Shown here: one piece after another, positions 1-64,000 of the stretch
Layout of the letters: each line of letters begins with the position of its first letter
How positions within the stretch are numbered: position 1 is the first letter of the stretch
DNA from: Thioalkalivibrio sp. ALJT
GTDB lineage: Bacteria; Pseudomonadota; Gammaproteobacteria; Ectothiorhodospirales; Ectothiorhodospiraceae
NCBI RefSeq assembly: GCF_000381825.1
Contig: NZ_KB907124.1
Location: 124,001 to 188,000 of the forward strand
Length of the DNA stretch: 64,000 nucleotides
Direction: 5' to 3'
Made by a program: the position numbers and the translations under genes
The notes under the pieces: generated by a model
Databases searched by the model: none
Seen by the model: the letters and a program-made list of their open reading frames with translations, nothing else
What the model was told of the DNA's origin: nothing

Positions 1-273
1 TCAAACTGGGAACTGTCTTCCGGCCGCGCCGCGGCGGTGGTCAGCATGTTCGAATTGGTCGGGGTTGATCCCGAAAACCTGGTGGCGCTCGGCTATGGCG
101 AGCATCGCCCCATCGCGAGCAACGAGACCGCCGAAGGACGCGCGGAGAATCGGCGGGTGTCGATCGTGGTCCTCCCGGGCCGGGCTCCGCGTGCGGAAGG
201 TCAGCAGGAGCCGGAGCGGCTGCGCGAGGACCTGGGGCCGGCCCCGCTTCCGCTGGATGGAGACACACCATGA
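1..273 (+). CDS. motD: Flagellar stator protein MotD/MotB, C-terminal fragment
   Basis: This is the 3' end of a gene that starts before the window; the reading frame is open from base 1. The visible part is the end of an OmpA-like peptidoglycan-binding domain, with LVALGYGEHRPIASN and the following GRAENRRVSIVV, which is the family signature. MotB-type proteins anchor the stator to the cell wall. The next genes (parA, parP, cheW, DUF2802) follow motC-motD in Pseudomonas chemotaxis clusters, so MotD is the likeliest name; a plain MotB cannot be excluded. The stop overlaps the parA start by 3 bases. The tail after the domain is short and Pro/Glu-rich. Confidence 0.85.
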   Translation, partial: SNWELSSGRAAAVVSMFELVGVDPENLVALGYGEHRPIASNETAEGRAENRRVSIVVLPGRAPRAEGQQEPERLREDLGPAPLPLDGDTP

Positions 274-1070
274 AGGTCTGGGCAGTCGCGAACCAGAAGG
301 GGGGGGTGGGCAAGACCACGACCACGGTGACCCTGGGCGGGTTGTTGTCCGGGCCCGAGCAGCGGGTACTGCTGGTGGACGTGGATCCGCACGGCTCGCT
401 GACTGCCTACTTCGGGCATGACCCGGAGACCGCCACGCGAGGCGTGTACGAACTTTTCAGCCAGTGTGCCGAGGGGGTCTCGCCCGATCCGACCGGCTTG
501 ATCCGCGAAAGCCGGTTTCCGGGGCTGGACCTGCTGACTGCCAGTACCGCGCTGGCTACGCTCGATCGGCAGCTTGGTACCCGCAGTGGCATGGGGCTGG
601 TGCTGCGCCAGGCCCTGGAAAAGGTGGCCGGTTGCTACGATTACGTGCTGCTGGACTGCCCGCCCATGCTGGGGGTGTTGATGGTGAATGCCCTGGCTGC
701 CTGTGACGAGTTGCTGATCCCGGTACAGACGGAGTTTCTTGCCCTGAAGGGGCTCGAGCGGATGATCAACACGCTCAAGATGGTGCAGAAATCGCGCAAG
801 GGCGAGCTGCGCTACCGGATCATCCCGACCCTGTTCGATCGCCGCACACGAGCGGCCCACGAGGCCCTGGCGGAGCTGCGGCGCCAGTATGGCGATGATG
901 TCTGGCCGGGCGTGATCCCGGTCGATACCAAGTTCCGTGATGCCTCGAGTGCGGGTCAGCCGCTTTGCTTCATGATCCCGGATGCACGTGGTGTGCTGGC
1001 GTATTCGGATTTGCTCGAGGCGATCGGCGGACACTTGTCGGACCCTCATGAACGGAGGCGGCGCGGATGA
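270..1070 (+). CDS. parC: ParA-family ATPase of the chemotaxis cluster (ParC type)
   Basis: 266-residue MinD/ParA ATPase. A deviant Walker A (KGGVGKTT) lies at residues 10-17, a DVDPHGS switch motif follows near residue 40 and LLDCPP (Walker B region) near 130. In polar flagellates the ParC ATPase positions chemotaxis arrays at the cell pole together with ParP and CheA. Here it overlaps both motD and parP by a few bases, so the three genes are translationally coupled. Being inside a chemotaxis cluster makes ParC more likely than a chromosome-segregation ParA or the flagellar-number regulator FlhG. No DNA-binding N-terminal extension is present. Confidence 0.85.
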   Translation: MKVWAVANQKGGVGKTTTTVTLGGLLSGPEQRVLLVDVDPHGSLTAYFGHDPETATRGVYELFSQCAEGVSPDPTGLIRESRFPGLDLLTASTALATLDRQLGTRSGMGLVLRQALEKVAGCYDYVLLDCPPMLGVLMVNALAACDELLIPVQTEFLALKGLERMINTLKMVQKSRKGELRYRIIPTLFDRRTRAAHEALAELRRQYGDDVWPGVIPVDTKFRDASSAGQPLCFMIPDARGVLAYSDLLEAIGGHLSDPHERRRRG

Positions 1071-1741
1071 GTCGTGCGAATCCGGACAACCTGGCACTGA
1101 AGGCAGAGCCCGAGGCGCTGGACGACTATTTTGGCAGCCTGCTCGACGAGCCGGCGCCGTCACGGCCGTTGCTGCCCCCGGATATCCTGGAGCCGCGCCC
1201 GACGGTCGTGGAGCCGGAACCGACCGCGATCGTGGAAGCGCCAGGGGGGGTGGCAGAGGCCGCCGCCGCTGCGGCCGAGCCGGCAGAGCGCGAGTACGCG
1301 CGTCCGGAGGCGCCGTTCTCGGTGCTGGTGTTCGAGGCGGGCAATCTGACCTTGCTGGCCCCACTGGACGCCCTGGGCGGCGTGGCGCCACTGGACAGCC
1401 TGGAGGTGCGGCCAACCCCGAATCATTCGGTCTGGTACCTTGGACTGGCGGATACCCGGGAGGGGCGGGTGCAGCTGATTGACCTTGCCGCCGTGGTAAC
1501 CCCGGAAGGCCGCGAATACGAGCCGGACACGGCGCATCAGGTCGTGTTCCTGGCGGGTTCGCGCTTTGCGCTGGCCTGCCATGCGATTCACGGTACCCGG
1601 GTGATCCAGCCGGAGGCGCTGCGCTGGCGCAAGAAGCGGCGGCGACTCCCGTGGCTGGCCGGGGTGGAACGCGAGCAGATGGCCACGCTACTGGATCTGG
1701 AGGCGCTGGACCGAACCCTGGACGAGGGCGCCTGGGAGTAG
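1067..1741 (+). CDS. parP: ParP-like protein with CheW-type C-terminal domain
   Basis: 224 residues. The first ~80 residues are an acidic, Pro/Ala-rich linker; the rest (about 85-215) resembles a divergent CheW domain (FSVLVFEAGNLTLLAPLDAL, later VQLIDLAAVV). This layout matches ParP, whose CheW-like AIF domain binds ParC and CheA and keeps signalling arrays at the pole. The start overlaps the parC stop (ATGA). It lies directly before the canonical cheW, the order known from Vibrio and Pseudomonas. The symbol rests on architecture and order; a generic CheW-domain protein is the fallback. Confidence 0.75.
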   Translation: MSRANPDNLALKAEPEALDDYFGSLLDEPAPSRPLLPPDILEPRPTVVEPEPTAIVEAPGGVAEAAAAAAEPAEREYARPEAPFSVLVFEAGNLTLLAPLDALGGVAPLDSLEVRPTPNHSVWYLGLADTREGRVQLIDLAAVVTPEGREYEPDTAHQVVFLAGSRFALACHAIHGTRVIQPEALRWRKKRRRLPWLAGVEREQMATLLDLEALDRTLDEGAWE

Positions 1742-1759
1742 GTCATACCCGCGCGCCAT

Positions 1760-1786
1760 TCAAGCATGGCCGTCGCCGGCCGATAC
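1760..1786 (+). promoter_or_regulatory. Putative sigma-28 (FliA) promoter of cheW
   Basis: TCAA at 1760-1763, a spacer of exactly 15 bases, then GCCGATAC at 1779-1786. The FliA consensus is TAAA-N15-GCCGATAA, so there is one mismatch in each element and the spacing is correct. It lies about 60 bases before the cheW start, in the only sizeable gap of this cluster, and would let cheW and later genes be expressed with the late flagellar class. Confidence 0.5.
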
Positions 1787-1847
1787 ACCGGTCAGGAGCG
1801 CATACCATCAGGGAAACCCTGCCGCCGGAGCGAACAACGAGGACGAC

Positions 1848-2333
1848 ATGAGCAGCGCACAAAATGCAGAAGCCCTGGCCAAGGCCGACACCGCTCCGTA
1901 TGTGACGTTCAGCCTGGCGGACGAGACCTATGCGATCGACGTACTCCAGGTGCAGGAGGTTCTGAAGGTCGCGGAGATCGCACCGGTCCCCGGGGTGCCG
2001 GACTATATCCTGGGGATCATCAACCTGCGCGGTAACGTGGTGACAGTGATCGATGCCCGGCGGCGCATGGGGCTGGAGGATCGCGAACCCACCGATACCT
2101 CGCGCATCGTGATCATCGACGTGGATAATCAGAATGTGGGCATTCTGGTGGACTCGGTGTCCGAGGTGGTTCGGATTTCCACGGATGCCATCGAGCCTGC
2201 GCCGGAGGTCGGCAACGACACCAGCAGCCGTTTTATCGAGGGCGTCACCAGTACGGATGAAGGCCTGACCATCCTGGTGGACCTGAACAAGTTGCTGTCC
2301 GATGAGGAGTGGGCGCAGCTGCGCGAATTGTAG
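1848..2333 (+). CDS. cheW: Chemotaxis coupling protein CheW
   Basis: 161 residues, a single CheW domain covering about residues 15-155 (YVTFSLADETYAIDVLQVQE, then VPDYILGIINLRG, a typical CheW core). CheW links chemoreceptors to the histidine kinase CheA on the inner face of the membrane. Length and motifs are canonical, unlike the upstream ParP. An ACGAGGACG stretch just before the ATG serves as ribosome-binding site. A FliA-type promoter lies in the 106-base gap upstream. Confidence 0.95.
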   Translation: MSSAQNAEALAKADTAPYVTFSLADETYAIDVLQVQEVLKVAEIAPVPGVPDYILGIINLRGNVVTVIDARRRMGLEDREPTDTSRIVIIDVDNQNVGILVDSVSEVVRISTDAIEPAPEVGNDTSSRFIEGVTSTDEGLTILVDLNKLLSDEEWAQLREL

Positions 2334-2390
2334 GGCGCCCACCACGGGCACTGAACGAGACCATGAGAGGCGGTAGCCGGGAGGTGTGCC

Positions 2391-2576
2391 ATGGTCGACG
2401 AGCTGCAGCCGGATCGGACCGTGCGTCCGGTCCATACGACTGTCCCGGGCCGCCAACTGAGCGATGACCATGATCGCGACCCGGTGTTTCGGCCCGCGAT
2501 TCGGCCGACCCAGCAGCGCCCGCCACGTAAGGAAGAACGTCGTCCACGCCGTGGTCTGATCGACGACTACGCCTGA
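2391..2576 (+). CDS. Small basic/acidic orphan protein in chemotaxis cluster
   Basis: 61-residue reading frame with a good ribosome-binding site (GGGAGGTG a few bases before ATG), lying 57 bases after cheW in the same direction. The product is highly charged, with no hydrophobic segment or recognised domain: an acidic first half, then PPRKEERRPRRG, and a C-terminal LIDDYA. It is predicted to be soluble and disordered. The Shine-Dalgarno and its place between cheW and the DUF2802 gene argue for a real gene; shortness and lack of a known family argue for caution. Function unknown. Confidence 0.55.
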   Translation: MVDELQPDRTVRPVHTTVPGRQLSDDHDRDPVFRPAIRPTQQRPPRKEERRPRRGLIDDYA

Positions 2577-2722
2577 ATTCGGCCCGTTGCGCCCGGCCGG
2601 TGCGGCGTTCGGGCGGTGGTCGTTGACCTTCGAGAACGCGGTTTTGCCGATCCGTCCTGCTGGTCAGCCGGCCCTGATTCACGCGACAATCGGGTTGCTC
2701 AGGGCTTGAGGGGACAGGTGCG

Positions 2723-3157
2723 ATGGGTGAGGGATTACTGATATGGCTCGTTGTTTTGGTGGCCTTGCTCGCGACGGTCGTTGCGGCCTTCGCCGTTGGC
2801 CTGGTGGTCCTGCTGCGTCGCCAGCTTGCCGCTCTGCGCGAGGATCACCAGCGTCAGGCGACCTCGGTCATGGCCCTGAAAGGCGCGATGAAGGCCCTGT
2901 CCGAGGGGATGGCCTCGCACGGTCAGGCACAGGCCTCGGTGCAACGCGCGCTGGAACGCCTGCATGACCAGCACAGCGAACTGCGCGCTCGAGAGGGCGA
3001 CAGTGGCACCTATGAACAGGCGATTCGTCTGATTCAGGAGGGCCACGGCCGTGAGGAAGTGCGGCGTCGCTGCGGGTTGACGACGAATGAACTGGATCTG
3101 TTGTTCAGCCTGCACGGTTCCGGCACTGCGGATGCCCGCACGGGCCGATCTTCATGA
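2723..3157 (+). CDS. DUF2802 membrane protein of the chemotaxis cluster
   Basis: 144 residues. One N-terminal transmembrane helix (about residues 5-30, very Leu/Val-rich), then a helical, probably coiled-coil stretch (about 35-90), then a C-terminal helix-turn-helix-like DUF2802 segment with YEQAIRLIQEGHGREEVRRR and CGLTTNELDLLFSLH. The family is found almost only behind cheW in gammaproteobacterial flagellar clusters; its job is not established. The end overlaps the convergent FlhB-like gene by 6 bases. Confidence 0.8.
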   Translation: MGEGLLIWLVVLVALLATVVAAFAVGLVVLLRRQLAALREDHQRQATSVMALKGAMKALSEGMASHGQAQASVQRALERLHDQHSELRAREGDSGTYEQAIRLIQEGHGREEVRRRCGLTTNELDLLFSLHGSGTADARTGRSS

Positions 3158-3493
3158 TGGTGGCTGGCGCCCGCGATAGCCGGTATCGCGGTCGTCCGGC
3201 GTAATCCCTGCCAGCACGAACACGAACGCCAGGATCTCGGCCACGGCCACGTACAGCTCCTCCGGAATCTCGCTGCCCAGCGGGATTTGCGCAAGGGCCT
3301 CGCTCAGGGCCGGGTCCTGATGCAGAGGGATGCCATGTTCTTCGGCCAGGCGCAGGATGGCCTCGGCCGTCAGCCCCGAGCCACTGGCGGTGATCCGTGG
3401 CGCGTGTCGTCGATCCCACTCCAGTGCCACTGCACGGGCCGGGGGTGGTATACCCCGATCCGCTCCGGTTTTTCCGTTATCACGTGTACCCAT
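3152..3493 (-). CDS. Stand-alone FlhB C-terminal-like protein (EscU/FhlB type)
   Basis: 113 residues resembling only the cytoplasmic tail of the flagellar export switch protein FlhB: AVALEWDRRHAPRI near residue 20 and a later segment with GIPLHQDPALSEAL and IPEELYVAVAEILAFV, typical of the FlhB/YscU tail. The transmembrane part and the NPTH autocleavage motif are absent. Such detached tails usually sit next to fliK, as here (3-base gap), and are thought to affect export-substrate specificity. It shares a transcript with fliK and is convergent with the DUF2802 gene. Confidence 0.8.
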   Translation of the reverse strand: MGTRDNGKTGADRGIPPPARAVALEWDRRHAPRITASGSGLTAEAILRLAEEHGIPLHQDPALSEALAQIPLGSEIPEELYVAVAEILAFVFVLAGITPDDRDTGYRGRQPPS

Positions 3494-3496
3494 GCC

Positions 3497-4780
3497 TCAG
3501 GCCTGTTCGTTCAATATCCGGACACTGTCGCGGGGCTGCGGTTCGGGGTCGACCTCGCCCTGACGGACCGACACGGTCGTGACCTGCAGTTCTCGCTGCC
3601 CGAGGCGTTCTCGCAGGTCGGGCAGCTCCGTACGCAATCTCGCGACCGTATCCGGCTGACTCGCGGTGAAATGCACCTGAATCTGGCCCGCGCGAGTGGA
3701 CACTGCGATGCGAGTGGGGCCCATGTCGGCAAGATTCAGGGTCAGTACGATGGACCAGCGCGCTTCTTCTTCCACACCCGCGCGGGCCTCGCGCCGGATC
3801 TCCGCCAGGATTCCCTGCACGCCCTGATCACTGCGCAACGGCAGTTCGAAGAACCAGCGCGGATTGCCGGATTCATCGTCGGACATGGTATGCAGTGATT
3901 GCAGCTGCAGCGTGGTGACTCGCTTCAGCAGCCCCTCGAGGAGCGCGTTCATGGCGGGCAGGGCCGCGGCATTTGCAGGGGCAGGGGGTGCGCTGGCCGC
4001 GGTTTGCGGACGGGCTTCTGTGCGCAGTTGACGCAGCTGGTCCGCGGCCCGCAGCAATTGTGCCTTGAGGTCCGCACCCAGGACCGGGTAGGCGGCCTGC
4101 CCGCGCGCGCTCTGTCCCAGCATGGCTTCCAGCCACAGGCCTGACTGCTGGACCTGCTGGCGCAGGGTGTCCGGGCGCGCAAGCTGTCCCGGATGCGGAA
4201 GGGATTCCAGTACGTGTTGTAGCGCAGCCGGGGCCGGTGTCGCCTGGCCGGGGCCAGTCATGGCGTCGAGACGCACACCGCGGCCGGCCAGGCTGGCCAG
4301 GCTCTGCAGCGCAGCGGCAAGGGGACGGGCACCGGGCAGCTGGTAGCGCAGTTCCTGTCCCAGCCATTGCTGGGCGGGGTTCCGGGCCTCCGAACCCGGC
4401 GCGCGGGCCTGGCCGCGTTCGCCGGGAAGCGGCATCAGCCGCACCTCCAGCCGCGGTTCCGTTCGGACGACCTCCATCATCATGACAGGGCTGCGCGCGC
4501 CCGTTGCGGGCCGGTTCAGCAGGGCATCGGGCAGGTGACCGGCAATCCGGGCGGTGATGACGCTTGTCGCGGCGGGACCCGTGGAGGCCGGGACGGGTAT
4601 GCCCCCAGCCGGACGGTCCAGGCGCAGTCGGACCTCCCGCTGGCCGACGCGTTCCACCAGTTGGACCTCCATGCGGGCCCCGGGCGCCAGCGCGGGACGT
4701 TCGCTGCTGCCTTGCGTCGCCGTTGTGCCAACACCCGGAGGGCTCCAGCCGGGTGCGCGGGGACCGCTGAGATCGGCCAT
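3497..4780 (-). CDS. fliK: Flagellar hook-length control protein FliK
   Basis: 427 residues. The start at 4780 (MADLSG) is preferred over one 42 bases upstream because GGGAG stands 6 bases before it. The N-terminal ~300 residues are low-complexity Ala/Gln/Pro-rich, as in FliK rulers. The C-terminal ~110 residues form the conserved FliK domain (RWFFELPL, then WSIVLTLNLADMGPTRIAVS). FliK is secreted, measures the hook and switches export specificity through the FlhB tail, which fits the FlhB-like gene after it. Bases 4781-5034 separate it from the divergent phosphatase; I see no clear feature there. Confidence 0.85.
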   Translation of the reverse strand: MADLSGPRAPGWSPPGVGTTATQGSSERPALAPGARMEVQLVERVGQREVRLRLDRPAGGIPVPASTGPAATSVITARIAGHLPDALLNRPATGARSPVMMMEVVRTEPRLEVRLMPLPGERGQARAPGSEARNPAQQWLGQELRYQLPGARPLAAALQSLASLAGRGVRLDAMTGPGQATPAPAALQHVLESLPHPGQLARPDTLRQQVQQSGLWLEAMLGQSARGQAAYPVLGADLKAQLLRAADQLRQLRTEARPQTAASAPPAPANAAALPAMNALLEGLLKRVTTLQLQSLHTMSDDESGNPRWFFELPLRSDQGVQGILAEIRREARAGVEEEARWSIVLTLNLADMGPTRIAVSTRAGQIQVHFTASQPDTVARLRTELPDLRERLGQRELQVTTVSVRQGEVDPEPQPRDSVRILNEQA

Positions 4781-5034
4781 GGGCTGCTCCCGAGATCCAG
4801 TCAAGGTGACAGCATCGCACACTTGGCGTCAGCACGAGGGAAACACATGCTGCGCGGGTACATGTTCGCGGCGGCGTCGCTTGTACTTGCGTTCGATCCG
4901 AGGTGACTGCTCCCGGATAACATGGCGTGCTGTCGTGAGGGCATGCATGAGTCCGTGCCTGCGGGGCCGCGACAGGACCGGTATGGCGACGGGTTTGTTA
5001 TCCTGATGCGGTTTTCGTTACCGGTTTTGAGGCG

Positions 5035-5544
5035 ATGTCGAAGATTCGGGTGTTAATGGTGTGTCTGGGCAATATCTGTCGTTCGCCGATGGCGCACGGG
5101 GTGTTCGAGGCGCGCGTGCGTGAACAGGGCCTGACAGGGGCGATCGAAGTGGACTCGGCCGGGACGGCCGGCTACCACATTGGCGCTCAGGCGGACCGGC
5201 GCGCCCGCCAGGAGGCCCGGTCACGCGGGTACGATCTCGAACATCTGCGGGCCAGACGACTGGAACCGGAGGATTTTCTGGAATTTGACTACATCCTGAC
5301 CATGGATGACGCGAACTTCCAGAATGCGGAACGCATCCGCCCGGAGAACGCCCGGGCGGAACTGCTGCGTTTTCTGGATTTTGCGCCCCACAGTGGGAAG
5401 ACCGAGGTTCCTGATCCCTATTACGGGGGTGACGAGGGCTTTGCGCACGTGATGGATCTGGTCGAAATGGGCGCGGACGGCCTGCTGAACCACATTCGTG
5501 CGCGGCATGGGTTCCCCTCGCGGCACACGGCGTCACTTGATTAG
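5035..5544 (+). CDS. Low-molecular-weight protein-tyrosine phosphatase
   Basis: 169 residues. The P-loop VCLGNICRSP contains catalytic Cys10 and Arg16 (C-x5-R), and the general acid is Asp127 in VPDPYYGG. The single domain has the usual family length. Members dephosphorylate phosphotyrosine, often on exopolysaccharide kinases, but no such kinase or capsule gene is next to it, so the partner is unknown. The cysteine chemistry is shared with arsenate reductases; the DPYY motif supports the phosphatase reading. It appears monocistronic. Confidence 0.92.
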   Translation: MSKIRVLMVCLGNICRSPMAHGVFEARVREQGLTGAIEVDSAGTAGYHIGAQADRRARQEARSRGYDLEHLRARRLEPEDFLEFDYILTMDDANFQNAERIRPENARAELLRFLDFAPHSGKTEVPDPYYGGDEGFAHVMDLVEMGADGLLNHIRARHGFPSRHTASLD

Positions 5545-5673
5545 GAACGAGCGTCCGCCAGTCATCGGGCCGCAGGATCGCAGGATGGGATGGGCCCGAT
5601 AAATCCCATCAGGAGCGGTGCGCCACTGGGGCGAGGTGCGTTGCGCTCAACCGCACCCTCTCTCGAGGTGCAT

Positions 5674-5703
5674 AGCGGGACTATGTAAAGCGGGACCATG
5701 TAA
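5674..5703. repeat. Two tandem 15-bp units
   Basis: AGCGGGACTATGTAA is followed directly by AGCGGGACCATGTAA: two 15-base units with one difference, in the 369-base gap between the phosphatase and rne. The rest of this gap holds a dispersed repeat, an 8-bp tandem array and the rne terminator; no gene is credible in it. Confidence 0.8.
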
Positions 5704-5724
5704 CAAGAGAGAGAACGGACGCTC

Positions 5725-5763
5725 TCCCGTACGCGCAGCAGAACCGTCTTGAATCCGACAGGC
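5725..5763. repeat. Dispersed repeat A, copy 1
   Basis: 39-base stretch beginning TCCCGTACGCGCAG and ending ATCCGACAGGC. It matches 12098-12136 at 33 of 39 positions with no gap; the outer ends are identical and the middle varies. Both copies lie in intergenic DNA shortly after a plus-strand gene and before a minus-strand gene end. Confidence 0.75.
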
Positions 5764-5782
5764 TCCCGGCCGAGGGTGTAAG

Positions 5783-5827
5783 CGTCGTCCCGTCGTCCCG
5801 TCGTCCCGTCGTCCCGTCGTCCCGTCG
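5783..5827. repeat. 8-bp tandem repeat (CGTCGTCC, five units plus five bases)
   Basis: Five perfect head-to-tail copies of CGTCGTCC and a further CGTCG. Such an array is prone to slippage and its copy number probably differs between strains. It lies between the phosphatase gene and the rne terminator, outside any convincing reading frame. It is not a CRISPR: there are no spacers. Confidence 0.9.
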
Positions 5828-5855
5828 GGCGTTGACGGTGAGGGGGTAGCCCCCT

Positions 5856-5886
5856 GAAAAGAAGAGCCCGCCTCAAGGGCGGGCTC
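5856..5886 (-). terminator. Rho-independent terminator of rne
   Basis: On the minus strand, GAGCCCGCC and its complement (5864-5872 with 5878-5886) form a 9-bp GC-rich stem with a 5-base loop, followed by TCTTTTC. It stands 28 bases after the rne stop codon. Confidence 0.85.
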
Positions 5887-5913
5887 GGGTGTTGCCGGGG
5901 CCGTGCTGGCCTG

Positions 5914-8900
5914 TCAGTCACCGTCCTTGCGTTCTGTTTCGGTCCCGGTGGCGGGCTTCTCCGCTTTCGGCTTCTCGGCTGCCGGTTTCTTTACCGCTTC
6001 CGGGGCATCGGTAGCGGATCCTGCCTGCGCGGAGTCCGGTTTTGCATCGGCCCCGGTCGCCGGTGATGATGCGGAACGTACCTGTTCCGGCTCGCCGCTC
6101 GCAGGGGGCGTCGAGTTGTCTTCGCCCTGGGGCTGCCTGGCCCGGCCACGACTGCGGCGGGGCTTGGGTGCAGGCTTGTCGGCATCGGCCGGGGTCGTCT
6201 TCGTCTCCGCTGTGGCGGCAGAGGTCGAAGCGCCGGCGGCATCCGCGGTGTCATCTGGCGCCGAAGCATCCTTTTCGCTGCCGTTTCCGATCGGCTCGGC
6301 ATCCGCGGCGGGCTTGCGCTTGCGACCACCCCGGGAGCGGGATGCCGGACTGTCCGCCTTCGCAGCGGCCGCCGCGGCGCCGCTGTCCTCTGGGCCCGTC
6401 TCGTTGCTGGCAGCAGTTTTACGGGCCTGATCCTTACCGGGTTGGGGCTCGCCTGGCGAAGCGGCGTCGGCAGGACCGGTGTTCGCTTGCGCGCGGTCCC
6501 GCTCGCCGGTTTCGGTTTTGGCGGCAGGTTTCTCCTGACTGCGTTCCCCCGCATCGGCCCCGGCAGCAGGCTTCTCGCTGCTGCCTTCTGTGGTGTCTGG
6601 CCCGGAGGCCGCCTTCGTGTTGTCACCTTCCTTCGCATCGTGCTGGGGGGCAGGCTTTTCGCCACCTGCGCCGGCATCTTTTCTGGCGCTCGGCTTCTCG
6701 TTGCTGCTGTCCCCGGTGCCTTGCGTGCCGGTCGGCTTTTCGCTGCCGCCGTCACCGGATGGAGCAGCAGCGCCGCTGCCGGTTGCGTCATCGGAGCCGG
6801 ATGGGGCCGCCTTGTCGCTCGATGCGTCACGGGACGAATCGGCTCCCTGTTCACCCGAGGAGCGGCCACGCCCGCCGCGCCGGCGCCCGCCACGCCGGGA
6901 GCGCCGGCTGCGGCTGCGGCCCTTGCCGCTGTCATCCTGCTCCTGGGCCTCGGGGCCCCGGGATTCGCCGCTCGCCCCGCCATCTCCGCCGGTTGCGGCC
7001 GGGTCCTTGCTGCGGGCTGGCTTGTCAGCGGTCTTGTCGGCCGATTTATCCGTGCGCTTGCCGGATGCCGCTTCCGCCGCCGGGGCCTTGTCGGCCTCGG
7101 TCTTTTGCGCTGCGCCATCCTTTTTGCCGCCCCCGCGGCGGGAACGCCCCTTGCCGGCGGACTCGGACTTGTCGCCCGGCTTGCCGTTGCCACCGCGCCC
7201 GCGGCCCCGGCCGCCGGACTTGGCACCTCGGCCGCCGTCGGATTTGTGGTCGCCGCTGCGCTTGTTAGGGGTGTCTTCCTGTTCTTCCTGCGCGGCGGGG
7301 CGTGCATTGGGGAACAGCGACGACCAGATCCGGGTGAAGAAGCCGGGTTGTTCGACGGGTGCGGATGAGGGGGCCGGGCTTTCCGGCGCGGCATCACTCA
7401 CCGGTGCCGGGCCGGTCATCTTCACACCCTGAACCATGGGTTTTTCGACCTTGCCGCGCCGTTCGCGATGGGAGTCGCCTTCTTCTTCCTCGATCTCCAC
7501 CAGTTCATGCGAGCCGCGATCGCTGACCGCCTCTTCGCGCTCGTCGCCGCGTACCCGCCGCACCTCGAACTTCGGGGTGAGGTACTGCGGGTTGGGGATG
7601 ATGCTGATGTCGACCTTGTGACGATCTTCGATGTCGGTGATCGACTCGCGCTTCTCGTTCAACAGGAAGGTGCCGACATCGACCGGGACCTGGGCCAGGA
7701 CCAGGCCGGTACGGTCCTTCATGGCCTCTTCCTCGATCAGACGCAGGATCGACAGGGCCAGCGACTCCACGCTGCGTACCTGACCGTGACCCTGACAGCG
7801 CGGACAGGTGATCTGGGACGATTCACCCAGCGAGGAACGCAGGCGCTGACGCGACATTTCCAGCAGGCCGAAGCGGCTGATGCGGCCGATCTGGACGCGC
7901 GCGCGGTCCATTTCCAAGGCTTCGCGCAGCCGGTTCTCGACCTCACGCTGGTGCTTGTTGGCGTTCATGTCAATGAAGTCGATCACGATCAGACCGCCCA
8001 GATCGCGTATGCGCAACTGGCGCGCGACTTCCTCCGCGGCTTCGAGATTGGTATGAAACGCGGTTTCCTCGATGTCGCCGCCCTTGGTGGAGCGGGCCGA
8101 ATTCACATCGATGGAGATCAGGGCCTCGGTGTGGTCGATCACCAGTGCGCCCCCGGAGGGCAGAGTGACCTCGCGGTCGAAGGCGCTTTCGATCTGGCTT
8201 TCGATTTGGTAGCGGTTGAACAGCGGGACCGGGTCGTCGTAGCGCTTCAGCTTGCGCAGGCTGTTTGGCATGACCAGCCGAACGAAATCCTCCGCCTGCT
8301 GGTAGACGCCGTCATCGTCAATGATGACCTCGCCCACATCGTTGCGCATGTGGTCGCGCAGGGCCCGGATGATGACGTTGCTTTCCTGGTGGATCAGGGC
8401 CGGGGCCTTGGCCTTTGCGGCGGCCTCGGTGACGGCAGACCAGAGGGCGGTCATGTAGTCCAGGTCCCACTGCAGTTCTTCCGTGCTGCGGCCGACGCCG
8501 GCAGTGCGCGCGATCACGCCCATTCCCTCGGGCATGTTCAGGCCGGACAGGGCGTCCCGCAGCGAGGCGCGGTCCTCGCCCTCGATCCGGCGCGACACGC
8601 CGCCCGCCTTCGGGTTATTGGGCATCAGGACCAGATAGCGGCCCGCGAGGCTGATGTAAGTCGTCAGGGCCGCGCCCTTGTTGCCGCGCTCTTCCTTTTC
8701 GACCTGGACGAGAAGTTCGGTCCCTTCCTTCAGGTAGTCGCGGATGGGCTTGTCCGCATCCGCGCTCGCGCCCACTGCGGAGTAGGCAATCTCCTTGAAC
8801 GGGAGGAATCCGTGGCGATCAGCACCAAAGTTGACGAACGCCGCTTCCAGGCTGGGTTCGACTCGGGTGATCCGGGCCTTGTAGATGTTGGCCTTCTTGC

Positions 8901-9006
8901 GTTCGCGGGAGGGAAGTTCGATGTCGAGGTCGTACAGCCTCTGGCCGTCGACCATGGCCACCCGCAGCTCTTCGGGCTGGGTGGCATTGATCAGGATGCG
9001 TTTCAT
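5914..9006 (-). CDS. rne: Ribonuclease E
   Basis: 1030 residues; endonuclease for mRNA decay and rRNA/tRNA processing, scaffold of the degradosome at the inner membrane. An S1 domain spans about residues 37-120. Catalytic Asp300 (SIDVN) and Asp343 (VIDFIDM) match Asp303 and Asp346 of E. coli. The Zn-link cysteines are 401 and 404 (CPRCQGHG). After residue ~480 comes a long disordered tail rich in Lys, Ala, Pro and Glu, with Arg-rich RNA-binding patches and repeated EKPA units. A hydrophobic/aromatic stretch at 555-567 ([11 protein letters not shown]) resembles the membrane-targeting helix. It is divergent from rluC, the ancestral gammaproteobacterial order. Confidence 0.97.
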
Positions 9007-9213
9007 GCAATGGACTCGGTCGGAAGTCCTGGCAACCAGCGGCGATACCGGGGATCCGGGTGGCGGCGAACGCGCGGCGAGACAGCAACGGGAATGTACG
9101 CGCGCTCACAGCGGCGGCGCGTAGCGAAAGCCAGCGCGCAAGCCAGGTGTTCACCAGCAACCACGGGAGCAGCCGCCTGCGGGAGGCGGGGCCGGGAAGA
9201 CAGGACTGGGTTA

Positions 9214-9238
9214 GAAAAAATAGCGTCACAGTGTCGCT
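9214..9238 (-). promoter_or_regulatory. Palindrome plus U-tract in the long rne leader
   Basis: The rne-rluC gap is 432 bases. On the minus strand, about 210 bases before the rne start, the near-palindrome AGCGACACTGTGACGCT (9238-9222) is followed by ATTTTTTC. This could be a weak intrinsic terminator/attenuator in the rne leader, an RNase E-binding hairpin, or a protein-binding site. E. coli rne is known to autoregulate through its ~360-nt 5' UTR, which makes a leader element plausible; the function here is inference. I see nothing else definite in the gap. Confidence 0.35.
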
Positions 9239-9438
9239 TTGCGGCGATGGCCCTCCGACCGCGCAGCCGTTGGCTCGGGGTCGAAGTGGCGGGTGATTCG
9301 AGGCGCGCTGCCGTTTGGTTGCAGCGGAGCATCTGGGGTCAATGTAGGGCATAACCCCGCGTCCGGGCAAGTTTTTTTCGCCCGGCGCCCGATGTTCGGA
9401 GTAGCCGCCCACGCGTGGGTCCGGTAGCATCGCGCGCC

Positions 9439-10404
9439 ATGACTGCCAGGCACGCAACTTCCGGCCCCCGCACCCTGAAGGTGACCGAGCGCGGTGACGG
9501 CCAGCGTCTGGATAACTTCCTCCTGCGCGAACTCAAGGGCGTGCCGCGCGGGCTGATCTACCGGTTGGTGCGCCAGGGCGCGGTACGGGTTGATGGCCGT
9601 CGTGCCAAGGCCCACAAGCGCCTGGTCCTGGGTAACGAGGTGCGTGTGCCGGACCTCGATCGTCCGCAGGCGACGCGCGCCGATATTCCGCCGCGCGTGC
9701 TGGATCGATTGCGCCGAGCGATCATCCACGAAGACGACGATCTGCTGGTGCTGGAAAAACCCTCCGGTCTCGCGGTGCACGGCGGGAGCGGCCTGGCCTT
9801 CGGGATCATCGAGGCGATGCGCGAGCTGCGACCCGATACCGAGCTGGAACTGGGGCATCGGCTCGATCGCGAGACCAGTGGATGCCTGTTGCTGGCCAAG
9901 CGGCGCGAGGCCTTGCAGGATTTCCATGCTGCCCTGCGTGAAGGCCGCGTCGAGAAGCGCTATCTGGCGTTGCTGGTGGGACGGTTCCGCAGTGATCAGC
10001 CGATCGTCTGTGACCTGCCCATTGCCAGTGGTCGGGAGGATGACGGGCGCCGGCGCATGCGGGCCGGCGCGGACGCGTCGGGCGGGCGCGAGGCCCATAG
10101 CGAATTCCAGCCGCTGGAGGGACATGGCGCCTTTCAGCTCGCCGAGGTGCGCATCGGCACCGGTCGTACGCATCAGATCCGCGTGCATGGCCAGGCGATT
10201 GGTCACCCGGTGGGCGGTGACCACGATTATGGCCTGCCGGATGCCAACCGGGTCTTGCGACGGCATGGGTTGCAGCGGCTGTTTCTGCACGCCCAGGTTC
10301 TGGCTTATCAGTCCGGTGATGGCGAGCAGCACCTGTTTTCCGCGCCGTTGCCGGATGAACTGGTGGCGGTGCTGGACAGCCTCGACGCCGGAGAGGATGC
10401 ATGA
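9439..10404 (+). CDS. rluC: Ribosomal large-subunit pseudouridine synthase C
   Basis: 321 residues from the ATG at 9439; an in-frame GTG 24 bases upstream adds nothing conserved. An S4 RNA-binding domain (about 20-80) precedes the RluA-type catalytic domain, with catalytic Asp143 in GHRLDRETSG. The late motif GRTHQIRVH is typical. RluC makes three pseudouridines in 23S rRNA. Its place divergent from rne supports RluC over the paralogue RluD. The stop overlaps the next gene's start. Confidence 0.92.
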   Translation: MTARHATSGPRTLKVTERGDGQRLDNFLLRELKGVPRGLIYRLVRQGAVRVDGRRAKAHKRLVLGNEVRVPDLDRPQATRADIPPRVLDRLRRAIIHEDDDLLVLEKPSGLAVHGGSGLAFGIIEAMRELRPDTELELGHRLDRETSGCLLLAKRREALQDFHAALREGRVEKRYLALLVGRFRSDQPIVCDLPIASGREDDGRRRMRAGADASGGREAHSEFQPLEGHGAFQLAEVRIGTGRTHQIRVHGQAIGHPVGGDHDYGLPDANRVLRRHGLQRLFLHAQVLAYQSGDGEQHLFSAPLPDELVAVLDSLDAGEDA

Positions 10405-11099
10405 GCGCGCCGTTGTTGCCGCCCGTGGACGGCGGGCTGCGCCTCGTGGTGTTCGACTGGGATGGCACCCTGATGGATTCGCCGCTGCGCATCGTGCATT
10501 GCCTGCAGCGGGCCGCCGCGGTTGTGGGGCTGGAGGTTCGCGACGCGGCGGCCCTGCGTAACATTATCGGCCTCGGGGTGGACGCCGCCGTGCGCGAACT
10601 CTATCCGGAGGCCGATGCGAGACTGGTTCATCGGTTCGCGACGGCCTACCGCCTGTGCTACCTGGAAGGGGATGATGCACCGCCGACCCCGTTGTACCCG
10701 GGTGTCGCGCCGCTTCTCGACTGGCTGGAGGCGCGCGGGGTGTTGTTGGCGGTGGCCACCAGCAAGTCCCGTCGCGGGCTGGATCAGGCCCTGGAGACGA
10801 CCGGACTCGGTGCGCGCTTCGTGGCGACCGCGACCGGGGACGAGCACCCCTCCAAGCCGCATCCGGCCATGCTCGAACACGTAATGGAAAGGGCCGGAGT
10901 TGAACGTACGCGCACGCGGATGGTCGGTGATAGCGTTTATGATCTGCAAATGGCGCGTCATGCGGGCGTCCCTGCTGTGGCGGTTACCCACGGGGTGCAC
11001 TCCAGTGACCGTCTGCGAGCGGAGGCCCCGTTGGGGCTTCCAGCCGATCTCGAGGCATTGCTGGAGATATTCCGGCAGGCCGAATGCGCAACTGAATAA
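10401..11099 (+). CDS. HAD-IA family phosphatase (phosphoglycolate phosphatase-like)
   Basis: 232 residues. Nucleophile motif FDWDGTLMDS (Asp19, Asp21), motif II in VATSKSRRG, and the Lys/Asp motifs in HPSKPHPAM and RMVGDSVYDLQMA, followed by AGVPAVAVTHG. This is the HAD subfamily that includes phosphoglycolate phosphatase Gph. It overlaps rluC by 4 bases and lies 12 bases before sppA; the trio rluC-HAD-sppA also occurs in pseudomonads. The exact substrate cannot be read from the sequence. Confidence 0.85.
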   Translation: MSAPLLPPVDGGLRLVVFDWDGTLMDSPLRIVHCLQRAAAVVGLEVRDAAALRNIIGLGVDAAVRELYPEADARLVHRFATAYRLCYLEGDDAPPTPLYPGVAPLLDWLEARGVLLAVATSKSRRGLDQALETTGLGARFVATATGDEHPSKPHPAMLEHVMERAGVERTRTRMVGDSVYDLQMARHAGVPAVAVTHGVHSSDRLRAEAPLGLPADLEALLEIFRQAECATE

Positions 11100-11111
11100 A
11101 GGAATGTAACG

Positions 11112-12080
11112 ATGGGCTGGGCGAACGAGAACAAACCGGGCTGGGAACGCGAGACCCTGGAACGCCTGGTTCAGGCACAGGTGATCGAGCAGCGCCGCGC
11201 TCGCCGCTGGGGCATCTTCCTCAAGCTGCTGTTTCTGTTGTATCTGATCGCGCTGCTGTTCCTGGTGCGCGGGAGCGATATCGGATTTCCGGGGACCTTC
11301 GAAAGCGCGCGCGATGCGGATGAGTATGTGGCGGTGGTCGAGGTTGAAGGCCTGATTGCGTCCAGCGCGTCTGCGAACGCCGAGGATATCTCTTCGGTGT
11401 TGAATGAGGCCTTCGAGGCGCAGGGCACGCGCGCCGTGATGCTGCGCATTAACAGCGGTGGCGGGAGTCCGGTGCAGGCGTCCATCGTTCATGACGAGAT
11501 CCTGCGTCTGAAGGACGCGCATCCGGACATCCCGGTCTATGCGGTGATCGGCGACGTCGGTGCTTCTGCGGCCTATTACATCGCGGTGGCGGCTGACGAG
11601 GTCTTCGCGAGCCGGGCCAGTCTGGTGGGCTCCATCGGGGTACGCATGGACAGCTTCGGTGTGGTGGACCTCATGGAGAATATCGGCGTGGAACGCCGTC
11701 TGTTCGTCGCCGGGGAAGACAAGGGCTTCCTGGATCCGTTCCTGCCGCTGGATGCCGGCCACGTGGGCCACCTGGAAGGCGTGCTGGAAGACGTGCGACA
11801 GCAGTTCGTGGATGCCGTGCGCGACGGGCGCGGCGAGCGCCTGGTCGAGGACGAGGACAGTCTTTTCGGTGGCCTGATCTGGGCCGGCGACCGTTCCGTG
11901 GAGTTGGGCCTGATTGATGGCCTGGGGACGGATCGCAGCGTGGCACGCGACGTGATCGGCGTAGAACAGCTTGTGGTCTTCAAACCGCGCCGCTCGCGGC
12001 TGCAGTTTCTGTTCGACGAGCTCGGCATGGCGGCGATGAAGCAGTGGCTGAGCTGGGAATCCACCCCGCAGTGGCGGTAG
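11112..12080 (+). CDS. sppA: Signal peptide peptidase SppA, short form
   Basis: 322 residues, the short single-domain S49 form. One transmembrane helix at about 34-52 follows a basic, cytoplasmic N-terminus. The catalytic dyad is probably Ser152 (GASAAYYIA) and Lys204 (GEDKGFLDPF), with INSGGGSP at 113-120 shaping the active site. It digests cleaved signal peptides in the inner membrane. It is co-directional with rluC and the HAD gene, probably one transcript, and is followed by a copy of dispersed repeat A. Confidence 0.92.
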   Translation: MGWANENKPGWERETLERLVQAQVIEQRRARRWGIFLKLLFLLYLIALLFLVRGSDIGFPGTFESARDADEYVAVVEVEGLIASSASANAEDISSVLNEAFEAQGTRAVMLRINSGGGSPVQASIVHDEILRLKDAHPDIPVYAVIGDVGASAAYYIAVAADEVFASRASLVGSIGVRMDSFGVVDLMENIGVERRLFVAGEDKGFLDPFLPLDAGHVGHLEGVLEDVRQQFVDAVRDGRGERLVEDEDSLFGGLIWAGDRSVELGLIDGLGTDRSVARDVIGVEQLVVFKPRRSRLQFLFDELGMAAMKQWLSWESTPQWR

Positions 12081-12097
12081 TTGCGGCGGGGCCGCTG

Positions 12098-12136
12098 TCC
12101 CGTACGCGCAGTAGATCAGCCTCGGATCCGACAGGC
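12098..12136. repeat. Dispersed repeat A, copy 2
   Basis: 39-base copy matching 5725-5763 at 33 positions; both ends (TCCCGTACGCGCAG and ATCCGACAGGC) are nearly unchanged. It fills most of the 58-base gap between the convergent sppA and csiV genes. Confidence 0.75.
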
Positions 12137-12138
12137 GC

Positions 12139-12831
12139 CTAGCTTTGTCGGTCCTCGTCGATCCGGGTGACGCGGGCGATGATGCCGATCACCGGGTGGT
12201 CGAGGTAGAACAGGTCATCGCCGGAGTTCATCCGCTGACTGCCGCGTACGCTGATTGCGCGCGGGCTTGTGTCGGCGGCCAGGGGCTCGTTCACGTGATA
12301 GATCAGGTCGGTCTCCAGATGGAGAAAACGTCCGACCCAGATCCGTAGGCGTCCTTCCAGCTCGTATCGCACCTCCGGGTCATGGTCCAGGGGGCGGGGG
12401 GCCTGTCGCCCCGGGGTCGCGTCGAACAGGTCGCGCAGGCCGATTTGATGCCCCTGTTGCACCCGCAGCCACGGAGCGGTGGCATGGTTCCGCCCGGTTT
12501 GATCCCAGGCCAGACGACTGAGGATGCGGCCGGCCCCGGATTCCTCCAGGCGGCGCACGACCCGGTCGAGTTCGAACCCCTTTTCCGACTCGCGGTAGAT
12601 GTTTCCGCCCAGTTCCGAGTCGCCGAATCGGGGCTCGCGCGGCATGGCCAGTTCCTGCTGCAGACGGCGGCTTTCTTCCGTGCGGTGTTCGAAGACCACC
12701 AGTTCGATACGGTATTCGCGCCCGGCCTGTGCCAGTGCAGGGCCGGCCAGACCGACGAACGGCAGGGTGGCGAGGGCGCCAACCAGACGGCGCCGCAGGG
12801 GGTTGGGGCGGTTCGGGTTCGGATCGGACAT
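12139..12831 (-). CDS. csiV: CsiV-family periplasmic protein
   Basis: 230 residues. A signal peptide with a basic start and hydrophobic core ends near AQAG (about residue 37). The remainder matches the CsiV family, with YRIELVVFEHR just after the signal and DLIYHVNEPL later. CsiV binds peptidoglycan and is needed for growth with D-amino acids in Vibrio. The gene directly follows mfd with no gap, the arrangement seen in pseudomonads, so the two are probably co-transcribed. Naming rests on family resemblance and order. Confidence 0.75.
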   Translation of the reverse strand: MSDPNPNRPNPLRRRLVGALATLPFVGLAGPALAQAGREYRIELVVFEHRTEESRRLQQELAMPREPRFGDSELGGNIYRESEKGFELDRVVRRLEESGAGRILSRLAWDQTGRNHATAPWLRVQQGHQIGLRDLFDATPGRQAPRPLDHDPEVRYELEGRLRIWVGRFLHLETDLIYHVNEPLAADTSPRAISVRGSQRMNSGDDLFYLDHPVIGIIARVTRIDEDRQS

Positions 12832-15800
12832 TCAGGCGGCCTGTTGTTCGGGGCTGATGGTATTGAGCAGGCGCAGTACGGCCTGGACGCGCGCTTCCAG
12901 AGTCTCCATCGGGGCGAAGAAGCGGAAGGCCTTCTGCCCGTCCAGTTTGTACGCCTGCGGGTCGGATTGCACCAGTTGAATCAGCGCGGCGATGTCGAGA
13001 TTGGGATGGGTGCCAAAGACCAGGCGTCCGCCGGCGGGTCCCAGTTCCAGTTTGCGGATCCCCAGCGGGGTCAGGCGCAGGCGCAGCCGGGCGGCCTCGA
13101 ACAGGGCCTTGGCCGGGTCGGGCAGCAGCCCGAAACGATCCACCAGTTCGATTTCCATGTCGCGCAGCGCCTCCGGCGAAGTCGCGGAGCTGACGCGCTT
13201 GTAGAGGATCAGGCGGGTGTGCACGTCCGGCACGTAGTCTTCCGGCAGCAGGGCCGGGAGACCCAGTTCGACCTCGGTGCCCGCAGCCTCCGGGGCGTCC
13301 AGCTCCGGCATGTTGCCGGAGCGCAGGGCGTTGACCGCGCGATTGAGCAGGTCGTTGTACATCGAGAACCCGACCTCGTGGATCTGGCCGCTTTGTTCGT
13401 CGCCCAGGAGTTCGCCGGCACCCCGAATCTCGAGGTCGTGGCTGGCGAGGGTAAACCCGACGCCGAGGTCCTCCAGCGAGGCAATGGCCTCCAGCCGCTT
13501 GCGGGCATCCGCGGTCATGGCCTTCTCCGGCGGGGTGAGCAGATAGGCGTAGGCGCGGTGATGGGAGCGCCCGACGCGCCCGCGCAATTGGTGCATTTGT
13601 GCCAGTCCGAGCTTGTCGGCCCGGTTCATCACGATGGTATTGGCGGTGGGCACGTCGATCCCGGTCTCGATAATGGTGGTGCACACCAGGATGTTGTAGC
13701 GGCGGTGATAGAAGTCGAGCATCACCTGTTCCAGCTCGCGCTCGCGCATCTGGCCGTGGGCGATGCCCACCCGGGCCCCGGGGAGCAGCGCTTGCACCTG
13801 CTGGGCAGTGCGCTCGATCGTGTTGACCTCGTTATGCACGAAGTACACCTGGCCGCCGCGGCGGATTTCGCGCAGGCAGGCCTCCTGGATGATGGCATCG
13901 TTCCATTCGTTGACGAAGGTCTTGATTGCCAGGCGTTCGCGCGGTGGCGTGGTGATCACCGAGAGGTCGCGCAGGCCGGCCAGGGCCATGTTCAGGGTAC
14001 GCGGGATCGGCGTGGCCGTCAGGGTCAGCATGTCCACCTCGGCGCGCAGCTTCTTGAGTGCCTCCTTATGGCGCACGCCGAAGCGTTGTTCCTCGTCCAC
14101 AATGACCAGGCCGAGGTTGGAGAAATCCAGATCCGCCTGCAGCAGCTTGTGGGTGCCGATCACGATGTCCACCTTGCCTTCTTTGAGGCCCTCCAGGACG
14201 GCGGTCTGCTGCTTGCCGCTGCGAAAGCGCGACAGCGACTCGATCCGGACCGGCCAGTCGGCGAAGCGGTCGTTGAAGTTTTGATGGTGCTGCTGTGCGA
14301 GCAGGGTGGTGGGCACGAGCACGGCCACCTGCTTGTGGTTCTGGACGGCCACGAACGCCGCGCGCATCGCGACTTCGGTCTTGCCAAAGCCCACATCGCC
14401 GCAGATCACGCGGTCCATCGGGCGCGTGTCGGCCATGTCGGTCAGTACTGCGTCGATGGCGTGCTGCTGGTCCAGGGTCTCCTCGAACGGGAACCCGGCC
14501 GCGAAGGCGTGGTATTCGGGGGTGTCGGTGGAGAACACGGTGCCCTGTCGGGCGGCGCGCCGCGCATGGATGTCCAGCAGTTCCGCGGCCACGTCGCGAG
14601 CCTTTTCGGCGGCCTTCTTGCGGGCCTTGCTCCACTGCTCGCTGCCCAGGCGGTGCAGCGGGGCGTGATCGGCATCGGCGCCGGTGTAGCGGCTGATCAG
14701 GTGCAGCGACGAGACCGGGACGTAGAGCTTGGCGCCGTCGGCATATTCGAGGGTCAGAAACTCGGAGGGCTGGTCGTTGAAATCGAGGGTCTGCAGACCG
14801 AGGTAGCGACCCACGCCCTGTTCCTCGTGCACTACCGGCGCACCGATGGTCAGGTCGCTGAGGTTCTGGATGATGGCGTCGGCATCCCGGGTGGGGCGAT
14901 TGCGGCCCCGCGTCTGCCGCGCACGCTCGCCGAGCAGGGCGGCCTCCGGCACCAGGGCGACACCATCCGGGAGGACAAAGCCCTCGCCCACTGCGGCGAC
15001 CGTGACCTGCAGGCCTGCTCCGGCCGCGAGAAATGCGTTCCAGCTGTCGGCCGCCTGGTGGGCCACCTCCTGGTCGCGCAGCAGGGTCAGCAGGGCCTCG
15101 CGGCGTCCGGCGGATTCGGCAGTCAGCAGTACCCGCTGCTGGTCGGCCACAAAGGCCTTCAGTGCCTGCGCCGGCGCATCCTTGCCCTGCTGCAGTCCAA
15201 GGTCCGGCAGGGGGTCGCAGGCAAAGTCGATCCGGGCCCCGCGCCCCGGCGGAAGCGGGGCGGCCGGGGCGCCCAATGCGATTCCGGTACACTTTGCCAG
15301 GCGCCCGCCGAGTTGTTCGAGGTCGAGATAAAGCCGCTCCGGAGGCAGCAGCGGGCGATCGAACTGGTGGCTCAGTTGTTCGAAGCGCTCGCGAATCTCC
15401 TGGGCAAAACCCTCGGCGGCACCGGCGATATCGCCCACTTGCACCACCTGCGCGTCGGGGCAGTAATCGAACACGCTGTCCATGTGCTCGAAGAACAGAG
15501 GCAGGTAGGCCTCGATCCCGGGTGGCACCACACCCTCGCTGATGTCGCGGTACACCGGGTGACTGCTGGGGTCCCCCGCGAACTGTGCGCGGTAGCGGGT
15601 GCGAAACTCGCGGATGGAGTCGTCGTTCAGCGGGAATTCGTGGCTGGGCAGGATCTCCAGACTTTCGACCTTTTCCGTGGAACGCTGGGATTCAGTATCG
15701 AAACGCCGCAGGGAGTCGATCTCGTCGTCGAGGAATTCGATCCGGACCGGCTCGTTCGCCCCCATCGGGAACAGGTCCAGGATCTCGCCACGGGCGGCGA

Positions 15801-16302
15801 ACTCGCCGTGGCTGATGACCTGCTGAACCGAGCTGTAGCCGGCAGTGGCCAGGTTCTCGCGCAGGGTCATGCGGTCCAGGCGTTGGCCGGTGTGCAGGGA
15901 TAACCCCTGGGTGGTCAGCCAGTCGCGCGGGGGCAGGCGCTGCATCAATGTCGAGACCGGCATCAGCACGATGCCGCGTTCCAGTGCCGGCAGATGGTAC
16001 AGGGTGCGCAGGCGTTCGGAGATGATGTCCTCGTGCGGGGAGAAGACATCGAAGGGCAGGGTTTCCCAGTCCGGCAGGCGCAGCAGCGGGAGCTTGCGTT
16101 CGCCGGCGAAGAATTCCCATTCCTCCTGCCAGCGGTCGGCCGCCTCGTTGGACTCGGTGATCACCAGCACCGGGCGGTGGAAATCGGAGCCGTTCTGCGC
16201 CAGGGCGAGGGTGGCCGCAGAGGCATTGAGCCCCGACCAGACCTCGAAGCCGGAGCCGGGGAGGCGGCCGGGGTGGAGCGGGTTACGCCGTTGATCGGAC
16301 AT
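12832..16302 (-). CDS. mfd: Transcription-repair coupling factor
   Basis: 1156 residues, normal for Mfd. UvrB-like N-terminal region (ALAQNGSDFHRPVLVITES), RNA-polymerase-interaction domain (about 480-560), then a RecG-type translocase: Walker A in CGDVGFGKTEVA, DEEQ box in VDEEQRFGV, and QLRGRVGRSHHRAYAYLL. Mfd displaces stalled RNA polymerase and recruits UvrA/UvrB. The 284-base gap upstream (16303-16586) presumably holds its promoter; I could not pick one with confidence. Confidence 0.97.
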   Translation of the reverse strand: MSDQRRNPLHPGRLPGSGFEVWSGLNASAATLALAQNGSDFHRPVLVITESNEAADRWQEEWEFFAGERKLPLLRLPDWETLPFDVFSPHEDIISERLRTLYHLPALERGIVLMPVSTLMQRLPPRDWLTTQGLSLHTGQRLDRMTLRENLATAGYSSVQQVISHGEFAARGEILDLFPMGANEPVRIEFLDDEIDSLRRFDTESQRSTEKVESLEILPSHEFPLNDDSIREFRTRYRAQFAGDPSSHPVYRDISEGVVPPGIEAYLPLFFEHMDSVFDYCPDAQVVQVGDIAGAAEGFAQEIRERFEQLSHQFDRPLLPPERLYLDLEQLGGRLAKCTGIALGAPAAPLPPGRGARIDFACDPLPDLGLQQGKDAPAQALKAFVADQQRVLLTAESAGRREALLTLLRDQEVAHQAADSWNAFLAAGAGLQVTVAAVGEGFVLPDGVALVPEAALLGERARQTRGRNRPTRDADAIIQNLSDLTIGAPVVHEEQGVGRYLGLQTLDFNDQPSEFLTLEYADGAKLYVPVSSLHLISRYTGADADHAPLHRLGSEQWSKARKKAAEKARDVAAELLDIHARRAARQGTVFSTDTPEYHAFAAGFPFEETLDQQHAIDAVLTDMADTRPMDRVICGDVGFGKTEVAMRAAFVAVQNHKQVAVLVPTTLLAQQHHQNFNDRFADWPVRIESLSRFRSGKQQTAVLEGLKEGKVDIVIGTHKLLQADLDFSNLGLVIVDEEQRFGVRHKEALKKLRAEVDMLTLTATPIPRTLNMALAGLRDLSVITTPPRERLAIKTFVNEWNDAIIQEACLREIRRGGQVYFVHNEVNTIERTAQQVQALLPGARVGIAHGQMRERELEQVMLDFYHRRYNILVCTTIIETGIDVPTANTIVMNRADKLGLAQMHQLRGRVGRSHHRAYAYLLTPPEKAMTADARKRLEAIASLEDLGVGFTLASHDLEIRGAGELLGDEQSGQIHEVGFSMYNDLLNRAVNALRSGNMPELDAPEAAGTEVELGLPALLPEDYVPDVHTRLILYKRVSSATSPEALRDMEIELVDRFGLLPDPAKALFEAARLRLRLTPLGIRKLELGPAGGRLVFGTHPNLDIAALIQLVQSDPQAYKLDGQKAFRFFAPMETLEARVQAVLRLLNTISPEQQAA

Positions 16303-16586
16303 GGGCCAGTGCGTTGTCGGGTCTGCGGGAAAGGGACTGGATTATACGGATTCTACTGCACGGGCGCGCGCGACCCCCTTGCGGGTCGGGGGCGGTGGTG
16401 CCGCAGGCCGCTGTGAGCGATCACGCAGCGAAAGGGCGATGCACAGGAAGAAGCAGAGATGTCTGTTTGCTGGAGGCATCCACGGCATTCGTTGTCAAAC
16501 GCAGACGCGCCTGGCGCGGCAGTTCCCCTGTCCGTCTCCCGGTTTTCCCTTGTTCCCGTGAATCGCCTTTGAAGGGGGCATGGCAA

Positions 16587-17489
16587 TCAGTGTGGGTCGC
16601 GATCGATATAGCGGCGCAGGATCGGGTCGTAGGCATCGATCCGGCGATCGCGAAGGAAGGGCCATTGTCGGCGGACGGCCTCGGTGCGCTGGCAATCGAG
16701 GGCGACCTGCAGGGTCTCGGGCGCATCGGTGCCGGCCGTGGCAAGAAACTCGCCCTGGGGGCCGGCGATGAAGCTGCTGCCCCAGAAGTGCGCGCCAGAG
16801 GTCTGGCCGCTGGGGTCGGGTTCGAGGCCGCAGCGGTTGCAGGCAATGACCGGGAGGTTGTTGGCGACGGCGTGACCGCGTTGCACGGTGGTCCAGGCAT
16901 CGCGCTGGCGGGCCTGCTCGTCCGGGGTATCTTGCGGGTCCCAGCCGATCGCGGTCGGATAGACCAGGATTTCGGCACCGGACAGGGCCATGATCCGGGC
17001 CGCCTCGGGATACCACTGGTCCCAGCAGACCAGTACGCCCAGGCGCCCGACCGAGGTGTCGATGGGGACGAAGCCGGTATCGCCCGGGGTGAAGTAATAC
17101 TTCTCGTAGTACCCGGGGTCGTCCGGGATGTGCATCTTGCGATAGAAGCCGGCCAGGCGGCCGTCGGTCTCGTAGACCACGGCGGTGTTGTGGTAGAGCC
17201 CCGGCGCCCGGCGTTCGAACAGGGAGCCTACCAGCACGACTCCATGAGTGCGCGCGATGTCGGCCAGGCGTTCGCTGCTGGGGCCCGGTATAGGTTCGGC
17301 TCGGTTGAAGGTTGCGAGGTCCTCGTTCTGGCAGAAATAGGGGCCGGTGTGCAGTTCGGCCAGGACGACCAGGCGCGCGCCGGCAGTTGCGGCGGCGGCC
17401 ACCGCGTCGGCGGTGAAGTCGAGGTTGGACTCGACGCTCCCGGTGTCGCGGTGCTGGATCAGGGCTACGGGCAGGTGCTTGGATTCCAT
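16587..17489 (-). CDS. aguB: N-carbamoylputrescine amidase
   Basis: 300 residues, nitrilase superfamily. The Glu-Lys-Cys triad is visible: Glu in VLAELHTGPYF, Lys in FYRKMHIPDD, Cys in LVCWDQWYPEAAR. AguB hydrolyses N-carbamoylputrescine to putrescine, CO2 and ammonia. It lies 22 bases after aguA, so the pair completes the agmatine route to putrescine. The YYEKYYFTPGDTGF segment is characteristic of this enzyme rather than other nitrilases. Confidence 0.93.
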   Translation of the reverse strand: MESKHLPVALIQHRDTGSVESNLDFTADAVAAAATAGARLVVLAELHTGPYFCQNEDLATFNRAEPIPGPSSERLADIARTHGVVLVGSLFERRAPGLYHNTAVVYETDGRLAGFYRKMHIPDDPGYYEKYYFTPGDTGFVPIDTSVGRLGVLVCWDQWYPEAARIMALSGAEILVYPTAIGWDPQDTPDEQARQRDAWTTVQRGHAVANNLPVIACNRCGLEPDPSGQTSGAHFWGSSFIAGPQGEFLATAGTDAPETLQVALDCQRTEAVRRQWPFLRDRRIDAYDPILRRYIDRDPH

Positions 17490-17511
17490 CGTGCAGGCTC
17501 GGTGGGGGCAC

Positions 17512-18594
17512 TTATTCCTGTGGGATGCCGAGGGCGGCGGCCGGGTATTGCATGGTCAGGCAGTGCAGGCTGCCGCCCTGACGGATAATCGGGCGACAGT
17601 CGATGGTCACGATATCGCGCCCGGGAAAGGCCGTCGCCAGGCGTTTGCGGGCAACGGCATCGGCCGGGTCGCCATAGACCGGCAGCAGTACCGCACCGTT
17701 GATGATCAGAAAATTGGCATAGGTCGCGGCAAGGCGCCGGTCGTCCTCGATGATCGCGCTTGGCCAGGGCAGCGGGATCAGCCGGTAGGGTTCGCCGTCG
17801 CGCTGGCGCAGGGCCTGCAGCTCGGCCTCCATGGCCTGCAGCTCCGCGTAGTGGGGGTCCTGCGGGTCGTCACAGCGCACATATGCGATCGTATCCGGCG
17901 CGCAGAAGCGCGCCAGGGTGTCGATATGGGCATCGGTGTCGTCGCCTTCCAGCTGGCCGTGCTCCAGCCAGAGGATGCGGCGCGCGCCCAGATGCTGCGC
18001 CAGGCGCCTTTCGATCGCGGCACGGTCCAGTGTCGGATTGCGGGTCGGGGTCAGCAGGCAGCGACGGGTGGTTAGCAGGGTGCCGGCGCCGTCCGACTCG
18101 ATCGAGCCGCCTTCCAGGACCATGTCGATCGGTTCCGGCACGCAGGCACCGAAGACGCCCTGACTGGCCAGTGTCCGGGTGATCGCGTTGTCCAGTTCGG
18201 CGGGATACTTGCCACCCCAGCCGTTGAAGACGAAGTCGAGCAGGCGCGGTTGCCCCTCCTCCAGTACAGTGATCGCGGCATGGTCACGGGCCCAGCTGTC
18301 GTTGCTGGGGGCGAGCGCGAACCACAGCCGGTCAGGCTGGATCGCGGTCTCGCTCAGAAAGCCGGAGATCTCCTCGATGTGCTCGGGGTCGCGCGCAACA
18401 ATGATCACCGGCTGGTAGCGGCTGATGCCCGCGGCGATCGTGGCCAGGACCGGATGCACCTGGTCCAGGGTAGCGGCCCAGTCGGTCTGGTCATGCGGCC
18501 AGGTCAGCTGGACCGCACCCTGCGGTTCCCATTCCGCGGGCAGCCGCCTGCGGGCCGGGGCGGGTTCCCCATTGCTCATGGACGCCTGGTTCAT
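17512..18594 (-). CDS. aguA: Agmatine deiminase
   Basis: 360 residues, peptidylarginine-deiminase-like family. WEPQGAVQLTWPH at the start, WARDHAAITV and VLEGGSIESDGAGTLLTT in the middle, and the nucleophilic cysteine near the end in GGSLHCLTMQ. It converts agmatine to N-carbamoylputrescine, the substrate of the neighbouring aguB. The start at 18594 is preferred over an ATG 15 bases inside because it overlaps the upstream stop (ATGA). Confidence 0.94.
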   Translation of the reverse strand: MNQASMSNGEPAPARRRLPAEWEPQGAVQLTWPHDQTDWAATLDQVHPVLATIAAGISRYQPVIIVARDPEHIEEISGFLSETAIQPDRLWFALAPSNDSWARDHAAITVLEEGQPRLLDFVFNGWGGKYPAELDNAITRTLASQGVFGACVPEPIDMVLEGGSIESDGAGTLLTTRRCLLTPTRNPTLDRAAIERRLAQHLGARRILWLEHGQLEGDDTDAHIDTLARFCAPDTIAYVRCDDPQDPHYAELQAMEAELQALRQRDGEPYRLIPLPWPSAIIEDDRRLAATYANFLIINGAVLLPVYGDPADAVARKRLATAFPGRDIVTIDCRPIIRQGGSLHCLTMQYPAAALGIPQE

Positions 18595-18959
18595 GGACGC
18601 TCGGGGCGGGATTCGCCGCGAACGGCGCTGTGCAGGACGAATTCACCCTCGAAAACCACCGAAAATCCGGCATAGTCCCAGCGTGTGATGGGCGGATCCC
18701 CGACCGTGGCATGGCGTTTCTCGGGCTCGCCATGATCGCGAAGCACCGCGGTTTGCGTCTGGCCGCGCGCGGGGAGGCCTTCTTTCTGCTGCACGGTGAA
18801 ACCCCCGTCGGGGGTGCGCAGGATATCGGCCGAGGCGGTGGCGGCGACGCCGCCCATCAGGATCACGGCCAGTGCCCAGCCAGTCGGGGCCGAAAGGCCG
18901 CGCGCCCGGTGCGGACGGGTCTTCGGGTTGGGGTTCGAAATGGGGTATTTCCCTGGCAT
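18591..18959 (-). CDS. Small exported protein of unknown function upstream of aguA
   Basis: 122 residues from the ATG at 18959, chosen for its GGAGAG ribosome-binding site; a longer frame upstream lacks support. A hydrophobic segment (about 28-44, ending ATASA) is a signal peptide or anchor. The mature part has LPARGQTQTAVLRDHGEPEKR and PPITRWDYAGFSVVFEGEFV. From memory, similar small periplasmic proteins occur in Pseudomonas, with no known activity. It overlaps aguA by 4 bases, so the two are coupled although a link to polyamine metabolism is unproven. The 151-base gap to lolC is a divergent promoter region. Confidence 0.75.
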   Translation of the reverse strand: MPGKYPISNPNPKTRPHRARGLSAPTGWALAVILMGGVAATASADILRTPDGGFTVQQKEGLPARGQTQTAVLRDHGEPEKRHATVGDPPITRWDYAGFSVVFEGEFVLHSAVRGESRPERP

Positions 18960-19110
18960 CACCGGCTCTCCGTTTGCGGCATCTCTCCACGGCATGCCCA
19001 CCATGGTAGCGCCAACGGTAACGGCCTGCCTCCCCGGCGCGGGTTCCGGCGCAGAGTGGCGGGGGCTCGCGGGGATAGGCGGGGCCGGGGATCTCTGGCA
19101 TGATTTCGTA

Positions 19111-20356
19111 ATGTTCCGCCCCCTGACTCTCGCCATCGGCCTGCGCTATACGCGGGCCAAGCGGCGCAATCACTTCATTTCGTTCATCTCGGTGGTCTCC
19201 ATCATCGGGCTGGCCCTGGGCGTGATGGCGTTGATCACCGTGCTGTCGGTAATGAATGGCTTCGAGCGCGAACTGCGCGAGCGCATCCTCGGCATGGCGT
19301 CGCACGCGACCATTCAGGGTGTCAACGGCGGGCTGCAGGACTGGGAGCGTCTGCAGCGCGAGGCGCCCGGGCTCGATGACCGCGTCGTGGCGGCGGCACC
19401 CTATGTTCAGGGTGAGGCGATGTTCAGTGCCCGCGGCAATATCTCCGGGGCCATCGTGCGTGGCGTGCAGCCGGAGGCCGAGGAACGGGTCGCGCGGATC
19501 GGCGAACACATGCTGCATGGCGGCGAGCTTGGCAGCCTGGAGGCAGGCGGTTACCGGGTGGTGCTGGGCCGCGAGCTGGCGGCCGAGCTGCGGGTGCGAG
19601 TGGGGGATTCGATCATCCTGATGGCGCCCCAGGCGTCGGTCTCGCCGGCCGGGGTGATGCCGCGCATGCGGCGTTTCGAGGTCTCCGGGCTGTTCGAGGT
19701 CGGCATGTACGAATATGACCGTGGCACTGCGTTCATCCACCTCGAGGATGCCCGGGCGGTGTTCCAGACCGGGGAACAGGTCACGGGCCTGCGTCTGCGG
19801 CTGACCGACATGATGCAGGCCGGGGTGGTGGCGCGCGATGTCGCAGCGCAGCTGGACGGGTTGTTCCGGGTGTCCGACTGGACGCGCCAGCACGCGAACC
19901 TGTTCCGCGCTATCCAGATGGAAAAGATGGTGATGTTCATCATTCTCTCGCTGATCGTCGCGGTGGCTGCATTCAACATCGTGTCGACCCTGATCATGCT
20001 GGTGACAGACAAACAGGGCGATATCGCGATTCTGCGGACCCTGGGATTGTCTCCTGGCGGCATCATGATCATCTTCATGGTGCAGGGCGTGGTCATTGGT
20101 ACCATCGGCATCTTGATCGGCACGCTGGCCGGCGTCGCGCTGGCCACCCATATCGACGTGGTAGTGCCGTTCATCGAGCGGGTCTCCGGGGTCGAATTTC
20201 TGTCAGCGGATGTTTATTACATCAGTGACTTGCCGTCTGAACTTAAACTTTCGGATGTGTTTCGTGTCGGCATCCTCGGTTTCCTTCTGACCGTAGTGGC
20301 AACCCTGTTCCCGGCCTGGCGCGCCGCGCGTACCCAGCCGGCGGAGGCCCTGCGCT

Positions 20357-20364
<8 letters not shown>
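19111..20364 (+). CDS. lolC: Lipoprotein-release ABC transporter, membrane subunit
   Basis: 417 residues from the ATG at 19111; the frame is open further upstream but without conserved sequence. It has the LolC/LolE start ([21 protein letters not shown]), a first membrane helix, a periplasmic domain of about 210 residues, and three C-terminal helices of the FtsX fold ending [16 protein letters not shown]. The complex extracts outer-membrane lipoproteins from the inner membrane and hands them to LolA. Only one such gene is present, suggesting a homodimeric LolF-like arrangement or a second copy elsewhere. It overlaps lolD by 8 bases. Confidence 0.92.
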
Positions 20365-21079
<715 letters not shown>

Positions 21080-21149
21080 CCAGCACCACCACTCCGGGAA
21101 ACCCTTCGGGGTGCATGCCCCCCGGATCCCGGGTTTCCGGCCGGGGGTC

Positions 21150-21752
21150 TCAGCGCGGCCGCTGGTCGCCGTCCCCGGGGCTCTGGTCCGACTTCCTGGC
21201 AGTGGCCTCACGCTCGCGTTCCGCTGTTTCCTTGCGCAGGCGCCGCAGATAGCGACGGCTGCGTACCCGCTGCACCACGTTGAGCCGCCACAGGAAGCGC
21301 ACCAGCAGATAACCGGACAGGCTGGCGGCGGCCCCGAGCAGAACGCTCCCCAGTAGCAGCGGTTGCCAGATGGTCAGCAGCTCGGTGGTGAACCACTCCC
21401 AGCTCCAGTCGAGGTGAATATCGCGGCGCGGCTCGTCGAGCAGCTTGCGCCCGAGCGTGTACGCCGTATACAACATGGGTGGCATGGTGATTGGGTTCGA
21501 GATCCAGACCAGAATCACCGATATCGGCAGATTCACGCGGACCAGCAGGGCCACAGCGGCCGCGATGAGCATCTGCATGGGCAGTGGCAGGAAGGCCACG
21601 AACAGCCCGACGGCAAACGCACCAGCCACGGAGCGGCGGTTCAAATGCCACAGATCCGGCGACCCCAGGCGCGGCCCCAGCGGCGACAGTGCCTTGTGCC
21701 TGCGCATGTGCTCCATGCCGGGGAACAATTTCTTGATGATGTGTCTGGCCAT
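21150..21752 (-). CDS. DUF2062 membrane protein
   Basis: 200 residues from the ATG at 21752 (MARHIIKKLFPG); a start 120 bases upstream would add non-conserved sequence. Two or three hydrophobic segments: about 45-75 (AGAFAVGLFVAFLPLPMQML), 80-100 (with WISNPITMPPMLY) and 135-165. The C-terminus is very basic and probably cytoplasmic. The family is widespread and uncharacterised. It is divergent from comEC with a 134-base gap. Confidence 0.8.
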   Translation of the reverse strand: MARHIIKKLFPGMEHMRRHKALSPLGPRLGSPDLWHLNRRSVAGAFAVGLFVAFLPLPMQMLIAAAVALLVRVNLPISVILVWISNPITMPPMLYTAYTLGRKLLDEPRRDIHLDWSWEWFTTELLTIWQPLLLGSVLLGAAASLSGYLLVRFLWRLNVVQRVRSRRYLRRLRKETAEREREATARKSDQSPGDGDQRPR

Positions 21753-21886
21753 GATCCGGGTGGTCGAGCCTGCCTGAGGTTCGGGGTCTCCGCGCCGTTC
21801 GATCCTCTTATTGTCGCTGATTGTGCCGGCCTGTTGGGGGCCTCGAGTGCGCGCCGTGTGCGCGCGCCTCATAGGCGGTATCGATC

Positions 21887-24244
21887 GTGATCGGGTTCAC
21901 ACTGGGGCTGCTGGTCACGGCGTGGTGGCTGCATCGCCTTCCGGAGCCGCTGGGGCTGTCCACGGGTGGGGTGCTGGCCGTTGCCGGTCTCATGCTGGCC
22001 GCGGTGGTGGCCCGTAGCGTTCTGAGTGGCCGCGCGCATCCGGTGCTGACGGTGATCATCGGGGCGGCCGTAGCCTGGGTGGTCGTCACCGCAAGTGCCA
22101 GCCAGTGGCTGCAGCATGCGCTGGACCCGGCGCTCGCGGGCGAGGAGGTCACCGTGCGGGCGACCGTTACCAGCTTGCCGGATCACGACGAGGAGCGCAG
22201 CCGTTTTCGCGTCACCGTGGACGCGGTGGAGGCAGGCCCGGAGGCCTTTCGGGCGCGCGAGCTGCTTGTGGCGGTGTACCCGGGACGCCCGGAGCTGGGC
22301 TCCGGCAGCCACGGCCGCATGACCCTGCGCCTGCGGCCGGCGGCGGGGCCGTCGAACCCCGGCGGATTCGATCGCGCCGGATGGTACTTCCGCGAGGGTT
22401 TGCACGGCTCCGCGACCCTGCAGGACTTCGAGCTGATCCCCGGAGCACGGCCGCAAGACTGGAGTGCGGTGGCCCGCGCCGGGCTGCATGGAAGCCGCGA
22501 AGCGCTGCGCGCCCGCCTCGAGGAGGCAGCCCCCGACTTGCGCCATCCGGGCCTGGTGCAGGCGTTGATTATCGGGGACCGGCAGGCGATGACGGCGTGG
22601 GAGTGGCAGGCATTCCTGCGTACCGGTACCAACCACCTGATGGCCATTTCGGGGCTCCATGTGGGACTGGTCGCCGGTTTCTCCGCGCTCCTGGCCCGAG
22701 TCCTTTGGGCATGGCTTCCGGCGCTGCGCCAGCGGGCGCGCAAGGCGATCGTGATGGGTGTCGTGGGACTGGCGGGCGCCGCGCTGTATGCGGCCCTGGC
22801 CGGTTTCAGTATCCCGACTCAGCGGGCATTGATCATGCTGGCCGCCTTTATGGTGGCGATCTGGTGGCGCCGCGGCCCAGTGGCCTGGCGCGGCCTGATG
22901 CTGGCCGCGGTCGCTGTAGTGCTGTGGCAACCCGGCAGTGTGCTGGCCCCCGGTTTCTGGTTTTCGTTTGGTGCGGTCGCGGTGATCCTGCTCCTGTTGC
23001 ACGGACGTGGCGGGAAGCCGGGCTGGCGGGAGGCGGGTGCGATCCAGGTGCTGCTGGCCCTCGCGATGCTGCCGTTGAGCCTGGCCTGGTTCCAGCTTGG
23101 CTCCTGGGTGGCCCCGGTCGCCAATCTGGTGGCGGTGCCGGTGATCAGTCTGCTGGTGTTGCCCTTGCTGTTGCTGGGGGCCGGCATGGCAGTCCTGTGG
23201 GCACCGCTGGGGCGACCGTTCCTGCATGCCGGCGACGAATTGCTGGCGATCCTGGTGCGCCTCCTGGTCGAGCTATCCCGGATCCCGGTGCTGGTGGACG
23301 AGCGTCAGGTGCCCGTGGCGGCGACCCTGCTGGGCGGGGTTGCCGTGCTGCTGGCCCTGCTGCCGCATCTGCGCAGCGTGCTCCCCTGGGTGCTGCTGGC
23401 CGGCCTGGCCCTGGTGCTGCCGTTGCGCCCGGGCATCGATCACGGAGCGATGCGGGTGCACTTGCTGGACGCAGGTAATGGGCAGTCGGTCCTGGTGCAG
23501 ACCCGGCACCATACGTTGTTGTACGACGCCGGTTTCGGTCGTGCGGGCGGCTACAGCGCCGGCGAGCGGGTGGTGGCGCCAGCCCTGCGTCGACTGGGAG
23601 TACGGTCCGTCGACCGCATGCTGTTGAGTCACGAACATGCGGCGCATGCGGGCGGGGCGGCCGGAGTGCAGGCAGTCCTGCCGGTGGCGGAGGTTCTGCG
23701 TCGCCGCCCGCAGCACCCGGACGAGCAGCCCTGTCAGGCCGGCCAGACCTGGCGCTGGGATGGTGTGCGTTTTGAGGTGCTGCACCCGCCGGTGGGCTGG
23801 GATGACACGGCCTCGGCCTCCTGTGTACTGGCCGTGACATCGGCCGGGGGGGTGCGTCTGCTGCTGACCGGGGGGCTGGGCGGACTTGGCGAGGCGGTGT
23901 TCATGCGCGGGCCGCGCGCGCAGCGCCAGGCCGATCTCCTGGTGCTGCCGCGCGCGGCGGGTGCGTCCAGTCTTTCGCGGGGCTGGCTGGAGGAGACCCC
24001 GCCGGCCCTGGCGTGGGCGAGTACGGATACCGGCGGGCGCGGGCTGGATGATGCGGTGCGCGAGCGTCTGGCTCGGGCCTGCGTGCCGTTGCAGGAGACC
24101 GGGGTGCTCGGAGCGCTGCGTCTGGACGCGAAGGATACGCTGCAGGTCGGCCCCGGGTATCGGGCGCGGCGCCCCCGGGTCTGGCGTCCGGCACCGGCCG
24201 CTGACCTGAAAACGCCACCGGACTGTACGCCGGCGGACGGCTAG
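21887..24244 (+). CDS. comEC: Competence DNA-channel protein ComEC/Rec2
   Basis: 785 residues with a GTG start. N-terminal hydrophobic region and OB-like domain (DUF4131, about 50-200), competence domain with many membrane helices (about 215-500; TGTNHLMAISGLHVGLVAG is the family hallmark), then a metallo-beta-lactamase-like domain (about 520-760; VHLLDAGNGQSVLVQT, LLSHEHAAHAGG). ComEC carries single-stranded DNA across the inner membrane during transformation. The usual HxHxDH metal motif is altered to HEHAAHAGG, a change that occurs in some ComEC proteins. comEA lies separately at 40.2 kb. Confidence 0.92.
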   Translation: MIGFTLGLLVTAWWLHRLPEPLGLSTGGVLAVAGLMLAAVVARSVLSGRAHPVLTVIIGAAVAWVVVTASASQWLQHALDPALAGEEVTVRATVTSLPDHDEERSRFRVTVDAVEAGPEAFRARELLVAVYPGRPELGSGSHGRMTLRLRPAAGPSNPGGFDRAGWYFREGLHGSATLQDFELIPGARPQDWSAVARAGLHGSREALRARLEEAAPDLRHPGLVQALIIGDRQAMTAWEWQAFLRTGTNHLMAISGLHVGLVAGFSALLARVLWAWLPALRQRARKAIVMGVVGLAGAALYAALAGFSIPTQRALIMLAAFMVAIWWRRGPVAWRGLMLAAVAVVLWQPGSVLAPGFWFSFGAVAVILLLLHGRGGKPGWREAGAIQVLLALAMLPLSLAWFQLGSWVAPVANLVAVPVISLLVLPLLLLGAGMAVLWAPLGRPFLHAGDELLAILVRLLVELSRIPVLVDERQVPVAATLLGGVAVLLALLPHLRSVLPWVLLAGLALVLPLRPGIDHGAMRVHLLDAGNGQSVLVQTRHHTLLYDAGFGRAGGYSAGERVVAPALRRLGVRSVDRMLLSHEHAAHAGGAAGVQAVLPVAEVLRRRPQHPDEQPCQAGQTWRWDGVRFEVLHPPVGWDDTASASCVLAVTSAGGVRLLLTGGLGGLGEAVFMRGPRAQRQADLLVLPRAAGASSLSRGWLEETPPALAWASTDTGGRGLDDAVRERLARACVPLQETGVLGALRLDAKDTLQVGPGYRARRPRVWRPAPAADLKTPPDCTPADG

Positions 24245-24284
24245 CCCCATCCGCGAGAATGCGGGGCGAGGCAGCCGGGGTGCT

Positions 24285-24318
24285 AACGCGAGCGTGTGCA
24301 TTGATCAGTGTTTCCTTA
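24285..24318. repeat. Dispersed repeat B, partial copy
   Basis: The stretch ending GTGCATTGATCAGTGTTTCC resembles the right ends of the longer repeats at 40763-40870 and 59704-59813 (shared GCG..CGTG...ATCAG.GT.TCC). It fills part of the 84-base gap between comEC and mtnA and ends 10 bases before the mtnA start. Confidence 0.5.
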
Positions 24319-24328
24319 GAATGGTCGG

Positions 24329-25375
24329 ATGCGCCAGGAACACTCCGATACCATTCGTCCCATCCACTTTGCCGATGGTCGCCTGCAGCTTCTGGATCAG
24401 CGGCGGTTGCCACGGGAGACCCTGTGGCAGTCCTACGATGCGGCGCCAGCGGTGGCGGAGGCCATTCGCGCAATGGTCGTTCGCGGGGCGCCGGCGATCG
24501 GGATCACGGCGGGCTTCGGGGTGGTCCTGGCCTGCCAGAATGCGCTGGGGCAGGCGGACTGGCGCGAACGCATTGCGGCGGATATCGAAACCCTGCGGGC
24601 CGCGCGGCCGACCGCGGTGAATCTGTTCTGGGCCCTGGACCGCATGCAGGGGGTGATGTCGGGGTGCACCGATGCGGAGAGTGCCCTGGCGGCCGCGGAG
24701 GGCAGCGCTCGAGCGATGCTGGAGGCGGATATTGCCGGCAACCGCCGGCTCGGGGCCCTGGGCGCCGAGCGGATCGCCGCGGGGAGCGGTGTATTGACGC
24801 ACTGCAACACCGGTTCGCTGGCAACCGGCGGGTACGGTACGGCGCTCGGCGTGATCCGGGCGGCCTGGGATGCGGGCCGGATTCGCGAGGTGTTCGCGGA
24901 CGAGACCCGGCCCTGGCTGCAGGGCAGCCGTCTCACCGCCTGGGAGCTGGTACACGACGGCATCCCGGTGCAGCTGTTGTGCGAGGGGGCGGCCGCCAGC
25001 CTGTTGCGATCCGGACGTGTGGGCTGGGTCATCGTCGGGGCCGACCGCATTGCCGCCAACGGGGATACCGCCAACAAGATTGGCACCTATGGGCTGGCGC
25101 TGCTGGCGCGCGCCCACGGCGTGCGTTTCATGGTCGCGGCGCCGGTGGCGACCATCGACTTTGCGATGACGGACGGCACGGGCATCCCCATCGAGCAGCG
25201 CGGTGAGGAGGAGGTGCTGGAACTGGGCGGTACACGGGTGGCCGCCGCAGGGGCGCATGCCTTCAATCCGGCGTTTGATGTGACCCCGGCGAATCTGATT
25301 GATGCGATCGTCACCGAACGCGGCGTCGTCGAAGCGCCGACGCGGGAACGACTGGCGACGCTACGTGAAGCGTAA
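24329..25375 (+). CDS. mtnA: S-methyl-5-thioribose-1-phosphate isomerase
   Basis: 348 residues, eIF2B-like fold. PAIGITAGFGVVLA early, the catalytic Cys in LTHCNTGSLATGGYGTALG (near residue 160) and the catalytic Asp in VGADRIAANGDTANKIGTY (near 240), as in characterised MtnA. It isomerises methylthioribose-1-phosphate to methylthioribulose-1-phosphate. The producing phosphorylase is at 55.8 kb and a possible consuming aldolase at 43.7 kb, so the pathway is scattered but mostly inside this window. Confidence 0.95.
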   Translation: MRQEHSDTIRPIHFADGRLQLLDQRRLPRETLWQSYDAAPAVAEAIRAMVVRGAPAIGITAGFGVVLACQNALGQADWRERIAADIETLRAARPTAVNLFWALDRMQGVMSGCTDAESALAAAEGSARAMLEADIAGNRRLGALGAERIAAGSGVLTHCNTGSLATGGYGTALGVIRAAWDAGRIREVFADETRPWLQGSRLTAWELVHDGIPVQLLCEGAAASLLRSGRVGWVIVGADRIAANGDTANKIGTYGLALLARAHGVRFMVAAPVATIDFAMTDGTGIPIEQRGEEEVLELGGTRVAAAGAHAFNPAFDVTPANLIDAIVTERGVVEAPTRERLATLREA

Positions 25376-25484
25376 TCCGGCGCTGACAGCCGGGCAAATA
25401 CGGAGGCAACGCCCCCGCGAGTGTGCTGAGAGCTTCGGAGAACCGTTTTAAGGGCGAAATCCCCCCGCCCCACGGAACCCCCTG

Positions 25485-25493
25485 TGCTATGAT
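25485..25493 (+). promoter_or_regulatory. Extended -10 promoter element of gyrA
   Basis: TGCTATGAT forms an extended -10 box (TGn plus TATGAT) about 35 bases before the gyrA start. No good -35 box stands 17 bases upstream, where there is a run of C; an extended -10 can work without one. It probably drives the gyrA-serC supra-operon. Confidence 0.5.
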
Positions 25494-25527
25494 CGCGGGC
25501 TTGTTCAGACGGACGGCGTAACCCTCG

Positions 25528-28137
25528 ATGGCGGAATTTGCCAAGGAAATCTTCCCGGTTAATCTCGAAGACGAGATGCAGCAGTCCTACCTCGATTACG
25601 CAATGAGCGTGATCGTGGGCCGGGCCCTCCCCGATGTCCGTGACGGCCTCAAGCCGGTCCATCGCCGCGTGCTCTACGCGATGCGTGAGCTGGGCAACGA
25701 CTACAACAAGCCCTACAAGAAGTCGGCGCGCGTGGTTGGTGACGTGATCGGTAAGTACCACCCGCATGGCGATTCCGCCGTCTACGATGCCATCGTGCGC
25801 ATGGCTCAGCCGTTTTCAATGCGCTACATGCTCGCCGACGGGCAGGGCAACTTCGGCTCCATTGACGGCGATTCCCCGGCGGCCATGCGGTACACCGAGG
25901 TGCGCATGGCGCGCATCGCGGCCGAGCTGCTGGCCGACATCGACAAGGAAACCGTCGACTTTATCGACAACTACGACGGCTCCGAGACCGAGCCGGCGGT
26001 GCTGCCGAGCAAGTTCCCGAACCTGCTGGTCAACGGCTCCGCCGGGATCGCGGTGGGGATGGCCACCAACATCCCGCCGCACAACCTGAGCGAGGTGATC
26101 AACGCCTGTGTGGCGCTGATCGACGATCCCGAGATCTCCATCGATGGCCTGATGGAACACCTGCCGGGTCCGGACTTCCCGACGGCCGGCATCATCAACG
26201 GCATCGAGGGCGTGCGCGAGGCGTACCGCACCGGCCGCGGCCGGGTGCTGATTCGGGCGCGTTCGCATGTCGAAGATCTGGAAGGCGGGCAACGCCAGGC
26301 GATCGTGGTTACCGAACTGCCGTATCAGGTCAACAAGGCCCGCCTGACCGAGAAGATCGCGGAGCTGGTCAAGGAAAAGCGCATCGAGGGCGTCTCGGAG
26401 CTGCGTGACGAGTCGGACAAGGACGGCATGCGCCTGGTCATCGAGCTCAAGCGCGGCGAGATGGCCGAGGTGGTCCTGAACCACCTGTACATGCATACGC
26501 AGATGCAGAACGTCTTCGGTATCAACATTGTCGCCCTGGTGGACGGGCAGCCGAAGGTGCTGGATCTGCGCCAGGTGCTGGAGGCCTTCCTGCGCCACCG
26601 CCGCGAGGTGGTGACCCGCCGGACCATCTTTGACCTGCGCAAGGCACGCGAGCGCGCCCATGTGCTGGAGGGCCTGGCGATCGCTCTGGCCAACATCGAC
26701 CCGGTCATCGAGCTGATCCGTGCCGCCCCCAATCCGGCCGAGGCCAAGGCGGGTCTGCTGGCGCGCAGCTGGCCGCTAGGGGTGGTCAGCGGCATGCTGG
26801 ATCGGGCCGGCGCCAGTGCCTCGCGCCCGGAAGACCTGCCTCCGGAATACGGTGTCAGCGACGCCGGTTATCGCCTGTCCGAGACGCAGGCACAGGCGAT
26901 CCTGGACCTGCGGCTGCACCGCCTGACCGGGCTTGAGCAGGACAAGATCCTCGACGAATACCGCGAGCTGCTGGAACGGATCGACGACCTCCTGGATATC
27001 CTCGGGTCCGGCGAGCGTCTGCAACTGGAGATCCGCAACGAGCTGCTGGCCGTGGCCGAACAGTTCGGCGACGAACGCCGCAGCGAGATCCGTGAGCGGC
27101 AGGCGAACCTGACGCTGGAGGACCTGATCGGCGAGGAAGACGTGGTCGTGACGCTCTCCCATGCCGGTTACGTGAAGTACCAGCCGGTGGCCGATTACCG
27201 CGCCCAGCGTCGCGGCGGGCGCGGCAAGGCGGCGACCAGCTTCAAGGAAGAGGACTTCATCGACCGTCTGGTGGTTGCGAACACCCACGACACCATCCTG
27301 TGCTTCTCCAGCCGCGGGCGTGTCTACTGGCTCAAGGTCTACGAGTTGCCGCAGGGATCGCGGGCTTCGCGCGGCAAGCCGATCGTGAACCTGCTGCCGC
27401 TGGAGTCCGACGAACGGATCAATGCGATCCTCCCGGTGCGCGAATACGATCCGGACCACTACGTGTTCATGGTGACCGCGCAGGGTACGGTGAAGAAGAC
27501 CCCGCTGACGGATTTCTCGCGCCGGCGCGCCTCCGGCATCATCGCGGTGGACCTGCGCGAGGGCGACCACCTTGTGGATGTCTCGCTTACCGATGGCACG
27601 CTGGACGTGATGCTGGTGACGACCGCCGGCAAGGCCGTGCGTTTCCACGAGAGCGACGTGCGCGCGATGGGGCGGACGGCCTGCGGGGTGCGCGGCGTGC
27701 GGATGGAGGACGGGCAGCGGGTGATCGCGCTGCTGAATGTGGACACGGGTTCGGCGCTGCTGGCGAGTCGCAATGGCTATGGCAAGCGCACGCGCTTCGA
27801 CGAGTTCCCGGTGCACCGCCGCGGGGGGCAGGGCGTCATTGCGATCCAGACCGAGGGGCGTAACGGTCCGCTGGTGGGCGCCTCGCGCGTACTGGAAGAC
27901 GACGAGGTGATGTTGATCACCAACGGCGGCACCCTGGTGCGCACGCCAGTGGAGCAGATCCCGCTGATTGGACGCAATACGCAGGGTGTGCGCCTGATCC
28001 GCCTGGACGAGGGCGAGAACCTGGTGGAGCTTGCGCGCGTGGCCCAGTTACAGGGCGAAGACGATCCCGAGAATGCAGACATGAGTGAGGACCCGGACGC
28101 CGGTCCCGAATCCAGCGACAACGGAGAACAGGCATGA
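25528..28137 (+). CDS. gyrA: DNA gyrase subunit A
   Basis: 869 residues. The catalytic tyrosine is Tyr122 (AMRYTE), and numbering matches E. coli exactly through this region. The quinolone-resistance region ([10 protein letters not shown]) keeps Ser83 and Asp87, the sensitive-type residues. The C-terminal beta-pinwheel contains the GyrA-box-like QRRGGRGK. The tail is acidic. The stop overlaps serC (ATGA), so gyrA heads a supra-operon that continues towards rpsA. Confidence 0.98.
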
Positions 28138-29213
28138 ACCGAGTGATGAACTTCAGCGCCGGGCCGGCGGCCCTGCCGCAGCCGGTGCTGGAACGCGCCA
28201 GGGACGAGCTTCTGGACTTCCGCGGGTCCGGGATGTCCGTGATGGAGATGAGCCACCGCGGCAAGCCGTTCATGGCGGTGGCCGAGAAGGCCGAGCAGGA
28301 TCTGCGCACGTTGCTGTCGATCCCGGATAACTATTCGGTCCTGTTTCTGCAGGGCGGTGCGACCGGGCAGTTCGCGGCCATTCCGCTGAATCTTGGCGGC
28401 GGTCGCAGCATGGATTATGTCGATACCGGGGCCTGGTCCGGCAAGGCGATCAAGGAGGCGCAGAAATACGGCTCGGTGAATATCGTCGCCAGCTCGCAGG
28501 CCAGCGGCTATGCCTCCATCCCGGAGCGCGCCGGCTGGAACCTGAACCCGGACGCCGCCTACGTGCATTACACCCCAAACGAGACGATTGGCGGGGTGGA
28601 GTTCCACGACATCCCGGAGGTGGGGGGCGTGCCGCTGGTCGCGGACATGTCCTCCACCATCCTTTCGCGACCGATCGATGTCTCGAAGTTCGGGGTGATC
28701 TATGCCGGGGCGCAGAAGAATATCGGGCCGGCCGGCCTGACCCTGGTGATCGTGCGCAATGACCTCCTGGAGCGCGAAAAGGGGCCGGTCCCGGCGGTGC
28801 TGGACTGGGCGTTGCAGAGCAAGAACGACTCCATGTACAACACGCCGCCCACCTTCGGCTGGTACCTGGCCGGGCTGGTGTTCGAATGGCTGCTGGAACA
28901 GGGCGGCCTGCAGGCGATGGCCGAGATTAACCAGCGCAAGGCCGGCAAGCTGTACGAATTCATCGACAATTCGGCGTTCTACCGTAATCCGGTGGAGCGT
29001 TCGGCGCGCTCCTGGATGAATGTGCCGTTTATCCTGGCGGACGACTCCCTGGACGGGACCTTCCTGAATGAGGCCGATGCGGCCGGGCTGTCCTCGCTCA
29101 AGGGGCACCGCTCCGTGGGTGGCATGCGCGCCAGTATCTACAATGCGGTTCCCGAGAGCGCGGTGGATGCGCTGATCGAATTCATGGCGGATTTCGAAAA
29201 CCGCCACGCTTGA
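28134..29213 (+). CDS. serC: Phosphoserine aminotransferase
   Basis: 359 residues, class V PLP aminotransferase. Starts [12 protein letters not shown], the family signature; the PLP lysine is in [12 protein letters not shown] (near residue 197). It converts 3-phosphohydroxypyruvate to phosphoserine and also acts in the PLP pathway. It is coupled to gyrA and followed 37 bases later by serA, so two consecutive steps of serine synthesis are adjacent. Confidence 0.97.
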
Positions 29214-29250
29214 TCCCGGGGCAACGCACACACCGGGAAAGGAGGCTGTG

Positions 29251-30414
29251 ATGTACCGGATTCAGACCTATAACAATATCGCGCTGCGGGGGCTGGAACG
29301 TTTCCCGCGTGATCGCTACGAGGTTGCGTCTGACATCAATCAGCCAGATGCTCTGATGCTGCGATCCTTCGACCTGCATTCGGTGGATATCCCGGACTCG
29401 GTGCTGGCCGTGGGCCGTGCCGGCAGCGGCGTGAACAATATCCCGGTAGCGGCTCTGTCGGAGACCGGGGTCGCGGTATTCAACGCCCCTGGCGCGAACG
29501 CCAATGCGGTCAAGGAACTGGTCATTGCCGGCTTGTTGCTGGCGGCGCGCAACCTGCTTCCCGCCGCCGGCTACGTACAGGAGCTGGACCCGTCCAAGGA
29601 TGACTTCATGTCTGCTGTGGAGCAGGGCAAGAAGAAGTTTACCGGCTTCGAACTGCCCGGGCGTCGTCTGGCAGTGCTGGGCCTGGGGGCGATAGGGGTC
29701 GGTGTGGCGAATGCTGCGCGGGCGCTGGGCATGGAGGTCGTCGGGTTCGATCCGAAGGTAACGGTGGAGAACGCCTGGCGACTGGATTCCGGCATCGAGC
29801 GCGCCCGCTCGGTGGAGGCGGCGATGGAGGGTGCCGATGCGGTGACGGTGCATGTGCCACTGACAGAAAACACGGCCCGGCTGGTCAATGCACGCAATCT
29901 CGCCGGCATGAACCCCGGGGCGATGGTGCTGAACCTGGCCCGCGAGGGCGTGGTGGATGACGATGCCGTGCGCGAAGGTCTGGATAGCGAACGCCTGCAT
30001 GCCTACATCACGGACTTCCCGGTACGCGGCATGGTGGGGCATCCGCGGGTCATCACCCTGCCGCATCTGGGGGCCTCGACCACGGAGTCGGAGGAGAATT
30101 GCGCGGTGATGATCGCCGACCAGCTCCGTGATTACCTGGAAAACGGGAACGTGGTCAACTCCGTGAACCTGCCGACGCTGGTACTGGATCGCAAGGGCGA
30201 TACCCGCATCGCCATCGTCAATCGTAATTTGCCGGATCGGGTGGGGCGGATCTCGCATACCCTGGGTGAATCCAACATCAACATCCTGCATCTGATGAAC
30301 GACTCGCGCGGCGATCTCGCCTATACCCTGCTGGATGTGGACGGTCACCCGGACCAGGCGACGCTGGATGCGTTGCACGCGATCGATGGTGTGCTGCGGG
30401 CGCGGGTGCTGTAG
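29251..30414 (+). CDS. serA: D-3-phosphoglycerate dehydrogenase
   Basis: 387 residues. The ATG at 29251 is chosen over a GTG one codon upstream because GGAGG then has 5-base spacing. NAD-binding motif LAVLGLGAIGVGVANAA, catalytic region LAREGVVDDDAV and HLGAST, and a C-terminal ACT domain from about residue 315 (RIAIVNRNLPDRVG), which usually gives serine feedback. First step of serine synthesis. In the Pseudomonas-type gyrA-serC-pheA supra-operon serA is normally elsewhere; here it is inserted between serC and pheA. Confidence 0.95.
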   Translation: MYRIQTYNNIALRGLERFPRDRYEVASDINQPDALMLRSFDLHSVDIPDSVLAVGRAGSGVNNIPVAALSETGVAVFNAPGANANAVKELVIAGLLLAARNLLPAAGYVQELDPSKDDFMSAVEQGKKKFTGFELPGRRLAVLGLGAIGVGVANAARALGMEVVGFDPKVTVENAWRLDSGIERARSVEAAMEGADAVTVHVPLTENTARLVNARNLAGMNPGAMVLNLAREGVVDDDAVREGLDSERLHAYITDFPVRGMVGHPRVITLPHLGASTTESEENCAVMIADQLRDYLENGNVVNSVNLPTLVLDRKGDTRIAIVNRNLPDRVGRISHTLGESNINILHLMNDSRGDLAYTLLDVDGHPDQATLDALHAIDGVLRARVL

Positions 30415-30417
30415 CTC

Positions 30418-31533
30418 GTGTCCGGGGATCAGCATGCACAACCGCCGGCCTCCGAGCACGAGGATCTGCCGGGCCTGCGCGAGCGGATTGACCGGCTCGA
30501 TGCCGAATTGCTGGGCCTGCTGAGTGAGCGTGCTCGCTGCGCCGAGGCCGTCGCACGGGTGAAGCGGCGCCAGGAGGCGAACCCGGTGTTTTATCGCCCC
30601 GAGCGCGAGGCTGAGGTCCTGCGCCGGGTGCGTGAACGCAACCCGGGGCCGCTTTCGTCGGAGGCAGTCACGCGCCTGTTCCGCGAGATCATGTCGGAAT
30701 GCCTGGCGCTGGAACATCCGCTGAATGTGGCCTATCTGGGCCCGGTCGGGACCTTTACCCATCTGGCGGCACGCAAGCACTTCGGACACGCAGTGGAAAC
30801 CCGGCCGCTGGCATCCATCGATGCCGTGTTCGGGGCGGTAGAGACCGGGCGGGCGCAGTTCGGCGTGGTGCCAATCGAGAACAGCTCCGAGGGCGTGGTT
30901 ACCCACACCGTCGACTGTTTCATGGATTCCGACCTGCTGATCTGTGGCGAGGTGGTAACGCCGATTCATCATCATCTCCTGACGCAGGCGGAAGACCTGA
31001 GCCAAGTCCAGCGCGTGCGGGCCCATGCCCAGGCGCTGGCGCAATGTCGTCAGTGGCTGGACAGCGAATTGCCACATGCCGAGCGTGAGGCGGTCTCCAG
31101 CAATGCCCGCGCGGCCGAGATTGCGGCCGGGGACCCGAGCGCCGCGGCGCTGGCCAGCCAGGCAGCGGCCGAACACTACAAGGTGCCGGTGCGTGCCCCC
31201 CATGTGGAGGACCGGGCGGATAACACCACGCGGTTCCTGATCATTGGTTCCGGCACGACCGAGCCCAGCGGTGCCGACCGGACCTCGATCATGCTCAGCA
31301 CGGCGAACCGTCCCGGCTCCCTGTTTTCGCTGCTCAAACCGATTGCGGAGGCAGGTATCAGCCTGACCCGCATCGAGTCGCGGCCTTCGCGCTGCACGCC
31401 CTGGAACTACGTGTTTTTCCTCGATCTGGTCGGGCATCAGCAGGACCCGCTGATTCGCGACTGCCTCGAGCAGCTGCGCGCAAGTGCCGACACCGTGAAG
31501 GTCCTGGGGAGCTACCCCCAGGCCGCGACCTGA
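30418..31533 (+). CDS. pheA: Bifunctional chorismate mutase/prephenate dehydratase
   Basis: 371 residues, GTG start 4 bases after serA. AroQ-type chorismate mutase at about 15-100 (LRERIDRLDAELLGLL), prephenate dehydratase at about 105-285 (VAYLGPVGTFTHLAA, VPIENSSEGVV, DNTTRFLIIG), and an ACT regulatory domain at about 290-365 with the Phe-binding ESRPSR motif. It makes phenylpyruvate from chorismate and should be inhibited by phenylalanine. This is the P-protein expected in this supra-operon. Confidence 0.97.
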   Translation: MSGDQHAQPPASEHEDLPGLRERIDRLDAELLGLLSERARCAEAVARVKRRQEANPVFYRPEREAEVLRRVRERNPGPLSSEAVTRLFREIMSECLALEHPLNVAYLGPVGTFTHLAARKHFGHAVETRPLASIDAVFGAVETGRAQFGVVPIENSSEGVVTHTVDCFMDSDLLICGEVVTPIHHHLLTQAEDLSQVQRVRAHAQALAQCRQWLDSELPHAEREAVSSNARAAEIAAGDPSAAALASQAAAEHYKVPVRAPHVEDRADNTTRFLIIGSGTTEPSGADRTSIMLSTANRPGSLFSLLKPIAEAGISLTRIESRPSRCTPWNYVFFLDLVGHQQDPLIRDCLEQLRASADTVKVLGSYPQAAT

Positions 31534-31566
31534 CCCGATTATCCGAACGCGTCGAGGTTCCTACCG

Positions 31567-32724
31567 ATGGCAATGAATTCCTCCGTATCCAGTACGGCCG
31601 ATCCGGTATTCGACCCCGTTGCGCTGGCCGTGGGGGGTGTACAGGGGCTGACTCCGTATCAGCCGGGCAAGCCCGTTGCGGCGCTCGAACGCGAACTGGG
31701 GATTCGCCAGGCGATCAAGCTGGCGTCGAATGAAAATCCGCTGGGACCGTCGCCACTGGCGGTGGAGGCGGGAAGGGCGGCGCTGGCCACGGCGCACGTC
31801 TACCCCGATGGCAACGGCTTCGAGCTAAAGGCGCGGCTGGCCCAGCAGCATGGTGTGGCGCCGGAACAGATCACGCTGGGCAATGGTTCCAACGAGGTGC
31901 TGGAGCTGATCGCGCGTACCTGGCTGGCGCCGGGCCGGGCCGCGGTGTTTTCGGCGCATGCCTTTGCGGTGTATCCCCTGGTTACGCAGGCGGTAGACGC
32001 CGAGGCACGGGTCGCGCCCGCGCTGCCGGCCGGTCATGCCACGCAGCCCTATGGCCATGATCTTGCGGCCATGCAGGCACGGGTGGATCAGGATGTGCGC
32101 GTGGTGTTCGTGGCAAACCCCAATAATCCGACTGGTACCTGGGTGGACGCAGCGGCGCTGGAGGCCTTTGTAGCGGCAATGCCCGCGACGACGCTGGTGG
32201 TGGTGGACGAGGCCTATTTCGAATATGTCGAGACGGCCGACTACCCGGACTGCACGCAGTGGTTGGCGCGCTATCCCAACCTGATCGTGACCCGGACCTT
32301 CTCCAAGATCCAGGGCCTGGCGGGGCTGCGGCTGGGCTATGCGGTCAGTTCCGTCGCGGTTGCGGATCTGCTGAACCGGGTCCGGCAGCCGTTCAACGTG
32401 AATGCAGTGGCTCAGGCCGCGGGGCTCGCCGCACTGGACGACAGTGCGCATGTGGAAAAATCGGTCGCAACCAATCGCGCGGGGTTGCAGCAGGTGGATG
32501 CCGCGCTGCGGGAGATGGGGCTGCGGGTCATCCCCTCGGTGGGCAATTTCATCACCTTCGACACGGGCCGCGAGGCGGGCGCGGTGTATGAGGCGCTGTT
32601 GCGGGATGGCGTGATCACGCGACCGGTGGAGAATCACGGATTGCCCGGTCATCTGCGGGTGACCGTGTCGACCCGGGAAGACAATGACCGGTTTTTGCAG
32701 GCATTGAAAAAGGCCCTGGCGTGA
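31567..32724 (+). CDS. hisC: Histidinol-phosphate aminotransferase
   Basis: 385 residues, class I PLP aminotransferase. LTPYQPGKP and LASNENPLGPSP near the start, VFVANPNNPTGTW in the middle, PLP lysine in TRTFSKIQGLAGLRLGYA. In aromatic supra-operons this HisC2-type enzyme commonly also transaminates aromatic keto acids, which explains its place between pheA and tyrA. Its stop overlaps the tyrA start. Confidence 0.93.
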   Translation: MAMNSSVSSTADPVFDPVALAVGGVQGLTPYQPGKPVAALERELGIRQAIKLASNENPLGPSPLAVEAGRAALATAHVYPDGNGFELKARLAQQHGVAPEQITLGNGSNEVLELIARTWLAPGRAAVFSAHAFAVYPLVTQAVDAEARVAPALPAGHATQPYGHDLAAMQARVDQDVRVVFVANPNNPTGTWVDAAALEAFVAAMPATTLVVVDEAYFEYVETADYPDCTQWLARYPNLIVTRTFSKIQGLAGLRLGYAVSSVAVADLLNRVRQPFNVNAVAQAAGLAALDDSAHVEKSVATNRAGLQQVDAALREMGLRVIPSVGNFITFDTGREAGAVYEALLRDGVITRPVENHGLPGHLRVTVSTREDNDRFLQALKKALA

Positions 32725-33602
32725 TCGAACGACTGGTCATCTTCGGGGTGGGCCTGATCGGCGGCTCGCTGGCGCTGGCCCTGCGCGAGGCGGGTGCCGT
32801 GGACGAGATCGTGGGCTGCTCGCGCAATGCCGACAACCTCCGCGAGGCCGAGCGGCTGGGCGTGATTGATCGCTGGACAACGGATGTAGCGGCCGCGGCG
32901 GAGGGTGCCGATATCGGTGTGCTGGCCGTGCCGCTGGGGGCGATGGAACCGCTGGCACGCGACCTGGCGCAGTTCTGGCCCGAGGGCAGTCCGCTGACCG
33001 ACGTGGGCAGCAGCAAGCAGGCCGTCATCGATGCCGTCGGGGCCGGGTTTGGTCATGTCCCGCGCGAGTTCGTGCCGGGACATCCGATTGCCGGCACCGA
33101 GAAGAGCGGCGTGGGCGCGGCCTTTGCCAGTCTGTTCCGCAACCGTCTGGTGATCCTGACGCCTGCGGATGCGACCAACCCGCTGGCCACCGATCGCGTG
33201 GCCGCGATGTGGAAGGCCGCCGGCGCGCGGGTCGAATACATGACGCCCGCGCATCACGACCGGGTGCTGGCGGCAACCAGCCATCTGCCGCATGTGTTGG
33301 CATTTACCCTGGTGGAGTCGCTGGCGGGGATGAGCGAGCGCGACGAAATCTTCCACTACGCGGCCGGCGGATTTCGCGACTTCACCCGTATCGCCTCCAG
33401 CGACCCGGTGGTCTGGCGCGATATCTGTCTGGCGAACCGCCCGGCCATCCTCGATGTGATCGCGCAGTATCAACACGACCTGGAGGCACTCCGGGGCGCG
33501 ATTGAACGCGGTGACGCCATCACCATCGAGCAGCAATTCGAACATGCCAAGGAAACCCGCGATCGCCTCTGCGATCCCGCGGATGCACAACTGGATACCT
33601 GA
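32721..33602 (+). CDS. tyrA: Prephenate/arogenate dehydrogenase
   Basis: 293 residues with a GTG start overlapping the hisC stop (GTGA). NAD-binding GVGLIGGSLALAL at 8-20, GHPIAGTEKSGVGAA at about 115-130 (catalytic His and prephenate-binding residues), and HYAAGGFRDFTRIASSDPVVW typical of the TyrA C-terminal domain. It yields 4-hydroxyphenylpyruvate or tyrosine. It is separate from aroA, unlike the tyrA-aroF fusion known in some pseudomonads. Confidence 0.95.
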   Translation: MIERLVIFGVGLIGGSLALALREAGAVDEIVGCSRNADNLREAERLGVIDRWTTDVAAAAEGADIGVLAVPLGAMEPLARDLAQFWPEGSPLTDVGSSKQAVIDAVGAGFGHVPREFVPGHPIAGTEKSGVGAAFASLFRNRLVILTPADATNPLATDRVAAMWKAAGARVEYMTPAHHDRVLAATSHLPHVLAFTLVESLAGMSERDEIFHYAAGGFRDFTRIASSDPVVWRDICLANRPAILDVIAQYQHDLEALRGAIERGDAITIEQQFEHAKETRDRLCDPADAQLDT

Positions 33603-33608
33603 GACACC

Positions 33609-34913
33609 ATGAATACCTTTACCGTACAGCCTGGCGGGGACCTGTCGGGCCACGTCCGAGTGCCGGGTGACAAGTCCATCTCCCACCGGGCGATCATGCT
33701 GGGCGCGCTGGCCGCTGGCGAGACGCGCGTGACCGGCTTCCTCGAGGGGGCCGACTGCCTCGCCACGCTGGAGGCATTTCGTGCGATGGGGGTCGAGATC
33801 GAGCGTATGGGTCCCGGGGATGTGCGCATCCACGGGGTGGGGCTGCGCGGCCTGCGGGCGCCGGCAGCACCGCTGGACATGGGCAACTCCGGCACGGCGA
33901 TGCGCCTGATGTGCGGTGTCCTGGCCGGGCAGGCGTTCGATACCGAACTGGTGGGTGACCGTTCGCTGAGCGTACGGCCGATGCGACGCGTGACCGAGCC
34001 GCTGGCGCGGATGGGGGCCCGGATCAGCACCAGCGAGACCGGGACCCCGCCGCTGCGGGTGCAGGGCGGCGCGCCCCTGCATGGCACCGACCACGAACTG
34101 CAGGTTGCCAGCGCCCAGGTGAAGTCCGCGCTGCTGCTAGCCGGGCTGTGGGCGGACGGGCGCACCTGCGTTACCGAGCCGGCGCCCACCCGCGACCATA
34201 CCGAGCGCATGCTGGCCGGATTTGGCTACGGCGTCGAGCGCGACGGGCCGCAGGCGTGCCTGGAGGGCGGTGGGGAGCTGATCGCCAGCCCGGTGGATGT
34301 GCCGGCGGATATCTCTTCGGCGGCCTTCTTCCTGGTCGGGGCCTCCATTGCCAGTGGCTCGCGGCTGCGGTTGCAGCACGTGGGCATCAACCCCACCCGC
34401 ACCGGCGTGATCGACATCCTGCGCCTGATGGGCGCACGCATCGAGGTGCTGGATACGCGGGAGGCCGGTGGCGAACCGGTGGCGGATCTTGAAGTCGAGG
34501 CCTCCGAGCTGAAGGGCGTCGTCATTCCCGAAGAACTGGTGCCGCTGGCCATCGACGAGTTTCCCGCGATCTTCGTGGCGGCCGCCTGTGCCTCCGGCGA
34601 GACGGTGCTGACCGGCGCGGAGGAGCTGCGGGTCAAGGAGAGTGACCGCATCCAGGTCATGGCGGACGGGCTGGCCGCGCTCGGGATCGAGTGCACCGTC
34701 TTGCCCGATGGCATCCGCATCCAGGGGCGCGGCCACTTCGATGGGGGCGAGATCGACAGTCATGGCGATCATCGCATTGCGATGGCGTTTGCGATGGCCG
34801 GTCTCCGGGCCCGTGATCCGATCCGTATTCATGACTGTGCCAATGTCGCGACGTCCTTCCCCGGCTTCGTCGAGCTGGCCAGGACGGCCGGCCTGCAGGT
34901 GGAGGCCGCATGA
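33609..34913 (+). CDS. aroA: 3-phosphoshikimate 1-carboxyvinyltransferase (EPSP synthase)
   Basis: 434 residues. GDKSISHRAIMLGALA near residue 20, DMGNSGTAMRLMCGVLAGQ near 95, and ESDRIQVMADGLAALG near 345 are the substrate-binding motifs. It joins shikimate-3-phosphate and PEP in chorismate synthesis. The Ala in GNSGTAMR, where many enzymes have GNAGTAMR, places it with the class II-like form of this supra-operon. Six bases after tyrA and overlapping cmk by 4. Confidence 0.97.
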   Translation: MNTFTVQPGGDLSGHVRVPGDKSISHRAIMLGALAAGETRVTGFLEGADCLATLEAFRAMGVEIERMGPGDVRIHGVGLRGLRAPAAPLDMGNSGTAMRLMCGVLAGQAFDTELVGDRSLSVRPMRRVTEPLARMGARISTSETGTPPLRVQGGAPLHGTDHELQVASAQVKSALLLAGLWADGRTCVTEPAPTRDHTERMLAGFGYGVERDGPQACLEGGGELIASPVDVPADISSAAFFLVGASIASGSRLRLQHVGINPTRTGVIDILRLMGARIEVLDTREAGGEPVADLEVEASELKGVVIPEELVPLAIDEFPAIFVAAACASGETVLTGAEELRVKESDRIQVMADGLAALGIECTVLPDGIRIQGRGHFDGGEIDSHGDHRIAMAFAMAGLRARDPIRIHDCANVATSFPGFVELARTAGLQVEAA

Positions 34914-35617
34914 GCGCGACGGTTCCGGTCTTGACCATCGACGGGCCCGGGGGCGCCGGCAAGGGCACGGTATGCATGCGCATTGCTGCCGCCATGGGCT
35001 GGCATCTTCTGGACAGCGGTGCCCTGTACCGGCTTCTGGGCCTGGCGGCACGCCAGCACGGGGTGGAGCTGGCAGACGAGGGCGCGTTGGTGCGCCTGGC
35101 GGCGGGCCTGGATGTGGATTTCGAGGTCAACCGGGATGCCACCGCTGTTACCACGCTGCTGGAGGGTGCCCCGGTGGACCAGTTGCTGCGCACGGAGCAG
35201 GCCGGCAGTGATGCCTCGCAAGTGGCGGCCATTCCCGCCGTGCGCGAGGCACTGCTGGAACGCCAGCGCGGCTTTGCGAAGGCCCCAGGTCTGGTCGCCG
35301 ACGGTCGCGATATGGGCACGGTCGTCTTTCCGCAGGCGGATCTCAAGGTGTTCCTGACGGCGTCACCCGAAGAGCGGGCGCGGCGGCGTTACATGCAGTT
35401 GAAGGAACAAGGACTTAGTGCTAACCTCCCCGCCCTTCGGGATGAGATGGAGGCACGCGATCGCCGCGACCGCGAGCGCAGCGTGGCCCCCCTGAAGCCG
35501 GCCGAGGATGCCTGGGAACTGGATACGACGGATCTCGACATCGTTGGCGTGGTGGACATGATCCTCGAACGCCTCCGGGACGTACTCCCGGAACCAAGCC
35601 CCCGCCCCGCGGAATAA
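34910..35617 (+). CDS. cmk: Cytidylate kinase
   Basis: 235 residues. P-loop IDGPGGAGKGTV near the N-terminus, VADGRDMGTVVFPQADLKVFLTAS in the middle, RRYMQLKEQG in the lid. It phosphorylates CMP and dCMP. The start overlaps the aroA stop (ATGA). The aroA-cmk-rpsA order is conserved widely in gammaproteobacteria. An 85-base gap with a short hairpin (TTGCAG/CTGCAA) precedes rpsA. Confidence 0.97.
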   Translation: MSATVPVLTIDGPGGAGKGTVCMRIAAAMGWHLLDSGALYRLLGLAARQHGVELADEGALVRLAAGLDVDFEVNRDATAVTTLLEGAPVDQLLRTEQAGSDASQVAAIPAVREALLERQRGFAKAPGLVADGRDMGTVVFPQADLKVFLTASPEERARRRYMQLKEQGLSANLPALRDEMEARDRRDRERSVAPLKPAEDAWELDTTDLDIVGVVDMILERLRDVLPEPSPRPAE

Positions 35618-35702
35618 GCCGTCGGAAGCGGGACCATAAACCTCTAGAACTGGTTGCAGGAAGTTTCTGCAAGCATTTGTTAAACCACAGGTTCACAAAC
35701 CC

Positions 35703-37373
35703 ATGAGTGAAAGTTTCGCGCAACTGCTCGAAGAGAGCATGGCCTACACCCAGATGCAGCCGGGTGCCATCCTCAGTGCCACCGTCATTGAGGTCACCCC
35801 GGATGTCGTCATGGTGAACGCCGGGCTGAAGTCCGAGGGGGTCATCCCCACCGAGCAGTTCATGAACGACGAGGGTGAGCTCGAGGTCCAGGTCGGCGAT
35901 GTCGTCGAAGTGGCCCTCGAAACCCCGGAAGACGGTTTTGGCGAGACGCGCATGTCGCGCGAGAAGGCCAAGCGGGCCAAGGCCTGGGACCGTCTCGAAG
36001 GTGCGATGGAAGAAGAGCAGTACGTTACCGGCAAAATCTCCGGCAAGGTCAAGGGCGGCTACACCGTCGAGCTGGGCGATATCCGGGCGTTCCTGCCGGG
36101 TTCACTCGTGGATGTCCGTCCGGTGCGCGATACCGCGTATCTGGAAGGCAAGGAGCTGGAATTCAAGCTCATCAAGCTGGATCGCCGCCGCAACAACGTG
36201 GTGGTCTCGCGTCGCGCCGTGGTCGAGCAGGAATACAGCGCCGAGCGCGAAGAACTGCTGAAGAACCTGCAGGAAGGTGCTCAGGTCAAGGGTATCGTCA
36301 AGAACCTGACCGACTACGGTGCGTTCCTGGATCTGGGCGGCATCGATGGCCTTCTGCATATCACCGACATGGCGTGGAAGCGCGTGAAGCATCCTTCCGA
36401 TGTTGTTGAAATCGGTCAGGAAGTCGAGGTCAAGGTTCTGAAGTTCGACCGCGAGCGCATGCGTGTGTCCCTGGGCCTCAAGCAGCTGGGCGAGGATCCG
36501 TGGGAGAACATTACCCGCCGTTATCCGACCGGCACCCGCATCTTCGGCAAGGTCACCAACATCACCGACTACGGTTGCTTCGTGGAAATCGAAGACGGCG
36601 TGGAAGGCCTGGTGCACGTGTCCGAGATGGACTGGACGAACAAGAACGTGAACCCGGGCAAGATGGTCGCGATCGGCGACGAGGTCGAGGTAATGATCCT
36701 GGACCTGGACGAAGAGCGCCGCCGTATCTCGCTGGGCATGAAGCAGTGCCAGTCCAACCCGTGGGACGACTTCGCCGCCAACCACAATCGTGGCGAGAAG
36801 GTCCGTGGCCAGATCAAGTCGATTACCGACTTCGGCGTGTTCGTCGGCCTGGAAGGCGGCATCGATGGCCTGATCCACCTGTCCGATCTGTCCTGGCACG
36901 AAGCCGGCGAAGAAGCCATTCGCAACTTCAAGAAGGGTGACGAGGTCGAGGCCGTGGTGCTGTCCGTGGACCCCGAGCGCGAGCGTATCTCGCTGGGCCT
37001 GAAGCAGCTGGATCGCGATCCGTTTGCCAACTTCGTGGCCGAGCACAGCAAGGGCAGCATCGTGTCCGGCACCGTGAAGGAAGTGGACGCCAAGGCGGCT
37101 GTGATCGAACTGGCCGATGGCATCGACGGCATCCTGCGTGCCGCCGACATCTCCCAGGATCGAGTGGAAGATGCCAGTACCGTCCTTAAGGTCGGCGAGA
37201 CCGTCGAGGCGAAGTTCATGGGTGTCGACAAGAAGACCCGCGCCATCAGCCTGTCGATCAAGGCCAAGGATCGTGCTGAAGAGGCCGAAATGGTCTCCGA
37301 CTACGGCAGCAGCGCGGGCGGTGGTACCACCCTGGGCGACCTGCTTAAGGAACAGATGGACAAGAACGACTAA
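35703..37373 (+). CDS. rpsA: 30S ribosomal protein S1
   Basis: 556 residues with six S1 RNA-binding repeats; repeats 3-6 are recognisable by [22 protein letters not shown] and later relatives, repeated about every 85 residues. S1 binds mRNA leaders and aids initiation. The sequence shows a clear A/T rise and preferred codons typical of a highly expressed gene. A strong terminator follows the stop by 17 bases. Confidence 0.98.
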
Positions 37374-37390
37374 AGTCCGTTCCGATCCGG

Positions 37391-37424
37391 CCCACGGCAC
37401 CAGGGGGTGCCGTGGGTCTTTTTG
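37391..37424 (+). terminator. Rho-independent terminator after rpsA
   Basis: CCCACGGCAC and GTGCCGTGGG form a perfect 10-bp stem with a 6-base loop, followed by TCTTTTTG. It ends the supra-operon; ihfB must use its own promoter or read-through. Confidence 0.95.
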
Positions 37425-37465
37425 TTCCGGACAACCCCATAGCCTTTCTTGCTGACGAGTCCCAG

Positions 37466-37762
37466 ATGACCAAATCGGAATTGATCGAGAACCTGGCGCG
37501 AAAGTCTCCCCATCTGCCCGCTCGGGACGTCGAGATGTCGGTCAAGGCTTTGCTTGAACGGATGAGTCATGCCCTCGCCAATGGGCAACGCGTGGAAATA
37601 CGCGGTTTTGGCAGTTTTTCCCTGCACTTCCGGCCACCGCGGCTGGGACGCAACCCGAAGACCGGAGAGAGCGTGGCTCTGCCCGGCAAGCATGTGCCTC
37701 ATTTCAAACCCGGCAAGGAATTGCGCGAACGGGTAAACGACGCTGTCTCCGACACGAAGTAG
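37466..37762 (+). CDS. ihfB: Integration host factor, beta subunit
   Basis: 98 residues from the ATG at 37466 ([11 protein letters not shown]); a longer frame would begin inside the rpsA terminator. HU/IHF fold with the DNA-bending arm [23 protein letters not shown] containing the intercalating proline. It binds DNA with the alpha subunit and bends it sharply. Between rpsA and lapA as in other gammaproteobacteria. Confidence 0.97.
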
Positions 37763-37771
37763 GGGGCTTCC

Positions 37772-38089
37772 ATGGACGAGAGGCGCCGGCAGAAGATCCG
37801 CAATATCGTGGCGTTTGTCGCGTTGATCCTGATTTCCTCGGCCGTCGGTATTCTCGTTGTCCTCAATGAAGAACTGGCCACGCTGGTGCTGCCTGGCATG
37901 GAGCTGGAAGCGCCCCTTGTGGTGCTGCTCGGTGTGTCGGCGCTGGTAGGCGTCCTGCTGGCAACGGTAGTCCTGTGGTTGCGGCTGCGACGGCTGCGCC
38001 AGAAGATCACGGCCCTGCGCGAGCAGAACCATGCCCTCAAGGCCGAGGTGGAACAGCTGCGTACCGCACCGATGCGGGATTTCTACTAG
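37772..38089 (+). CDS. lapA: LapA-family inner-membrane protein
   Basis: 105 residues. Two membrane helices (about 10-31 and 45-70) followed by a cytoplasmic coiled-coil tail (LRQKITALREQNHALKAEVEQL). LapA accompanies LapB in control of lipopolysaccharide synthesis. It lies 9 bases after ihfB and 66 bases before lapB, the conserved order. Confidence 0.9.
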   Translation: MDERRRQKIRNIVAFVALILISSAVGILVVLNEELATLVLPGMELEAPLVVLLGVSALVGVLLATVVLWLRLRRLRQKITALREQNHALKAEVEQLRTAPMRDFY

Positions 38090-38155
38090 CCGCATCACCA
38101 TGCGGTCTTCCATACCCTTTGCTTCGCTGTCCGTACCCGGGGAGCGTACTCGTCG

Positions 38156-39388
38156 ATGATCAATGACTGGTTCTGGTTGCTGCTCCCCATCGCAGCCGCG
38201 AGCGGCTGGTGGCTGGCGCGGTACGGTGTGCAGGAGGACTGCAAGGAGCAGGAGCCCTCGCTGGATCGCTATCTCGAGGGGGTACGGTATCTGCTGGATG
38301 ACCGCACCGACGATGCCCTGCATGCCTTCATCGAAATGGTGGAGGTGGATCACGAAACCTTTGAAACCCACGTGATTCTGGGGCGCCTGTTTCGCCGCAG
38401 GGGCGAGGTGGATCGCGCAATTCGGATTCATCAGAATCTGGTGGCGCGCCCCACTTTGTCGCCCGCACACCGGGCGCAGGCGCTGTGCGAACTGGGCGAA
38501 GACTTTCTGATCGCCGGGGTGCTGGATCGTGCGGAGGCGGTCTTCCGCGAGCTGGCGGATTCTCCGCACCAGGCGGTTCCTGCGCTGAAAGGGCTGCGCC
38601 AGGTGTACGAGACCCAGCGGGAATGGGAGCGGGCGATCGAGGTGGGTGACCGCCTGAAAGCGCATGGCCTCGCACACGAGGACCAGCGTATTGCGCATTA
38701 TCACTGCGAACTGGCGCAGATCGCGCTGGCAAAAGGTGACTGGCAGGCCGCCGGTGACCGCGCGGAACGCGCGCAGGCGATGGTGCCCCGGTTGTCGCGG
38801 GCGTTGCTGATCCAGTCGGAGATTGCGGCGCGGCGCGGCGCGATCCGCGAAGCCATCACGCTGGGGCGCGATGCGGTCGCACTGACGCCACAACTGGCGC
38901 CCCTGCTGGTGCCGCGGCTGGAGTGCCTGCATCAGCAGCTACCGGGGGATAACCGGCTCGCTCAGCTCGAAGAGGTGCTGGACGATCTGGCCCGCAACCT
39001 GGGCATTACGATGGCCCGCATCGCCCTGATGCGCCTGTACCGGCGCACGCAGCGTCTGGATGCGGCCCTGGCGGAGCTGGGCATGATCCTGGCGCAGCGT
39101 CCGGTCCCGACCTCAGGTCTGCTGGAGGCCGTCCGCTGGATGAAGATTCTGCCCGCAGTTCAGCAGTACAGTACGGAGTTCGCGGCCTTTGAAAAGGCGC
39201 TGGCCGACCAACTTGGCAGTCAGCATCTGTATCAGTGCGTAAATTGCGGATATCAGGGGCGGGCGCACGTATGGCAGTGCCCGAGCTGTCGGCGCTGGGA
39301 TACGCTGCGCGGCCTTGATTTCGACATCGACCAGAGCACGGAGGCGGCCGAAGAGGCGCTCATCCAAGAAGGAACCCCGAAGCCATGA
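38156..39388 (+). CDS. lapB: Lipopolysaccharide assembly protein LapB (YciM)
   Basis: 410 residues. An N-terminal membrane anchor (about 5-22), a series of TPR repeats (about 40-360; AFIEMVEVDHETFETHVILG is the first), and a C-terminal rubredoxin-like metal site CVNCGYQG...CPSCRRW near 360-385. LapB presents LpxC to FtsH and so limits lipid A synthesis. The stop overlaps pyrF (ATGA). Confidence 0.95.
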   Translation: MINDWFWLLLPIAAASGWWLARYGVQEDCKEQEPSLDRYLEGVRYLLDDRTDDALHAFIEMVEVDHETFETHVILGRLFRRRGEVDRAIRIHQNLVARPTLSPAHRAQALCELGEDFLIAGVLDRAEAVFRELADSPHQAVPALKGLRQVYETQREWERAIEVGDRLKAHGLAHEDQRIAHYHCELAQIALAKGDWQAAGDRAERAQAMVPRLSRALLIQSEIAARRGAIREAITLGRDAVALTPQLAPLLVPRLECLHQQLPGDNRLAQLEEVLDDLARNLGITMARIALMRLYRRTQRLDAALAELGMILAQRPVPTSGLLEAVRWMKILPAVQQYSTEFAAFEKALADQLGSQHLYQCVNCGYQGRAHVWQCPSCRRWDTLRGLDFDIDQSTEAAEEALIQEGTPKP

Positions 39389-40107
39389 ATGCCATTCAAG
39401 CAGAACCCGGAACTCGTTTGATCGTTGCGCTCGACTTTGCCGATGCTGATACCGCTCTGGACTTTACGCGTCAGCTCGATCCTGCCCAGTGTGCGGTCAA
39501 GGTTGGGTTCGAGTTGTTCGTGGTGGCCGGCCCGGATCTGCTCAGCCGTTTGCATGATCTTGGTTTCCGGGTGTTTCTGGACCTCAAGTTTCACGACATC
39601 CCGAATACCGTGGCGGCGGCCTGTCGTGCGGCGGCGCGTACCGGGGTCTGGCTGCTGAACCTGCATGCCAGCGGCGGGCTGGAAATGATGCAGGCTGCAC
39701 ATGCGGCGGTACGGGAGACCAACGACACCACGGCCTTGCTTGCGGTTACGGTGCTGACCTCCAGTAATGCGCGAACGTTGCGCGAGATCGGTGTGCAGCG
39801 CGAGCCGGCGGATCAGGTGGGCCTACTGGGCGCTCTGGCGGTTCAGAAAGCGGGCCTGGACGGCCTCGTGTGCTCGGCCCAGGAGGCGAGCATGCTTCGC
39901 GAGCGCCTCGGCCCGACACCGCTGCTGGTAACCCCGGGCATTCGCCTGGAGCAGGCTGGAGGGGATGACCAGAAGCGGGTAATGACGCCGGAGCGCGCCA
40001 TCGCGGCAGGGGCGAGCGCCGTTGTGGTTGGGCGTCCGATTACCCGTGCGCCTGAACCGGCCAGGGCTGTGGAGACGTTTGTGAGGAGACTGGGCAGTCC
40101 GCGCTGA
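39385..40107 (+). CDS. pyrF: Orotidine 5'-phosphate decarboxylase
   Basis: 240 residues, TIM barrel. LIVALDFADADTALDF, the catalytic DLKFHDIPNTV (Asp-x-Lys-x2-Asp), then VTPGIRLEQAGGDDQKRVMTP and VVVGRPITRAPEP for phosphate binding. Last step of UMP synthesis. It is coupled to lapB, as in E. coli. The 91-base gap downstream contains a putative operator/hairpin for comEA. Confidence 0.97.
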   Translation: MNAIQAEPGTRLIVALDFADADTALDFTRQLDPAQCAVKVGFELFVVAGPDLLSRLHDLGFRVFLDLKFHDIPNTVAAACRAAARTGVWLLNLHASGGLEMMQAAHAAVRETNDTTALLAVTVLTSSNARTLREIGVQREPADQVGLLGALAVQKAGLDGLVCSAQEASMLRERLGPTPLLVTPGIRLEQAGGDDQKRVMTPERAIAAGASAVVVGRPITRAPEPARAVETFVRRLGSPR

Positions 40108-40151
40108 CGCCAGGGGCTTTTCCCATACGAATAATCCGGCTAGGATACCTT

Positions 40152-40169
40152 TGGTGCATGGATGCACCA
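40152..40169 (+). promoter_or_regulatory. Perfect inverted repeat in the comEA leader
   Basis: TGGTGCAT-GG-ATGCACCA: 8-bp arms with a 2-base centre, 29 bases before the comEA start and a few bases after TAGGAT, a possible -10 box. Position and symmetry suit a repressor operator or a 5' mRNA hairpin. No known regulator is indicated. Confidence 0.5.
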
Positions 40170-40198
40170 TTCGCCAAGTGAAACTAAGGAGGGTTTTC

Positions 40199-40480
40199 AT
40201 GAAACAGCTTTTTCAGTGTGCAAAATGCTGGGTTCTGGCGGGGTTGTGCGTATTGCCCCTGGCAGTGATGTCCGCATCCGCGGGGCAGACGTTGAACGTG
40301 AATGCGGCCACGGCGGAGGAGCTGTCCGCGCTGGCCAACGTGGGGCCGGTCAAGGCGCAGGCGATTGTCGAACATCGCGAGGCGCATGGAGATTTTGCGT
40401 CGGTGCAGGCGCTGACCGAGGTCTCCGGTATCGGTGAGCGCACGGTAGAGATGAACCTCGATCGTATCATCGTCGAGTAG
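40199..40480 (+). CDS. comEA: ComEA-family helix-hairpin-helix DNA-binding protein
   Basis: 93 residues. The ATG at 40199 is supported by a strong AAGGAGGG ribosome-binding site. Signal peptide to about residue 27 (ending SASA), then a pair of helix-hairpin-helix motifs: LNVNAATAEELSALANVGPV and ASVQALTEVSGIGERTV. The periplasmic protein binds incoming double-stranded DNA and pulls it in for ComEC. It has its own likely promoter and terminator. Confidence 0.9.
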   Translation: MKQLFQCAKCWVLAGLCVLPLAVMSASAGQTLNVNAATAEELSALANVGPVKAQAIVEHREAHGDFASVQALTEVSGIGERTVEMNLDRIIVE

Positions 40481-40517
40481 CACTTCGGGGTGGTGGCCAG
40501 GGCTGCCCCCCGAGCGA

Positions 40518-40565
40518 AGCCCCTGGTCGATGGGTCCGGACAGGACGCAGAGGCCGGGGGCTTTT
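40518..40565 (+). terminator. Possible comEA terminator
   Basis: AGCCCCTGG (40518-40526) and CCGGGGGCT (40554-40562) can form a 9-bp stem with one mismatch, followed by TTT. The loop is long (27 bases). The rest of the 448-base gap to galU holds a perfect hairpin GCCGAAG-GGG-CTTCGGC at 40716-40732, then dispersed repeat B; no gene is credible there. Confidence 0.45.
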
Positions 40566-40762
40566 CGATGGGGAAGCACTGACCAATGGATACACTTGGC
40601 TGGGTCCCCCGGGTGTTCCGATACCCGGCGCCTCGCCCGGCGGGTAGTGATTCCAGGCGCCCGTTCCGGATGGATTCGGGCCGCAACGCAGGATCGGTGA
40701 ACCCGGGGTACGAATGCCGAAGGGGCTTCGGCCTCCCGTTGTGATCCACGACGGGCGTGCGC

Positions 40763-40870
40763 ACGGCGTTGCGGCCCCCTTGTGCAGAATGACTGCACGG
40801 CGATCACCGCGCCTCGTTCGCACGCAAGGGCGACGAGACAGCGAGCGTGTACAGGGATCAGAGTGTCCCC
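40763..40870. repeat. Dispersed repeat B, copy 1 (about 108 bp)
   Basis: Shares with 59704-59810 the blocks ACGGCGTT.CGGC, GCAGAATGACTGCACGG (identical over 17 bases), TCACC.CGC, CGCACGCAA, GCGAC and ATCAG.GT.TCCC in the same order and nearly the same spacing. Intergenic, 58 bases before galU. Likely a short mobile or structural repeat of this genome. Confidence 0.75.
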
Positions 40871-40928
40871 CCAGGGCAATGCCGCTGCGCCGGGACCACG
40901 GCGTCTGCAAGAGTGAACAGGAGATGGA

Positions 40929-41816
40929 ATGAGCCAGAATCACGCCCCCATTCGTACCGCGGTGTTCCCGGTTGCCGGCATGGGCACCCGGTTTCTTCCG
41001 GCGACCAAGGCGAACCCCAAGGAGATGCTGCCGGTGGTCGACAAACCGTTGATCCAGTACGCGGCGGAGGAGGCGGTCGCGGCGGGCATCGAGACCCTGG
41101 TGTTCGTGACCGGGCGGAACAAACGCTCCATCCCGGATCATTTCGACAAGGCCTACGAGCTGGAACAGGAGCTGGAGGAGCGTGGCAAGACGGAGCTCTT
41201 GAAGCAGGTGCGCGACATCGTGCCGCCCAACGTGACCTGTGTGTACGTGCGCCAGTCGGATGCCCTCGGGCTCGGGCATGCCGTGGCCTGCGCGCATCCG
41301 ATTGTCCGCAACGAGCCGTTTGCAGTGATCCTGGCGGACGACCTGATCGAGTCTGCCGATGGTGGTGCCACGCGCCAGATGGTGGATCAGTACGCCGCAC
41401 ACGGCTGCAGTGTCCTGGGGGTAGAGGAGGTGCCGGCTGACCGCACTCACCAGTACGGCATCATCGACCCGGTGCAGACTGGTCCGAGGTCCTGGGATGT
41501 GAAGGGGATTGTCGAAAAGCCCAGTCCGGATCAGGCACCGTCCAACGTGGCCGTGGTGGGACGCTATGTGCTGACGCCGAAGATCTTCGAGATGCTGGCC
41601 ACGCAGACGCCGGGCGCCGGTGGCGAGATCCAGCTCACCGACGCCATCGCCCGTTTGCTGGATCATGAACGAGTAACCGCCTTCAACTTCGAGGGGCGGC
41701 GGTTCGATTGTGGCAGCAAGCTGGGCTATCTGGAGGCCACGGTCGAGTTTGCACTGAATCATCCGGAGCTGAAGGACGACTTCGCCGCCTACCTGAAGGC
41801 GCGCGCGGCGGGCTGA
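40929..41816 (+). CDS. galU: UTP-glucose-1-phosphate uridylyltransferase
   Basis: 295 residues. Nucleotide-binding [20 protein letters not shown] near the start, then [18 protein letters not shown], and [17 protein letters not shown] near the end. It makes UDP-glucose for surface polysaccharides and trehalose. GGAGAT precedes the ATG. It appears to be a single-gene unit. Confidence 0.97.
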
Positions 41817-41879
41817 GCACGCCCGCCGCAGCCGCGTTCACAAGCGACCGCTTCTCGGGCGAATTCCAAACTCGGGCCG

Positions 41880-42566
41880 CTACCACCAGAAACGGCGCTG
41901 GCGCGGCCGGAGGGGCAGGCGCCCGCGCCAGTACTGGATCAGCAGGAACCCAAAGGCCATGCCGCCGAGATGGGCGAAGTGGGCAATGCCGGCCAGGGTT
42001 CCGGAAATCCCCAGATAGAGCTCGAGTGCGCCGTAGGCGATCACGAAGTATTTGGCCTTGATCGGGATCGGAAGAAAGATCAGGAACATGCGCTGGTTGG
42101 GAAACATCATCCCGAACGCAAGCAGGACGCCAAACACCCCGCCGGAGGCACCAATGGTGGGGTAGATCATGTCGCCGTTGCCATGGGCGGTGACGACCAG
42201 TTGCACCAGACCCGCCCCGATCACGCAGACCAGAAAATAGATGGCGAAGGTGCGCGAGCCCCAGGTGTTCTCGAGCTGCACCCCCAGCATCCAGACCACA
42301 AACAGGTTCACGAACAGGTGGATGGGGCCGCCGTGCAGAAAACCGTAGCTTACGAGTTGCCATAGCTGGAAGTCGGGCACCCGCATCCAGCTGCCGTCCT
42401 GGTGGATGACGGCGGGCGTGCCCACTGGCCAGAGCCCGAAATGACCGATCAGCCAGTCACCCAGCCAGGGCATTACCAGGAACAGCGCGACGTTGGTGAC
42501 CAGCAGAAACCCGATGACGGGGGGCACCACCTGGAAATCGGGATGCCGGGGGTCGGGGTGAGTCAT
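41880..42566 (-). CDS. Rhomboid-family intramembrane serine protease
   Basis: 228 residues with six hydrophobic segments. Catalytic Ser in GASGGVFGVLLAFG (near residue 143) and catalytic His in HFAHLGGMAFGFLL (near 196); the oxyanion HGGPIHLFVNLFVVWMLG motif lies near 78-95. It cleaves membrane proteins within the bilayer; substrates unknown. It lies 51 bases downstream of hspQ on the same strand. Confidence 0.88.
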   Translation of the reverse strand: MTHPDPRHPDFQVVPPVIGFLLVTNVALFLVMPWLGDWLIGHFGLWPVGTPAVIHQDGSWMRVPDFQLWQLVSYGFLHGGPIHLFVNLFVVWMLGVQLENTWGSRTFAIYFLVCVIGAGLVQLVVTAHGNGDMIYPTIGASGGVFGVLLAFGMMFPNQRMFLIFLPIPIKAKYFVIAYGALELYLGISGTLAGIAHFAHLGGMAFGFLLIQYWRGRLPLRPRQRRFWW

Positions 42567-42617
42567 GGACGCAGCAAGGTTCGGGGCATCATCATTCGTC
42601 CAAAGCCCGGCAGGCTC

Positions 42618-42938
42618 CTAATGGGCACCGGGTTCGCCCTGCCGCGAGTAACGCCCTTGCATGAAACGGTCGAAGAATTGCCCCAGGGCCGGGTGATCGA
42701 TCTGCTCGCCGCGGGTATCGGGCTCCAGATGCCGCTCTGCCACGTAGGTGCTGTGCGTATGCTCGTCGACCAGGACGTGATACCACGGTTGATCCTTGGG
42801 CGGACGGCTGCGGGCGACGGTCTCGTACCATTCGTCCGATCCGGCATAGACCGGGTCGACGTCGACGATCACACCACGGTAATCGAACTTGGTATGGTGA
42901 ACGAGTTCACCGATGGAAAAGCGCGTGCGTGTGGTCAT
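42618..42938 (-). CDS. hspQ: Heat shock protein HspQ (YccV-like)
   Basis: 106 residues from the ATG at 42938, preceded by GGGGAG; a longer upstream frame is antisense to the NUDIX gene and not credible. FSIGELVHHTKFDYRGVIVD at the start and QPWYHVLVDEHTHSTYVAE in the middle are the hemimethylated-DNA-binding/HspQ signature. HspQ is a specificity factor for Lon protease. The 138-base gap to the divergent NUDIX gene should hold both promoters. Confidence 0.92.
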   Translation of the reverse strand: MTTRTRFSIGELVHHTKFDYRGVIVDVDPVYAGSDEWYETVARSRPPKDQPWYHVLVDEHTHSTYVAERHLEPDTRGEQIDHPALGQFFDRFMQGRYSRQGEPGAH

Positions 42939-43076
42939 GCTCCCCTCTGTACACCTTTGTGCCCGACTGTACCGTGGACCGTAGAGGATTGCGCGTGTTT
43001 GTGCAGCACGGGCGGCGCAGTGCGCTGCCGGTGAGGCCCGCAAACCTGATTCGTCGAACCCTGTTACGGAACCCTC

Positions 43077-43643
43077 ATGAGTCCCGAGCAACCGGCCCTG
43101 GCGCCCCGATTCCAGCACAGCATCCCGCAAGGTGACGACCGCGAACGGCGGGTCTGTGACCATTGTGGTTTCATTGACTACGAAAACCCGCGAATCATCG
43201 TCGGAAGCGTGGCCATCCGTGACGGGCGGGTGTTGCTCTGTCGCCGCGCGATTGAACCGCGCAAGGGGCACTGGACTCTCCCGGCCGGTTTCATGGAGCA
43301 GGGCGAAAGCCCGGCCGAAGGTGCGCGCCGCGAGGCCTGGGAAGAGGCGCGAGCGAAACTGGAGATCGATCAGCTCCTCGGGGTGTACAGCGTGCCACAT
43401 ATCGGCCATGTGCAGTTGATCTACCGTGCGCGACTGTTGGACGATCCGATTGCACCGGGCCCGGAATCGCAGGAGGTCGGGCTGTTCGCATTTGACCAGT
43501 TGCCGCCGACCTTGGCCTTTCCCTCGGTTACCTGGACACTACAACATTATCTGGAGACATGCGACCAGACCGACTTCGCCCCGCGTTCGGCCCCCCAGAA
43601 CGGCCCTGAAGCCGGCAACAGCACGCGGAAAGTGGGGCTCTGA
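43077..43643 (+). CDS. NUDIX hydrolase with partial zinc ribbon
   Basis: 188 residues. One CxxC knuckle (CDHCGFIDYENP) stands at the start of the fold, then a NUDIX box GFMEQGESPAEGARREAWEE (G-x5-E-x7-REAWEE) near residues 70-92; the usual final Gly is replaced (EEARAKL). Such enzymes hydrolyse nucleoside diphosphate derivatives such as ADP-ribose or NADH. The substrate cannot be told from sequence. It converges with the aldolase gene with 10 bases between. Confidence 0.85.
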   Translation: MSPEQPALAPRFQHSIPQGDDRERRVCDHCGFIDYENPRIIVGSVAIRDGRVLLCRRAIEPRKGHWTLPAGFMEQGESPAEGARREAWEEARAKLEIDQLLGVYSVPHIGHVQLIYRARLLDDPIAPGPESQEVGLFAFDQLPPTLAFPSVTWTLQHYLETCDQTDFAPRSAPQNGPEAGNSTRKVGL

Positions 43644-43653
43644 GCCGCGTGGG

Positions 43654-44349
43654 TCAGGTGCGTTCGCGGGGCCCGTAGTCCCGGAATTTCGCGAGCACGC
43701 GCTCCATCTCGGCATCATCAAGCAGTTGCGGTCCCCCGATCTGCAGACTCAGGACGTACTGCTGCGCCAGCAATTCGACCTCCTCGGCCAGCCACAGTGC
43801 GCGCTCCAGATTCGCGCCGGTGGCGATCATGCCATGATTGGCCAGAAGGCAGGCCGTGCGGTCGCGCAGGGCCTCCAGCGCATGCTGTGAAAGGGCTTCG
43901 GTCCCGAATGTCGCATACGGCGCACAGCGAATGGAGTGGCCACCGGCCGCCGCCACCATGTAGTGCAGCGCGGGGATATCCCGCCCCTGGATGGCCACGA
44001 CACTCGCATGGACGGAATGTACATGGATTACGGCCGCGAGCTCGCGTCGCTCCTGCAGGATCGCGCGGTGAAAATGCCATTCGCTGGATGGCCGGAGGGA
44101 GCCTTCCCAGTGCCCATTGGCGTCGACGAATACGAGATCTTCGGGACGCAGCGCCTCGTATGGCACCCCGGACGGTGTGATCAGCATGCCGTCGCCCAGA
44201 CGCACGCTCACATTGCCCGAGGTGCCCTGGTTCAGGCCGCGTCGATTCGTTTCCAGCGCAGTGGTGATCAGGGCCTCGCGGAGTGCGTGTTCATCGGGGT
44301 GGATGGGGGCTGCGGACATGGCAGGAGCGACCTCTGGATAATTCATCAT
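43654..44349 (-). CDS. FucA-like class II aldolase
   Basis: 231 residues; the start may instead be the Met 30 bases in. Close to L-fuculose-1-phosphate aldolase: GLNQGTSGNVSVR (phosphate loop), PSSEWHFH (catalytic Glu90), HVHSVH (Zn ligands His109, His111), NHGMIA (Zn ligand His172), matching Glu73, His92, His94 and His155 of E. coli FucA. No fucose genes are nearby. Enzymes of this type (Ald2) cleave methylthioribulose-1-phosphate to DHAP and methylthioacetaldehyde; with mtnA and an mtnP-type gene in this window that role is plausible. MtnB dehydratase belongs to the same superfamily but fits the motifs less well. Confidence 0.85.
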   Translation of the reverse strand: MMNYPEVAPAMSAAPIHPDEHALREALITTALETNRRGLNQGTSGNVSVRLGDGMLITPSGVPYEALRPEDLVFVDANGHWEGSLRPSSEWHFHRAILQERRELAAVIHVHSVHASVVAIQGRDIPALHYMVAAAGGHSIRCAPYATFGTEALSQHALEALRDRTACLLANHGMIATGANLERALWLAEEVELLAQQYVLSLQIGGPQLLDDAEMERVLAKFRDYGPRERT

Positions 44350-44376
44350 TGTAATGAACGGAACACCACGTATTTT
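44349..44376 (+). promoter_or_regulatory. Possible promoter of the cytochrome c' operon
   Basis: TTGTAA at 44349-44354, 16-base spacer, TATTTT at 44371-44376, pointing to the cytochrome c' gene about 144 bases on. The -35 box overlaps the start of the divergent aldolase, so the two could interfere. No regulator site was recognised. Confidence 0.35.
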
Positions 44377-44519
44377 ACAGGGTCAACGAATCGAGACGGG
44401 TGCCCCGGCCGGCGCGACTGTGCTGCAATGGTCCGCGGGGCCGAGTCCAAGGTCCGTCGCCCGAGCCGCAACCGCGCGGCCCCGGGTGTTTCGGCTTTTT
44501 GATACAGGGAGTAAATACC

Positions 44520-44987
44520 ATGAAGCGATCCGCACGTCTGTTCACTGCCGCCTCCGTCGCGGCGACCCTCACGCTGGGTTTGGGTGCCACCAGCTCGGTC
44601 CAGGCCTTCGACGAGCACGAAGCCACTATCGACTACCGTCAGGGTGTGATGCGTGCCATTGGCGGCAACATGGGTTCGGTGGCGGCCGTTGTGATCGACG
44701 GGGCCGATTATGCCGGAAACCTGAAGATGCACACCCAGCAGCTGGTCGACCTGACCCATGACATCCCGTCCCTGTTTCCGGAGGGCAGTGACTTCCCCGA
44801 CACCGATGCCCGCGAGGCGATCTGGGACAACTGGGATCGTTATGTCGAGCTTTCCAGCGACAGTCGTGATGCGGCCAGGGCGTTGCATGCCGCGGTCGAG
44901 GCCGGGGACGAGTCCGAGTACATGATCCGGTTCCGCAACCTGGGGCAGTCCTGCCAGGCCTGCCACGATGACTTCCGCCGCGACTGA
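44520..44987 (+). CDS. Cytochrome c' / c-556 family protein
   Basis: 155 residues. ATG preceded by GGGAG. Signal peptide to about residue 28 (ending SVQAFD), then a four-helix-bundle cytochrome c' (IDYRQGVMRAIGGNMGSVAA) with the single heme motif CQACH near the C-terminus. These periplasmic proteins bind NO or transfer electrons and are frequent in sulfur and photosynthetic bacteria. The gene overlaps the following diheme cytochrome by 20 bases, so they are co-expressed. Confidence 0.92.
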   Translation: MKRSARLFTAASVAATLTLGLGATSSVQAFDEHEATIDYRQGVMRAIGGNMGSVAAVVIDGADYAGNLKMHTQQLVDLTHDIPSLFPEGSDFPDTDAREAIWDNWDRYVELSSDSRDAARALHAAVEAGDESEYMIRFRNLGQSCQACHDDFRRD

Positions 44988-45924
44988 ACCCGTGGCGGGG
45001 TCTCTTGTACCCGAGAGGCGGGCAGCCTGGTTGCCCGCCCTCTGTTTCCTGAGCCTTGGCGCGTTCACGTTCACCCCGGCTCAGGCCGAGATCGCGATTG
45101 GCGAGATCGATCCCGCAGCCAGTGAGGACGACCGGATCGCCTACGGTGAATACGTCTTGCGCGCCGCAGGTTGTGTCACCTGCCACACGGCCGAGGACGG
45201 CGAATTCCTGGCCGGAGGGCGACCGATCGAAAGCCCCTTCGGCGCGTTCTACGGGCCCAACATCACCCCCGACCCGGAATACGGCATCGGCACATGGTCA
45301 GAGGCCGACTTCAAACGTGCGCTGCAGGAAGGGCGCAGCCCGGATGGCCGGCACTACTATCCGGCATTCCCGTTCACTTCGTACACCAGGATGCGCGACG
45401 AGGACATCGAGGCGTTGTGGGCGTTTCTGCAATCCAATGTCGATCCCGTAGCCGAGGCGAATCGACCACACGAGCTCGACTGGTTCGCGCGTTTCCGTCC
45501 GGCCCTGATTGGGTGGAAATGGCTGCATTTCGAGCCCGGTCGCTTCGAATTTGACCCGAATCAGTCGGAACAATGGAACCGTGGTGCCTATCTGACCCAT
45601 GCCCTGGGCCATTGCATGGAATGCCACAGCCCGAGAACCCGCACCGGCGGCCTGGAACTGGAGCGGCTTGGTGCCGGTACACGACTGCCGGATGGCGACA
45701 TCGCTCCCAACATCACCCCGGACCGCGAGACCGGCATCGGCCGCTGGGGCGAGCGTCATATCGCGCGCTATCTGGAGATCGGAATTACTCGGGATGGCGA
45801 TTTCGCCGGTGGCAGCATGGCCGACGTGATCGATCACGGCACCTCGCACTTGACCCCCGAGGACCGCCAGGCCATCGCCAGCTACCTGCGCGCGCAGGAT
45901 CCGATCGGATACGAACCGGATTAA
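44968..45924 (+). CDS. Diheme cytochrome c (class I, tandem domains)
   Basis: 318 residues. Hydrophobic signal region at about 18-40 (ending TPAQAEI). Two cytochrome c domains with heme sites CVTCH (near residue 69) and CMECH (near 215); Met ligands are probably in the segments after each site. Both domains share the NITPD(P/R)E.GIG.W motif found in membrane-associated cytochrome c subunits of dehydrogenases and cytochrome-linked oxidoreductases. No catalytic subunit is adjacent, so the partner is unknown; the cytochrome c' before it is the obvious candidate. Confidence 0.9.
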   Translation: MTSAATEPVAGSLVPERRAAWLPALCFLSLGAFTFTPAQAEIAIGEIDPAASEDDRIAYGEYVLRAAGCVTCHTAEDGEFLAGGRPIESPFGAFYGPNITPDPEYGIGTWSEADFKRALQEGRSPDGRHYYPAFPFTSYTRMRDEDIEALWAFLQSNVDPVAEANRPHELDWFARFRPALIGWKWLHFEPGRFEFDPNQSEQWNRGAYLTHALGHCMECHSPRTRTGGLELERLGAGTRLPDGDIAPNITPDRETGIGRWGERHIARYLEIGITRDGDFAGGSMADVIDHGTSHLTPEDRQAIASYLRAQDPIGYEPD

Positions 45925-46083
45925 GAATGCCCCACCAACGCTGGCCATGCATGCAGGAGCTTCCCAGCAGCCAATTCTCACGGGATTCGTGGGCCGAACA
46001 GATCGCGAGCCCGGAAACCGCACAGCGGTTATCCGCGATCTCCACGGATTGGGGTACCTGTACGCTGGGGTGGATCAGAGTGT

Positions 46084-46123
46084 GGCGATCTCGGCTTTGC
46101 GCGGCGCTACGGCCGGGATCGCC
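46084..46123. repeat. Strong REP-like hairpin after the cytochrome genes
   Basis: GGCGATCTCGGC and GCCGGGATCGCC pair over 12 bp (one T/G wobble) around a 16-base loop. It lies 160 bases after the diheme cytochrome stop with no U-tract, so it looks like a REP element or mRNA-stabilising hairpin. The 662-base gap 45925-46586 holds this, the MITE-like element and no credible gene. Confidence 0.5.
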
Positions 46124-46176
46124 GTCGATGACGGCGCACGTCCCGTCCCCGTTCCGCCAAAGGACGTTCCAGGGCG

Positions 46177-46340
46177 CTAGTGGGTCATGCGGGAAATTCG
46201 GTGACGATGGAGCACAGCCAGAAGTGCCGGAGCAAGACAAGCAAGTGCTGGAATAGCCACCCTATTTCAAACTTGCGGAACGCAGCGCCGGCACTTCTGG
46301 CGAAGCGATCGGTTACCGAACTTTCCGCGTGGCCCACTAG
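46177..46340. mobile_element. MITE-like palindromic element with CTAG ends
   Basis: 164 bp. The outer 29 bases on each side are inverted repeats matching at 24 positions (CTAGTGGGTCATGCGG... against CTAGTGGGCCACGCGG...). Further inside, GCCAGAAGTGCCGG (14 bases) is perfectly mirrored at 46287-46300, and GCAAGT with AATAG near the centre are mirrored too, so the whole element folds on itself. CTAG at both ends fits the TA target duplication of IS630/Tc1-type transposases, which prefer CTAG. It has no coding capacity and would have been moved in trans. Confidence 0.7.
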
Positions 46341-46586
46341 GCATGCGTCGCGCCGTTTGTAGACGGGAGTATTCCGCCAGGCGCGAGCGGACGCAGAGTG
46401 CCCGGGCGCGAACGCTTCAGGCCAGGATCGCACGAACTCGGGTTCGTCCTATCCTGCCTCCGTGTGACGGCCGACCGAGCATGCCTGCGCCTCAATGGCA
46501 GCGACAAATCCCGGTGCGTGTGGTCACGGGATCGTTCTGCGGTGTACGCTTGCGATCCCTTATTGCGTTTGTCGGGAGTCGCATAC

Positions 46587-48665
46587 ATGCGTCTGGGATT
46601 CAGCGCGGTCGTCCAGCTGTTGTTCGTCGCCATGATGATCATCACCGTTACGCTTGTTGCGGCCACCGGCTACAGCCTGGCGCGCTCAGGCGTCGTCGAT
46701 GCCGGCACCCGGGTGATCGACGGGGCGATGGAGAGGACCCGTGACCGCTTCGTCGAGCGTTACACCGAGACCGGCGATCGTCTCGCGCTCCTGGCCTCGG
46801 GGCTGAAGGGCCTGGATGCGCTGGAACAACGTGACTCCGTGTTCCGCAGTCTCTGGGAGCTGGCGCAACAGTCCGAACTGCACCAGTCAAGCTTCATGGC
46901 TGGCCCGGATGACCTCTTGCTGGAGGCACGCAGCCTCCCCAATCCTGCGACCCGTTTCGTGCCCCCCAACAACGGGGACGCGCTGGAGGAGTGGATCTAT
47001 CGGGACGACGACTTCAGCGTCATGACTCGCCTGACCAAACCACGGACGGCATCCCAACAGGATGCCAAGGCGTTTGACAAGGGCGCCGCGCCCGAGGACA
47101 CCCGCTTCAGCGAGGTGCATCCGCTCAGTCTGACCGGGGCACCCGGCATCACGGTCTCCCGGCCCGTTCAGGATGCGGAGGGGGCGGTGAACGGGGTCGT
47201 TGGCATCGAGATTCCACTCGCCCGGCTGGAGGCACTATTGCGTGCCGGCAAGCTTGGCGAGGAATCCATGCTGATGATCATCTCGGATGACAACAAGGTT
47301 GTGGCGCACCACCTCGGGCCCAGGCCGGGCCGGGACGCACCACCCCCCGGTGAATTACTCGAGGTTGCGGACCTGCGCCAGCAATGGATCGCAGACGCCT
47401 GGATGCAGTTGCGCGCGAAGGCGAAGGCGCAGGGCGATCCCGAAGTCACACTGCTCGATCTGGAACCGGGTAACTACTTTGTGCAGAAGAAGCGACTCAC
47501 CGAGCACCTCGATCATGACTGGCATCTGTTCTTGATGGTGCCGGATCATGCGGTGCTGGCCGGCGTGAACCGCGGCCTTCATACCTCGGTGACCCTGGCC
47601 ACGATCATGATGATCGTGGCCGCCTATGCAATCTTTTTGACCGCCAGCAAGCTTACGCGACCACTGCGCCAGATGGTCGATAACGCCCGACTGCTCGAGC
47701 AGTTGCGCTTCGGTGAACTCAGACCTGTCCAGGGCGAGTTCAGCGAGTTCAATGCCCTCGACCGCTCCCTGCGCCAGATGGCGTCCAGCCTGATGGCCTT
47801 CAATCGGTACGTCCCGACTGCCCTGCTGCGACGTCTGCTTTCGGAGAAACACGAGGCCACGCTCGGGGCCGAATGCCGGTCACTGGTTCTCATGAACACC
47901 GGGATCAACGAGTTCAACACGACGGCTGCGGAGATGGAGACCCAGGAGGAGGCAGAGTACCTGACGCGTTATCAGCGCGAGATCTTCGAGGCCGTGCATC
48001 GCAACGGCGGTGCCATCGACAAGTTCATCGATGACCGGATCATCGTGTTCTGGGGGGCTCCGGATGCGGCCGAAAACGATACCTATCACGCCTGCACGGC
48101 GGCCCTCGAATGCCAGGCCGCGACCCACCAGCTCAGTCAGGCACTGCGCTGGGAAAACCATCCGGCGATTACGCTGCGCGTGGGCCTGCACCGCGATGTC
48201 TGCATGGTCGGGAATTTCGGCTCCGAAGACCGCATGTTCTACTCGGTCGTTGGCGGCGCGGTATCGGTCAACAACTGGCTGGGCAACCTGAATCGGCGCT
48301 ACGGCACGACCATACTGGCCAGCGAGGCCATCCGCAGTGAAACCACCGGCGACTTCGTATGGCGCTGGATCGATCGGGTCGAAGTCTTCGACGGATGGAA
48401 CCCCTCCGACGGGGAGGCCCACTCGGACAGGGGCGAGCCCTTCGATATCTACGAACTACGCGGGCATGCCGCCGACCCGGGACTCGCCCAACAACGCGAC
48501 TATGTCGCGCGCTACGAGGCCGCGCTCGCCCTGCGGGTCAACGAGAAGGACCTCGAACGGGCGCTGGAACGTTTCTACGCACTGCATGAGCAATTCCCGG
48601 GCGATGACGCCGTGGCCTGGCAGGTCAAGGTCATTCGCGCAATGCTTGAGGACGACAAGGTATGA
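46587..48665 (+). CDS. Membrane sensor with degenerate class III cyclase domain
   Basis: 692 residues from the ATG at 46587, preceded by GGGAG. Membrane helix at 4-28, a Cache-like periplasmic domain of about 300 residues, second helix at about 332-355, HAMP-like segment (about 355-405), cyclase-like domain (about 415-615) and a helical tail. The cyclase fold is clear (GGAIDKFIDD, GNFGSEDRMFYS), but key positions are changed: the first metal Asp is Gly439 (TGINEF for ADIRGF), the transition-state Asn is Ser560 and the Arg is Trp564 (GGAVSVNNWL for GDAVNLAARL); Lys479 and Asp483 remain. It is predicted to be catalytically inactive or altered. Its stop overlaps the next gene. Confidence 0.85.
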   Translation: MRLGFSAVVQLLFVAMMIITVTLVAATGYSLARSGVVDAGTRVIDGAMERTRDRFVERYTETGDRLALLASGLKGLDALEQRDSVFRSLWELAQQSELHQSSFMAGPDDLLLEARSLPNPATRFVPPNNGDALEEWIYRDDDFSVMTRLTKPRTASQQDAKAFDKGAAPEDTRFSEVHPLSLTGAPGITVSRPVQDAEGAVNGVVGIEIPLARLEALLRAGKLGEESMLMIISDDNKVVAHHLGPRPGRDAPPPGELLEVADLRQQWIADAWMQLRAKAKAQGDPEVTLLDLEPGNYFVQKKRLTEHLDHDWHLFLMVPDHAVLAGVNRGLHTSVTLATIMMIVAAYAIFLTASKLTRPLRQMVDNARLLEQLRFGELRPVQGEFSEFNALDRSLRQMASSLMAFNRYVPTALLRRLLSEKHEATLGAECRSLVLMNTGINEFNTTAAEMETQEEAEYLTRYQREIFEAVHRNGGAIDKFIDDRIIVFWGAPDAAENDTYHACTAALECQAATHQLSQALRWENHPAITLRVGLHRDVCMVGNFGSEDRMFYSVVGGAVSVNNWLGNLNRRYGTTILASEAIRSETTGDFVWRWIDRVEVFDGWNPSDGEAHSDRGEPFDIYELRGHAADPGLAQQRDYVARYEAALALRVNEKDLERALERFYALHEQFPGDDAVAWQVKVIRAMLEDDKV

Positions 48666-49210
48666 GTTATTTCGACCAGGACAAGATGGTCGAGACGGCG
48701 CTTGAGCGCTTCGATCGTATTCACGCCATGCATCTCCAGGGATCGGCGGCCCTGGCACAACGCCTGAACTTCCTCTACCGGGTAACGTTCCTCGGTCTGG
48801 CGCTGCTGCTGGCGGCCCTGTTCGCGCTGGTGATTGTGGTCTCGGCCCAGATGAACAATATGAATCGCGTGATCTCGGCCGTTAACAACCACATGGGGGA
48901 GATCAACCAGGATATGAACCGGATGCTCGCGACGGTCTCGCGTCTGGATTCCAATATGGAGGGCATGTCCGGCGTCGTGCTCCACATGGATAAGATCAAC
49001 CACAGCGTCGACACCATCTCGATGGACATGTTCGAGATCAACCGCCACGTCGCGCTTCTGGACCGTGATGTCGAGCAAATGTCAACCCATATCGGGGACA
49101 TGCAGCAGTCGTTCCGCGCCGTCGACGGCAATATGGGGCTTCTGGCCGATGATATGCAGCGCATGTCGCAGCCGATGCGGATGTTCAACCAGTTCAATCC
49201 CTTCTGGTAA
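48662..49210 (+). CDS. Membrane-anchored Met-rich coiled-coil protein 1
   Basis: 182 residues of no family I recognise. A cytoplasmic N-terminal helix (about 1-35), one membrane helix (about 38-63, LGLALLLAALFALVIVVSA), then about 110 residues of uninterrupted helix rich in Met, Asn and Asp with hydrophobic spacing typical of a coiled coil (NNHMGEINQDMNRM, MDMFEINRHVALLDRDVEQM). It ends with an aromatic/Asn tail (MFNQFNPFW). The ATG overlaps the stop of the pseudo-cyclase gene, so they are coupled. Paralogous to the next gene in its C-terminal part. Confidence 0.8.
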   Translation: MSYFDQDKMVETALERFDRIHAMHLQGSAALAQRLNFLYRVTFLGLALLLAALFALVIVVSAQMNNMNRVISAVNNHMGEINQDMNRMLATVSRLDSNMEGMSGVVLHMDKINHSVDTISMDMFEINRHVALLDRDVEQMSTHIGDMQQSFRAVDGNMGLLADDMQRMSQPMRMFNQFNPFW

Positions 49211-49215
49211 CGCCG

Positions 49216-49740
49216 ATGATCGGTTCCAGCAAACACCTCGACAAGATTGTCCGGCACCTGGAGCACGTCGAGGACGATATCCGGCAGACTCAGCTGGAGC
49301 ATGCGGCTCACGAGCGTCGCACCGACCGCTTCATGCAGATCACGGTGGCATCACTCGCGGCGGTTGCGCTTTTGAATCTCTACTTCGTCGGCGAACTGGC
49401 CCATGAAATCGGGGTTCTGGTCCGAAACATGGACCGCACCCTGGTGCATCTTGAGGAGATAGAGGATCGCATGACGGGGATGGAGCTGCACTTTCAGCAG
49501 GTCGGGGAGAATGCTGGCAGGCTCCCGATCGTCGTGGACCAGATGACCTCCATTAGCGCCCGGATGCAGGAGATCGAACGGGACCTTGGCGGCGTCTCCG
49601 GGCACATGCACCAGATGAGCAGCCACGTGGCAGAAATGGACAGGAACGTCAGATTCATGACCCACTCGTTCCGGAATGTCAATGGTAAGCTCGTTCACAT
49701 CCGGCATAATGTCCGGGAGATGTCACGCGTCGTTCCTTGA
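49216..49740 (+). CDS. Membrane-anchored coiled-coil protein 2
   Basis: 174 residues, 5 bases after its paralogue. Charged N-terminal helix (about 1-37, HLDKIVRHLEHVEDDIRQ), a membrane helix (about 39-60), then a coiled-coil region to the C-terminus. The ends of both proteins share M-x2-SFR-x-V-x-G followed about 12-14 residues later by MS (DMQQSFRAVDGN against FMTHSFRNVNGK). Same layout and coupling suggest hetero-oligomers working with the upstream sensor. Function unknown. Confidence 0.8.
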   Translation: MIGSSKHLDKIVRHLEHVEDDIRQTQLEHAAHERRTDRFMQITVASLAAVALLNLYFVGELAHEIGVLVRNMDRTLVHLEEIEDRMTGMELHFQQVGENAGRLPIVVDQMTSISARMQEIERDLGGVSGHMHQMSSHVAEMDRNVRFMTHSFRNVNGKLVHIRHNVREMSRVVP

Positions 49741-50000
49741 CCACGACGCGGGCTCACTGGCTTTCGCCTCGCCGGGGTATTCCGGCCGCGCATGAGCCAA
49801 CGCTCCGGAGCACCAACCGGATCGAATCGACGTTTCGCCAACGTTGCGCCTGCGTACCGAAGGGATCCGGGGTTCCGCGACCCGCCAAACGGTCCTGAGC
49901 CTGACGTTCAAGCTCGGCCGGCGCGCACAGAAGCGCTTTTGTCCACTTCCCCGGTCCAGGGCCATAGCACAGCGTCAAGTGGTACAGATCCGGGCACACA
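49741..50000. other. Gap between coiled-coil unit and tRNA terminator
   Basis: About 260 bases without a convincing gene. GCCGG-GGTATT-CCGGC (49772-49787) sits inside a wider GGCTCA/TGAGCC pairing (49749-49798), a possible stem at the end of the three-gene unit. Short frames here lack ribosome-binding sites and recognisable domains. Confidence 0.4.
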
Positions 50001-50038
50001 AACGAAAAAGGCCAGCCCGAAGGCTGGCCTTTTTCGTT
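50001..50038 (-). terminator. Terminator after tRNA-Asn
   Basis: AACGAAAAAGGCCAGCC and its exact complement form a 17-bp stem around a CGAA loop; the U-run lies in the outer stem in both directions, so it works on either strand. It stands 8 bases after the mature 3' end of tRNA-Asn. Confidence 0.9.
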
Positions 50039-50046
50039 GTTTTATC

Positions 50047-50122
50047 TGGCTCCCCGGGACGGGCTCGAACCGCCGACCTAGTGATTAACAGTCACCCGCT
50101 CTACCGACTGAGCTACCGGGGA
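50047..50122 (-). tRNA. tRNA-Asn (GTT anticodon)
   Basis: 76 bases including an encoded CCA. Acceptor stem TCCCCGG/CCGGGGA, D-arm AGCTCAGTCGGTAGAGC, anticodon stem-loop TGACTGTTAATCA with GTT, T-arm GGCGGTTCGAACCCGTC, all pairing normally. It follows aspC on the same strand and has its own terminator. No integrated element is attached to its 3' end within the visible sequence. Confidence 0.97.
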
Positions 50123-50194
50123 ATTGGGCGCAGATCCTAATGGGGCGGGACGGAGGCGTCAAGGAAAATCTTCCGCCGGTGTCGCCCGCACCGT

Positions 50195-51385
50195 TTAGCG
50201 GTGGGTTGCGGCGAACTGGCGTAGCCGCTCCAGGGCCTTGTCGAGCGTGTCCATGCTGGTGGCGAAGGATACGCGCACATGCCCGGGGGCACCGAAGGCG
50301 CTGCCCGGCACCAGGGCCACCCCAACGTCGTCCAGCAGTTGTTTGCTCAATGCCACGTCGGTGTCAATGTCTGCGGCCGCCATCAGGCCGGTTACCCGCG
50401 GGAAGCAGTAGAAGGTGCCATCCGGCATCAGGCATTCGATGCCGTCGATGGCATTCAAGCCGTCGACGACATGCCGGGCGCGTTCGGCGAACGCGGAACA
50501 CATGGCGATCACGCAGCCCTGGTCGCCGTCCAGTGCGGCCTGAGCGCCGGCCTGGGCGATCGATGTGGGGTTGGAGGTGCTCTGCGACTGGATCTTCTTC
50601 ATCGCGGCGATCAGGTTCTTCGGGCCTGCTGCATAGCCGATGCGCCAACCGGTCATTGCGTAGGCCTTGGAGACGCCATTGAGCACCACGGTGCGTTCGA
50701 GCAAATCAGGCGCGACGTTTACGATGTTCACGAACGGGGTGGCGCCGAAGCGGATGTGCTCGTACATGTCGTCGGTGGCGATCACCAGACGCGGATGCTG
50801 GCGCAGTACCTCGGCCAGGGCCTTCAGTTCGTCCGCGGAGTAGGCGGCGCCGGTCGGGTTGGACGGACTGTTCAGGAACACCAGGCGGGTGTTCGGGGTG
50901 ATGGCGGCGGCCAGTTGTTCGGCGGTAATGCGGAACCCGGCCTCCTGGGTGGCGCTGACGATCACCGGACGCGCGCCTGCGAGCAGGGCGATGTCGGGGT
51001 AGGAGACCCAGTAGGGTGCCGGGATCACGACCTCGTCACCCGGGTTCAGCAGGGCCTGGCAGAGGTTGAAGATGCTCTGCTTGCCGCCGGAGGACACCAG
51101 AATCTGGTCGCGTTCGAACGAAAGCCGGTTATCGCGATCGAATTTGCGGATGACGGCGTCTTTCAACGCTGGCGTACCGTCCACGGCAGTGTACTTGGTA
51201 TCCCCGCGGGCAAGCGCGTCCACCGCGGCCTGCTTGATATGCTCGGGTGTATCGAAATCCGGCTCGCCGGCACCCAGACCAACGATATCGCGGCCCTCGG
51301 CGCGCAGTTGCGCGGCCAGCGCGCTCACGGCCAGGGTGGGGGAGGGCTGGATGCGCTGAACGCGATCGGAGAGCTCGATATCCAA
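50195..51385 (-). CDS. aspC: Aspartate aminotransferase (class I, Ib type)
   Basis: 396 residues. Class I PLP fold: VGLGAGEPDFDTPEHI early, FLNSPSNPTGAAYS (Asn binding PLP), PLP lysine in LNGVSKAYAMTGWRIGYAAG, and the substrate Arg in PGHVRVSFATS near the end. It links aspartate and oxaloacetate; the Ib type often also acts on prephenate or aromatic acids. Divergent from uvrB with a 98-base gap. Confidence 0.92.
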   Translation of the reverse strand: MDIELSDRVQRIQPSPTLAVSALAAQLRAEGRDIVGLGAGEPDFDTPEHIKQAAVDALARGDTKYTAVDGTPALKDAVIRKFDRDNRLSFERDQILVSSGGKQSIFNLCQALLNPGDEVVIPAPYWVSYPDIALLAGARPVIVSATQEAGFRITAEQLAAAITPNTRLVFLNSPSNPTGAAYSADELKALAEVLRQHPRLVIATDDMYEHIRFGATPFVNIVNVAPDLLERTVVLNGVSKAYAMTGWRIGYAAGPKNLIAAMKKIQSQSTSNPTSIAQAGAQAALDGDQGCVIAMCSAFAERARHVVDGLNAIDGIECLMPDGTFYCFPRVTGLMAAADIDTDVALSKQLLDDVGVALVPGSAFGAPGHVRVSFATSMDTLDKALERLRQFAATHR

Positions 51386-51483
51386 GGCGGGGCCTCTTTT
51401 GCGGGTTGTGTTGCGTGGGGCCCGCTCGCGAACGGGCTGAAAGGTTGCGAAATAATACTGAAATCAGGCGCGGAGGATAAGGC

Positions 51484-53517
51484 GTGCAGTCAGATGGGGG
51501 CGAACAGTTCAAGGTGGTCTCGCAGTATCGGCCCGCCGGTGACCAGCCGACGGCGATCCGCGAGCTGACCGATGGTATCGAGGCCGGTCTGGCCCACCAG
51601 GTCCTTCTGGGGGTCACCGGTTCCGGCAAGACATTCAGTATTGCCAACGTCATCCAGAACCTGCAGCGTCCGACGATCATCCTCGCGCCGAACAAGACCC
51701 TGGCTGCGCAGTTGTATGGCGAGTTCAAGGAGTTCTTCCCGAACAATGCGGTGGAGTACTTCGTCTCCTATTACGACTATTACCAGCCGGAGGCCTACGT
51801 CCCGTCGTCGGATACTTACATCGAGAAGGACGCGTCCATCAACGACCATATCGAGCAGATGCGCCTGTCTGCGACGCGCGCCCTGCTGGAACGGCGCGAC
51901 GCGATCATTGTCGCCTCGGTGTCGGCCATCTACGGCCTGGGGGATCCGCGCAAGTATCTGTCCATGGTGCTGCATATCCAGCGCGGTGACCGCATCGACC
52001 AGCGCGATCTGCTGCGCCGGCTGGCCGAGCTGCAGTACACCCGCAACGATGCCGAGCTGCGCCGTGCGACCTATCGGGTGCGCGGCGAGGTAATCGACAT
52101 CCACCCGGCCGAGTCGGAGGTGGAGGCGGTGCGCATCGAGCTGTTCGACGACGAGGTGGAACGCCTGTCGTACTTCGATCCGTTGACCGGCGAACAGTTG
52201 CGCACGGTGCCACGGCTGACGATCTACCCGAAGACGCATTACGTGACGCCCCGCGAGACCTTGCTGGAGGCCGTGGACCACATCCGGGACGAGCTCAAGG
52301 AACGGCTGGATTTCCTGCGCAAGGAAGATCGCCTGGTAGAGGCCCAACGCCTGGAGCAACGCACGCTGTTCGATCTGGAGATGATCCTGGAGATCGGCTA
52401 CTGCAACGGCATCGAGAACTATTCGCGCTATCTGTCCGGCCGGGCCCCTGGCGAGCCGCCCCCGACCTTCTTCGACTATCTGCCGAAGGATGCGTTGCTG
52501 GTGATCGACGAGTCGCATGTCACGGTCCCGCAGGTGGGCGGGATGTACAAGGGCGACCGCTCGCGCAAGGAGACCCTGGTGGAGTTCGGCTTCCGCCTGC
52601 CGTCGGCGCTGGACAACCGCCCGCTGCGCTTTGAGGAGTTCGAGGCCCTGCAGCCGCAGACCATCTACGTATCCGCCACGCCGGGGAGTTATGAACGTGA
52701 ACACGCGGGGGCCATTGTGGATCAGGTGGTCCGGCCTACCGGACTCCTGGACCCGATCCTCGAGGTTCGTCCGGCCGGCAGCCAGGTGGACGACTGTCTG
52801 TCCGAGGTGCGCGAGCGGGTGGAGTGCGACGAGCGTGTGCTGATCACCACGCTGACCAAGCGCATGGCCGAGGATCTGACCGACTACCTCTCGGAGCACG
52901 GTGTGCGCGTGCGTTACCTGCACTCCGACATCGACACCGTGGAGCGCATGGAGATTATCCGCGACCTGCGCCTGGGCGAATTCGACGTACTGGTGGGGAT
53001 CAATCTGCTGCGTGAAGGCCTGGACATGCCCGAGGTCTCGCTGGTGGCGATCTTCGATGCCGACAAAGAGGGCTTCCTGCGTTCCGACCGTTCGCTCATC
53101 CAGACCATCGGCCGCGCGGCGCGCAATGTGAAGGGCAAGGCGATCCTGTATGCCGACAAGGTCACCGGCTCCATGCAGCGGGCGATCGACGAGACCGAGC
53201 GCCGCCGCGCGAAGCAGATCGCCCACAACGAGGCGCACGGCATCACTCCGCAAGGCATTCGCAAGAATGTCGCGGATATCCTCGAGGCACGCCATGCCAC
53301 GCCGGGCGCCGGTCGCCGTCGCGGCCAGAAGAAGGTAGCGGAGGAGGGTGCCGATTACATCGATGCCCCCGAAAATGCTGCCCGCGAGATCGAACGGCTG
53401 GAGCAGGAGATGTTCCAGAAGGCGCGCGACCTGGAATTCGAGGAGGCCGCGCGCCTGCGCGACCGCATCGAGAAGCTGAAAGCACTCGCCTTTCTGCCCG
53501 AAGCCTCGCTATCCTGA
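51484..53517 (+). CDS. uvrB: Excinuclease ABC subunit B
   Basis: 677 residues, GTG start. P-loop [15 protein letters not shown], the damage-probing beta-hairpin region [21 protein letters not shown], helicase motifs VIDESHV and [10 protein letters not shown], and a C-terminal UVR domain ([21 protein letters not shown]) that binds UvrC. Part of nucleotide excision repair with mfd at 12.8 kb. No clear LexA box (CTGT-N8-ACAG) is visible in the upstream gap. Confidence 0.97.
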
Positions 53518-53555
53518 GCAGATCGCTCGCAGGAGCCCTACTAAGACCCAACCCG

Positions 53556-54599
53556 ATGGCTGCATCCCCGGAACTGCCCCCTGGCCCCGTCATGCTCGAC
53601 GTGAGCGGGCTTGAACTGACGGCCGAAGACCGCGAACGCCTTCGCCACCCCGCCACCGGCGGGGTCATCCTGTTCGCCCGTAACGCCGGTACGCCGGAAG
53701 AGGTGCGGGCGCTGACCGACTCCATCCGTACCGAACGCCCCGGCATCCTGATCGCCGTGGACCAGGAGGGTGGGCGCGTACAGCGCCTCCGCGATGGCTT
53801 CACCCGTATCCCGCCCATGCGCGAGTTGGGACTGGTCGATGACCATGACCGCCACAAGGCCTGCGAGCTGGCCCATGCGGTCGGCGAGCTGCTGGCGCTC
53901 GAACTGCGCGAGGCGGGGATCGATTTCAGCTTTACCCCGGTGCTCGACCGCGATATCGACGTCAGCGAGGTGATCGGCGATCGCGCCTTTCACCATGACC
54001 CGGACGTGATTGCGCGGCTGTCCGGCGAACTCATTCGCGGACTGGCGGCCGGCGGGATGACCAGCGTCGGCAAGCATTTTCCTGGCCACGGGGCAGTCGC
54101 CGCGGACTCTCACGTCGCGTTGCCGGTAGACGCTCGGCCACTGGCCGAGATTGAGGCCGATGACCTGTCCGCCTTCCGGCCCGTGCTGGGGGATCTGGGT
54201 GCCGTCATGCCGGCCCACGTGGTGTATCCGCAGGTCGACGACCGTCCGGCCGGTTTCTCGCGCATCTGGCTGCAGGACATCCTGCGGCGTGAATTGCGCT
54301 TTCGCGGCGCCATTCTCAGTGATGACCTGGCCATGGCCGGTGCGGAGGCCCTGGGCAGCCCGGCTCAGCGTGCCGCTGCGGCTCGGGCCGCTGGTTGTGA
54401 CATGGTTCTGATCTGCAACCAGCCGGAGCAGGCCGATGCGATCCTGGAATCCTGCGCGACGGAAGGACTGGATGCCGCAGCGCTGCGCCGTCTGGAGGCC
54501 TTGCGCATGCGACCGCTGGAACCGGGGCCGCGCCGCCTGCAGACCCTGCGCGCGCAGCTGCAGCACTGGCTTGCAGCCGCCGCTGCGACCCCGGCCTGA
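53556..54599 (+). CDS. nagZ: Beta-N-acetylhexosaminidase
   Basis: 347 residues, glycoside hydrolase family 3. VDQEGGRVQRLRDGFTRIPP (substrate loop) near residue 68, KHFPGHGAVAADSHVALPV with the catalytic His/Asp loop near 170-190, nucleophile Asp in LSDDLAMAGAEAL near 245. It trims GlcNAc from muropeptides in the cytoplasm during cell-wall recycling. A 38-base gap follows uvrB; both may share a transcript. Confidence 0.95.
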   Translation: MAASPELPPGPVMLDVSGLELTAEDRERLRHPATGGVILFARNAGTPEEVRALTDSIRTERPGILIAVDQEGGRVQRLRDGFTRIPPMRELGLVDDHDRHKACELAHAVGELLALELREAGIDFSFTPVLDRDIDVSEVIGDRAFHHDPDVIARLSGELIRGLAAGGMTSVGKHFPGHGAVAADSHVALPVDARPLAEIEADDLSAFRPVLGDLGAVMPAHVVYPQVDDRPAGFSRIWLQDILRRELRFRGAILSDDLAMAGAEALGSPAQRAAAARAAGCDMVLICNQPEQADAILESCATEGLDAAALRRLEALRMRPLEPGPRRLQTLRAQLQHWLAAAAATPA

Positions 54600-54642
54600 A
54601 GGCGTGCGTGCATGGTCGCCGGGGCCCGATGGTCATCGGGCA

Positions 54643-54672
54643 TTGGCGCCCGCTCGCTCACACGCCTATAAT
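54643..54672 (+). promoter_or_regulatory. Sigma-70 promoter of the dsrE-like gene
   Basis: TTGGCG (54643-54648), 18-base spacer, and a perfect TATAAT (54667-54672). Transcription would start near 54679, giving a leader of about 60 bases. This is the best sigma-70 promoter seen in the window and suggests strong expression of the small gene downstream. Confidence 0.7.
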
Positions 54673-54739
54673 GCGCGACCGGTTTGCACCTAAGCCAATG
54701 GTTATATTCACACTCACCACCGAAGCTGGAGATTAAAAG

Positions 54740-55108
54740 ATGGCTGACAAGCTCCTGATCGTCATGGTCAACACCGACCCGAGCAGCCCGTCCGAACTGG
54801 GTGCCCCGTTCTTCCAGGCCACCGTGGCCGCCGCGATGGAATACGACGTTGAGGTCATCATGACCGGTCGTGCCGGTGAGCTGGCCAAGAAGGGCGTGGC
54901 CGAAAACCTGTTTGTGCAGGAAGGCTCCAGCAAGAGCGTCTATGACTTCATCAAGGACGCCCACGAAGCCGGCGTTGCGATGAAGGTCTGCACCCCGACC
55001 CTGGATCTCTGGGGCAACGACCTGATTCCGGAAGTCGACGAGACCGTGGGCGGTGCCTACGTGATCTCCGAGGCGATGGACGATGACACCGTGACCTTCA
55101 CCTACTAA
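54740..55108 (+). CDS. DsrE-family (sulfur-relay-like) protein
   Basis: 122 residues. It has the DsrE/TusD-like fold: LLIVMVNTDPSSPSELG at the start, a second strand at YDVEVIMTGRAGELA, and VKVCTPT-like MKVCTPTLDLWGN carrying the only cysteine (near residue 90), the position used for persulfide in related proteins. It is alone, with its own promoter and terminator, not with dsr or tus genes. An active sulfur carrier in a sulfur oxidiser is plausible but unproven. Codon use is that of an abundant protein. Confidence 0.8.
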   Translation: MADKLLIVMVNTDPSSPSELGAPFFQATVAAAMEYDVEVIMTGRAGELAKKGVAENLFVQEGSSKSVYDFIKDAHEAGVAMKVCTPTLDLWGNDLIPEVDETVGGAYVISEAMDDDTVTFTY

Positions 55109-55129
55109 GGTCGACGTGTTGTTTGCCAG

Positions 55130-55158
55130 CCGGCCGGCCCTTGTGCCGGCCGGTTGCG
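55130..55158 (+). terminator. Terminator after the dsrE-like gene
   Basis: CCGGCCGG at 55130-55137 and again at 55146-55153 (self-complementary) form an 8-bp stem, followed by TTGCGTTTG. The U-tract is imperfect. Confidence 0.6.
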
Positions 55159-55239
55159 TTTGTGGGGGTCGGAACCCGGCGCCTTGCGCACTTCGGTCCG
55201 CTCGCACATGATTCCCGCATCCTCCTCTCAGGACAGGCC

Positions 55240-55791
55240 ATGAACCCCGAACAGGCCCGAGCAACACTGCGTGATGCCGACTGCCTTTTCAGTCGCGATG
55301 CGGTTGAAACCGCGATAGATCGACTGGCCGAACGCACGGCGGCGGAGCTGAAGGACTGCAACCCGTTGGTACTCGGCGTAATGAACGGAGGGGTGGTGCT
55401 CCTGGGCGGGCTGCTGACACGCTGGTCCTTCCCGATGCAGGTGGACTACCTGCATGCGACCCGCTACCGCGGCGGCACCCGGGGCGGCGAGCAGCTGCAC
55501 TGGTTGGCCCGGCCGCAGACGCCCCTGGCGGGCCGCACGGTGGTGATTGTGGATGACATCCTCGACGGCGGGATTACCCTCGACGGTATCCACACCTTCT
55601 GCCGGGAGCAGGGCGCGGCACGCGTGTATTCCATCGTCCTTGTCGAGAAGGACAATCCGCAGCGCGATCCGGCAATCACCGTGGACTTTGCCGCGCTGGA
55701 AGTGCCTGATCGCTATGTATTCGGTTACGGCATGGACTACCAGGACTACCTTCGGAACGCACCCGGCATCTTTGCGGTCGCGGGCCATTGA
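55240..55791 (+). CDS. hpt: Hypoxanthine-guanine phosphoribosyltransferase
   Basis: 183 residues from the ATG at 55240; upstream in-frame sequence overlaps the preceding terminator and is not coding. GVMNGGVVLLGGLL near 55, the PRPP-binding loop VVIVDDILDGGITL near 105-118, and a C-terminal YVFGYGMDYQDYLRN. It makes IMP or GMP from free bases. It lies 27 bases before the methylthioinosine-phosphorylase-like gene, whose predicted product hypoxanthine is its substrate. Confidence 0.92.
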   Translation: MNPEQARATLRDADCLFSRDAVETAIDRLAERTAAELKDCNPLVLGVMNGGVVLLGGLLTRWSFPMQVDYLHATRYRGGTRGGEQLHWLARPQTPLAGRTVVIVDDILDGGITLDGIHTFCREQGAARVYSIVLVEKDNPQRDPAITVDFAALEVPDRYVFGYGMDYQDYLRNAPGIFAVAGH

Positions 55792-55818
55792 TCCAGCGGA
55801 CCATTGAGAGATTTCGAT

Positions 55819-56571
55819 ATGTCGACCCCGCGACTTGCCATCATTGGCGGTACCGGCCTGACCCAGTTGAAGGACCTGGAGATTACTCGACGCCAGGTGA
55901 TGCACACGCCGTATGGCGAGCCCTCAGGGCCGCTGGTGTTCGGTCATCTGCACGATACCGAAATCGTGTTTCTGCCGCGGCACGGGGCCCGACACACAAT
56001 TCCGCCGCATCAGGTGAATTACCGCGCGAACATCTGGGCGCTCAAGCACGCCGGGGTGGACAACGTGATCGCGGTAGCGGCGGTCGGCGGTATTACCGAG
56101 GCCATGCGGCCAGGTCTGATCGCCATTCCCGATCAGATCATTGACTACACCTGGGCACGCGCCAGCACCTTTTTCGAAGGGGGTGATCTGGAAGGGGTCA
56201 CGCACATCGACATGACCTGGCCTTACCACCCGGCCGTGCGCGAAACGCTGCTACGGGCCGTGGACGAACTGGAACTGGATGCTGTCGACCACGGGACCTA
56301 TGGCGCGACCCAGGGTCCGCGTCTGGAGACTGCGGCGGAAATCGACCGTCTGGAGCGCGACGGCTGCGATCTCGTCGGCATGACCGGGATGCCGGAAACG
56401 GCGCTTGCGCGCGAACTCGGGCTGAACTACGCCTGTTGCGCCGTCATTGCCAACTGGGCCGCCGGACGCTCGGCGGGCGAGATCACCATGGACGACATCG
56501 CCGAGAACCTGAATGTGGGCATGGCCAAGGTCAAGCAGGTACTGACCCACGTGATCCACAGGCTCTCCTGA
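55819..56571 (+). CDS. mtnP: S-methyl-5'-thioinosine phosphorylase (MTAP/PNP family)
   Basis: 250 residues from the ATG at 55819. Phosphate-binding IGGTGLTQL, RHGARHTIPPHQVNYRANIW, and MTGMPETALAREL are MTAP-family motifs. The base-recognition site reads A-N212-W-A-A-G, with Asn where MTA phosphorylases have Asp-x-Asp; the same Asn-x-Ala-Ala-Gly occurs in the Pseudomonas aeruginosa MTI phosphorylase as I recall it. That favours 6-oxopurines: methylthioinosine to methylthioribose-1-phosphate and hypoxanthine. The neighbouring hpt fits. No adenosine/MTA deaminase is seen in the window. Confidence 0.85.
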   Translation: MSTPRLAIIGGTGLTQLKDLEITRRQVMHTPYGEPSGPLVFGHLHDTEIVFLPRHGARHTIPPHQVNYRANIWALKHAGVDNVIAVAAVGGITEAMRPGLIAIPDQIIDYTWARASTFFEGGDLEGVTHIDMTWPYHPAVRETLLRAVDELELDAVDHGTYGATQGPRLETAAEIDRLERDGCDLVGMTGMPETALARELGLNYACCAVIANWAAGRSAGEITMDDIAENLNVGMAKVKQVLTHVIHRLS

Positions 56572-57058
56572 GCCGAGCGCGCCGCGGGCCCCGCACGGGC
56601 GCGTATTCCGTCATCGAAAGGGCATGCGCCGCACGCAGACGACTGCCGAGAAGTGGCGGCCTGGGTGCCACCCGTATCGTTACGCACATCCCGTCTTTAA
56701 CATAATATGTATTATGCGACGTTATCCGTTGGGCGTTATGGCATGGTGCGTCGGCACCGTTCGTTGATGAAACCTTATGATTCGGGCGCGTGTATTCGAA
56801 ACCCTTGTGGGAAACACGGCCGAAGGTTCATGCCCGCGCTCGATTTGCCCTTGTGTGATGGTGTATGAGCAAGGCGCGTTGGTCGCACGGATGACCGTCG
56901 CGAATAATGCTGCGGGACGGCGCGACCGATCCGATCAAGGATTCGGATTATCTGAGCTGTGGCGATGATCCTGTGCCTGTGCGCGCAAGGACACCAGCGC
57001 GTACCTGCGCTCGTGGCACTGCACACAGACTCGGAAGCATGCATCGGCGGATCGCCGA
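56572..57058. other. 487-base gap with an AT-rich perfect palindrome
   Basis: Between convergent mtnP and bioA. CATAATA-TG-TATTATG (56701-56716) is a perfect inverted repeat in an AT-rich patch that stands out from the GC-rich surroundings. The local base composition from about 56690 to 56990 is lower in GC than the flanks. Frames of 60-95 codons exist on both strands but none has a ribosome-binding site or recognisable content. It may be the remains of a lost gene. Confidence 0.4.
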
Positions 57059-58417
57059 TCATGCTCGTACGGCGTGCTCGATGCCTTCGGTCATGACCTC
57101 GACCAGAAAGTCGATCTGCTCCTCGGTGATGACATACGGCGGCATCAGATAGCTCACATTGCCGAGCGGACGCAGCAACGCCCCGCGCCTCAGGCCGTGT
57201 CGATAGATATGGAGCCCGCGACGTTCCTGCCAGGGATACGGCGTCCGGCTGGACTTGTCCTGGACCAGTTCCACGGCGGCAATCATCCCGTGCTGGCGCA
57301 CATCAGCCACATGAGGATGCTCGCGCAATGGTTCAAGTCTTGTCGCGATATGCTGGGCAAGCTCTTGATTACGTTTAATAACTGGATCGGAATCGAAGAT
57401 ATCCAGAGTGGCCAGTGCCGCCCGGCAGGCCAGCGGGTTCCCGGTGTAGGAATGGGAATGCAGGAACATGTTCAGACGCTCATAATCGTCATAGAACGCC
57501 TGGTAGATCGTCTCCGTGGTCAGGACCGCGGCCATCGGGAGATAGCCGCCGGTAAGCCCCTTTGACAGGCACAGGAAGTCGGGCGTGATCGGCCCCTGTT
57601 CGCAGGCGAAGAGCGTCCCGGTACGGCCAAACCCCACCGCGATCTCGTCGGCAATCAGGTGCACGCCATGATGGTCGCACGCCCTGCGCAGCAGACGCAG
57701 GTATTCGGGGTCGTACATGCGCATGTGGCCGGCACACTGGACCAGTGGCTCAACGATGACGGCGCAGACTTCGTCGGCGTGTTGTTCAAGCGCCGTTTCC
57801 ATGTGCTGGAACTGGCGGCGGGCGACATCCGCGCAGGTTTCACCCGCCTCGCGTTCAAAACAGTCCGGTGCGGGTACGGTGATCACATCCAGCATCAGCG
57901 GTTCGTAGGTCGCGCTGTAGAGCGGTACGTCGCTGACGGACAGCGCACCCAGGGTCTCGCCGTGATAGCTGTTGGACAGACGAATAAAGCGGGTCTTCTG
58001 GTTCTGGCCACAGTTGCGCCAGTAGTGAAAGCTCATCTTCAGCGCCACCTCAACGCCGGCGCTGCCGTTGTCGGCCAGGAATACCCGATCGAGGCCTTCG
58101 GGGGTGATGTCGATCAGACGCTCGCAGAGCTCCACGACCGGTTCGTGGGTACAACCGGCCAGGATCACATGTTCCAGTCGGTCGAGCTGATCCTTCACGG
58201 CATCGCCGATACGCGGGTTGGCATGACCGAACAGATTGACCCACCAGGAGCTGATGGCGTCCAGATAGCGGTTGCCGTCGAAGTCGTACAGCCAGACGCC
58301 CTCCCCGCGCTGTATGGGAAGAAGTGGCAACGTGCCCTCCTCCCCGTAGTCCTTCATTTGGGTGCACGGATGCCAGAGGGCCCGCAGGTCGCGTCTTTTC
58401 AGGGTGTCGTTGTCCAT
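57059..58417 (-). CDS. bioA: Adenosylmethionine-8-amino-7-oxononanoate aminotransferase
   Basis: 452 residues from the ATG at 58417 (MDNDTLKRRDLRALWHPC), which matches the family start; a 48-residue extension upstream runs through the divergent gene's promoter. SSWWVNLFGHANPRI, LADNGSAGVEVALKM, the PLP region LIADEIAVGFGRTGTLF and the lysine in LSKGLTGGYLPMAAVLTT. It makes 7,8-diaminopelargonate in biotin synthesis. No other bio genes lie here, so biotin genes are split. No clear BirA operator was seen. Confidence 0.96.
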   Translation of the reverse strand: MDNDTLKRRDLRALWHPCTQMKDYGEEGTLPLLPIQRGEGVWLYDFDGNRYLDAISSWWVNLFGHANPRIGDAVKDQLDRLEHVILAGCTHEPVVELCERLIDITPEGLDRVFLADNGSAGVEVALKMSFHYWRNCGQNQKTRFIRLSNSYHGETLGALSVSDVPLYSATYEPLMLDVITVPAPDCFEREAGETCADVARRQFQHMETALEQHADEVCAVIVEPLVQCAGHMRMYDPEYLRLLRRACDHHGVHLIADEIAVGFGRTGTLFACEQGPITPDFLCLSKGLTGGYLPMAAVLTTETIYQAFYDDYERLNMFLHSHSYTGNPLACRAALATLDIFDSDPVIKRNQELAQHIATRLEPLREHPHVADVRQHGMIAAVELVQDKSSRTPYPWQERRGLHIYRHGLRRGALLRPLGNVSYLMPPYVITEEQIDFLVEVMTEGIEHAVRA

Positions 58418-58520
58418 GCCGCGTATTGTGCCAAAAGCATGCGGCCGCGCGTCGCGTTGGCAGGTGTTCTCAACCTCGAAGGAACCGGGTACCCTTCGCC
58501 CCCACTTGAGGAGGACCGCC

Positions 58521-59639
58521 ATGCACCCGGAATTTCCCCAGGATGGGATCATCCATCTCAACCACGCCGCGGTAGGCCCCTGGCCACGCAGGACCGAAGA
58601 CGCGGTATGCCGGTTCGCGCGCGAGAATGTAGTCCATGGTTCGCGTGACTACCCGACGTGGCTGCGCCATATGGAGGCCACGCGTGAACTGGCGCGCAGC
58701 TTGATCGGGGCGCCTGCAGCGTCCGATATTGCGTTTGTGAAGAATACCTCCGAGGCCCTGTCGATGGTGGCATTCGGACTGGACTGGAAGCCTGGTGACA
58801 ACGTGGTGTTTCCCGCCGGGGAGTTTCCGTCCAACCGCGTGGTCTGGCTGGAGGCGGCGCGCCGCTATGGCATTGAGGCCCGGGAGGTGCCGGTAGACGC
58901 TGAACCCGAACCCGCGCTGCTGGCCGCCTGCGATTCCCGGACACGGCTGCTGGCCACCAGCGCCGTGCGCTACGACTCCGGTATGCGTATCGACGTGCAG
59001 GCCCTCGGTGTGGAATTGCGGGCTCGCGGCATCCTGTTCTGCGTGGACGCGATTCAGCATCTGGGCGTTCTGCCCTTTGATGCACAGGGCTGCGATGCCG
59101 ATTTCGTGATGGCGGACGCCCACAAATGGATGCTCGGTCCCGAGGGCATTGGAGTGTTCTACGTGAACCCCGAGGTCCGCGAGCAGCTTACGCTGCAGGA
59201 ATACGGCTGGAACATGCTGGCGCACGCCGGTGATTTCGCCAATCCGGGCATTGCGCCGGCTACCAGCGCCCGTCGCTTTGAACCCGGGAGCCCAAACCTG
59301 CTGGGGATCCATGCCCTGAATGCAAGCCTGGGGTTGTTACTGGAAACCGGCCTGGACACGATTGACCACGAGATCCGCGAACACTGGCTGTATCTTGCGG
59401 ACGGGCTGCGGGCGCGCGGCTGCGAGATTCTGACACCACCCGGACGCCGGGCCGGCATCCTGACCTTTCGCCCGCCGGTGCAGGACCTCGAAGGGCTGTA
59501 TGCACGCCTGCAGGGTCGCGGCATCCTCTGCGCCCTGCGCGGTGGCGGGATTCGCTTTGCGCCGCATTTCTACCTGACACGGGCACAGCTCGATCAGGCC
59601 CTGGAGGAGCTGGACGCCGCGCTGGGATGCACTGATTGA
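58521..59639 (+). CDS. Class V PLP aminotransferase (cysteine-desulfurase-like)
   Basis: 372 residues from the ATG at 58521, preceded by GAGGAGG. IIHLNHAAVGPWPRRTEDAV at the start, VKNTSEALSMVAFGLDW near 75, and the PLP lysine in MADAHKWMLGPEGIGVFYV near 200. It belongs to the NifS/SufS/isopenicillin-N epimerase-like group, but the conserved active-site Cys loop of true desulfurases is not evident (the end reads GRGILCALRGGGIRFAPH). Reaction unknown. It is divergent from bioA over 103 bases. Confidence 0.75.
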   Translation: MHPEFPQDGIIHLNHAAVGPWPRRTEDAVCRFARENVVHGSRDYPTWLRHMEATRELARSLIGAPAASDIAFVKNTSEALSMVAFGLDWKPGDNVVFPAGEFPSNRVVWLEAARRYGIEAREVPVDAEPEPALLAACDSRTRLLATSAVRYDSGMRIDVQALGVELRARGILFCVDAIQHLGVLPFDAQGCDADFVMADAHKWMLGPEGIGVFYVNPEVREQLTLQEYGWNMLAHAGDFANPGIAPATSARRFEPGSPNLLGIHALNASLGLLLETGLDTIDHEIREHWLYLADGLRARGCEILTPPGRRAGILTFRPPVQDLEGLYARLQGRGILCALRGGGIRFAPHFYLTRAQLDQALEELDAALGCTD

Positions 59640-59703
59640 AGCAGCGCGCGTGTTGGGAGAGCGGGGCTAGGCTGCCCGTTGTTGATCAAAAACGGGCGCG
59701 GGA

Positions 59704-59813
59704 ACGGCGTTACGGCTCACCAGAAGCAGAATGACTGCACGGCCGTCACCACGCATTAAACGCACGCAAAAGCGACTCGAGCGCGGACGTGCGATTCAAT
59801 CAGCGTCTCCCTA
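59704..59813. repeat. Dispersed repeat B, copy 2
   Basis: About 107 bases matching 40763-40870 in ordered blocks, including a 17-base identical core GCAGAATGACTGCACGG. Its right end runs into the pilZ stop codon, so the repeat defines the 3' end of pilZ. It fills most of the 171-base gap after the aminotransferase. Confidence 0.75.
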
Positions 59814-60149
59814 GAACGTGTGGGTTTTGCGATCAGAATTCAGCATGGTCCCCAGATGTTCTTCGATTCGGCGGTGGGTGATGCCTTTATCCGACTGGTT
59901 GAACTGAACGCCAATGCCACGCAGGCGGTTGCCTTGGGCACGTGGTGGCGTGATCCAGACAACGGTGCAGGGTGTCGGCAGGCGATCGGAGTCGTCCAGC
60001 AGGGATAAAAGCAGGAACACCTGATCCCCCAGCTTGTAGACCTTGTCGGTCGGGATGAACAGACCGCCATTGGTGACGAACGGCATGTAAGCCGCGTAAA
60101 GCGCGGGTTTTTCCTTGATCGTCAAGGTGAGCATGCCCTGCCCGGCCAT
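59811..60149 (-). CDS. pilZ: Type IV pilus protein PilZ
   Basis: 112 residues with GGGGAGG before the ATG. ALYAAYMPFVTNGGLFIPTDK and FLLLSLLDDSDRLPTPCTVVW are the hallmarks of the pilus-type PilZ, which lacks the RxxxR c-di-GMP motif; none is seen here. It acts with PilF/PilB at the pilus base. The holB-pilZ order is that of Pseudomonas. The last codon and stop lie at the edge of dispersed repeat B. Confidence 0.93.
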   Translation of the reverse strand: MAGQGMLTLTIKEKPALYAAYMPFVTNGGLFIPTDKVYKLGDQVFLLLSLLDDSDRLPTPCTVVWITPPRAQGNRLRGIGVQFNQSDKGITHRRIEEHLGTMLNSDRKTHTF

Positions 60150-60274
60150 AGAACCTCCCCAGTGCCTTGAAAACGTACTCCTCAGCCGGAGTCACAACCA
60201 TGGAGTATCGCCCATCAAACCCGTGGCGCGCCAGGTCGCTGCCGGGCCTGACGGACGCCCCCTGGCCCGATGTT

Positions 60275-61270
60275 TTATGAATTGCGTCCGAGGAGACTGA
60301 GGGCGATATCTTCCAGACGCAGCTGAGGATTGAGCTGGCGCGCTGCCTGGCGCTGCCAGACATGGGCCCGCGAGGAGAGTTCGGCCAGACGCCGGGGCCC
60401 ATGCCGGCGCGCAAACGCCTCCAGCAGATCGCGCGGGAACTGGCGGCCAAAGGCATCCGCCTGCTCGGTAACCAGCAGGCGCTGCGCGGCGAGCAGCAGG
60501 GCCTGTAAACGGGGGATCAGGGACTCTGGCAGGCTGCGCTGCATGACGCTGGCCATTGGCGTCACGCCGGGGGCACGCAGCAGGGTCGTCAGGGCCTCGC
60601 GGTCTTGCTGCCACTGTTCCATGCGTTGCGGGTCAACCAGAATCTCGCGCGCCAGCAGCGGACGCCCCAGCGCCGCTGCATAGGCCTCGTCCGCGGCCTC
60701 GGGTGCGGAGGCGAAGCGGCGCAACCATGCTCCCGCCTCGCCCGCGTCGGGTGTCGGGATCTCGACCATCTCGCAGCGACTGCGGATGGTCGCGGGCAGG
60801 CGTGCGGGCTGATCGGCGATCAGGATCAGCATCGCGCCGGCGGGCGGCTCTTCCAGCGTCTTCAGCAACGCATTCGCGGCATTGGTGTTCAGCGCGTCGG
60901 CTGGCTGGATCAGCACACAGCGCAGTTCGCCGGAACCGGACAAGCCGAGGAATTCGATGGCGTCGCGGGCCGCAGCAATCAGGATCTCCTTGCCCGCCTC
61001 TTCCGGTTCCAGGCTCATCACCTCCGGATGTACGCCCCCAAGAAAGCCCCGGCAGGCATTACAGACCCCACAGGGTGGATCGGCCCCTTTGGCCTGCTGG
61101 CATAGCAGGGTCTGCACCAGAGACCGGGCCAGCAGCCCCTTTCCCACGCCCCCGGCACCGTGGACGAGGAGCCCGGTGGGCAGGCGCCTGGCGCGTCCGC
61201 GCTGAACCAGGGCTTGCCATGGGGCCTGCAACCAGGGCGGCAGGCGCTCGCTCGTGTCCTGCGTATCCAT
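60275..61270 (-). CDS. holB: DNA polymerase III subunit delta'
   Basis: 331 residues. P-loop GAGGVGKGLLARSL, zinc-binding cysteines (CQQAKGADPPCGVCNAC), sensor region VLIQPADALNTNAANALLKTLEEPP typical of clamp-loader delta'. It forms part of the clamp loader. It overlaps the tmk stop by one base and precedes pilZ by 125 bases. Confidence 0.95.
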   Translation of the reverse strand: MDTQDTSERLPPWLQAPWQALVQRGRARRLPTGLLVHGAGGVGKGLLARSLVQTLLCQQAKGADPPCGVCNACRGFLGGVHPEVMSLEPEEAGKEILIAAARDAIEFLGLSGSGELRCVLIQPADALNTNAANALLKTLEEPPAGAMLILIADQPARLPATIRSRCEMVEIPTPDAGEAGAWLRRFASAPEAADEAYAAALGRPLLAREILVDPQRMEQWQQDREALTTLLRAPGVTPMASVMQRSLPESLIPRLQALLLAAQRLLVTEQADAFGRQFPRDLLEAFARRHGPRRLAELSSRAHVWQRQAARQLNPQLRLEDIALSLLGRNS

Positions 61271-61950
61271 TATTCGTCCAGTATTCGGGAGTTGTCCTGA
61301 CCCTGCAGCCCCGCCATCGGCAGACGGTCTTGCAGGCCGTCGAGGATACGTGCGGTCACGGTGTCCGGGTCTGCATTCGCATCCACGACCAGATAGCGGT
61401 CCGGGGTCCGGGCCGCGCGTTCCAGATACGCTGCCCGCGCGCGTTCGAAGAAATCCAGCGCCTCGTGTTCGATCCGGTCCCGGCGCCCGCGCTGAACCGC
61501 CCGGCCGAGTCCGATCCCGGCCTCGATATCCAGCAGGACCACGAGGTCGGGACGCATCTCGCCCTGTAGCCAGGATTCGAGCTCGGCGACACGGTCCGTA
61601 CCGAGCCCACGCCCCGCGCCCTGGTAGGCAAACGAGGCATCGGTGAAGCGATCACTGAGTACCCACTCCCCGGCTTGCAGTGCCGGCCGGATGACCTCCT
61701 GCAGATGTTGCGCGCGGGCCGCAAACATCAGCAGCAATTCCGACTCCGGGCACATGCCGGGGAGGTCCGGGTCCAGCAGAAGACCGCGCAATCGCTCGCC
61801 CAGGGCCGTGCCGCCGGGCTCGCGGGTCAAGCGAATACGCGAGCCGCGATCGCGCAGGGTGGCGTCCAGACGTTCGATCTGAGTGGTTTTGCCCGAGCCC
61901 TCGATGCCCTCGAGGACCAGAAAGCGGCCGCGATCGCGCGCGCGTTCCAT
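61270..61950 (-). CDS. tmk: Thymidylate kinase
   Basis: 226 residues. P-loop LEGIEGSGKTTQI at 13-25, DRX motif SDRFTDASFAYQGAGRGLG near 98-116, and the lid with Arg (GRAVQRGRRDRIEHE). It phosphorylates dTMP. Fifteen bases after mltG, overlapping holB: one operon. Confidence 0.97.
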   Translation of the reverse strand: MERARDRGRFLVLEGIEGSGKTTQIERLDATLRDRGSRIRLTREPGGTALGERLRGLLLDPDLPGMCPESELLLMFAARAQHLQEVIRPALQAGEWVLSDRFTDASFAYQGAGRGLGTDRVAELESWLQGEMRPDLVVLLDIEAGIGLGRAVQRGRRDRIEHEALDFFERARAAYLERAARTPDRYLVVDANADPDTVTARILDGLQDRLPMAGLQGQDNSRILDE

Positions 61951-61965
61951 GTCGTAGCGCCCTCC

Positions 61966-63000
61966 TCAGCGGTTGCGAATGCCATAGCGGCTGCCGTCAC
62001 CACCGAGCTGATAGCGGATAACGGCCTCTCGATGCTCGCGGTAGGTCTCGGAAAAGTGATGACTGCCATCCCCGCGCGAGACGAAGAACAGGTCATTGGT
62101 GTCCTCAGGGCGTGCGGCAGCCTGCAAGGCTGCGCGCCCGGGCAGGGCAATCGGCGTCGGCGGCAGGCCGGCCCGAGTGTAGGTGTTGTAAGGGTGGTCG
62201 CGGTCGAGTTCGTCCCGCGTCAGGCGCTGAACGCCGGGGTCCTGCACATACAGCAGGGTGGGATCGGTCTGCAGCCGCATCCCGCGCTGGAGACGGTTTA
62301 CGAACACCCCGGCTACACGTTCACGCTCGTCGCCGCGGCCCGTCTCCCGTTCGATGATGGAGGCCAGGATCAGCAGCTCGTAGGGAGACTCCACGGGGTG
62401 GTCCTCCAAGCGGTCTTTCCAGGCCTGTTCCAGCTGGATCCGCATGGACTGGTGGGCGCGTCGCAGCACCGTCAGGGCATCCGTGCCGGAACCGAAGAAG
62501 TAGGTATCGGGAAGGAACCAGCCCTCCGGGTGCTCGACATCGTCCAGCCCCAGGATCTCTGGCAGGTTGTGTACGCCCACCGACTCCGGCGGCGCAATCA
62601 GTTCCGGGTGCTGGCGCAGGGCCGACAATGCCTGGCGGACGGTCCAGCCCTCCGGGAAGGTAACCCGGTGCTGGACCACATCCCCGCGGGCCATCGCGTG
62701 CACCAGGTCGCGCGCGCTCATGCCGGGGGTCACCGCGTATTCCCCCGCCTGCAGGCGCGGGGCAACACCCTGACGCCGCCCGTAGACTTCAAGCACCCAG
62801 GCGGAGTCGATCCAGCCCCGCTCGACAAAGGTGGTGCTGATCTGGCGCAGGCCCTGTCCCGACTCAAGCTGGAATCGCTCGACGCTCTCGAGCGCCAGTG
62901 GACGATCGAGCTGTACGCGGTAGTGCTCGCTGAGCCACCAGGCCGCCGCAAGCGCCAGCACTACTACCAGGCCCAGCAAGCCGAGACTAATCCGCTTCAT
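61966..63000 (-). CDS. mltG: Endolytic peptidoglycan transglycosylase MltG
   Basis: 344 residues from the ATG at 63000 (MKRISLGLLG); longer frames run into pabC. One membrane helix at 5-25, a LysM-like region, then the YceG domain with the catalytic Glu in LILASIIERETGRGDER near residue 220 and NTYTRAGLPPTPIALPG near the end. It cleaves nascent glycan strands. It overlaps pabC by 14 bases; the pabC-mltG-tmk-holB order is conserved. Confidence 0.96.
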   Translation of the reverse strand: MKRISLGLLGLVVVLALAAAWWLSEHYRVQLDRPLALESVERFQLESGQGLRQISTTFVERGWIDSAWVLEVYGRRQGVAPRLQAGEYAVTPGMSARDLVHAMARGDVVQHRVTFPEGWTVRQALSALRQHPELIAPPESVGVHNLPEILGLDDVEHPEGWFLPDTYFFGSGTDALTVLRRAHQSMRIQLEQAWKDRLEDHPVESPYELLILASIIERETGRGDERERVAGVFVNRLQRGMRLQTDPTLLYVQDPGVQRLTRDELDRDHPYNTYTRAGLPPTPIALPGRAALQAAARPEDTNDLFFVSRGDGSHHFSETYREHREAVIRYQLGGDGSRYGIRNR

Positions 63001-63799
63001 GCAATGCGATTCCCATTGGATACAGCGGATCATCCTGCCATGTGCCGGCCGGGATGTCCGCATCGATCAGGCGCGCCGGGGCGATCCCCAGCCGCGCATT
63101 GCTCACATACAACGCATCGGCCGACCGGACCCGGGCCGGTTCGGGATAGGCCTCATGCACGCGGAGGCCGAACTGCCGCGCGTGCTCGAGTATCCATGCG
63201 CGTCGGGTGCCGGCAATGCCGGCCGCGTCCACCGGCGGGGTCAGCAGCGTTCGCCCCTCGCGCAGCCAGAGGTTGCCCTGGCTTGCACTGATCACGCGCC
63301 CCAGCGCATCCCGCAGGACTGCCTCATCCCACTCGGCGTGCCAGCCACTGCGCGCGAGTACGTGTTCCAGCCGGCTCGTATGCTTGAGCCCGGCCAGTGC
63401 AGGGTTCACCCCGATGCTGACCTCGGCCCAGCCCATCATGAGCGGTTGCGCTTCGAGGGGCGCGGGAAACATCCGTGCGGGGCCCGCACTGACGATACGC
63501 GTGATGGCTGGCACGGACGGCGGCGCATAGCCCCGCGGCCCCACCCCGCGGGTGATCGTGAGCCGCGCCATGCAGGTGTTTCCGTTCGTGGCGCGGGCCA
63601 GCTCCTCGAGGACCGCAGCTTCCTCCAGCCCGGGAAAGCCCAGACACTGCAGCCCGCGCGCAAGCCGTTCGCGATGGTAGCGCCACAGTTGTGGCCGCCC
63701 ATTCCGCATTTGCAGGGTCTCGAACAGACCGTCACCGAGCAGCACGCCCCGATCCAGTGCCGAGAGCGTCCCGGCGGCCACGCCATTGACCAGCGTCAT
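62987..63799 (-). CDS. pabC: Aminodeoxychorismate lyase
   Basis: 270 residues, class IV PLP fold. DRGVLLGDGLFETLQM at 17-32, PLP lysine in LAGLKHTSRLEHVLAR near 140, and VISASQGNLWLREG near 170. It releases pyruvate from aminodeoxychorismate to give p-aminobenzoate for folate. It starts in an ATGA overlap with pabB, so two consecutive steps are coupled. Confidence 0.94.
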   Translation of the reverse strand: MTLVNGVAAGTLSALDRGVLLGDGLFETLQMRNGRPQLWRYHRERLARGLQCLGFPGLEEAAVLEELARATNGNTCMARLTITRGVGPRGYAPPSVPAITRIVSAGPARMFPAPLEAQPLMMGWAEVSIGVNPALAGLKHTSRLEHVLARSGWHAEWDEAVLRDALGRVISASQGNLWLREGRTLLTPPVDAAGIAGTRRAWILEHARQFGLRVHEAYPEPARVRSADALYVSNARLGIAPARLIDADIPAGTWQDDPLYPMGIALHEAD

Positions 63800-64000
63800 G
63801 CGTCTTGCCCTGGCGCCGCCTGCAGGGCCTCGATCAGGCCACGGGCCTTGTGCCGCGTCTCCTCGAGTTCGCGCCGGGGGTCGGAATCCGCCACGATGCC
63901 GGCCCCGGCGCGGAAGCGCAGCTCCCGACCCCGCACCACCAGGGTCCGGATCAGGATATTGGTATCCATGCGCCCGTGCCGGCTCACATAGCCGCAGCTG
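63796..64000 (-). CDS. pabB: Aminodeoxychorismate synthase component I, C-terminal fragment
   Basis: The 5' part lies beyond the window; the frame is open to its edge. Visible are the last ~68 codons of a chorismate-binding domain: SCGYVSRHGRMDTNILIRTL, GAGIVADSDPRRELEET and KARGLIEAL, standard motifs of the family. Its neighbour pabC decides for PabB over anthranilate synthase TrpE. Confidence 0.9.
   Translation of the reverse strand, partial: SCGYVSRHGRMDTNILIRTLVVRGRELRFRAGAGIVADSDPRRELEETRHKARGLIEALQAAPGQDA

Follow-up and report, generated by a model that had tools for sequence, protein, structure and literature searches.

A 164-bp Thioalkalivibrio MITE with CTAG ends, the one-hairpin form of elements that share a conserved, strand-polar interior across Proteobacteria

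What is the quasi-palindrome that lies between a cytochrome c gene and the next open reading frame of Thioalkalivibrio sp. ALJT, what moves it, and does its folded interior amount to more than the filling between two transposon ends? The window, by which we mean the whole stretch of 64,000 nucleotides that was analysed, carries this 164-bp element at positions 46177..46340 of the + strand; sequence, fold and further copies identify it as one copy of a Thioalkalivibrio 164-bp family (T164). An earlier note on this DNA, made from the letters alone, had described a self-complementary MITE with CTAG at both ends, and its coordinates and anatomy proved right. CTAG stands at 46177..46180 on the left (the side of the target/TA duplication, as read from the sequence and from the empty sites of two other copies) and at 46337..46340 on the right. 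The terminal inverted repeats, recognised by their match to each other and by comparison with IS ends, occupy 46177..46205 (+ strand, an IS630-like end) and 46312..46340 (- strand) and agree at 24 of 29 positions; the inner stem, whose 5' arm GCCAGAAGTGCCGG (46217..46230, + strand) faces the 3' arm CCGGCACTTCTGGC (46288..46301, + strand), pairs without a mismatch along its 14 bp. Where the terminal repeats disagree, the + strand has G-U at four of the five positions and A-C at the remaining one. The strong transcript fold that had been claimed holds as well: the predicted energy is -100.9 kcal/mol, as against -50.9 +/- 3.6 for 200 dinucleotide shuffles (z -13.75), none of which reached as low a value. 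MITEs are defined in the available text of PMC3733652 as multi-copy elements of 70-300 bp without coding capacity and with terminal inverted repeats of 15-30 bp; the window element has 164 bp, 29-base repeats and seven copies in its own genome, and is too short for an ORF of 55 aa (the ORF list at hand held only ORFs of at least 80 aa).

The further copies that a MITE should have were readily found, in its own genome and in relatives. Seven places in the own genome (G000, 2.66 Mb, 21 contigs) carry the element, six with 164-166 bp and one with 143 bp. A first search of relatives gave a match in 15 of 40 genomes, which comprise the own genome, 13 of the 24 further genomes of the genus and, from another family, G039; a scan of genome contigs for the terminal repeat returned 103 stretches, mostly from Thioalkalivibrio, together with Microbulbifer and the MAGs Ww536 (Chromatiaceae) and Ww208 (Competibacteraceae). 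Among 70 distinct copies with paired ends from several genera, counted without L026-L031 (duplicates from the own genome) and without copies within 20 bases of a contig end, 48 measure exactly 164 bp and ten 268-269 bp. Copies are 84-92% identical among six of the own genome, 95-99% among seven of M. taiwanensis and 99.3-100% among six of MAG Ww536, and a related family in the single-contig genome G154 comprises 22 complete pairs of ends, each ~267 bp apart, the compared ones being ~99-100% identical. The close likeness of copies in Ww536, M. taiwanensis and G154 marks recent movement in some genomes. Two derivatives of 74 bp in one genome (L034:2955-3028 and L039:2937-3010) have lost the interior by the same internal deletion, agree at 67 of 74 bases and stand at different loci; because these two copies lacking the unit have unrelated flanks, movement seems to have done without the hairpin unit described below on at least one occasion. 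In the plasmids searched there was no copy of the window element, nor any convincing match to its terminal repeat in the plasmids and phages, and the viral contigs searched gave 0 exact pattern matches. Related two-unit queries gave one match among the plasmids, on Azotobacter chroococcum pAcX50f (L330:2978-3186, in a stretch without a listed gene), and the third such query gave none.

The target is CTAG. Both ends of the 70 paired-end copies show it in 45 cases, one end in 21 and neither in four. Empty sites, which the earlier note had expected in close strains, were obtained in part: a single CTAG is present in relatives at the sites of two other copies, whereas for the window copy no match in another genome spans the insertion site among the matches listed (10 candidates per genome were scored). 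At the site of L002, the alignment reads CTAG at the junction in seven of nine relatives, TTAG in the eighth and TCAG in the ninth; at that of L007, the CTAG contains the stop codon of the upstream gene in the one relative; the site of L006 shows no clean CTAG in five relatives. The target duplication proper to a MITE is thus seen as the CTAG at the empty sites of two other copies, and insertion at TA with a preference for CTAG, the habit of IS630/Tc1-mariner elements, is seen in this family as well.

The main new result lies in the interior, which the earlier note had missed: it is conserved, and it is common to elements with other ends. The unit (46208..46309, + strand; 69.6 bits and E 5.4e-13 with its covariance model, R1) consists of stem 1, an internal loop CAAGGCG/CAACGC and stem 2, and begins its loop ~57 nt inside the element end; the 164-bp class contains one such unit and the ~270-bp class two, inverted. 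In the window copy the loop is partly decayed, though still at offset 57: its 5' side reads AAGACA (46234..46239, + strand; consensus AAGGCG) and its 3' side GAACGC (46278..46283, + strand; consensus CAACGC). By its possession of a CAAGGCG/CAACGC unit ~57 nt from a CTAG/TA end, the window element belongs to the two-motif hairpin superfamily, as we define it here. Among families that had been collected by their ends, AAGGCG occurs at offset 57 in 37 of 45 T164 copies, in all eight from Microbulbifer and in one of two from G243 (58 in the other). Most of the 268-269-bp elements have it there at both ends (6/6 ends in G039, 4/4 in a like family of Ww536, 4/4 in G187, 2/2 in G393 and 1/2 in G297). 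In Ww536 and Ww208 the motif is exact at one end (6/12 and 1/6 ends), the opposite end having AAGGCA or an altered version. The second motif, CAACGC or CAACAC, in most cases lies 43-44 nt after AAGGCG. AAGGCG recurs in a third Thioalkalivibrio repeat of 318-354 bp whose ends are different (CTAGGGAGACGC); of its 32 ends, 20 have the motif at 57 and seven at 72-73. This repeat (L260-L276, for example L265:537-882) is palindromic, ends in CTAGGGAGACGCTGATTGAATCGCACGTCC, carries units and occurs in many Thioalkalivibrio copies. The window holds a second R1 match on its - strand (40741-40841, 42.9 bits, E 3.6e-7), within a degraded relative at 40600-40870 that looks by eye like the third repeat, but has no recognisable ends.

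The stems of the unit covary. For an alignment of 24 units, RNAalifold gave 22 pairs, 21 of which are changed on both sides. The covariation score is 0.800, as compared with 0.227 +/- 0.022 for shuffled and at most 0.25 for slid partners; since the alignment also yielded the structure, the comparison with slid partners is tilted in favour of that structure. The loop varies hardly at all, and invariant columns are confined to the two motifs; both statements are inflated by the choice of units, which were taken, with few exceptions, for starting with AAGGCG, so that the invariance of the motif is partly one of selection. The 24 units remained from 32 after three units of the third family with a long loop and five near-duplicates had been left out, and one was lengthened by five bases read from its locus. 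At gathering score, Rfam gave only sub-threshold matches for the window stretch and 15 related loci (MIR8788 with 29.3 bits, cut-off 124; M23 with 27.7 bits, cut-off 41.2), and in the literature searched, as far as its text was available, we recognised no description of a CAAGGCG/CAACGC unit.

Used as a query, R1 detects the unit in 134 of the 369 genomes sampled from the class, spread over 105 of 271 genera, and in 96 of 398 genomes of a phylum sample, 56 of them, by a count of the matches listed, outside the class; the E-values of these genome scans are rough. In 24 two-unit elements from 21 genomes found in this way (267-274 bp), terminal repeats occur at the predicted place in 23, with a mean of 26.3 of 30 positions identical as against ~6-7 in shifted registers, and the motif sits at 57-59 in 38 of 48 ends. 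At the predicted end place, YTAR was read in 21 of 48 ends and TA at +1 in 22 of 48. The terminal repeats themselves differ from family to family. This set was cleared by hand of the training-genome loci L281, L283, L287, L296 and L297 and of duplicates; L303, a different element of a training genome, was kept, and seven single-unit rows were not counted.

The unit has a preferred strand. Among 65 representatives (less than 80% identity, drawn from 140 matches), 95 G-U pairs are found against 11 A-C mismatches; G-U exceeds A-C in 49 units, the reverse holds in one, and 15 are ties. R1 was trained on units that already leaned towards G-U, which may inflate the figure of 95 to 11. In two-unit elements, each half read on its own motif strand, the ratio of G-U to A-C is 49:4 for left and 44:8 for right units. 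Forty Thioalkalivibrio copies depart from Watson-Crick pairs by 61 G-U, 20 A-C and 34 other changes, and eight Microbulbifer copies alone by four, six and two, respectively; both sets were aligned and oriented independently of the model, but consist of kin copies, in which shared changes are counted repeatedly. The unit thus appears to act as a folded single strand, RNA or DNA, of fixed polarity. An alternative would dispense with any such function: the element would be a MITE of the usual IS630-derived sort, and template-switch (quasi-palindrome) correction at replication would preserve the palindrome of its interior. Such correction readily affects long palindromes, the 74-bp derivative without the unit stands at two loci, and copies show no bias in their orientation to genes, all of which fits. 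Correction does not, however, predict that each of two inverted units has, on its own motif strand, more G-U than A-C, and against it stand also the loop hexamer, which keeps its offset in families chosen by their ends despite differing neighbouring stems, and the ends of other families, which fall where the unit predicts them. We regard a functionless interior as unlikely, though worth keeping in mind. That the interior is a separate, selected and strand-polar structure is supported by fixed geometry in end-chosen families, by covariation and by polarity.

As to the mobiliser, the ends point to an IS630-type transposase. The title of a 1991 paper by Tenzen and Ohtsubo, listed among the references of PMC2170065, states that IS630 prefers TA within CTAG, and a title among those of PMC6471742 that IS870 requires CTAG. 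We found a DDE_3 match in four of 14 genomes, 12 of which are carriers of the element (three of these with a match), and in one of ten further carriers, there below cut-off; most of the carriers searched thus gave none. Where the ends of the DDE_3 IS could be read, they start with CTAGTG, and the sequence that follows CTAG is similar to the terminal repeats in several MITE families. Four IS ends, one seen per DDE_3 IS, were compared with 13 families, i.e. in 52 pairs. The IS630 end in MAG Ww208 agrees with the family of the window element at 14 of 20 positions beyond CTAG, which two of 20,000 shuffles equalled, this being one of the 52 uncorrected pairs; it agrees with family L292 at 16 of 20 (0 of 20,000 shuffles), and another DDE_3 IS end with family L285 at 13 of 20 (p 5e-5), all three picked as best of the 52 uncorrected comparisons. 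Of the IS630-type ends postulated in the earlier note, the resemblance to IS630 (DDE_3) ends therefore stands, whereas no IS with identical ends was found in the material searched. There is good support for a MITE with IS630-type ends; IS630 as its mobiliser we infer from the sequence of those ends.

The full IS630-family element with the same ends, which the earlier note had envisaged, did not turn up in any of the loci and genomes searched. No partner of IS length was paired with such ends in the terminal-repeat loci, three other carriers, seven genomes (the single-contig G010 and G012 among them) and additional stretches. The related family in G154 has no partner of IS length either: all 22 forward ends pair at ~267 bp, and two reverse ends are single. 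Twelve single terminal ends without a known body were inspected and look like truncated copies; beside them lie what we take, by eye, to be ordinary genes. Because many carriers are drafts or MAGs, the autonomous partner may be lost or unassembled.

The IS630 of the own genome was considered as partner and rejected, since its end CTAGTGCCCCTTAAC is related, not the same. This IS occurs at five contig ends (L170, L174, L176, L178 and L180), where it terminates at CTAG, except for CATTAG in one case, and in places abuts the end of the third repeat. At L179, a 273-bp two-unit element (1100-1372) and a DDE_3 IS end (1369) share one CTAG, as if one element had inserted at the end of the other; the second end of this IS was looked for and not found. 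The search for units among collected loci took in 86 loci. Among 13 DDE_3 loci, several of them cut by contig ends, the unit was met at three: at L179 in the neighbouring 273-bp element, beside L170 as part of the third repeat, and at L169, where it stands ~150 bases after the DDE_3 match. L158 and L169:943-1115, from MAG Ww208, represent yet another family, to which this single R1 match (45.7 bits) belongs.

The strand-specific fold in each half might also be read as the mark of a REP/RAYT-like element that a Y1 HUH transposase moves in the form of single-stranded DNA, in which case the polarity would be that of the hairpin bound by the enzyme; REPs with GTAG tags do exist in Thioalkalivibrio (available text of PMC3733652). 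REPs are described there as palindromes of 20-40 bp with a GTAG or CGTC tag at one end, while the element has 164 bp, long terminal inverted repeats and CTAG at both ends as well as at empty sites, and its ends resemble those of IS630. The element does not belong to the REP class on these grounds, and we consider movement of the REP/RAYT kind highly improbable. The movement of the element is best explained by an IS630-type transposase acting in trans, because the ends resemble those of IS630-family (DDE_3) IS. The joint explanation that we favour, and hold to be quite probable, is a CTAG-inserting MITE served in trans by an IS630-type transposase, being the one-hairpin form of a broad superfamily with a strand-polar unit.

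Does the element act on its neighbours? The cytochrome c gene upstream (44968-45924) ends 252 bases before it, and the ORF downstream starts at 46587, 246 bases past it, with a dCache_1 match of 34.6 bits that remains below the Pfam cut-off of 45. An insertion acting in cis, as promoter, terminator or RNase III/E site for the downstream gene or for the upstream cytochrome c gene, would suit a strongly folding predicted transcript between two + strand genes, and ERIC and NEMIS are known to act on transcripts (available text of PMC2229807). Among 39 copies (those within 600 bases of a contig end left aside), 19 have a neighbouring ORF whose stop is the TAG within the element's CTAG, ten of these ORFs having been translated; the ORF caller was crude, and the count may be raised by genes that were cut by the insertion, because one frame in three would end there. 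The promoter that the earlier note had thought the element might supply found no support, as a sigma-70 scan of 45900-46700 gave 0 sites, and no terminator was found in the same stretch. Moreover, one-unit copies show no bias with respect to gene direction (both flanks sense in 11, both antisense in 10, n=39), and the window copy, whose loop motif is decayed, lies 252 bases from the upstream stop. Read-through cis-regulation as the selected role was rejected for want of an orientation bias, and a cis-regulatory insertion at this locus strikes us as decidedly unlikely.

To return to the mobile element with a selected interior, the following mechanism may be proposed. The non-autonomous element inserts into CTAG; most likely, an IS630/Tc1-mariner-type transposase acting in trans would read the terminal repeats of 25-29 bp and insert the element at the TA of that target. 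The unit would be maintained as a folded single strand of fixed polarity; in our preferred reading, a host or transposition protein would recognise its loop in read-through RNA, or in single-stranded DNA during movement. Any role of the hairpin unit is speculative. We further put forward, tentatively and as possible rather than probable, that the superfamily is Proteobacteria-wide and defined by its strand-polar folded module, the ends being exchanged or remodelled to suit IS630-type transposases, and that recognition of the module as RNA or single-stranded DNA raises transposition in trans or host tolerance, for example through a protected 3' end after a stop codon. Bacterial MITEs usually are treated as IS debris, each tied to one parent. 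One structured interior in more than a third of the sampled genera of the class (105/271) points instead to an independent, selected non-autonomous lineage, because the shared interior is widespread while the ends, where read, differ between families. The covariance model, the constant geometry and a conserved loop open to mutation make the purpose of the folded part of a MITE testable.

Several known systems invite comparison. REP/BIME elements with RAYT are palindromic repeats also present in Thioalkalivibrio, and differ in being short, in their GTAG or CGTC tag at one end and in their tie to IS200/IS605-type transposases (available text of PMC3733652). The CIR elements of Caulobacter and Brucella resemble the two-unit form in having two arms joined by a linker, but their conserved GANTC at the terminal loop and their unpaired 5' and 3' ends set them apart, as far as the description in the available text of PMC2229807 allows such a judgement. 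IS630, IS870 and other CTAG-targeting members of the IS630 family share the target (available parts of PMC2170065 and PMC6471742), and IS630-family IS have the ends starting with CTAGTG that were seen here; unlike the MITE, they carry a transposase. Closer in kind are Correia/NEMIS, ERIC (RU-1) and YPAL (RU-2), MITE-like repeats of ~100-200 bp whose transcripts form long stem-loops, with TA at the termini of the first two; a two-unit form of ~270 bp goes unmentioned in the available text of PMC2229807, and Correia/NEMIS is likened to the window element by description. ERIC was rejected as a relative, two copies scoring 8.9 and 9.9 bits against the unit model (E 1 and 0.61, filters off). RUP of Streptococcus pneumoniae (107 bp), for which IS630-Spn1 is the proposed mover, is likewise small and non-coding, has TA in its target and ends like those of an IS630-family IS, the likeness again being one of description; the available text of PMC2229807 does not mention an internal-loop unit at a fixed distance for it, and the exact IS partner is missing for the window element. 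Judged by analogy of behaviour, and within what that text describes, RUP, NEMIS and ERIC are the nearest known kinds.

Follow-up and report, generated by a model that had tools for sequence, protein, structure and literature searches.

The three-gene locus

The DNA analysed here (a stretch of 64,000 nucleotides, referred to as the window) belongs to a Thioalkalivibrio-like gammaproteobacterium with a genome of 2.66 Mb. It contains three coupled genes on the + strand (46587-48665, 48662-49210 and 49216-49740), the first two of which share a 4-base overlap (48662-48665), while a 5-base gap (49211-49215) separates the last two; re-reading of the sequence left this arrangement, as given in the original prediction, unchanged. 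The ATG at 46587 is backed as the start of gene 1 by orthologues that start at the same residue. The features of the unit are as follows.

46587-48665, + strand: gene 1, a 692-aa dCache receptor with a degenerate class III cyclase-like domain
46605-46670, + strand: gene 1, transmembrane (TM) helix 1, about residues 7-28 (hydrophobic stretch and alignment; limits approximate)
46674-47591, + strand: gene 1, periplasmic dCache domain, about residues 30-335 (Pfam dCache_1; matches to chemoreceptors in the PDB by sequence and fold)
47661-47876, + strand: gene 1, HAMP-like linker, about residues 359-430 (conservation)
47877-48422, + strand: gene 1, class III cyclase-like domain, about residues 431-612 (alignment, PDB profile matches, dN/dS)
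47901-47903, + strand: codon of Gly439, at the site of the first metal Asp (alignment)
48264-48266, + strand: codon of Ser560, at the site of the transition-state Asn (alignment)
48276-48278, + strand: codon of Trp564, at the site of the transition-state Arg (alignment)
48662-49210, + strand: gene 2, a 182-aa single-TM coiled-coil protein with a Met core, C-terminal end MSQPMRMFNQFNPFW
48782-48847, + strand: gene 2, TM helix, about residues 41-62 (N-in according to the positive-inside rule)
48848-49192, + strand: gene 2, periplasmic coiled coil, about residues 63-177 (heptad analysis, AlphaFold2 model)
49216-49740, + strand: gene 3, a 174-aa single-TM coiled-coil protein with a Met core, paralogue of gene 2, C-terminal end VNGKLVHIRHNVREMSRVVP
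49390-49725, + strand: gene 3, periplasmic coiled coil, about residues 59-170 (heptad analysis)

In the window the triple stands isolated from its neighbours, i.e. a cytochrome c'/dihaem cytochrome c pair some 660 bp upstream and a tRNA-Asn gene on the opposite strand downstream, with no RND gene adjoining. The cytochromes were rejected as conserved flanking partners, the triples of other genomes having different flanks, and a phage or viral origin was likewise rejected, as viral contigs held no relatives and the PHROG matches were only weak chance matches.

Among the 47 genomes of the order, full-length gene 1 occurs in seven, genes 2 and 3 occur in the same seven, and the order and contiguity of the three are identical in each. 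The carriers are six Thioalkalivibrio and one Thiorhodospira (T. sibirica), the named records including Thioalkalivibrio MAGs; a further MAG labelled only as Gammaproteobacteria (L083) has genes 1 and 2. The co-occurrence is clean, because the next-best relative of gene 1 in the order scores 146 bits versus more than 1100 bits for members of a triple. Identity of the triple proteins to those of the window is 70-81% at best and 41-43% at lowest, and since the genes have stayed contiguous in seven genomes across this range (41-81%) and under purifying selection, the triple goes beyond chance.

Gene 1: a receptor with a degenerate cyclase-like domain

The original prediction described gene 1 as a Cache-HAMP-like sensor, of which the Cache part stands. 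Gene 1 has a periplasmic double-Cache domain between two TM helices, as expected of a dCache receptor; Pfam dCache_1 matches it with an E-value of 2e-8, yet below the cut-off, while the match to the Thiorhodospira orthologue lies above it, and the structural model of gene 1 has fold matches to chemoreceptor dCache structures. The HAMP part is retained only as a likeness seen by eye: Pfam detects no HAMP domain in gene 1, and the linker is therefore called no more than HAMP-like. The AlphaFold2 model has a low mean pLDDT (56) and does not resolve the cyclase-like half.

Homology of this half to class III cyclases follows from PDB profile matches to CyaB and other adenylate cyclases (E-values of 1e-25 to 1e-21), the Pfam cyclase match in the window protein being weak. 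Each active site of a class III cyclase draws Asp, Asp and Lys from one chain, and Asn and Arg from the other. In the window protein the first metal Asp is replaced by Gly439, the transition-state Asn by Ser560, the transition-state Arg by Trp564 and the adenine-binding Asp by Phe551, such that of the two metal Asp residues only the second (Asp483) is retained, together with Lys479. Alignment with about 40 homologous class III cyclases bore out the three substitutions that had been predicted, and only the triple-linked proteins have lost the whole catalytic set; the other homologues covering these sites have the usual pattern, save for scattered single changes. Trp564 is invariant in every triple, Asn is absent from the Ser560 site in all of them, and the first metal position is likewise not Asp in the Thiorhodospira orthologue. 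The motif IDKFIDD is also invariant across all triples.

From these losses it seems that the domain no longer makes cAMP or cGMP. Nevertheless, the linker and the cyclase-like domain are the most conserved parts of gene 1, with dN/dS values of 0.02-0.09 and 0.06-0.18, respectively, versus 0.21-0.28 for the Cache domain. Because the cyclase-like domain has a lower dN/dS than the Cache domain, it is regarded as a selected pseudoenzyme and not as a decaying relic, which agrees with the predicted loss of chemistry in a domain that is itself retained.

Gene 1 shares its domain order and C-terminal helical tail with Cache-type class III adenylate cyclases. The closest full-length homologue found here (L117, 701 aa) is homologous to gene 1 over the full length (412 bits), but its active site is intact and no coiled-coil pair adjoins it, whereas in all triple-linked members the site is destroyed and the pair is present. 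A different situation is found in a genome of another gammaproteobacterial family (G186), which encodes a 376-aa dCache receptor with two TM helices that lacks both the linker and the cyclase domain and aligns to positions 12-351 of gene 1 (143 bits). Gene 2 starts 3 bp after this receptor and is followed by gene 3, with the flavoprotein of a flavocytochrome c sulfide dehydrogenase downstream on the same strand. In a tree of Cache domains, the G186 receptor, the triple receptors and L117 form one group (support 97/95, internal order unresolved). Judged from their sequences, the two kinds of pair-linked receptor arrived at the loss of cyclase chemistry in different ways, whereas this chemistry is retained in L117, which has no adjacent pair.

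The coiled-coil pair and its neighbours

Genes 2 and 3 match no Pfam or NCBIfam family above threshold, and they are distant paralogues of each other (hhalign probability 99.9%, E-value 1e-34), both as the original prediction had it. The description as single-helix membrane proteins with Met-rich coiled coils also held: each rod consists of a cytoplasmic N-terminal helix, one TM helix (oriented N-in by its charge bias) and a continuous coiled coil, with a hydrophobic period of 3.45-3.5 that none of 500 shuffled sequences reached. Met makes up 36-46% of the residues at heptad positions a and d, and 0-4% at the other positions. In the AlphaFold2 model, gene 2 is a single helix from residue 3 to 177 (mean pLDDT 81), and a fold search with this model returned no match. 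Although many members share only about 20% identity, the length of the periplasmic part is nearly constant, at 123.6 ± 2.4 aa for the gene 2 type (n = 34) and 122.7 ± 5.6 aa for the gene 3 type (n = 32), counts that include near-identical relatives and are therefore not independent. At 0.15 nm per residue this corresponds to a rod of about 18 nm, close to the width of the periplasm, which suggests that the rods span it. The C-terminal tip is conserved as well, with the consensus MSxPMRxFNxxxPF in the gene 2 type. DUF948 (PF06103) likewise combines a single TM helix with a coiled coil, but the rods do not belong to it, the match being weak (26.8 bits versus a cut-off of 37.2) and one of many coiled-coil matches.

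Tandem pairs without gene 1 were found in about a dozen gammaproteobacterial lineages and in some 15 genomes of another class, from which the strong rod matches in a 400-genome sample of the phylum come and which we take to be probably Magnetococcales. In every pair examined a gene of the gene 2 type precedes one of the gene 3 type. The outcome fixed beforehand as telling against the original prediction, i.e. rod homologues occurring mainly without the cyclase gene, was looked for and was indeed what was found. Together with the G186 receptor that has no cyclase domain, this means that the cyclase gene does not define the system; it appears instead that the cyclase gene is a lineage-specific partner of an ancient core formed by the coiled-coil pair. 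The rod pair belongs to a family that is not yet described and occurs mainly in bacteria that store sulfur, and it is a wider discovery than the cyclase gene; a search of the literature on this family in Thioalkalivibrio or Magnetococcus returned nothing specific.

Genes that recur beside the pair encode RND transporters, proteins of sulfur metabolism, and second-messenger domains that are degenerate or ligand-binding; there is no evidence for the positioning role that had been suggested as one option for the triple. In G080, G501 and G431/G528 the gene directly after the pair encodes an EAL protein. Compared with the canonical EAL motifs AEGVE and DDFGT these proteins look degenerate when judged by eye, the former reading A(V/I)GVE and the latter TDGAP, DNFSW or DNCSL. 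In L210 and L219 the pair is followed by a protein in which a cNMP-binding domain is fused to a sodium:sulfate symporter. Rods thus seem to be paired repeatedly with second-messenger domains that are perhaps able to bind but not to catalyse. Relatives of the rods also adjoin FecR, OmpA and outer-membrane genes.

The link with RND transporters is clearest in the second class, where 11 of the 15 pair loci have the order RND-gene 2-gene 3 on the same strand, several with an outer-membrane efflux protein (TolC-like) and an MFP upstream of the RND gene, and often with overlapping genes. In such an operon the pair forms the fourth and fifth genes of a tripartite OMF/MFP/RND efflux system, whereas the triple of the window stands alone; to our knowledge, coiled-coil subunits paired in this way have not been described for any tripartite system. 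RND genes of this subfamily (57-70% identity) are also found outside the second class, directly upstream of the pair in a gammaproteobacterium (G276) and of the Thiorhodospira triple. The triples of the window genome and of other Thioalkalivibrio do not adjoin the RND orthologue, and many gammaproteobacterial pairs have no RND neighbour. Genomes of the family all carry the orthologue, whether or not they have the triple, and for the window genus it was rejected as a partner inherited together with the triple, since it does not discriminate. Because it lies away from the triple in Thioalkalivibrio, a partnership with RND in the window organism is put forward by homology.

A Met-lined periplasmic coiled-coil tube has been described for the RND transporters MmpL4 and MmpL5 (PMC12501195), which share with the rods the RND context, a long periplasmic coiled coil, a Met-rich core and a conserved tip. 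The coil of MmpL4/MmpL5 is, however, an antiparallel hairpin within the RND protein, whereas each of the two rods is a membrane-anchored protein in its own right. A profile of gene 2 does match the coiled coil of MmpL5 (E-value 8.6e-6), but other coiled coils match better, and as coiled coils match each other by composition, the match likely reflects compositional convergence. The resemblance is suggestive, but the rods are hydrophobic only at positions a and d, a pattern more characteristic of small bundles than of wide barrels.

A link with sulfur comes from a related single-rod protein, encoded in the window's own genome (L068) and in other Thioalkalivibrio within a cluster of RND, PF17228 sulfur globule proteins, ParA, a dynamin-like GTPase and DsrE2; in the second class, G416 has a single rod with a sulfur globule protein, ParA and a matching RND (66% identity). 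PF17228 sulfur-globule genes are present in 15 of (at most) 25 Gammaproteobacteria with the rod family, compared to 22 of about 231 others (Fisher's exact test, 1.8e-8, uncorrected for phylogeny). The make-up of the second co-occurrence sample was deduced from the genome handles, and counting all 32 rod genomes gives 1.7e-6; the sulfur-globule genes may simply mark sulfur oxidisers. These clusters resemble those of SgpD, a periplasmic, possibly coiled-coil protein encoded beside a hydrophobe/amphiphile exporter (PMC10386293). By its description SgpD differs from the rods: it has a proline pattern, it carries a cleavable signal peptide, and it is found almost exclusively in Chromatiaceae (PMC10386293). 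A literature search on sulfur globules with ParA and RND returned nothing specific.

Possible role of the unit

On balance, we lean towards the unit being a signal-coupled module of the cell envelope, in which RND-linked, periplasm-spanning rods are combined with a dCache pseudo-cyclase receptor, and not a second-messenger synthase. The receptor and the conserved triple support the predicted coupling of a periplasmic sensor to a membrane coiled-coil assembly of the envelope; that the rods form a heteromer crossing the periplasm, that a ligand is coupled to them and that the substrate is a sulfur compound is what we infer.

Several other explanations have to be weighed against this. The rods could be passive periplasmic spacers that tether the inner membrane to the cell wall or outer membrane and are anchored or clustered by the receptor, as would fit their constant periplasmic length, continuous coiled coil and conserved tip, and the FecR, OmpA and outer-membrane genes beside their relatives; coupling to a dCache receptor here, and to RND transporters and EAL or cNMP-binding proteins in other lineages, suggests regulation or transport instead, and a purely structural scaffold seems rather unlikely. 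It is also conceivable that gene 1 acts as a dominant-negative or allosteric partner, inactivating an intact class III cyclase by forming a heterodimer with it, such that cAMP is what is regulated and the rods are mere passengers or stabilisers. The strong conservation of the linker and cyclase-like domain is in line with this, a chain lacking both residue sets would poison both sites of a heterodimer, and the genome encodes another class III cyclase homologue (G000:C3:198155). That homologue, however, has a different architecture and weak similarity (E-value 2.6e-13), while the perfect linkage of gene 1 is to the rod pair and in G186 the receptor and pair persist although the cyclase domain is missing, which makes an inhibitory partner of this kind improbable.

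Loss of three essential residues and of the adenine-binding Asp, and the absence of the domain from G186, also speak against a residual or altered enzyme that uses Asp483 and Lys479 for another nucleotide reaction; even with the invariant IDKFIDD motif and strong purifying selection in its favour, we consider this very improbable. The chance that the unit is a Pycsar-like antiphage cyclase with membrane effectors is next to negligible. The PADLOC PycC model does match gene 1 (E-value 1e-20), but this reflects the general class III fold: such a system pairs an active pyrimidine cyclase with an effector that senses cyclic nucleotides, while here the catalytic residues are lost and genes 2 and 3 have no PADLOC match, and the triple is stably conserved in two genera, with the cyclase domain absent in G186.

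If the unit is indeed a signal-coupled envelope module, the two matched membrane-anchored rods would cross the periplasm, with their tips probably meeting the outer membrane, peptidoglycan or an outer-membrane partner. The rod pair, presumably ancestral in sulfur-storing bacteria, would often serve as an accessory of an AcrB-type RND transporter, and in Thioalkalivibrio and Thiorhodospira it would have been wired to a dCache receptor with a dead cyclase domain. Binding of a periplasmic ligand to the dCache domain could then change the conformation of the receptor, and this change could be passed on, via contacts in the membrane or periplasm, to the rod assembly and the transporter or envelope structure it serves, with the cytoplasmic pseudo-cyclase acting as a platform for dimerisation, nucleotide binding or docking. 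A bolder and decidedly doubtful version holds that the rods form a Met-lined conduit or shuttle across the periplasm (i.e. a split, free-standing counterpart of the MmpL5 tube) that helps an RND transporter to handle hydrophobic sulfur (polysulfide or S8) or globule components, and is gated by dead second-messenger domains, being a pseudo-cyclase here and a pseudo-EAL elsewhere.

For the periplasmic handling of hydrophobic sulfur and globule proteins in sulfur bacteria, the widespread rod pair offers concrete candidate genes. The pseudo-cyclase receptor, in turn, is a clean example from nature of selection retaining a signalling enzyme once its chemistry has gone; a related lineage lacks the domain altogether.

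Second-messenger-type genes behind the rod pair

At several loci (L-handles), the paired coiled-coil rods are immediately followed by a gene for one of two types of protein:

EAL-domain protein: L160:9295-10074
EAL-domain protein: L211:9547-10389
EAL-domain protein: L217:9835-10656
EAL-domain protein: L222:5026-5847
cNMP-binding domain fused to a sodium:sulfate symporter-type membrane domain: L210:9349-11226
The same fusion: L219:9472-11427
The same fusion: L213, from 4950 on

The catalytic motifs of all four EAL proteins are apparently degenerate; these pair-linked proteins parallel the pseudo-cyclase of the triple.

Redox and other neighbours

Closely upstream of the triple (window 44520-45924) lie genes for cytochrome c' and a dihaem cytochrome c, and a pair of this type also adjoins a single-rod relative in genome G015 (L073:5866-7947). 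Another single-rod gene has small c-type cytochromes on one side and, on the other, a flavocytochrome c sulfide dehydrogenase flavoprotein (L075:7845-10049). In G186, from another gammaproteobacterial family, the receptor-rod triple is immediately followed by a gene for a secreted-looking 3211-aa protein (L241:5194-14829); next come genes for DUF1501 and for sulfide dehydrogenase. Several Thioalkalivibrio encode, upstream of their triple, a 616-aa membrane protein (L065:4546-6396) that has no Pfam match and adjoins a thioredoxin-like protein.

ParA/MinD ATPases and sulfur globule clusters

Elsewhere in the window (270-1741), a ParA/MinD-type ATPase and the next gene adjoin a CheW-like gene, and perhaps form a positioning system for the chemotaxis array.

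The same genome also carries a single rod, a Met-rich membrane coiled-coil protein, in a cluster made up of RND transporter, sulfur globule proteins (SGP, PF17228), ParA/MinD ATPase, rod, dynamin-like GTPase and DsrE2 (L068, G000:C2:62000-81000). This cluster is conserved in Thioalkalivibrio (further copies: L069, L072, L076), and rod, SGP, ParA and the matching RND are clustered in genome G416 (L226) as well. The RND-SGP-ParA-rod-dynamin-like arrangement suggests that sulfur globule handling is assisted by ParA and dynamin.
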